A stretch of DNA of 23,743 nt from a virus. The position numbers and the translations under genes are program-made. Of the stretch, positions 1 to 23,743 are shown one piece after another (the first letter of the stretch is position 1; every line of letters begins with the position of its first letter). The stretch lies in the IMG/VR virus record IMGVR_UViG_3300025122_000161, positions 1 to 23,743 of that record, one strand, 5' to 3'. The notes under the pieces are model-generated. The model was given only the letters and a program-made list of their open reading frames with translations, was not told where the DNA came from and did no database searches.

Positions 1-1747
1 AAACCCATTTTTGCACAGCAGCCTGAACTTTTATCTTTGCAACCCAGTCTATATCACTAGATGTCGCTCCGTGATACGGGCTTTTGTCAGAATTAGACTT
101 TCCAGTTACATCCATCCACTTTTTAAACCCGTGGTGATAGACGTCGTATTCCTGCCACGAATCTCCTATTGCGTCAACAAAATCAATAGATGCAGACTCA
201 TCTACTTGATTTATCTTCTTTCTTCTAGTATACTTTAAAAGATATACAGGTTCTATCCCAGACGTTGTTTGTGTAAGAGTCGAAACAGACCCTGCAGGTG
301 CTGTTGTAGTAAGAGCTATATTTCTTCTGCCCCACCTCTCGTTCATCTGTAGGAGCTCAGGGTCTTCTTCCCATATTCTTCTAAGAAATGGATGATACGT
401 CTCTCTAGTAAAATCGTGAACTGGAAACGGGCCTCTCTCTTTCGCCATGACGCAAGAGGATCTATACGCATTGACACAAAGTGTCTTGTATATTTTTTCA
501 ATTATTTCAATTGATTCATCTGATCCGTATCTGACATTGAGCGCAGCGAGAGTGTCACCAACAGCTGTAGTTCCTAGACCAGTTCTTCTTCCTAGCGTTG
601 CTTGTTCTTTGATATTCTTCCATAGATCTTTTTCAATTTTTTTCACATTTTGGGGTTCGGGGTCTGATCCTATCTTATCAAGTATCTTATCAACCTGTTC
701 TATCTCAAGATCTACCATATCATCCATCAATCTTTGTGACTTAATAGCAATCTCTGCTAACTTGTTAAAATCAAATGTAGCTCTCTTCTCAAATGGATTT
801 GATACAAATGAAAGTAGATTTATGAGCATAAGCCTACAGGAATCTCCTGGGCTCAGTATTATCTCACCGCATGGATTTGTAGATATAGATCCGAATCCTT
901 CTTTTTCATAAATGTCAGACGGAGTCAATCTTTTAGCTGTGTCCCAAAATAGAATCCCTGGTTCTGCGGATTCATAAGCTGAGTCTATAATTTCATTCCA
1001 AATCTCTACAGCGTCAACTTTCTGACTTATATCAGGAAACTCACTATCTACAGGAAACCTAAGCTCAACGTCTGAGTTATTTTCAACTGCATTCATAAAC
1101 TCATCTGACAATCTAACAGATATATTTGCGCCAGTCACCCTTGAAAGATCTCTTTTAATATTTATAAAATCTCTAACTTGAGGATGATGAACAGAAATAG
1201 TAAGCATAAGTGCTCCCCGACGTCCACCCTGAGCAACCTCTCTGCACGAATTTGAAAATCTGTCCATAAATACTTCAATTCCATCAGTCGTCCTCGCTGC
1301 ATTTCCTGTAGTACACCCTTTAGGTCTAATTGTTGATATATCAAAACCTACACCTCCTCTTCTTTTTGCTATTTGAACAATCTCCTGATCTGCTTTTAGT
1401 ATGCCACCGTATGAGTCATACGGAGATTCGATAACAAAACAATTTGATAAAGATTGAATTCTAAAATTATTCCCAATCCCTGCCATGGGACTTCCCTGTG
1501 GAACAACATACTTAAAGTCTTTAAAGAGCTCATATATCTCATTTTCACTCATGGGATTGATATATCTTTTCTCAATTCTATGAAATTCCCTTGCAAGCCT
1601 TCTATGCATGTCATCAGGAGTTCTTTCATAAAAATTCTCATCTTCGTCGCAAAGAGCATATTTTGTAACAAAAACATTTGCTGCGAGCTCGTCGCCATCA
1701 AAATATTCTATACTTTCTGATAAAGCTTCACTAAAAGACACTTTCAT
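1..1747 (-). CDS. nrdJ: Class II (adenosylcobalamin-dependent) ribonucleotide reductase, C-terminus cut by window edge
   Basis: This gene reduces ribonucleotides to deoxyribonucleotides for phage DNA synthesis. It starts with ATG at 1747, preceded by a strong GGAGGT Shine-Dalgarno 4 bases upstream, and runs open off the left edge, giving 582 residues. Signatures read by translation are SNCFVI near residue 101 (first redox cysteine), REVAQGGRRGALM near 169-181, NPCGEI at 291-296 (thiyl-radical Cys293 and Glu295), and TTTAPAGSVS further on. The REVAQGGRRGALM and NPCGE combination fits B12-dependent class II enzymes rather than aerobic class I NrdA; no separate small subunit gene is seen in the window, though one could lie outside it. 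The missing part should hold the end of the barrel and the C-terminal cysteines. It is the last gene here in a replication-gene series, 20 bases after the helicase stop. The class assignment is by motif reading only. Confidence 0.9.
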   Translation of the reverse strand, partial: MKVSFSEALSESIEYFDGDELAANVFVTKYALCDEDENFYERTPDDMHRRLAREFHRIEKRYINPMSENEIYELFKDFKYVVPQGSPMAGIGNNFRIQSLSNCFVIESPYDSYGGILKADQEIVQIAKRRGGVGFDISTIRPKGCTTGNAARTTDGIEVFMDRFSNSCREVAQGGRRGALMLTISVHHPQVRDFINIKRDLSRVTGANISVRLSDEFMNAVENNSDVELRFPVDSEFPDISQKVDAVEIWNEIIDSAYESAEPGILFWDTAKRLTPSDIYEKEGFGSISTNPCGEIILSPGDSCRLMLINLLSFVSNPFEKRATFDFNKLAEIAIKSQRLMDDMVDLEIEQVDKILDKIGSDPEPQNVKKIEKDLWKNIKEQATLGRRTGLGTTAVGDTLAALNVRYGSDESIEIIEKIYKTLCVNAYRSSCVMAKERGPFPVHDFTRETYHPFLRRIWEEDPELLQMNERWGRRNIALTTTAPAGSVSTLTQTTSGIEPVYLLKYTRRKKINQVDESASIDFVDAIGDSWQEYDVYHHGFKKWMDVTGKSNSDKSPYHGATSSDIDWVAKIKVQAAVQKWV

Positions 1748-1767
1748 ACGACCTCCAATAATAATCT

Positions 1768-3156
1768 TTACTGTCTAGAAGAATCACCGTTAACTTCCTT
1801 CCACTTCTGCTTCAAAAGATTTTTCATGGAATTGGCGTCTGTCTTGACAACATCATCTAATGACATCTCATCACCATTTTCTACGACATATATTTTTGAT
1901 CTTGCTGTATCTAAGTGAACGGGAAAAAGTATTCCATCTCTTCCGGCCCTATTTTTAGCGACAAACAGTCTTCCACATCCTGATGCTTTTTCCATGGGCT
2001 TTCTAGATAGCGATAAAACTACATCTGCAACCATGGCTTTTCCATAAGCCTCTGACATATTTTCTAATCCTACGACTGATGCGTTTGCAGCATCTCTATT
2101 AGCCTGGCTCGCTGTCCATATTGGTAAATTCATGTCCATAGCTAGATTCCTCAATTCCTCGTAAATTAGCTTTAACTCATGGCGAAGAGAGTCATATCTT
2201 CTTGATGATCGCATGATGTCTGCATAATCAATAATTATCAAGCTTGGAACGAAAGACTTCAGTAAAAGTTTTTCAATGTGATTTCTAATAGTTGTAACCG
2301 TTGCTGATCCAGTTGGATATTCCTTGATAATAAGCCTTCCAAGATCTGAATCATCATACATCTTTATGACCTCCTCCTTTCTATCGATCACCTCGTTGCT
2401 TGGGATATCACAAAGATTGCTATCGTATCTCAACCCTGCAGCTCTTTCTGATAGCTCAAAAGTATAGTGTATAACATTTTTACCAACTCTCAGTGCCTCA
2501 CATCCTACGTGTATCAAAAAATGAGATTTTCCAACACCGGTTGGAGCTGTTATAACACCTATCTCGCCTCTACCAAGGCCTCCATTTAATACATCCTTTT
2601 TATCAATTTCTGGTATTCCTGTTGGGCATGTGACGCGACTAAATCTTGTAAATCGTGATTCATAATCCTCAAAAAAGTTATGTCCAATAGACGAGGGAAT
2701 CCCTTTACATATAGCATCTTTCATAACCTCTATGACTGACTCATATTTCTCTGTTGCTATCAAATCAACAGATATCTCAAGGGCATTTTTAAGGGCTTGT
2801 TTTTTACAAAAATCAAGTGATTTCTCTTTAACAAATTCAAGATCTCCCACATCAGGATTCATCTTAATTCTATGAAGAAACTCAATAATTTGATCTCTTA
2901 AAATAATATCGCTACCCTCTCTAAGATCATCTCTTATTATCGTTATCAATAATGGAAGTGTTGGGAATGACTTGTATTTACCATGATAATCAAAATATTT
3001 TTTAGATAGATATTGCAAATATCTCTGTTCAAAAAACGAAGGGTCCATAACCTCTGTCATCTGCGCTGCCCAGTTTTGGTCTGTGATAAATGCTTGAAAA
3101 ATCTTTTCCTGAAAAGACTTTCCGTATCTACTAAAATGTGATGTTGTCTCGCTCAT
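1768..3156 (-). CDS. Replicative DNA helicase, DnaB/T4 gp41 type
   Basis: This is a hexameric ring helicase that should unwind DNA 5'-3' at the phage fork, and its 462 aa match the usual family length. The N-terminal ~160 residues are helical and poorly conserved, as expected for the primase-interacting domain. The RecA-like ATPase core follows: Walker A APTGVGKS at 204-211, a catalytic-type glutamate in YTFELSERAA near 234, Walker B LIIIDY at 306-311, and the SQANR sensor motif at 350-354. SEAYGKAMVADVVLSLSR (about 368-385) is the typical stretch before the arginine finger. The ATG at 3156 has AGGTAGGT just upstream and lies 4 bases after the exonuclease stop, so the two are translated as a unit. 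No DnaG-like primase gene is seen in the window. Confidence 0.93.
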   Translation of the reverse strand: MSETTSHFSRYGKSFQEKIFQAFITDQNWAAQMTEVMDPSFFEQRYLQYLSKKYFDYHGKYKSFPTLPLLITIIRDDLREGSDIILRDQIIEFLHRIKMNPDVGDLEFVKEKSLDFCKKQALKNALEISVDLIATEKYESVIEVMKDAICKGIPSSIGHNFFEDYESRFTRFSRVTCPTGIPEIDKKDVLNGGLGRGEIGVITAPTGVGKSHFLIHVGCEALRVGKNVIHYTFELSERAAGLRYDSNLCDIPSNEVIDRKEEVIKMYDDSDLGRLIIKEYPTGSATVTTIRNHIEKLLLKSFVPSLIIIDYADIMRSSRRYDSLRHELKLIYEELRNLAMDMNLPIWTASQANRDAANASVVGLENMSEAYGKAMVADVVLSLSRKPMEKASGCGRLFVAKNRAGRDGILFPVHLDTARSKIYVVENGDEMSLDDVVKTDANSMKNLLKQKWKEVNGDSSRQ

Positions 3157-3160
3157 ATAC

Positions 3161-4123
3161 CTACCTAATATGATTTAAAGATAGAAAAAATCTATCCACG
3201 TTGAATGTTTGAATTCCCTCTTTTATGAGAATTCTCATCATAGTAATTTTATCCCTAGAGATACCTAAATTATCAATCAAATAATTTATTTTAGAAATTT
3301 GCTCTGATGATAGACTCAATGTATCAAGATAGATCAGTTTCCAGTTTCTCTTAATTAGATCTTCTGATTCTGATATGTTTGTGATGGATTTTAAATTGAC
3401 TCCGTCTTTGATCATATCATCACATATGTCTATCACATCACGTATAAAGAGTGACTTGCTTTTTGAAAAATCTGGAAATCTTTTTGACAGAGTTTTGAAT
3501 CCAACATTTTTAACACCGTTGATATTATCCGAAGAGTCACCACATATAGACTTTGCTAAGCAAAAGTTTTCAGGTGATATTCCAAATTTCGCTATAACAT
3601 CCTTAGATGTCACAAGCTTCTTCCACGTGGGAGAATATATTATCGTATTTTTATCTAAAAGTTGATAAAAATCCTTATCAGATGATGCTATTAATTTTCT
3701 ATTGTCTTTAAATCTATACTTACAGAGATATCCTATCACATCATCTGCTTCACAATCTGGAATATAGATCTGATTAACGGGTGACTGCTTAAGGATGTCA
3801 ACTATTGTTGATATCTGATGATTTCTATTCTCAACTGTATCGGGAATGTCATCATCATAAAATCTATTTAGCTTTTCTGGTCTTCTCTTTTGTTTATACT
3901 CGCTATAGATAGATCTTCTCCTAGATGATCCTCCGCCCTCCCATATCACAAATATCTGATTTGGTCGAAATCTCTCAGCGAATTCAATAACAGCATACAA
4001 AAATCCAACTATTCCTCCAACATGCTCTCCAGTTGAAGCTGTAGCCGGATGTGCTACAAAGTGTCGGGTGAATAAATTCAATCCATCAATCAATAAGACA
4101 AACTCGTCACTAGATTCACTCAC
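3161..4123 (-). CDS. 5'-3' exonuclease / flap endonuclease (T4 RNase H / Pol I N-domain family)
   Basis: This enzyme probably removes RNA primers and 5' flaps during lagging-strand synthesis, supplying in trans the 5' nuclease that the short polymerase at 9443-10657 lacks. The 320 aa show the FEN family metal ligands in order: LLIDGLNLF (D13), VIWEGGG (E62, where many relatives have Asp), then the arginine-rich RRRSIYSEYKQKRR arch region. CEADDVIGYL (124-133), SSDKDFYQLL (D149, D151) and GDSSDNINGVKNVGFKT (196-211, the helix-hairpin-helix DNA-binding motif) follow. The start is GTG at 4123, needed because the first catalytic Asp is only 13 residues in. The AGGAG upstream is rather far (12 bases), so translation probably depends on coupling to the recombinase gene ending at 4131. 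Confidence 0.9.
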   Translation of the reverse strand: MSESSDEFVLLIDGLNLFTRHFVAHPATASTGEHVGGIVGFLYAVIEFAERFRPNQIFVIWEGGGSSRRRSIYSEYKQKRRPEKLNRFYDDDIPDTVENRNHQISTIVDILKQSPVNQIYIPDCEADDVIGYLCKYRFKDNRKLIASSDKDFYQLLDKNTIIYSPTWKKLVTSKDVIAKFGISPENFCLAKSICGDSSDNINGVKNVGFKTLSKRFPDFSKSKSLFIRDVIDICDDMIKDGVNLKSITNISESEDLIKRNWKLIYLDTLSLSSEQISKINYLIDNLGISRDKITMMRILIKEGIQTFNVDRFFLSLNHIR

Positions 4124-4130
4124 TTGCCGT

Positions 4131-5291
4131 CTAATCTCCTCTCAGGCTATCTGACAGGGCCTCTATTTCTATGTATGATTCACTATCTATGTCGGGGTCT
4201 TCAGATGAAAATTTCTTCACCATCGCAGCAGCTAAAAGATCATCTATATATTTTCCATATTCATCACTCTCTACTAGCTGATAAAATTCATTCTTTCTAA
4301 ATTTCTTTTCTACTACTGACTCTCCGGTACTTGTATCTATAACAGTAAGTGTTTTCCACGACCCTGTTCCTGAAAGAGATATCTCGTTATGATTTATAAT
4401 CTCTGCGCCGTGCTTTCTCAAAAGGTCAAAGATCTGTTCGTGCTCCCTTATTCCAACACCAAAGTGAATCTCAAAGTTAGCGGTTCTAAACGGAGCAGCT
4501 ACCTTGTTCTTAATAGTTTTTGCTGAAACGTGAATGCCAATCACATCATCACCATCTTTTATCTGCTGACCAGCACCCAGTTTAATCCTTGTAGATGCAT
4601 GAAATGGAATAGCCTTTCCGCCAGGAGTTGTTGTGGGATCACCGAACATCACACCTATCTTCATTCTTGTCTGATTTAATATCACAAATAAAACACTTTG
4701 GTCGCCGATGACACCTGTTATCTTTCTCATTCCCTTGGAAATCGATCTTGCCTGGAGTCCTATAGACTCCTTGTCATAGTCACCCAGTAGTTCAGCTTTG
4801 GGTGATGATGCTGCAACAGAATCCCAAATTATTGTAACAGGAACATCTTTGTTCATGCCTTTTGACTTGAGAATCACAGACTCAGCAACCTTGAAGACCT
4901 CCTCTGTACAATGTGTATCCACATACACAAATCTATTTGATACATCAACTCCTAACATTTGTAGATTTTCCACTGATGTTGCATTTTCTGTATCTATATA
5001 GACAGCGATTCCTCCCATTTCCTGTGTAGATCTTGCTATCTGTGTCGCTATGTGTGACTTTCCAATAGATGGTGGGCCAAATATCTCTACTATACGGCCC
5101 TCTGGAAGACCACCATTTCTTCTATTGGAGCAAATGTAATCTAAAAGTTTTGATCCAGTTGATATCCAGCGCTTTACGTGTGTGGGAGACTCATCCTGAC
5201 TAAGATTATATGCTACTCTTGACCCATGTTCTTTGTTTAGAGATAATATTAACTCAGACGTAAAATCCTCTATTTCGTTCTTTTTTGACAT
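4131..5291 (-). CDS. uvsX: RecA/UvsX-like strand-exchange recombinase
   Basis: This recombinase forms filaments on single-stranded DNA and drives homologous pairing, recombination-dependent replication and repair. The 386 aa contain Walker A GPPSIGKS (72-79), the catalytic Glu in YIDTENA (E102) and Walker B TIIWDS (153-158). The region KESIGLQARSISKGMRKITG (174-193) and the L2 loop NQTRMKIGVMFGDPTTTPGG (206-225) read very close to bacterial RecA. The C-terminal part, about residue 330 on, is acidic and diverged, as is usual for RecA-like tails. The ATG at 5291 follows AAAGG with 6 bases spacing. It is separated from the SSB gene by a terminator, so it probably has its own promoter. It partners functionally with the SSB upstream. 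Whether it is better called RecA or UvsX needs a phylogeny; the recombinase function is very likely. Confidence 0.93.
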   Translation of the reverse strand: MSKKNEIEDFTSELILSLNKEHGSRVAYNLSQDESPTHVKRWISTGSKLLDYICSNRRNGGLPEGRIVEIFGPPSIGKSHIATQIARSTQEMGGIAVYIDTENATSVENLQMLGVDVSNRFVYVDTHCTEEVFKVAESVILKSKGMNKDVPVTIIWDSVAASSPKAELLGDYDKESIGLQARSISKGMRKITGVIGDQSVLFVILNQTRMKIGVMFGDPTTTPGGKAIPFHASTRIKLGAGQQIKDGDDVIGIHVSAKTIKNKVAAPFRTANFEIHFGVGIREHEQIFDLLRKHGAEIINHNEISLSGTGSWKTLTVIDTSTGESVVEKKFRKNEFYQLVESDEYGKYIDDLLAAAMVKKFSSEDPDIDSESYIEIEALSDSLRGD

Positions 5292-5307
5292 AAATTACCT
5301 TTAGTAT

Positions 5308-5337
5308 AATGTACTGAAATTTTACGCTGGTGTTCAA
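5308..5337 (-). promoter_or_regulatory. Weak candidate promoter for the uvsX-helicase-nrdJ series
   Basis: Between the SSB terminator and the recombinase start, the minus strand reads TTGAAC, 18 bases, TACATT. This is 4/6 at each sigma-70-type box, with a predicted start about a dozen bases before the ATG. It is proposed mainly because a terminator lies directly upstream, so a promoter is expected here. Phage-specific sigma factors could use quite different boxes. Confidence 0.25.
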
Positions 5338-5349
5338 TTACATTTTTAT

Positions 5350-5382
5350 AAAAATCAAGGGGCATTAGCAATGCCCCTTGAT
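5350..5382 (-). terminator. Intrinsic terminator after the SSB gene
   Basis: A perfect 12-bp inverted repeat (arms 5354-5365 and 5371-5382, inner pair possible at 5366/5370) is GC-rich in its core (AAGGGGCAT / ATGCCCCTT). On the minus strand it is followed at once by TTTTT (5350-5354). It sits 25 bases after the SSB stop. It should end or attenuate the transcript, letting the SSB be made in larger amounts than the recombinase and later genes. No U-run follows it on the plus strand. Confidence 0.88.
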
Positions 5383-5407
5383 AAAATTGTAAAGATATCT
5401 AGAGCTA

Positions 5408-6181
5408 TTAGTCTGACATCAAGTCTGCAAATGCATCATCGATACTCTTGTATCCCGACGCTGTTCCCGTTTGATCGGATTCAGATGTCGAGACTCTCGG
5501 TGATTCATTATTAGAATTATCTGCGTCGCTTTCTCCAAGCCAGTCATTGATGATCTTAGAGAGTTCATCATAGCTCTTGCATTGAAAAATTCCACTCAGG
5601 TCAGGAATAGAGCTAAACCACTCCTGTGCCTTCTTAGAATTGTCTGACAATGAAGACTGCTTTCCTCGCGGCCTAACCTCTGTCATTGCCCACTTCTTTC
5701 CAGGCTGCTTGTTACAGCTAACCTTGACGTCGCGACCAGTTTGCGGGTCTGTTATATCACCGTAGTCGTCATCTAGCATTAGACCAAGAAGTGACTGATA
5801 TACCATCTTGCCGAATCCCCACACCTGAACACCCTTGTCTTCCTCTCCGCGAACAATTACAGGCGCGTAGGTTCGCATCTTTGGATGGAGCTTCTTTTCT
5901 AGCTCATATGATTCCTTTGAGCCCTCTTCGCGTAACTTGGTGATAAGCTCTTGTATCGGATCAGGATCTCCAAATTGGTTTGGAGCTAAAAGACCTCGCT
6001 CCTTGCCGATGTTGTAATAAAACCACAGCTCCTTAAAGGGCTGCCCATCATTATCTGGAAATGAAAGGAGGCGAACTGTGTGTTCCTCTCCCTCTGTGGG
6101 TCTCCACGTTACCGACCGATTCTTTGTATTCCCGCTTAATCGATCTAGCTTCTTACGAATTGCGTCAAAATCAACTGCCAT
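5408..6181 (-). CDS. gp32: Single-stranded DNA-binding protein, T4 gp32-like
   Basis: The product coats single-stranded DNA at the fork and should interact with the recombinase and polymerase. The 257 aa show a basic N-terminus (RKKLDRLSGNTKNR, 9-22), then a gp32-type OB-fold core with PFKELWFYYNIGKERGLLAPN (48-68) and VWGFGKMVYQSLLGLMLDDD (120-139). YGDITDPQTGRDVKVS and a Ser/Asp-rich linker follow, with an acidic C-terminal tip (SIDDAFADLMSD) that serves as the protein-interaction tail in this family. Only two cysteines are present (about C156 and C201), so the Cys3-His zinc site of T4 gp32 is not evident. The ATG at 6181 has GGAGGT 5 bases upstream. It is monocistronic by signal: a long leader in front and a strong terminator behind. 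It is slightly shorter than T4 gp32 (about 300 aa). Confidence 0.88.
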   Translation of the reverse strand: MAVDFDAIRKKLDRLSGNTKNRSVTWRPTEGEEHTVRLLSFPDNDGQPFKELWFYYNIGKERGLLAPNQFGDPDPIQELITKLREEGSKESYELEKKLHPKMRTYAPVIVRGEEDKGVQVWGFGKMVYQSLLGLMLDDDYGDITDPQTGRDVKVSCNKQPGKKWAMTEVRPRGKQSSLSDNSKKAQEWFSSIPDLSGIFQCKSYDELSKIINDWLGESDADNSNNESPRVSTSESDQTGTASGYKSIDDAFADLMSD

Positions 6182-6244
6182 TTTTAACCTCCAATTTTTA
6201 GTTTGTAATGTTTAATTTGATTTAAGTATGTGCAGGATGCACAT
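6182..6244 (-). promoter_or_regulatory. SSB mRNA leader: hairpin plus AU-rich stretch, possible autoregulatory operator
   Basis: Upstream of the SSB start the minus strand carries a perfect 7-bp inverted repeat, ATGTGCA-TCC-TGCACAT (arms 6228-6234 and 6238-6244). About 40 bases almost free of G follow, running up to GGAGGT and the ATG. T4 gene 32 mRNA is known to be repressed by its own protein, which nucleates at a 5' structure and spreads over an unstructured A/U-rich leader; this layout is alike. The repeat could instead be a dimeric repressor site. The remaining 43 bases to the previous gene (6245-6287) show no clear promoter box to me. Confidence 0.45.
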
Positions 6245-6287
6245 GTAAGTTTAACTTGTAATAATCTAGTGTTTAAAAAATAATTTT

Positions 6288-7808
6288 TTATCTTGCTTCT
6301 TTTAAAATCTCTCTAATAAAATCTCTAACATTATTCTCAGCGATTCCTATAGATTGATGAAAAAAATCTTTATCTATAATATCTTTGGGTGGCTCATAAA
6401 GGGCGCGATAAAAATCACCTAGCTTTATAAATGCATTTCTAGGATTTTTTATCACTGCTAGCAAAATTGATCCGCCATTTTCTCCAAGACTAGTTAACTC
6501 TGACTCAGCTTCTGGGCCAGCGCTATTAACCATTTCAATAACATCTTCAATCTCCTGCGATCCTGATGTTGCCATTGTGAAGATCCATCTCTCTAGGGGA
6601 ATCATCTCTGCAAGAAATCCAAGAGCTGCTGTCGTTATATTAGCTCCGGTCTCAGTTGCGAGCACGCCGACACCTGCAGCTGCAAGTCCAGCGGCAGCTA
6701 AAACAGAATCAATTGATTGAATAAACGTCAACAAGAGACTTTTAAGATCTCCAAGAACCTCATCAAAGATATCCTTTAGTGATTCAGTATCGTGAAGGTG
6801 AATGCTTAATAGTATCTCCTCCCATGCAGCGCTATCTTCATGCTCTATGGCTTCAACAAACTGTGACTCACTAATTCCAAGCTCTGCGACAAGATCATCT
6901 GTATTATTTCTTAGCTTCGAGACAGTGTAGGTCGCTATAAAAGTTCCAATTACTATATCTAAGCCTGGAATTGCCATTCCTACAGATTTTAAAGCAGCAG
7001 GAACCAGTTTTAAAGATGCCTTTCCCAATCCTTCATTGATGTAATAACCTCTTCTTTCATATGACATTATCTCGCTCATAGTCAATATATCATCTGGATC
7101 ATCAAATTGGTCAACAACATCCACATCTATATCTGGTATCTCTTCTATCTCTTCTTCCTCTTCTTCAAATGGCGTGACGCAAACGTCATTGTCGCTTAAC
7201 AGCGCACCATAAAAGAGCCCAAGCTTAGAAACAAGAGAATATTCGCTATGTTTTCCTTTTTCTATGGGAGATAAAAGATCTGCGTGATCTGGTCCTACAG
7301 ATTGAGAAATTATATTCTTAACTTCTAAGCTGTCTCCTGTAACTTTTGATAACAATAAGAGAAGTGAGGCTGGAGTTATGTCAATGACAAGAGCAAGTGT
7401 TGTCGTCACCTTTGTCGGATCAACTATCGCCTTGATTAAATTTGCAACGAGGCTCTGCAGAGAAGACACCATAGCCTTAAGCGCTTTAAGCATTTTCAAC
7501 CTTTTGTTCTCAGGCATAGAACAAACTGCCTTGATAAACTCAGCGTAATCAGCATTATCAAGTCTAGCTGCCATGGCCAGCTCTGGTAGGCCTTGCGACT
7601 CAAGTATGTCATCAATTTTATTGACATGCCTGAAGAATGCTGCAGCATCCCACGCGGCGACGGCTGCAGCTAGCGTATCTGATGCTACCTGAGATGGATC
7701 GATATAATCTAAGAATGTTACAGCGAGGTCGACTATATTTCCAGCTGTTTTGGATATCATTCCTTCTGAAAGATATGACTCATTAAACTGGTCGATTAAT
7801 CGTGGCAT
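6288..7808 (-). CDS. Unrecognised 506-aa protein with hydrophobic segments and an acidic linker
   Basis: I do not recognise this protein. It opens with an amphipathic N-terminus (LIDQFNESYLSEG). An Ala/Leu-rich helical region holds a hydrophobic stretch at about 136-157 (TLALVIDITPASLLLLLSK). A very acidic run at about 216-240 (EEEEEIEEIPDIDVDVVDQF) acts as a linker. YERRGYYINEGLGKASLK precedes a second hydrophobic stretch at about 272-294 (GMAIPGLDIVIGTFIATYTV), and a third, Ala/Gly-rich one lies at about 354-402. The C-terminus is basic (FIREILKEAR). The two halves each begin with a similar short tag (ESYLSEGM / YYINEGLG), hinting at a two-domain or duplicated layout. It could be a virion-internal or membrane-interacting protein; lysis proteins seem too small to compare. 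The ATG at 7808 has only a weak GAGA upstream and lies just inside a hairpin foot. Confidence 0.75.
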   Translation of the reverse strand: MPRLIDQFNESYLSEGMISKTAGNIVDLAVTFLDYIDPSQVASDTLAAAVAAWDAAAFFRHVNKIDDILESQGLPELAMAARLDNADYAEFIKAVCSMPENKRLKMLKALKAMVSSLQSLVANLIKAIVDPTKVTTTLALVIDITPASLLLLLSKVTGDSLEVKNIISQSVGPDHADLLSPIEKGKHSEYSLVSKLGLFYGALLSDNDVCVTPFEEEEEEIEEIPDIDVDVVDQFDDPDDILTMSEIMSYERRGYYINEGLGKASLKLVPAALKSVGMAIPGLDIVIGTFIATYTVSKLRNNTDDLVAELGISESQFVEAIEHEDSAAWEEILLSIHLHDTESLKDIFDEVLGDLKSLLLTFIQSIDSVLAAAGLAAAGVGVLATETGANITTAALGFLAEMIPLERWIFTMATSGSQEIEDVIEMVNSAGPEAESELTSLGENGGSILLAVIKNPRNAFIKLGDFYRALYEPPKDIIDKDFFHQSIGIAENNVRDFIREILKEAR

Positions 7809-7809
7809 G

Positions 7810-7856
7810 GCGTCTCTATCTCATTCCATCATGATGTGTGTATCTTAAAGAGACGC
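7810..7856 (-). repeat. 8-bp inverted repeat (hairpin) just before the 506-aa gene
   Basis: Arms GCGTCTCT (7810-7817) and AGAGACGC (7849-7856) enclose 31 bases. On the mRNA the hairpin begins at the last base of the TAG that ends the -1-frame extension and finishes one base before the ATG of the 506-aa gene. It could act as an RNA processing or translation-control element at a gene boundary. There is no U-run of terminator type after it. Confidence 0.5.
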
Positions 7857-8131
7857 TATTTCTTCTTCCTCTTCTTTCTCTTTGATGTGTCGAATCCAGC
7901 CGTACCGGCTGCAAATTTCTTCGCGGTGTTAACAAGGCGTTGAGGTTCTCCCGGATTAACGAGACTTCCGCCGCCAAAAAATTTAGCATTTTGCTTAGCA
8001 CGTTTTGCATAGTCTGGGCCAGTGTCCATCGGACCTGTCCATCCTCTGATGCTGTTTCCTGTGAGTGTCGAAATCTCATCCTCTCTTTCACCCTCTTCAT
8101 CATCCTCTCCGTCTAGTATCTGTTTTTTTTT
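7856..8131 (-). CDS. -1-frame C-terminal extension of the 239-aa gene (frameshift product or separate small ORF)
   Basis: This frame has no usable start codon near its opening; a TGA lies 3 codons before the A run at 8123-8131, and the frame then stays open to TAG at 7856. Read as a continuation across the A run, it gives an acidic linker (QILDGEDDEEGEREDE), then ISTLTGNSIRGWTGPMDTGP, AKQNAKFFGGGSLVNPGEPQ and a Lys/Arg tail (TSKRKKRKKK). The codons have the purine-rich first positions of true coding sequence. With the upstream ORF the fused product would be 325 aa. The first internal ATG (8029) would give only a 57-aa protein with a poor Shine-Dalgarno. I favour this frame over the overlapping 95-aa ORF starting at 8103, which has a decent GGAGAGG but an unnatural Arg-rich composition and CGN codons. 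Function unknown. Confidence 0.6.
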   Translation of the reverse strand, partial: KKKQILDGEDDEEGEREDEISTLTGNSIRGWTGPMDTGPDYAKRAKQNAKFFGGGSLVNPGEPQRLVNTAKKFAAGTAGFDTSKRKKRKKK

Positions 8132-8832
8132 ACAGATGATTCAAAGATAGCCGCTATATCTCTTCTAATTATTCGTCTTAGGGCCTCTTCCTTGATTAGC
8201 TTATTTCTATCCTGATAGGATGTAACTCCTCCATCTGTCTTGTATGCCACAGCGACATCGCCATAGTCATCTAGCACATCAAACTCACTTTCTTCTGAGT
8301 CCTTAGAAACAACTACAGGAACATTTCTATATTCATAACCCCCAGGAAGTGGAGGATGATAAGATCCATAATCAGGATAGAGTGACTCCCGTATAAACGC
8401 TATAACGTCATCTATCTCTTTTTCATCTATGTCACTAACATTCATCTCTTTAAGCCCTTTAGTTTTAGGTCTGAGAACTTTGAAATCCTTAGGAAGTTTT
8501 CTGCTTCTTATCGGTATCTCTCCGTAATAAGTATCCTCTAGCTCAGGTTCTTGCTCAGGAAACATTGGGCCATCTTCATAATCTTCATATCCTAGATTAA
8601 CTCTCGCGAGGTATGATGAAAATGTGGAATCTGCTCCTTGGCTTGGAGTTCCCACATTGCCATGGTGATAGGGTATCTTTCCTCTACCTATCTTCTGCTT
8701 ATAGTCATCACCGCCCAGCATGCCACCAGCTGCTGGAACTGCAATGCCTCGGCCGGACCAAACACCATCTTGTGGTTGATTTACGGTTGTAGCATACGTT
8801 TTCTTAAATTGCTTGGATTTTAGACGAGCCAT
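8113..8832 (-). CDS. Unrecognised 239-aa phage protein ending at an A9 run (likely 5' part of a 325-aa gene)
   Basis: Function is not recognised. The N-terminus is basic (MARLKSKQFKKTYATTVNQ). A Gly/Pro-rich, low-complexity stretch follows (VWSGRGIAVPAAGGMLGGDD and on). Next come an acidic Tyr/Glu region (GYEDYEDGPMFPEQEPELED), a middle domain, and a basic helix (KLIKEEALRRIIRRDIAAIFESS, about 208-230). The last codons are AAA AAA AAC AGA TAC TAG, so the frame ends three codons after a nine-A tract. The composition looks like a disordered or virion-associated protein rather than an enzyme. The ATG at 8832 lacks a clear Shine-Dalgarno: upstream is AT-rich (AGAATATTTAATAGC) and 26 bases separate it from the HD gene. 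It may well be only the first part of a longer protein (see the extension to 7856). Confidence 0.75.
   Translation of the reverse strand: MARLKSKQFKKTYATTVNQPQDGVWSGRGIAVPAAGGMLGGDDYKQKIGRGKIPYHHGNVGTPSQGADSTFSSYLARVNLGYEDYEDGPMFPEQEPELEDTYYGEIPIRSRKLPKDFKVLRPKTKGLKEMNVSDIDEKEIDDVIAFIRESLYPDYGSYHPPLPGGYEYRNVPVVVSKDSEESEFDVLDDYGDVAVAYKTDGGVTSYQDRNKLIKEEALRRIIRRDIAAIFESSVKKNRY
8123..8131 (-). other. A9 slippery tract within the 239-aa gene
   Basis: On the minus strand the reading is GTA AAA AAA AAC AGA, which contains the X XXY YYZ heptamer A AAA AAC in frame 0. Slipping back one base leads to CAG ATA CTA GAC and the open -1 frame. Such tracts allow ribosomal -1 frameshifting or polymerase slippage, and are also where sequencing drops a base. 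Confidence 0.6.
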
Positions 8833-8858
8833 GCTATTAAATATTCTTAATTAATCAA

Positions 8859-9440
8859 TTATGACTTCTTAAATATGTGATTAATAATTGTTTTTGATTG
8901 CTGTATAAGAATGCCTAGAGAAGATTCAGATCCAACGTAAAATCTATTCTCCTCAAAGTGAGACCCTTGTGCCAATTGAATAGCTATCCACTCCTCTTGT
9001 GATAATGGTATCCCATATCTCTGGAGTAGATATAAAGTTCTATGAGATACAGACATCTTTCTAAGATTCTCATTGTACTTATACATCTGCCCTAGCTTCT
9101 CACGATGCCACTCTGAATCCTGCTCTACAAACAGGCTGTCACTTTCATCTCCAACCTTTCCTAAGTCGTGAAGAAGTCCCACCCTAAGAATCGACATAAC
9201 ATCATCACAAAGATCTATAGACTCATTCAATTTTCTCATCTGCATTGTCACATCTAGAGAATTTTGAATCATTCCCCCTGGATGAGCACCCACCTGATCG
9301 CTCCTCATAGAGGAGGGACACATGATCATCCTCTCTCCCAGAGCGTCAAGCATAGACCTTCCAGCGTCTCCGCAAGACTTCATGACAAGCTTCTCAAAAG
9401 TTTCCCAATTTTTCTCTAATTTATCAGCAGATAATGACAT
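8859..9440 (-). CDS. HD-domain metal-dependent phosphohydrolase
   Basis: The product resembles HD-superfamily phosphohydrolases, which cleave nucleotides or nucleotide second messengers with bound divalent metal. The 193 aa contain a first histidine in GAHPGGMIQNSLDV (H53), the defining HD pair in VGLLHDLGKVGDES (H91-D92), a later SHRTLYLLQRYGIPLS (H133), and WIAIQLAQGSHFEENRF (H161). The start chosen is ATG at 9440, with AGGGAG 6 bases upstream and the polymerase stop only 2 bases before it. An upstream in-frame TTG (9482) lies inside the polymerase gene and lacks support. Its position directly behind the polymerase suggests a role in nucleotide pools, such as dNTP or dNMP hydrolysis, or in removing a host alarmone. 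The substrate cannot be told from sequence. Confidence 0.85.
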   Translation of the reverse strand: MSLSADKLEKNWETFEKLVMKSCGDAGRSMLDALGERMIMCPSSMRSDQVGAHPGGMIQNSLDVTMQMRKLNESIDLCDDVMSILRVGLLHDLGKVGDESDSLFVEQDSEWHREKLGQMYKYNENLRKMSVSHRTLYLLQRYGIPLSQEEWIAIQLAQGSHFEENRFYVGSESSLGILIQQSKTIINHIFKKS

Positions 9441-9442
9441 TT

Positions 9443-10657
9443 TTACTCCCTTATTATCTCTAATTTTACTGGAAATGTGCAATCCAATTTATCAACAACA
9501 AATCCATAACGTATTGCATCCATAACCTTATCATATGATTCACTAGGAATATCTAGAACGATAGCATCGTGAATGATATAAATCGGAATGAATTCTATGC
9601 CAAGTTTTGACAGTTTTTTCATCATCTTTGAAAAAACGTTAAATGACACATCCACACCTGATGACTGCAAAAAGTGATTGACAACTGCGTCACTCAGTTT
9701 GATTGGCCTCCCGTATAGGTTTTCAATATACCCTTTCTCTATAGACTCGTTATAAAGCCTATTTTTAAGATCATCTATCTTAAAATATCTCATGATTGAG
9801 GACATTATAGATTCAATATCAAGATCACTTGGAAGCCGCTTAGATAGAGACCATCTTGTTCCACCATAAATACAATTAAGAATGGCTATCTTCACCTGAT
9901 CTCTATCAAGTCTTCCATCAAGTATAGTCTCACCTGTATGCTCGTATATATCGTCTGGTTGGTCGCTCTCTGCTAAGGCTAGCGCTATTCTTGGCTCAAG
10001 AGATGATATGTCAATTTGAACTATCTTTCCACCTTCAAATCTTGACTTGAGGATCTTCCTCTTCTCTTTTTTAAGGGTCAGGATATTCGGACCAGACGTA
10101 ACTGTGAGCCTTCCAGTGACAGATCCTGTCTGACTATAGATAGTCCTTGGTGCCATGTTGCCTTGTTCGGGCAAAAATCTCTTTATGTCATGGACCTTTT
10201 TATCATTATCTATTATCATCTGTTGAATAAGATTGACATCAACTCTTGCATCACAGAGACCCATAATTATCTCTCTGTTAACAAGAAACTGATTCATATA
10301 GTAACCGTTGGATTCATCCTCAAGAAGCATCCAGAGCTGATCTAGAAGCAGCTGCAGCTGCTTATGAAATAGGTCTCGTGGTAGCACATACATCCACGGT
10401 ATTATCTCATCTCCATAAATTAATCTTGCTGCTTTTCCGTGAGAGTTTGAGTCAAATGTTGATAATTCCACACCTGTGGCGTCAGCCAATATTGTGAGAT
10501 CCCTAGGCTCATTCTTGAAGCCTAGCTTCCAAGAGGAATCTGGTATCATATTGGACCACGTAAACTTATCTCTGTGACATACGAGGTGATCAGCTGTGCC
10601 TAATAGGCTGCTTGATATAACGACATTCATGATACAATTATATACCACATCTGTCAT
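9443..10657 (-). CDS. Short family A DNA polymerase (Pol I palm/fingers), no exonuclease domain
   Basis: This is the only DNA polymerase seen here. The 404 aa carry the Pol I motifs: TGRLTVTSGPN (181-191, thumb/palm motif), motif A VQIDISSLEPR (213-223, metal ligand D216, E221, R223) and motif B RDQVKIAILNCIYGG (252-266, with R252, K256, L260, Y264, G265). GYIENLYGRPIKL (309-321) and motif C IIHDAIVLDIP (361-371, metal ligand D364) follow. The residue equal to E. coli Phe762 is Leu260, and motif C has Ala where Glu is common. The first ~165 residues are too short for, and do not show, the DEDD 3'-5' proofreading motifs. A 5' nuclease is encoded separately at 3161-4123. The start is uncertain: neither ATG 10657 nor ATG 10630 has a clear Shine-Dalgarno. 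The gene follows the hub-like gene by 13 bases. Confidence 0.9.
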   Translation of the reverse strand: MTDVVYNCIMNVVISSSLLGTADHLVCHRDKFTWSNMIPDSSWKLGFKNEPRDLTILADATGVELSTFDSNSHGKAARLIYGDEIIPWMYVLPRDLFHKQLQLLLDQLWMLLEDESNGYYMNQFLVNREIIMGLCDARVDVNLIQQMIIDNDKKVHDIKRFLPEQGNMAPRTIYSQTGSVTGRLTVTSGPNILTLKKEKRKILKSRFEGGKIVQIDISSLEPRIALALAESDQPDDIYEHTGETILDGRLDRDQVKIAILNCIYGGTRWSLSKRLPSDLDIESIMSSIMRYFKIDDLKNRLYNESIEKGYIENLYGRPIKLSDAVVNHFLQSSGVDVSFNVFSKMMKKLSKLGIEFIPIYIIHDAIVLDIPSESYDKVMDAIRYGFVVDKLDCTFPVKLEIIRE

Positions 10658-10670
10658 ATGTATTAAATCA

Positions 10671-13600
10671 TCACTCTGACTCTGCCTCTGCTGACTCCTT
10701 CTCTAGGCCGGCAAGTGCTGATGTTAAGATGCTTCTGAATACGCTCATCGTACCCGACCCATTAAATCCTAGCGTGACGTTTGTCGTGAATTCTCCCGGT
10801 GATATATTGTGCTCAACACCTGATACCCTATACATGTTGTCAGCTGTCGTTCCTGTTCCAAGGTCTAGAAAGAACTCCTGCCCATACTCGACAAGAGGGC
10901 AGCCCATCATTGTCATGCTTGCATTTGCAGGTATGACTGTTATGTCCTCCATGCTATTTGTTGCATTCTTTGATCCTCCCGCCCTTGAAGGAGCACTAGT
11001 CACAGCATTTATGAGCATGGCAGTCCCAACAGACCCTCCCGTTGTTGATCTCATGTTAAAGTTTGTCAATGCTGTGAATCCCTGACCATACGTCAGGCTT
11101 GGAACTGTATTCTTTATGATCCTCTTTAGCTCGGTATTTGACACAGCTGCGGTATATGCTTCATAGCTACCATCTGTATCTAGTGCTATGATCTTACCAT
11201 CCTCAATAGCTTTATCTAGAGTACCTGAATTGCCAGAAGACACTGGTAACCCAGGTTCTGCCTCGGCTGCCTCTGCTGTCGATGTGTCTGACGAGGTCTT
11301 GAGAAGCGAAGCAATGGTGCTATCATTCATGCAGTTTATGAGAAACATCTCATCTGTGTGTGGTGATGCATTCTTGTCAAATATGTGAACTCTTAATATC
11401 ACCTTGCTGGGATCAATCTGGAATGTGGGAGCGTTATCCTCTTTGTCATCGTATGCTACAAATGCAGGAACTGCCTCTAGCAGCATAGATAGTTTGGGCA
11501 TGTGAAATTCTGGGCTTATTCTCGGTCCGTCGGCGTAGATCTCCTTTAGTCTCATCTCAAGCTCATTATCTAATAATTTTATCTCCTGCTGAATATCTTT
11601 CTTGACCGTCTCATCAGGGTTTGCGGCTTCCTCGCTTGACTTTTGCTGTGCGGCAGTTAGCTCATTTTGGAGGGCTGTAAGACCGTAATTGATATCTGTT
11701 GGAACCGATATTATCTTTGAGTTGACAAAATTGATGAATGACTGGATTGACATGGTTGGGCTAGCAGATGAATACTTTCCCATGTGATCTTGAAAATCCT
11801 GCTCATTCACAAGAAAGTTAGCTATCGAGTCTAGCCTTCCAGCTGCTCCAGCATTTATGTTAAACCTGTAGAACATCACCTGGACCTCATCAAATCGAGC
11901 ACATCCTGCTAGAGGGGCACCAACGAATGTCATGATTATCTTTCCTAGTGATACAAATGGGGGATTGCCATCCTCTCCGACTGTTGTATCTATAGACTCC
12001 TTTAAATGTCTAGTTATCGACAAAGGATAAAAAGCGTCAACCGTCTTGATCATCAGATCTGTCTTAGCTGTGAGCTCATTTTCTAAGCTCTTGTTGCTTA
12101 TCGCTAGAAGGCCAGGATCATCATCATCTGCGGGATCTCCCACTAGCTCCTTTATAATATCTGTAAGCTCTGATGGGACAATTACTGCATCTTTGACAGG
12201 GCTCACTATCTCTAAAAATTTTAAAAATGTCTCTCTATCTATGACGCTCGATGGGGACGACGCGTTGTTCATCGAGAGCCTCACCTTTGATCTCACCTCA
12301 GCCAAATTGTTGGCCGGAGCAGAGCCTGCATCCTTTCCCTCAGCTTTGGCATTCTCAACCTCTAACTTTTTAGCAAGATATGTGTTAAGCATCTCCTTAA
12401 AGGGAGTGATGGGAACAAGCGCTCCGGTCCCTACTGGAAATGCCTTGATCTCAGACGCACCTCGTGATGCCAGCCTCATGTCAACTCTCACCTGTCCGTC
12501 ATTGCCTATGGTGAAGTTTGACGCAACTATGTTAAACGATCCCACAGACTTCATGGAGTGAAGGAGAGATCCGTACGCATTTCCCGCGGCGTTAAAACCA
12601 TCTGGATGATTCCAACCCCACTCGATAACAAGATGTGTCTGAGAGAAGAGATCGACAGCCAAGAGTGGCGCTATGTCAGACATCCTCGACCTATCATGAA
12701 GAATGAAGCTAAGGCTTCCCGTCTTATTTGCGTGAAGTGCCTGTCCCAATCCCGCAATCCGGATGTTAAGCTTCTCAAGTGTCATAAGTGGGAGAAATGG
12801 ATCTAACACTCCCCCTGCTGCCCCAGTAAATCCTCCATCCTCATTATTGATATTTGCATTCACCATAGTCTGGGGAGATGTGAATAGCTCCATCCCGGCG
12901 ACAGATATATCTGTCGCGAGAATAGAGACATCCTCGGGAGCAGTGGGATCAGCCTTCTTCAACTTCTCAGCTTCATCAGCTGAAAATGCAGGAGGCGTCA
13001 TATTTACAGGCATCGCATTCAGCATTCCGATCCCGTCATTAGCAGGAGTATTCATTCCAAGAAATCTTAAGATGCTAAGCTGTCTTGACTTTTGATCCGT
13101 ACCATATGGTTGAGATGAGACTAAAGTTATCTTTATGTGTGGCACACACCTTGACATCTCAACTGACGGTATAGCATTTGCAAATAGTGATACCGCACCC
13201 GTATTCCTTGTCGACGGGCCTATTCTCAGGTTTGGGAATACAAATGCTACGAGAGATGGTTGTTGAAATCTATCGGGTACAAGCGTCGGCTCCTCATTGA
13301 GATTAAACACTGATGTCTCCTCTGCTGTGTCAGACGGTGGAGAATCTGGTGGTGTAAAAGGACCCACAGGTACAGCCATGTGTCTCATGCTAAACTCTCC
13401 TCCAGCTATATTATCAGGATCAGCTAGTTCAGCGGGAACTTCTGGTATCTTGCTTATGTAGAATTTGACATCATCACCTATACCGAGAGATCCCTCATAG
13501 AATATCTGGACATACTTCTCCATTCCGTCATACGAGACTGACTCACTCCCAGCAACTGAGAATTTGGAAAGAAGTGCTTGATCAGTCATGAGATCTTTAA

Positions 13601-13844
13601 CAAAGTATGCGCCCTCTGTGTTATCCATTAGGAGAAACATTAGATCCTCCACGACAGCCCTTGGGACTGTTGGTGTAACAGCCTCCTCAGCCGGCAGCGC
13701 TGTGCCATCGGACGCCTTAGCATCCTCTTGAGATTGCTTCTCCGGTATCTCTATAAGGTCTGGCCGACCTGTCATGGAGTAATATTGTCTGAGAAGCTGC
13801 ATTGCTGCTGCGAGCTGTGTTGACGCTGCGACCTCTATACTCAT
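10671..13844 (-). CDS. Very large baseplate hub-like structural protein
   Basis: At 1057 aa this is probably a baseplate component. The N-terminal ~400 residues are not recognised and hold Pro/Glu-rich spacers (VGPFTPPDSPPSD near 160-175). From about residue 350, LEKLNIRIAGLGQALHANK, an IEWGWNHPDGF motif (~408) and FNIVASNFTIGNDGQVRVDM look like structural beta domains. The C-terminal ~130 residues (YGQGFTALTNFNMRSTTGGS, ASMTMMGCPLVEYGQEFFLD, MYRVSGVEHNISPGEFTTNV near 1000) resemble the end of gpD/gp27-type hub proteins, where a Y-x-V-x-G-x-x-H-x-I-x-x-G-x-F-x-T pattern is usual. The ATG at 13844 overlaps the stop of the gp53-like gene by 4 bases (ATGA), implying coupling. The hub role is inferred from that C-terminal pattern and the neighbours. 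Confidence 0.8.
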   Translation of the reverse strand: MSIEVAASTQLAAAMQLLRQYYSMTGRPDLIEIPEKQSQEDAKASDGTALPAEEAVTPTVPRAVVEDLMFLLMDNTEGAYFVKDLMTDQALLSKFSVAGSESVSYDGMEKYVQIFYEGSLGIGDDVKFYISKIPEVPAELADPDNIAGGEFSMRHMAVPVGPFTPPDSPPSDTAEETSVFNLNEEPTLVPDRFQQPSLVAFVFPNLRIGPSTRNTGAVSLFANAIPSVEMSRCVPHIKITLVSSQPYGTDQKSRQLSILRFLGMNTPANDGIGMLNAMPVNMTPPAFSADEAEKLKKADPTAPEDVSILATDISVAGMELFTSPQTMVNANINNEDGGFTGAAGGVLDPFLPLMTLEKLNIRIAGLGQALHANKTGSLSFILHDRSRMSDIAPLLAVDLFSQTHLVIEWGWNHPDGFNAAGNAYGSLLHSMKSVGSFNIVASNFTIGNDGQVRVDMRLASRGASEIKAFPVGTGALVPITPFKEMLNTYLAKKLEVENAKAEGKDAGSAPANNLAEVRSKVRLSMNNASSPSSVIDRETFLKFLEIVSPVKDAVIVPSELTDIIKELVGDPADDDDPGLLAISNKSLENELTAKTDLMIKTVDAFYPLSITRHLKESIDTTVGEDGNPPFVSLGKIIMTFVGAPLAGCARFDEVQVMFYRFNINAGAAGRLDSIANFLVNEQDFQDHMGKYSSASPTMSIQSFINFVNSKIISVPTDINYGLTALQNELTAAQQKSSEEAANPDETVKKDIQQEIKLLDNELEMRLKEIYADGPRISPEFHMPKLSMLLEAVPAFVAYDDKEDNAPTFQIDPSKVILRVHIFDKNASPHTDEMFLINCMNDSTIASLLKTSSDTSTAEAAEAEPGLPVSSGNSGTLDKAIEDGKIIALDTDGSYEAYTAAVSNTELKRIIKNTVPSLTYGQGFTALTNFNMRSTTGGSVGTAMLINAVTSAPSRAGGSKNATNSMEDITVIPANASMTMMGCPLVEYGQEFFLDLGTGTTADNMYRVSGVEHNISPGEFTTNVTLGFNGSGTMSVFRSILTSALAGLEKESAEAESE

Positions 13845-14137
13845 CGTATCATCGCTAGGACCTCACCGAGACGCTTTGGAATCCTTATAAGCGTTCCAGG
13901 AGGAGCTTGAAGTGACCATCCAATTCCTGATGCTGCAGCAATTATCCACCAGTAGGTAGACGAACCATACGCGCTGCCCGCTATGTGCTCAATTCTCTCA
14001 CCCCCCTTTAAAACGTGAGATGAAAATCCAAGTGTTCCATTGTTCACAGCGTTGTATATCTTTGTAGATATGCTTACAGTTGCTATGGTTGACCTCCCGC
14101 GAACCCTTGGAGTGTATGTGTATCTACTCATCGCCAT
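13841..14137 (-). CDS. gp53 / LysM-like baseplate wedge protein
   Basis: This 98-aa protein fits the small LysM-like tail proteins (T4 gp53 and P2 gpX relatives) that join baseplate wedges or the tube base. The pattern is LKGGERIEHIAGSAYGSSTYWWIIAAASGIGWSLQAPPGTLIRIP (about 43-87), which I read as G-E-R-I-x-x-I-A, Y-G-x-x-x-x-W-W-I-I-A-A-A, P-G-T-x-I-R-I-P. The first ~40 residues are basic and Thr/Ser-rich. The ATG at 14137 has AGGAT 6 bases upstream, though MAMSR offers a second Met at residue 3. It lies between the two very large baseplate genes, 15 bases after one and overlapping the other by 4, so the three are probably made together and assemble together. Confidence 0.82.
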   Translation of the reverse strand: MAMSRYTYTPRVRGRSTIATVSISTKIYNAVNNGTLGFSSHVLKGGERIEHIAGSAYGSSTYWWIIAAASGIGWSLQAPPGTLIRIPKRLGEVLAMIR

Positions 14138-14152
14138 GTTATGATCCTATCG

Positions 14153-17100
14153 TTAATCCTTATCTGGGTTATTTGCCTGTGCTGCAAGCCTTCCCTGATT
14201 CTTGTAGGTATCGTGAGATGCCCTTCCGTTATCCCTATAGGGATCGCCTGCGATCTTCTGCATAGTGTCTCCCACATTGTAGAGAGGTGCCCGGTTGTAT
14301 CCGGAGTAGTCGAGACCTGGTGGTATATCGTGGATGGGATCAAAGTCTATGGACACCTTAAAGAACTTAGGTGCCCTAGAATTCCAGTCAACCTCCCACG
14401 TATTCTGTGCGTCAAGCCACGTGTAATTTATGCTTCTTATCACACCCGCTAAGCCGCGACCCGCAGTGGACTCAAAAGCCTTGGTGATTGGATTACCAGG
14501 GTCGCCGTCGTCGCCTGCCTGCATGAACGTAGCCGCTCCCGTCTTGAGCCAATTCGGAACAAGCGTGTCAGCTGGAATACCTGTCACAGTTGCACCCTCA
14601 TTCGCTAGTGCCTGTCCGATAGCTATACCAGTCTCGGCTAGTGATATAGCTGGAAGAACATACGTGTTAAATAGCATGTCAGGGTTTGGCATGAGGTCGG
14701 CGTGGGACACGATAAATTTCTTGCCAAACATGTTGAATGGTGCATTAAAGTCCATGATCATGACTGTATATTGTGTCTTTTGGAGAGGAGCCCCTGCTTT
14801 TAGGTTTATGACATATTTATGTGGCTCATATCCAGGGCCGCCAGCAAGTATTGCCTGATCTCTACTCAGGACCATCACCCTAATGGGATGTGTTATCCTC
14901 CATCGAGTTATACCATCACCTGCTCCGGGGCCGACACCACCCTTTTCCATTATATACCCATTATTTACACTTGCCTTGAGGTAGGGGAATGACACCTGCG
15001 TGTATCCCTTGATATCGCTTGTTCCCTGTCCACCAAATACTGCACCAAGTGCTCCAGCAGCTGTTATAGATGGAGGTGTTGGATTAACATCAGAGTCAGG
15101 ATCCTGTAGCTCTCTCATTATGAGGAAGACGCCTAGTGGGTTTGCAAAACCATTCTTTAGAAGCTGAGCACCAACAGCTCTTAAAGCTCTATTCGATTCT
15201 CCTAAAAGTGTCGCCATTGGTGATCCATAGAGGTTTCCAAAAACGTTCTCAAAGAATGTCTTCGTGTGACCCTTAAATGCAGTTCGACCCTCTCCTGTAG
15301 TTGGAGCTATTCCTGAATTTCCCACACCGAATATCCTAGCAAGGTTAAACATTGAGTAGTTAGACTTAATGACGTCTCCTATCCGTAACCTTATAACGGG
15401 AGATGCACCCATGACCTGACTAAATGGCTGAATAAATGTTGATGCTCCCTCAAGTGCCGATATCTTTGTCCCCTCTGTCCACTGAGGGTACACAAGGGTT
15501 GTCAGCTTATTTATCTTGAACCACATCTCATTGAAATCCTCCTTAGATGTTGCGGCGACGTGAAAGGAGAATCTTATCTTTCGAGTTGTTGACTTGTAGA
15601 TCTTTACTGAGTCGACACGACCATAACCTCTTGCCTCAGTATAATCTGGTGTATAGCTGTCACTCAGATCACTGATGAATGCGTGGAATGTGACGATCTC
15701 GTTTGTTCTAAGATCGTGAAAATAAAATGGGACATACTCTGCATCTAAAAGGTTCTCAAATCTCTCAACGACATCGCTTGGGATCCTAGCTCCAGGACCC
15801 TCAGCAGCGACATCTATATATGTGTTCTTAACCAGGGTGGATCCCACATGTCCCTTGAGAGGGTTTGTTCCTGTACCTAGCGTTCCCATCTCAATTGCAG
15901 CGATCATGACATTTCTCGGTATCATGTAGAGGGCAGGTACAGAGTTTCCTCGCCACGCCAGCGCTGATGAGGTGAGCCCTTTCTGGCTTCTGCTCTTTGC
16001 TATCCGAGTTGCTGGGCCGTCTGGAAGCCTATCCACATTCCACTGACCCACTGGTTTTGCAGAGGTGTCGTCACGACCAATCATTCCGTTTGTAGTTATA
16101 GATACATCTCCTATCATCGCAGCGACGTTCATGATCCTTATCACATCGTTATTTTGAAGATTGTGAAGAATCGATGACAGGCCTGCGGAGGTCGTTTTGC
16201 TTGACGTGAAACTTTCACTCAGGCCTTCTCCTGCTGAGCTTAGTCCAACAAATCCTCGTAATATCTTTCTAGCCACACCAAACCAGAACCCTGGAGCCTC
16301 AGCTATCTGCGGATATTCTGTGATCTTAGCTACATCAGGTGACGATATCCCTGTGTTGAACAGAACCTTAAAGCCCTCGTCAACACATTCATTATATGCG
16401 TGTCTCGTGTTTATTAGCGCTGTGCTCCGAAATATGGCAAATTGTGCCTGTTTGGGTATAGCTGTCGCCTGTCCCTTAAAATAAGGCCCTCTCTCAAGAT
16501 TAACCATTGATCCGAGATCACTTTGAATAAGATCCCATGTCTCCTTACATATCTTTATCATTGCAGCCACAGCTGCTGCAGCCTGTGCTATCAATATTAT
16601 CCTATTTGCTTCGCTAGAGAATGGAATGCCGTCGGTTGTCATGGAGCCAAACGACCTAGAAGATGTTGTCTCATTTAAGTCTATAAGATTTTCGCTTGAA
16701 GAAGCGACGTCAGGAGCCCCGTATGCCTCTTTCGCCCTAAGATTAGATGGGCTTATTTTTGCCTGGTTGTTTCCTCCGACAAAATCGCCAGCCTCATAAA
16801 TATTTGAGGTATCATCATATGTAAACGAGTTAGGATCCTGTGCTGGGTCGAGCTTATCCCAGTTGGCAGATCTTAAAAGAAGCGACCTTCCTACATTTTT
16901 TAGATCATCCAGAACAACCTGTGCAGCATCTTTATCATATGCTCCGTATCCTGTCTGCTCTGTCGTTGTTCCCTTTTTATCCTCTCCGGACTCAAATTGT
17001 GACGTCGAGGTCTCCCAAGTTGGAGCATATGCTGCTCCATTCTCACCCTCACCTAGACCAGGAGAGAATCTGCTTCTATCTATGAGAATCTGCTGCGCTG

Positions 17101-17704
17101 ACTTCTTAACAAACGGGGCACCTTGACCCACTAATCCATCTGCAGATCCGCCATATGTCTTTCCTGTCTTGTTAAAATCTTCTCCCTCTATATTTGACAA
17201 TAGCTCCTGGGCATACTTTCCACTAAGCTCAGGATTTACATTATCCTTACTTATGATATCTTGGAGATCCTGTGCCGGGAAATACCCGTTTGAGTATTGA
17301 GCCATGACAGATCCAAGTGTATTTCTCTCAGACTGGGATGTCGCGATGAAAACGTCCTCAGCACCTTGCTGATCTGATGCCTCAAGTGGAACACCCTTTC
17401 CATCATCTCCAAGTCGAGACGCGATACTCACAGCAGGTGTGTTTCCACCCTTTAGCCTGTATGCATTATCAGTTAGATCAGTTAGATACTTCAGAAAGTC
17501 ACCTATGAGCCCTCCTTCAGTTTGTGGGTTCTGAAGACCCACTAGATCCTGTCCCGTAGCTGGCTCTATGCCGAGGTCATCTCCCTCGTTGAACTGATCT
17601 GTTGGGCCCATGTCCTCAGGATCGACCGTGATTCCGATGCGGTTGACAGTCGTGGAATACCCGCTATCACTCAGGAAATCCTTTAGCTTTTGTCTTGTCG
17701 CCAC
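14153..17704 (-). CDS. Very large baseplate / tail structural protein
   Basis: This 1183-aa protein lies right after the tape-measure region. Its first ~330 residues are Gly/Asp/Ser-rich and probably flexible. An Ala-rich hydrophobic segment (ILIAQAAAAVAAMIKI) is at about 366-382. A beta-rich central domain holds VPFYFHDLRTNEIVTFHAFI, YTEARGYGRVDSVKIYKSTT and FNEMWFKINKLTTLVYPQW (about 655-740); this recalls tail proteins of the XkdP / phage circularisation-like type that sit at the tube-baseplate junction. The C-terminus has WLDAQNTWEVDWNSRAPKFF, a short motif common near the ends of such proteins. The start is GTG at 17704, with GAGGGG 9 bases upstream, and it overlaps the 80-aa gene by 22 bases. 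The junction/baseplate role is inferred from those motifs and position, not established. Confidence 0.8.
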   Translation of the reverse strand: MATRQKLKDFLSDSGYSTTVNRIGITVDPEDMGPTDQFNEGDDLGIEPATGQDLVGLQNPQTEGGLIGDFLKYLTDLTDNAYRLKGGNTPAVSIASRLGDDGKGVPLEASDQQGAEDVFIATSQSERNTLGSVMAQYSNGYFPAQDLQDIISKDNVNPELSGKYAQELLSNIEGEDFNKTGKTYGGSADGLVGQGAPFVKKSAQQILIDRSRFSPGLGEGENGAAYAPTWETSTSQFESGEDKKGTTTEQTGYGAYDKDAAQVVLDDLKNVGRSLLLRSANWDKLDPAQDPNSFTYDDTSNIYEAGDFVGGNNQAKISPSNLRAKEAYGAPDVASSSENLIDLNETTSSRSFGSMTTDGIPFSSEANRIILIAQAAAAVAAMIKICKETWDLIQSDLGSMVNLERGPYFKGQATAIPKQAQFAIFRSTALINTRHAYNECVDEGFKVLFNTGISSPDVAKITEYPQIAEAPGFWFGVARKILRGFVGLSSAGEGLSESFTSSKTTSAGLSSILHNLQNNDVIRIMNVAAMIGDVSITTNGMIGRDDTSAKPVGQWNVDRLPDGPATRIAKSRSQKGLTSSALAWRGNSVPALYMIPRNVMIAAIEMGTLGTGTNPLKGHVGSTLVKNTYIDVAAEGPGARIPSDVVERFENLLDAEYVPFYFHDLRTNEIVTFHAFISDLSDSYTPDYTEARGYGRVDSVKIYKSTTRKIRFSFHVAATSKEDFNEMWFKINKLTTLVYPQWTEGTKISALEGASTFIQPFSQVMGASPVIRLRIGDVIKSNYSMFNLARIFGVGNSGIAPTTGEGRTAFKGHTKTFFENVFGNLYGSPMATLLGESNRALRAVGAQLLKNGFANPLGVFLIMRELQDPDSDVNPTPPSITAAGALGAVFGGQGTSDIKGYTQVSFPYLKASVNNGYIMEKGGVGPGAGDGITRWRITHPIRVMVLSRDQAILAGGPGYEPHKYVINLKAGAPLQKTQYTVMIMDFNAPFNMFGKKFIVSHADLMPNPDMLFNTYVLPAISLAETGIAIGQALANEGATVTGIPADTLVPNWLKTGAATFMQAGDDGDPGNPITKAFESTAGRGLAGVIRSINYTWLDAQNTWEVDWNSRAPKFFKVSIDFDPIHDIPPGLDYSGYNRAPLYNVGDTMQKIAGDPYRDNGRASHDTYKNQGRLAAQANNPDKD

Positions 17705-17925
17705 GTCTTCTGCCCCTCTTCAGATATTAAATATTCCAATGCGTCAGATACCTCTGATCTTCCCTTCTGATCTGCCAATTGTGATTTTAAGACTGCGTGG
17801 AGTGAGTCAGCTGTTGATAGCATCTCCCTAACACTCTTCTCTAAAAACTCTCTCTCGTCATCACCCAGCTGATCAGCGTAGTGTGTAAAGAGATCCCCCT
17901 CCATTATTTCATCGATTAGTCCCAT
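17683..17925 (-). CDS. Small 80-aa helical protein between tape measure and baseplate gene
   Basis: Not recognised. The product is acidic at the start (MGLIDEIMEGDLFTHYADQL), strongly helical by composition, and ends in WRQDKS. The ATG at 17925 comes one base after the tape-measure stop and has GGGAT upstream. Its end overlaps the next gene by 22 bases. This tight packing argues it is real and translated with its neighbours. By position it may be a baseplate or tape-measure partner, such as a tape-measure-binding chaperone. Confidence 0.7.
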   Translation of the reverse strand: MGLIDEIMEGDLFTHYADQLGDDEREFLEKSVREMLSTADSLHAVLKSQLADQKGRSEVSDALEYLISEEGQKTWRQDKS

Positions 17926-17926
17926 G

Positions 17927-20845
17927 TCATCCCATATCCGGAGCTAAGCCCAGTGTTCCGTGAGGCGTAACTGGGTTGCGTGCAACTGCACTAGCTATAG
18001 CCTGCCCGTCGATGGCAACAGTGATATTTGGTTCTGGCTCCTTCTTGGTTGATATTGTTCCATTAAGGGTATCAATGGCCACTTTTATCTCTTTAAGCGT
18101 GACCGAATCCGCGGATGTAGCAGATGCCAGGTTAGAGAGGTGTGCATTCATAGCATCTCTAGTTGCCTGCGCCGCCGCTCTGGCCTCACCATACTCTTCT
18201 CCTGCCTCTGCCTTAGTGCCCTCCTCCTTCTCAAGAACCTCCTGTCTCGACTTTGAACCTCCTGCGACGACTGCTCCTATGTCGCCACCCTCAGCAAGCG
18301 CCTTGGTTATGGCCTCCTTGTCGAGTCCAAAGTCCTCCTTATATCCCTTTAGCTGTTTCTCTGTTAGGTCTTTAGCTTGCAGTCCCCTCTCCTTCATAGA
18401 CTCAAGCATGCTCGTGGCTCTCTTCTCAGCCTTAAACACTCCCATTCCTTCCTTAAATGTCTCACTAGCGAATATCTTCTTTAGCTCCTTCTCGTAGTCA
18501 GTACCAAGGTTGAGACGCTTACGATACTCCTCCTTCTGTGCTGTCGTGAGATCTCTAAAGGTCTCACCCTTCTTTCCAATCTCCCTGGCTTCTGCCCCAT
18601 AGAAGCTCTCCCTATTTTTGAGCTCCCTATCTAGCATAGCGAGACGTCTCTTCGAGGCTACCTTCTCATCAGCTGCCTGTTGTTTCAGATTCTTTTTACG
18701 TTCCTCAATTGCAGCGACATCTGCGGCAGACTGCGCAGCCGCGCTCTCTTGAATTCCCTTCACTTTAATGTCAAGCTCTGCTTCCTCTGCTTCCTTCAGT
18801 AATTCGATACTTTTATCCAGGGTGACCCTCGCATCGAGCATGGCCTCTGAATCCGAGTCAATCTTTAGATCTGTGAGACTATTTATTAGAGACATGCCTT
18901 GCTTGTGTGCTTCAAATCTAGCACTCACCTCAGCTGACATCGCGAAACTCGACGCATCCGATGCCCTCTTCCCCTGCTTGATCATGATGTCAGCTGTCTC
19001 TTCTGACTTCTCTCCAATGCTAGTGAATGATGTGGTTATAGGATGCTCCAGCCCAAGGCCAATCTCATCTCCTATTTCTGATCCTGGAGAGTTAACAAGG
19101 TATGGCTTGAGAGCCTCTGTCATCTTATCGATTGCTTTCACAAATGTCGCAGCCATGGAATCAAAAGACTCCTCTAGCCCAGAGCCTATATCCGCCATCC
19201 CCTCAGCCATACCTGCGCTTTCTAGAATACCCTCAAGCTCCTTGCCGAGGTCTGAATCCTTTATCTCAGCACCTGCCTCCTTAAGAGACTCTGCTATCCC
19301 TGTGATACTAACCCTTAGTGTCTCAAGCTTTACCTCGTCAAGTCCTGTGATCTCTGCCATGCTCCTTCCAAGGAGTTCCATCGACAGAGATGCTGACTTT
19401 GGAATAGCCCTCTCTATAGTCGAACCGAATTTTCCCATGGAGAGGTCGAGCTCTATGAGACTCTCCTGTGTGGGAGCTAGGAAGCTCTCCTTTATGTGAG
19501 CTGCCATCATCTCTGACGTGTACCTCGTGGCACCTTCGAGATCAAGGATGTCCTCCCTAAGGAGATCCATGTTCTCCTCCATGGAGCCCATTCCCTCGTT
19601 TGTGACATTCGTTAGGTCTTCCATGGGGGTTATTGCAGCTGATGGATCTAGTAGGCGCTCAACTGACTGGATATCCTGCAGGCCTAGAACCTCCTTTATC
19701 AGCCTCTTCTCAGCAAGCGTCATTTGATCAACTGCCTTACCTGTTGAGAGCATGTCCTCTCTCATCCTTCTAAGGAATTCCTCCTGGTCTGTGTTTGCGA
19801 GGGTCATCATCTCCATGGCGTCCATCTGGACTCCAAACACTGTCGTCAGCTTTGATACGCTATCTGCAGCGCCTTCAAAGTCGAGGAACTTTCCAACAGA
19901 TCCCTCAAGGTCCTCATACCCAAGTCCAAGCTGCCGCAGTGTGACGCTTATCCTCGCTGCCTGTGCGACCGTGACATTTCCAAACTTATCTGTGTCATCG
20001 ATTATCTGTACGATATTCTGTGATATCATCTTGGATGAGTCGCCTGTCGCCTTTGCTAGCTTCTTGGAGAAGACAGCCACCTCAGCCAGCATATCAGTTC
20101 CAGCCTTCCCTGTTCGACTTATCTGGCGGGATACGACATTCTGAACGTCATCCATGTCTAGGTTGGCTGCCTTCGCATACGACTTCATCGCTATGACCTG
20201 ATCCTCAGTGAAGTCACTTGCGATCTTAAGGCCGTCGATCATTCCCTGGTCGCCCGTTATCATCTCATTAAAGTCGCCCATGACCTCGTTGAGCTGACCT
20301 ATTGATCTTCTAGGGTCTCTACCGAATATCTTGGCCCACTTCCCATCCATGTCTGTCATCTCACGATTGAGACCCATCGTTGTGTCAACGAGCTGTTTCG
20401 AGAGAGCGTTTCTAGATGCGAATGGGCCTCCAGGACCTGAGAGACCTCCATACATCCGCTGTATGACGTCAAGCTCCTCAGCTATGGGCCTTGAGATGAC
20501 ACCGTTTATGAGCGCTGCGTTTGCATCCCACGCAGCCATCGTAGCAGAGGCGGCATCGACTGCTGCTACTCCTATTTCTGTTTGAGATGCTGCGGCATCG
20601 TTGTTGGCGGCGGTGAGTCCGACAATAGATGTTGTCGTTCCAACTGCTGTTATTCCAGCATCTTCAATCATTTTTTCAGTTATGGCACCAACACTCTTTG
20701 CCTTATCTAGCTGACCAGTTATCGATAGATTTATGAGGTTCTGCATCTTCAGCTGATTGCTCAGCTGCGCGTTGATAGCCTCTAGATTCCTACCTATCTC
20801 TCTTGTGAGATCAGCCTGGGTTTTTGTCGGATCTTTGGGTGCCAT
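17927..20845 (-). CDS. Tail tape measure protein
   Basis: This protein sets tail length and is carried inside the tube. The 972 aa are mostly helical and Ala/Met/Glu-rich. The N-terminal part is typical (TREIGRNLEAINAQLSNQLK), with repeated Ala-rich helices (NDAAASQTEIGVAAVDAASA). A long conserved-looking helical centre follows (KLAKATGDSSKMISQNIVQI, ARISVTLRQLGLGYEDLEGS). Charged coiled coil lies at about 705-800 (EERKKNLKQQAADEKV, KRRLAMLDRELKNRESF). The C-terminus is rich in small residues. No obvious lysozyme or peptidase motif is seen. The ATG at 20845 has AAGGA 10 bases upstream. It sits between the small gene at 20892-21149 and the baseplate genes, the usual position for this function. 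Confidence 0.87.
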   Translation of the reverse strand: MAPKDPTKTQADLTREIGRNLEAINAQLSNQLKMQNLINLSITGQLDKAKSVGAITEKMIEDAGITAVGTTTSIVGLTAANNDAAASQTEIGVAAVDAASATMAAWDANAALINGVISRPIAEELDVIQRMYGGLSGPGGPFASRNALSKQLVDTTMGLNREMTDMDGKWAKIFGRDPRRSIGQLNEVMGDFNEMITGDQGMIDGLKIASDFTEDQVIAMKSYAKAANLDMDDVQNVVSRQISRTGKAGTDMLAEVAVFSKKLAKATGDSSKMISQNIVQIIDDTDKFGNVTVAQAARISVTLRQLGLGYEDLEGSVGKFLDFEGAADSVSKLTTVFGVQMDAMEMMTLANTDQEEFLRRMREDMLSTGKAVDQMTLAEKRLIKEVLGLQDIQSVERLLDPSAAITPMEDLTNVTNEGMGSMEENMDLLREDILDLEGATRYTSEMMAAHIKESFLAPTQESLIELDLSMGKFGSTIERAIPKSASLSMELLGRSMAEITGLDEVKLETLRVSITGIAESLKEAGAEIKDSDLGKELEGILESAGMAEGMADIGSGLEESFDSMAATFVKAIDKMTEALKPYLVNSPGSEIGDEIGLGLEHPITTSFTSIGEKSEETADIMIKQGKRASDASSFAMSAEVSARFEAHKQGMSLINSLTDLKIDSDSEAMLDARVTLDKSIELLKEAEEAELDIKVKGIQESAAAQSAADVAAIEERKKNLKQQAADEKVASKRRLAMLDRELKNRESFYGAEAREIGKKGETFRDLTTAQKEEYRKRLNLGTDYEKELKKIFASETFKEGMGVFKAEKRATSMLESMKERGLQAKDLTEKQLKGYKEDFGLDKEAITKALAEGGDIGAVVAGGSKSRQEVLEKEEGTKAEAGEEYGEARAAAQATRDAMNAHLSNLASATSADSVTLKEIKVAIDTLNGTISTKKEPEPNITVAIDGQAIASAVARNPVTPHGTLGLAPDMG

Positions 20846-20891
20846 AGATCGTTATCCTTCATAACATACATATTAGGAACATGAGAGTCAC

Positions 20892-21149
20892 CTAGAACTT
20901 CTTTTCCCTAGATGCTAATCTCTCCATGGACTCTCCCATAGGGAGATCCTGTGTAAATGATGACCTGCTTGATCTTTCGCTTGAAGCCTTCTTTCTAGCC
21001 TCTGCCTGATTATTGAACTCTTTAGTGAGCCTATCAAGAAACCACCTCCTATATGTCACAGGAAGCATTCGAACGTCAGAATAGCTCATATTGAGGTGAT
21101 ATTGAAGAAGAAACGCCTCCTCGAGGAACGACTCTCTCCAATTACTCAT
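20892..21149 (-). CDS. Small tail-assembly protein overlapping the gp26-like gene
   Basis: This 85-aa product begins WRESFLEEAFLLQYHLNMSY, followed by SDVRMLPVTYRRWFLDRLTK, then a charged, Ser/Arg-rich tail (KKASSERSSRSSF). Many phage baseplate/hub assembly cofactors just before the tape measure have this short motif (aromatic helix, then MLP-x-x-x-R-R-W-F). It is probably a chaperone or assembly factor rather than a virion part. The ATG at 21149 overlaps the upstream stop by 8 bases (ATGAGTAA). The only strong SD, GGAGG, lies 17 bases away, so initiation depends on coupling or on frameshifting at the T8 run. A TTG at 21173 is in frame but less likely. Confidence 0.75.
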   Translation of the reverse strand: MSNWRESFLEEAFLLQYHLNMSYSDVRMLPVTYRRWFLDRLTKEFNNQAEARKKASSERSSRSSFTQDLPMGESMERLASREKKF

Positions 21150-21948
21150 CAGGCCAAAAAAAATTGCCTCCAATAGGAAGTGAAACTCTCGATGACTCAG
21201 AACAGTTTGGACACTTCATCCACACTGACATGTCAATTCCAGGCTCATTCTTCTGGATGTAGGTCCGTAGTGACCTTGAGTCCCTAGCAGGCATATTCTT
21301 AACGAAGTTATTTACCTTATTTCTATCAGAGACTCCATCGACAGAGATGATTATCTGTTCAAGCTTTGACGTCACGGCACCATCGACCTTCATGTGTGGC
21401 ATCATCTTCTTCTTTCTCTCCATCACTAGAGACCTTTCCTCCTCATCTGCGCCTGTTAGAAATTTAAACTCAACAGTCTTCTTTGTGATAGGAAGCGTAA
21501 ATGAGAATAGATTCTCTCCCGGCCTGACTGGATTAATCTCTAGTCTCTTAATCTCTAGATCTGTGAGACTATAATCTTGTTTACTTTTCTCATCACACTC
21601 TGGGCACGCAGACTCAGCAGAATACATGCTACCATATCCTGTGATCCTAACTGAGACCATTAAAGCATTTCTATCTCCAAGTAACATATCCCTCACATTT
21701 ACTGACTTGTCAATTAGACATGACTGGATTAGGTGTGTTATCACAGTTCCTTGAAGTAATAGGGCCCGTGAGGCGAGGATGTCCTCCTCTTGCGCTGTCA
21801 TAGCCTTGATCTCTAATGTCTTCTTCCCGTATAGTGAGCTGTTGGATGGATAAACCATTCCTTCCGATGGGATGGGAACTATCTCAACTGGGACCTCCCA
21901 GTTAAAAGTCTCCTTCATCACATTTTCCATTGGGACATTGCTAGACAC
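21142..21948 (-). CDS. gp26-like baseplate / tail assembly protein with two CPxC pairs
   Basis: The 268 aa resemble the T4 gp26-type baseplate protein family. An N-terminal VPIPSEGMVYPSNSSLYGKK is followed by EIKAMTAQEEDILASRALLL (47-66), SCLIDKSVNVRDMLLGDRNA (76-95) and VRITGYGSMYSAESACPECD (100-119). A C-terminal zinc-ribbon-like arrangement of two Cys pairs, CPEC (115-118) and CPNC (246-249), looks able to bind one zinc. The start is GTG at 21948, with AGGAG 6 bases upstream, better than the internal ATG at residue 7. It ends in a T8 run (GGC AAT TTT TTT TGG) that overlaps the next ORF in another frame. It follows a terminator and so should have its own promoter in the 52 bases at 21949-22000. 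Confidence 0.82.
   Translation of the reverse strand: MSSNVPMENVMKETFNWEVPVEIVPIPSEGMVYPSNSSLYGKKTLEIKAMTAQEEDILASRALLLQGTVITHLIQSCLIDKSVNVRDMLLGDRNALMVSVRITGYGSMYSAESACPECDEKSKQDYSLTDLEIKRLEINPVRPGENLFSFTLPITKKTVEFKFLTGADEEERSLVMERKKKMMPHMKVDGAVTSKLEQIIISVDGVSDRNKVNNFVKNMPARDSRSLRTYIQKNEPGIDMSVWMKCPNCSESSRVSLPIGGNFFWPDE
21156..21163 (-). other. T8 run at the end of the gp26-like gene, possible recoding site
   Basis: On the minus strand the codons AAT TTT TTT TGG end in a run of eight T residues. Moving +1 (or -2) there enters the frame of the 85-aa ORF, giving a longer fused protein. This lies just upstream of the tape-measure gene, where other phages use frameshifting in their tail-assembly chaperones. 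Confidence 0.35.
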
Positions 21949-22000
21949 TATATCTCCTAATTGCTATTCATATAATCATGATATAAAATGACGTAGAAGT
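21949..22000 (-). promoter_or_regulatory. Probable promoter region of the gp26-like to pol series (boxes unresolved)
   Basis: The segment between the terminator and the gp26-like start is AT-rich. On the minus strand it reads TTTATATCATGATTATATGA followed by ATAGCAATTAGGAG. A promoter is expected here after the terminator. The heptamer TGAATAG also occurs upstream of the tube gene, before its AGGAG. I cannot assign -10 and -35 boxes. Confidence 0.3.
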
Positions 22001-22035
22001 AAAATAAAAAGGGCCCGAATTAACCAGGCCCTTTT
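22001..22035 (-). terminator. Intrinsic terminator after the tail tube gene
   Basis: A 9-bp inverted repeat AAAAGGGCC / GGCCCTTTT (arms 22007-22015 and 22027-22035) has an 11-base loop and is followed on the minus strand by TTTTTATTTT (22001-22010). It lies 27 bases after the tube stop. It separates the highly expressed sheath/tube pair from the low-copy baseplate genes. The stem also has the A/T shoulders that could make it work in either direction. Confidence 0.85.
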
Positions 22036-22061
22036 AAATTATCTAAGATGTTAAGGACAGA

Positions 22062-22553
22062 TTAGAACTGTAGGACTGCGTTATCATAACGTAGTGTAAG
22101 GGAGATCTCAACAGGAGTCTCCTCATTTCCATAATCTAATGCGTTAAAGTTGGCGTCAGTTATAAATGCTCCCTTTATGTCCCAAAGCTCAACAACAGTT
22201 CCAATTGGGTCGAGAAGCTTACACTGGATGTCTCTCTTGTAGAAATCAGCGTAACCAGCTCTTCCTGACACAGACTCGTATGCGGTTCTAATCCACTCCA
22301 TTACCTGCTGAGCACCAGATGGTGCGATGGGATCGTAGAGTGTGAGGCCTAACGTTGAAAACTCCATCTTGCCCGCCAGATATCTCTTAGCATTGATGAA
22401 ATTTAGGGTCGACACCTGAAATGTCATCTGTGGTCTATTTGTCGTCTTCATTAGGAATGCGTCAATTCCCTCTATCGCAAAGATCCACCGAAATTGCCTT
22501 TTCGGTTCGAACTTATTGGGAAGCATGTCGGTGACGGAAAGTGTTTCAGCCAT
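22062..22553 (-). CDS. gp19: Tail tube protein, T4 gp19-like
   Basis: The product forms the rigid inner tube of the contractile tail by stacking hexamers. The 163 aa equal the length of T4 gp19. Features fit the tube fold: PKRQFRWIFAIEGIDAFLMK (17-36), FINAKRYLAGKMEFSTLGLT, YDPIAPSGAQQVMEWIRTAY (about 74-93), LLDPIGTVVELWDIKGAFIT and a C-terminal beta strand (EISLTLRYDNAVLQF). The ATG at 22553 has AGGAG 8 bases upstream. It is directly downstream of the sheath gene, with 54 bases between, and is followed by a terminator, as expected for an abundant structural pair. Confidence 0.93.
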   Translation of the reverse strand: MAETLSVTDMLPNKFEPKRQFRWIFAIEGIDAFLMKTTNRPQMTFQVSTLNFINAKRYLAGKMEFSTLGLTLYDPIAPSGAQQVMEWIRTAYESVSGRAGYADFYKRDIQCKLLDPIGTVVELWDIKGAFITDANFNALDYGNEETPVEISLTLRYDNAVLQF

Positions 22554-22588
22554 TTATTTTCTCCTAAAGATAACTATTCAGCTATAAG

Positions 22589-22603
22589 TATTGTGTTACA
22601 ATA
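22589..22603. repeat. Small inverted repeat in the sheath-tube gap
   Basis: TATTGT-GTT-ACAATA forms a 6-bp stem with a 3-base loop, about 35 bases before the tube start codon. On the plus strand a run of six T follows, but no plus-strand gene exists to terminate. It could be an mRNA processing or stability element between sheath and tube. Confidence 0.35.
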
Positions 22604-22607
22604 TTTT

Positions 22608-23743
22608 TTATGCATTCTCAAATGCATCTCCGGCATTTGTGAGAACGAAATCTAGAGCGACGAACTCTGCTGTCCTTGTGGGCTGCAGGAAGATCTTTCC
22701 TCTAAGGGTGTTATTCTCAACATCTGCCTGTGTTGTAGTTGTTGCATCGATTACGACCTTGAACCTGTCAACACCGCTCTTCTCTTGTATACTTTGAAGA
22801 ATTGGTTGGACGAGAGCACTAAATTTATCTAGAGTCTCCTGTCTGTTGGGCTCGAATAGCATCAGATTAGCAACGTTTCTAACCTTTCTTCTTATATCAA
22901 TTAGAAGCCTTCTAACATTAACCCTGTCAAGGGCAGACGCTGCAGCAAGAAGTGTCTTTTGTCCAAATACCATCACTCCTGTATTAGGAAACGACGTGAT
23001 AGGATTGATATCTGCATCGTAGAGGTCGTCCAAATTAGACTTGTTAAGAGGTATGTCACCAAAGAGAACATCGCTGAGTGCACCACGCGTAAATCCTGCA
23101 GGTGCAAACCATGGATATCCAACGGTATCATTAAGCGCCATGGCTCCCATCACAGCTACAGATGGTGGACACTGAGCATTTGTTTTTGTTGTAGGATCTG
23201 TCATTATGACATCTGGGAAGTATGCTGCTGCGAATGATGTATCTAGCGCTCTTCCCTTGAATGACTCAACGGTTAGAGCGACATTCGCAAACGATCCAAC
23301 TGAGGAGGTTATGACTGAATTCATCTCGTCTCTCTCCTCAATATCCATTACATACATCGCGTCAAACCTATTTTCAACTGTGTCTATAGCGTAGTTCGTC
23401 ACTGACGTGTGTCTTAGTCCGGGAATTGCAAGGAGCTTTATATCGACGTCAGACTTAGTTCCCATGATGTCAAGAGCCTTTCTATATGCTGAGACTACCG
23501 GACCGGCTGTTCCACCTTGCGCTGTGGAATCATCCATCTCGCGTCTCGCAGCTGCATTAAGTAGTTTAGATGCATCCTTGTTAAAGATATTTAAGCCATC
23601 GAATCCTGCCTGGAGGAAGAATGTGTACTTTCCAAACGTTCTATTTCCCTGAACAGACAGATCTGACGCCTTAAATGCTCTTGTCTTGTTTGCCGCGTTA
23701 GCTGTGATGTCACCATTTCTCGTGTATGATGCACTAACCCACT
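22608..23743 (-). CDS. gp18: Tail sheath protein, C-terminal part (5' end outside window)
   Basis: The sheath surrounds the tube and contracts to drive it into the host. The reading frame is open to the right edge and gives 377 residues. Recognisable sheath stretches are GKYTFFLQAGFDGLNIFNKD (the FDG motif), then KALDIMGTKSDVDIKLLAIP and PSVAVMGAMALNDTVGYPWF. APAGFTRGALSDVL, VMVFGQKTLLAAASALDRVN and the C-terminal RRLLIDIRRKVRNVANLMLF and VVIDATTTTQADVENNTLRG domain follow. An internal ATG (23537) is not the start, since the sheath motifs continue upstream of it. Transcription runs from here into the tube gene. Confidence 0.93.
   Translation of the reverse strand, partial: WVSASYTRNGDITANAANKTRAFKASDLSVQGNRTFGKYTFFLQAGFDGLNIFNKDASKLLNAAARREMDDSTAQGGTAGPVVSAYRKALDIMGTKSDVDIKLLAIPGLRHTSVTNYAIDTVENRFDAMYVMDIEERDEMNSVITSSVGSFANVALTVESFKGRALDTSFAAAYFPDVIMTDPTTKTNAQCPPSVAVMGAMALNDTVGYPWFAPAGFTRGALSDVLFGDIPLNKSNLDDLYDADINPITSFPNTGVMVFGQKTLLAAASALDRVNVRRLLIDIRRKVRNVANLMLFEPNRQETLDKFSALVQPILQSIQEKSGVDRFKVVIDATTTTQADVENNTLRGKIFLQPTRTAEFVALDFVLTNAGDAFENA

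Follow-up and report, generated by a model that had tools for sequence, protein, structure and literature searches.

A conserved A-run and frame break in a phage gene near gp32: the C-terminal tail is most likely added to part of the protein by slippage, with RNA polymerase as the likeliest agent

The DNA analyzed here (the window) is 23,743 nucleotides long and corresponds to an IMG/VR virus record of a marine phage (IMGVR_UViG_3300025122_000161). It contains tail sheath and baseplate-hub genes, plus a replication block with the order polymerase A, HD-domain-like gene, gene X, a 506-amino-acid open reading frame (ORF), gp32, RecA/UvsX, exonuclease, and DnaB helicase. Gene X lies on the minus strand (8113..8832), where frame 0 encodes 239 amino acids and ends with a TAG at 8115-8113. 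The protein has a conserved N-domain (GVWSGRGI...GGDDYKQKIGRGK) and a conserved C-domain (FIRES...YKTDGGV...EALRRIIRRDI). The gene for the gp32-like ssDNA-binding protein (5408..6181, minus strand) was used as a positional anchor; in relatives, it comes immediately after gene X and its tail.

In frame 0, the 3' end of gene X reads TCT GTA AAA AAA AAC AGA TAC TAG. The A9 run within the codons GTA AAA AAA AAC (8123..8131, minus strand) is the candidate slippage site and the sole A/T run of at least nine in the 23.7-kb window; in relatives it varies from A8 to A12. Beyond the run, the -1 frame stays open for 88 codons (8122-7859) until a TAG at 7858-7856, and one extra A in the run would yield a 325-amino-acid product, as computed from the window sequence. 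The first-pass annotation of this DNA had reported that the minus-strand ORF 8832-8113 ends right after the run and that the -1 frame is open to 7856; both observations were confirmed, with exactly nine A's and 88 codons. It had also placed a hairpin exactly at the tail stop, and an 8-bp stem is indeed present there (7810..7856, minus strand), between the tail stop and the ATG of the 506-aa gene, ending just before the latter (MFE -13.8, z -2.2; 6 of 200 shuffles were equally good). At approximately 265 nt past A9, this stem is probably unrelated to slippage.

The -1 tail (7856..8122, minus strand) has the sequence QILDGEDDEEGEREDEISTLTGNSIRGWTGPMDTGPDYAKRAKQNAKFFGGGSLVNPGEPQRLVNTAKKFAAGTAGFDTSKRKKRKKK. 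It consists of an acidic linker, the stretch DEISTLTGNSIRGWTGP..., the motif FFGGGSLVNP, which the nearer relatives share, and a Lys/Arg-rich end; among the tryptic peptides of the window-phage tail are EDEISTLTGNSIR and FFGGGSLVNPGEPQR. More generally, relatives have tails with an acidic linker, a DE(Q/A/F/I)S...AG...PLG core, and a Lys/Arg-rich end. The core protein encoded by gene X is about 520 aa long in most relatives and includes a helical, partly hydrophobic middle domain. This domain is absent from gene X in the window, L003, and L004 (L numbers denote individual loci). In the window it is found in the downstream 506-aa ORF (6288..7808, minus strand), residues 257-478 of which resemble the middle domain of relatives such as L013 (44% identity over 230 columns).

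Querying IMG/VR with the 239-aa protein yielded 21 loci, a search with an N-domain alignment added a few more, and gp32-anchored searches gave approximately 155 loci, many of which are repeats of the same contigs. No tblastn match to gene X was obtained in 50,697 GenBank phage records, and no relative was found in a scan of 84,980 bacterial and archaeal genomes. In Microcystis phage Mel-JY01 and Flavobacterium phage immuto, which have the nearest GenBank gp32, the gene preceding gp32 has no recognizable tail. In the first set of relatives, nearly all readable ones combined a long A-run immediately ahead of the frame-0 stop with a homologous tail that is read in a different frame. A run of at least nine A's occurs at the site in every locus of 19 relatives, and only one other A/T run of this length was detected elsewhere in those loci. 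Since a first-order model predicts 0.14-0.25 A/T runs of nine or more per locus, the presence of the run at the site in 19 of 19 is not due to chance.

When near-identical contigs are counted once, 24 distinguishable IMG/VR lineages need a -1 shift to reach the tail: the window, L003, L004, L005, L006, L008, L011/L053, L013, L014, L016, L020, L022, L040, L041, L044, L064, L066, L127, L136, L137, L140, L207, L055, and L174. As these lineages share ancestry, their number does not equal a number of independent events. Their runs are A8 (one lineage, L137), A9 (twelve), A10 (six), A11 (four), or A12 (one), and the frame-0 stop lies 0-23 nt past the run. The first A of the run falls on codon position 1, 2, or 3, depending on the lineage, while the -1 relation to the tail is constant. 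In L055 and L174 the run is located inside the tail domain, a second position of the site. In two further lineages, L018 (A9) and L045 (A10), it is the +1 frame that encodes the tail; they could be one-base assembly errors, as one more base restores the usual arrangement. The first-pass annotation had proposed aligning relatives and had named an absence of -1 similarity in homologues as the outcome that would speak against its reading. Such similarity is present: 24 lineages keep both run and break, some others are continuous, and all have a homologous tail. Judged by this comparison, the frame break at the A9 of gene X is a genuine feature kept by two dozen phage lineages. A separate single-base difference was seen in L011, where the tail (4447-4677) is broken relative to the otherwise identical L053 with its intact tail; both have the same A11.

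Selection was compared on the two parts of the gene. In nine pairs, pN/pS of the tail in the -1 frame was 0.24-0.56, and that of the C-domain in frame 0 was 0.05-0.34; by this measure, purifying selection acts on the tail in its -1 reading. In L019 and L020 the -1 extension measures 357 aa; its first part is a GDSL-type hydrolase (Pfam PF13472, E 9e-16), and the tail comes after it. The hydrolase domain has GDSN close to its beginning and DGIHLN close to its end. This GDSL/SGNH hydrolase (L020:4620-5690, and likewise in L019) comes directly after the A9 and is accessible only via a shift.

A 95-aa ORF in frame 0 (7816-8103) overlaps the tail and was considered as the conserved product. This candidate was rejected: in the closest relative, L003, the frame stops after two codons, and early stops are also found in L005, L016, and L044. 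It is open in the window and four relatives, and the resemblance among these ORFs is what the overlapping tail would produce. In these five cases (window 7816-8103, minus strand; L004, L008, L013, L014), frame 0 is open for 87-98 codons past its stop, which directly follows the A-run and is the only frame-0 stop in that region. The tail gave an Rfam hit (sR52) of 20.5 bits, with the cut-off at 50, which was attributed to chance.

Another explanation would be that a missed A, caused by sequencing or assembly, splits a single 325-aa gene. Homopolymers are error-prone, and relatives fused in frame do occur. However, the break recurs in 24 lineages with differing phases and flanks, and near-identical contigs with their own SNPs carry the same break. 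Identical runs were found within each of five such groups (window/L002; L006/L007/L009/L181; L012/L013/L156/L160; L016/L017; L167/L168/L169), with the reservation that many near-identical contigs may stem from related samples and are thus not fully independent. In a sixth group, L146-L149, the run (A9/A11) is changed by substitution and the frame is kept. Because the break is conserved, the tail is under purifying selection, and SNP-bearing contigs keep the frame relation, base error and simple pseudogenization are both very unlikely. Error as such, which the first-pass annotation had kept as an option, now has almost negligible probability, given the recurrence of the break across lineages.

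The same contigs bear on phase variation at the DNA level, whereby replication would alter the length of the run and any one phage would produce a single form, short or long. Replication is prone to slip on homopolymers of this length, and the frame relation between tail and core does change on the gp32 tree. Nevertheless, run length is constant within the five SNP-bearing groups, the sixth retains its frame, and the -1 relation predominates where a mix of frames would be expected. We therefore regard phase variation as highly improbable.

We propose instead that gene X is a two-product gene in which RNA polymerase slips on the A9, adding or losing A's. Unslipped transcripts would encode the 239-aa form, ending at the TAG at 8115-8113. 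If a transcript gained one A or lost two, the -1 frame would come into phase and the transcript would encode the 325-aa form, with its acidic linker, conserved WTGP...FFGGG core, and basic end. Two features expected of a slippage gene are present: a homopolymer of at least about nine A/T sits where the frames join (nine A's in the window and A9-A12 in 23 of the 24 lineages), and both the run and the shifted extension are conserved in homologues. It was previously reported that selection against slippage-prone runs is evident at length nine in many bacterial genomes (PMC1088944). Moreover, only 49% of the upstream Lys codons of gene X are AAA, so that the unbroken run is kept at the nucleotide level.

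Ribosomes, like RNA polymerase, can slip on such a run, and the main competing explanation is a programmed -1 ribosomal frameshift on an in-frame A AAA AAA or A AAA AAC, as in E. coli dnaX. The X XXY YYZ heptamer usual for such events is present: an in-frame slippery A AAA AAN was found in the window and at the sites of the relatives examined. In addition, the -1 direction applies to 24 of the 26 shifted lineages, L137 (A8) comes close to a plain ribosomal site, and -1 ribosomal shifts are common in phage genes for tail and capsid proteins (PMC5009743). The long run would offer ribosomes several slip positions without the need for a stimulator. Stimulators, usual but not strictly required, were in general not found. 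The 20 nt preceding the sites showed no Shine-Dalgarno (SD) element, and z-scores of 70-nt downstream folds scatter around 0, the exception being L044 with a stable fold (z -3.45), which would suit a ribosomal shift. Ribosomes require six A's at an A AAA AAG site, and six or seven suffice, whereas nearly all runs here have 9-12. Furthermore, two lineages need +1, and both shift directions and both default frames occur among relatives. Considering the runs of 8-12 A's, their variable codon phase, and the lack of an SD element or general downstream structure at these sites, we favor RNA polymerase slippage as the best explanation of the long form and consider it probable; a ribosomal shift is unlikely, but it is the strongest of the alternatives. 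Taken together, the tail of gene X is most likely added to part of the protein through slippage on the A-run, with RNA polymerase the likeliest agent. We infer that the slip is that of the polymerase and that each form is produced and required, and likewise their ratio.

A lambda G/GT-type tail assembly chaperone, which we also considered, was rejected, as gene X is located between the HD-domain-like gene and gp32 in the replication block and not directly before a tape-measure gene among tail genes.

Some relatives have the core and tail in a single frame. In six fused lineages (L021, L050 and its kin, L068, L070, L071, L072), an A9-A12 run is read through into the tail, and the other frames stop quickly, after 1-5 codons in -1 and 5-14 in +1. 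Such stops are partly expected from composition, since a GAT-GAA linker contains TGA when read in -1. Other fused relatives have no run (L054, L059, L060, L067, L073, L086, L109, L134, L166). The first-pass annotation had taken the 325-aa protein to be the true product, with a short 239-aa form if recoding is programmed. The -1 tail shared by homologues supports the long form, and the 239-aa form is probably a real product as well, because fused lineages often keep the run and both of their other frames stop fast. On their own, the fused lineages that have a run do not discriminate between polymerase and ribosome, as the short form of E. coli dnaX arises by a ribosomal shift (PMC3711429).

In more distant phages, the gene preceding gp32 encodes a small protein of roughly 90 residues that shares the tail core and has an LRExIR-like beginning. 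Such stand-alone, one-frame tail-core genes of approximately 90 aa are located just upstream of gp32 in L093, L094, L084, L121, L082, L187, and others. On the gp32 tree, the frame types switch several times, with many of the forks being weak. A simple reading, which we infer, is that the core and tail originally shared a frame, with gain, inversion, and loss of the run and break coming later.

Several known systems resemble gene X. Citrobacter rodentium tssM1 and Yersinia tssM3 undergo transcriptional slippage on an A-run, which is A11 in tssM1 (PMC4256274). As in gene X, the run lies shortly before the frame-0 stop, and ribosomal stimulators are lacking near the site; there are two length variants, as proposed for gene X. 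Slippage yields the long form in one of the two genes and the short form in the other, which is comparable to the shifted and fused lineages described here. In contrast to tssM1 and tssM3, gene X is a phage gene that encodes an unrelated protein in many lineages. Thermus thermophilus dnaX has an A9 with transcriptional slippage late in the gene and gives two products (PMC1088944), an arrangement like that proposed for gene X; its standard frame leads to the long form, whereas that of the window gene leads to the short one. The six fused lineages with A9-A12 resemble Thermus dnaX and Yersinia tssM3 (PMC1088944, PMC4256274).

Among phages, the Ig-like extensions, together with T7/T3 gene 10, place a C-terminal module on a fraction of a protein, as gene X may do, and relatives use -1, +1, or in-frame fusion indifferently, as is the case here (PMC5009743). 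These extensions were reported as ribosomal, whereas gene X has no Ig-like match and its site is a bare A-run. The methyltransferase CPt10_0091 of a Campylobacter phage has a poly-A frame break for which slippage was suggested as a rescue (PMC2853527); unlike gene X, it is a single proposed case without a described conserved family. In the papers searched, programmed poly-A slippage was described for bacterial genes and insertion sequences, and tailed phages were credited with ribosomal frameshifting.

Gene X had no match in Pfam, PHROGs, PDB, or BFVD, and a fold search was also empty. The AlphaFold model of L013 was poor (pLDDT 53), and its shape was not used. Our guess is that the tail serves as a sorting or DNA-binding module on a fraction of a helical, partly hydrophobic protein, possibly carried in the virion. 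That gene X might be virion-carried or ejected is likewise a guess, prompted by the charged tail, the hydrophobic helices, and the fact that one phage has the hydrolase; a role in replication would fit its position next to gp32 equally well.

We lean slightly towards the following overall picture. In a tailed-phage family found only in metagenomes, RNA polymerase slippage on A9-A12 would act as a frame-indifferent switch by which a fixed share of the copies of one protein receives a conserved tail, accompanied in one phage by a GDSL hydrolase. The form made without slippage would have changed repeatedly, and one pair of lineages would have the site inside the tail. If this is true, a bare A9-A12 kept over wide divergence and in both default frames would provide a natural experiment on the gain, loss, and inversion of recoding. 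There is also a warning for annotation: because of their position beyond a stop codon, the tail and, in one phage, an entire enzyme domain would escape ordinary gene callers.

Other features of these genomes were observed. In L003, a second A9 opens the RecA/UvsX-like gene (4987-5000; ATG TCA AAA AAA AAT). Upstream of gene X, L031 (3458) and L035 (3461, plus strand) have small genes with the start MRLKPSTLKRIIQEELQRA. Finally, stretches similar to this start (LKRIIxEE, LREYIRxxIRE) are found repeatedly at the ends of proteins, both in these phages and in relatives from GenBank (L129, L131).
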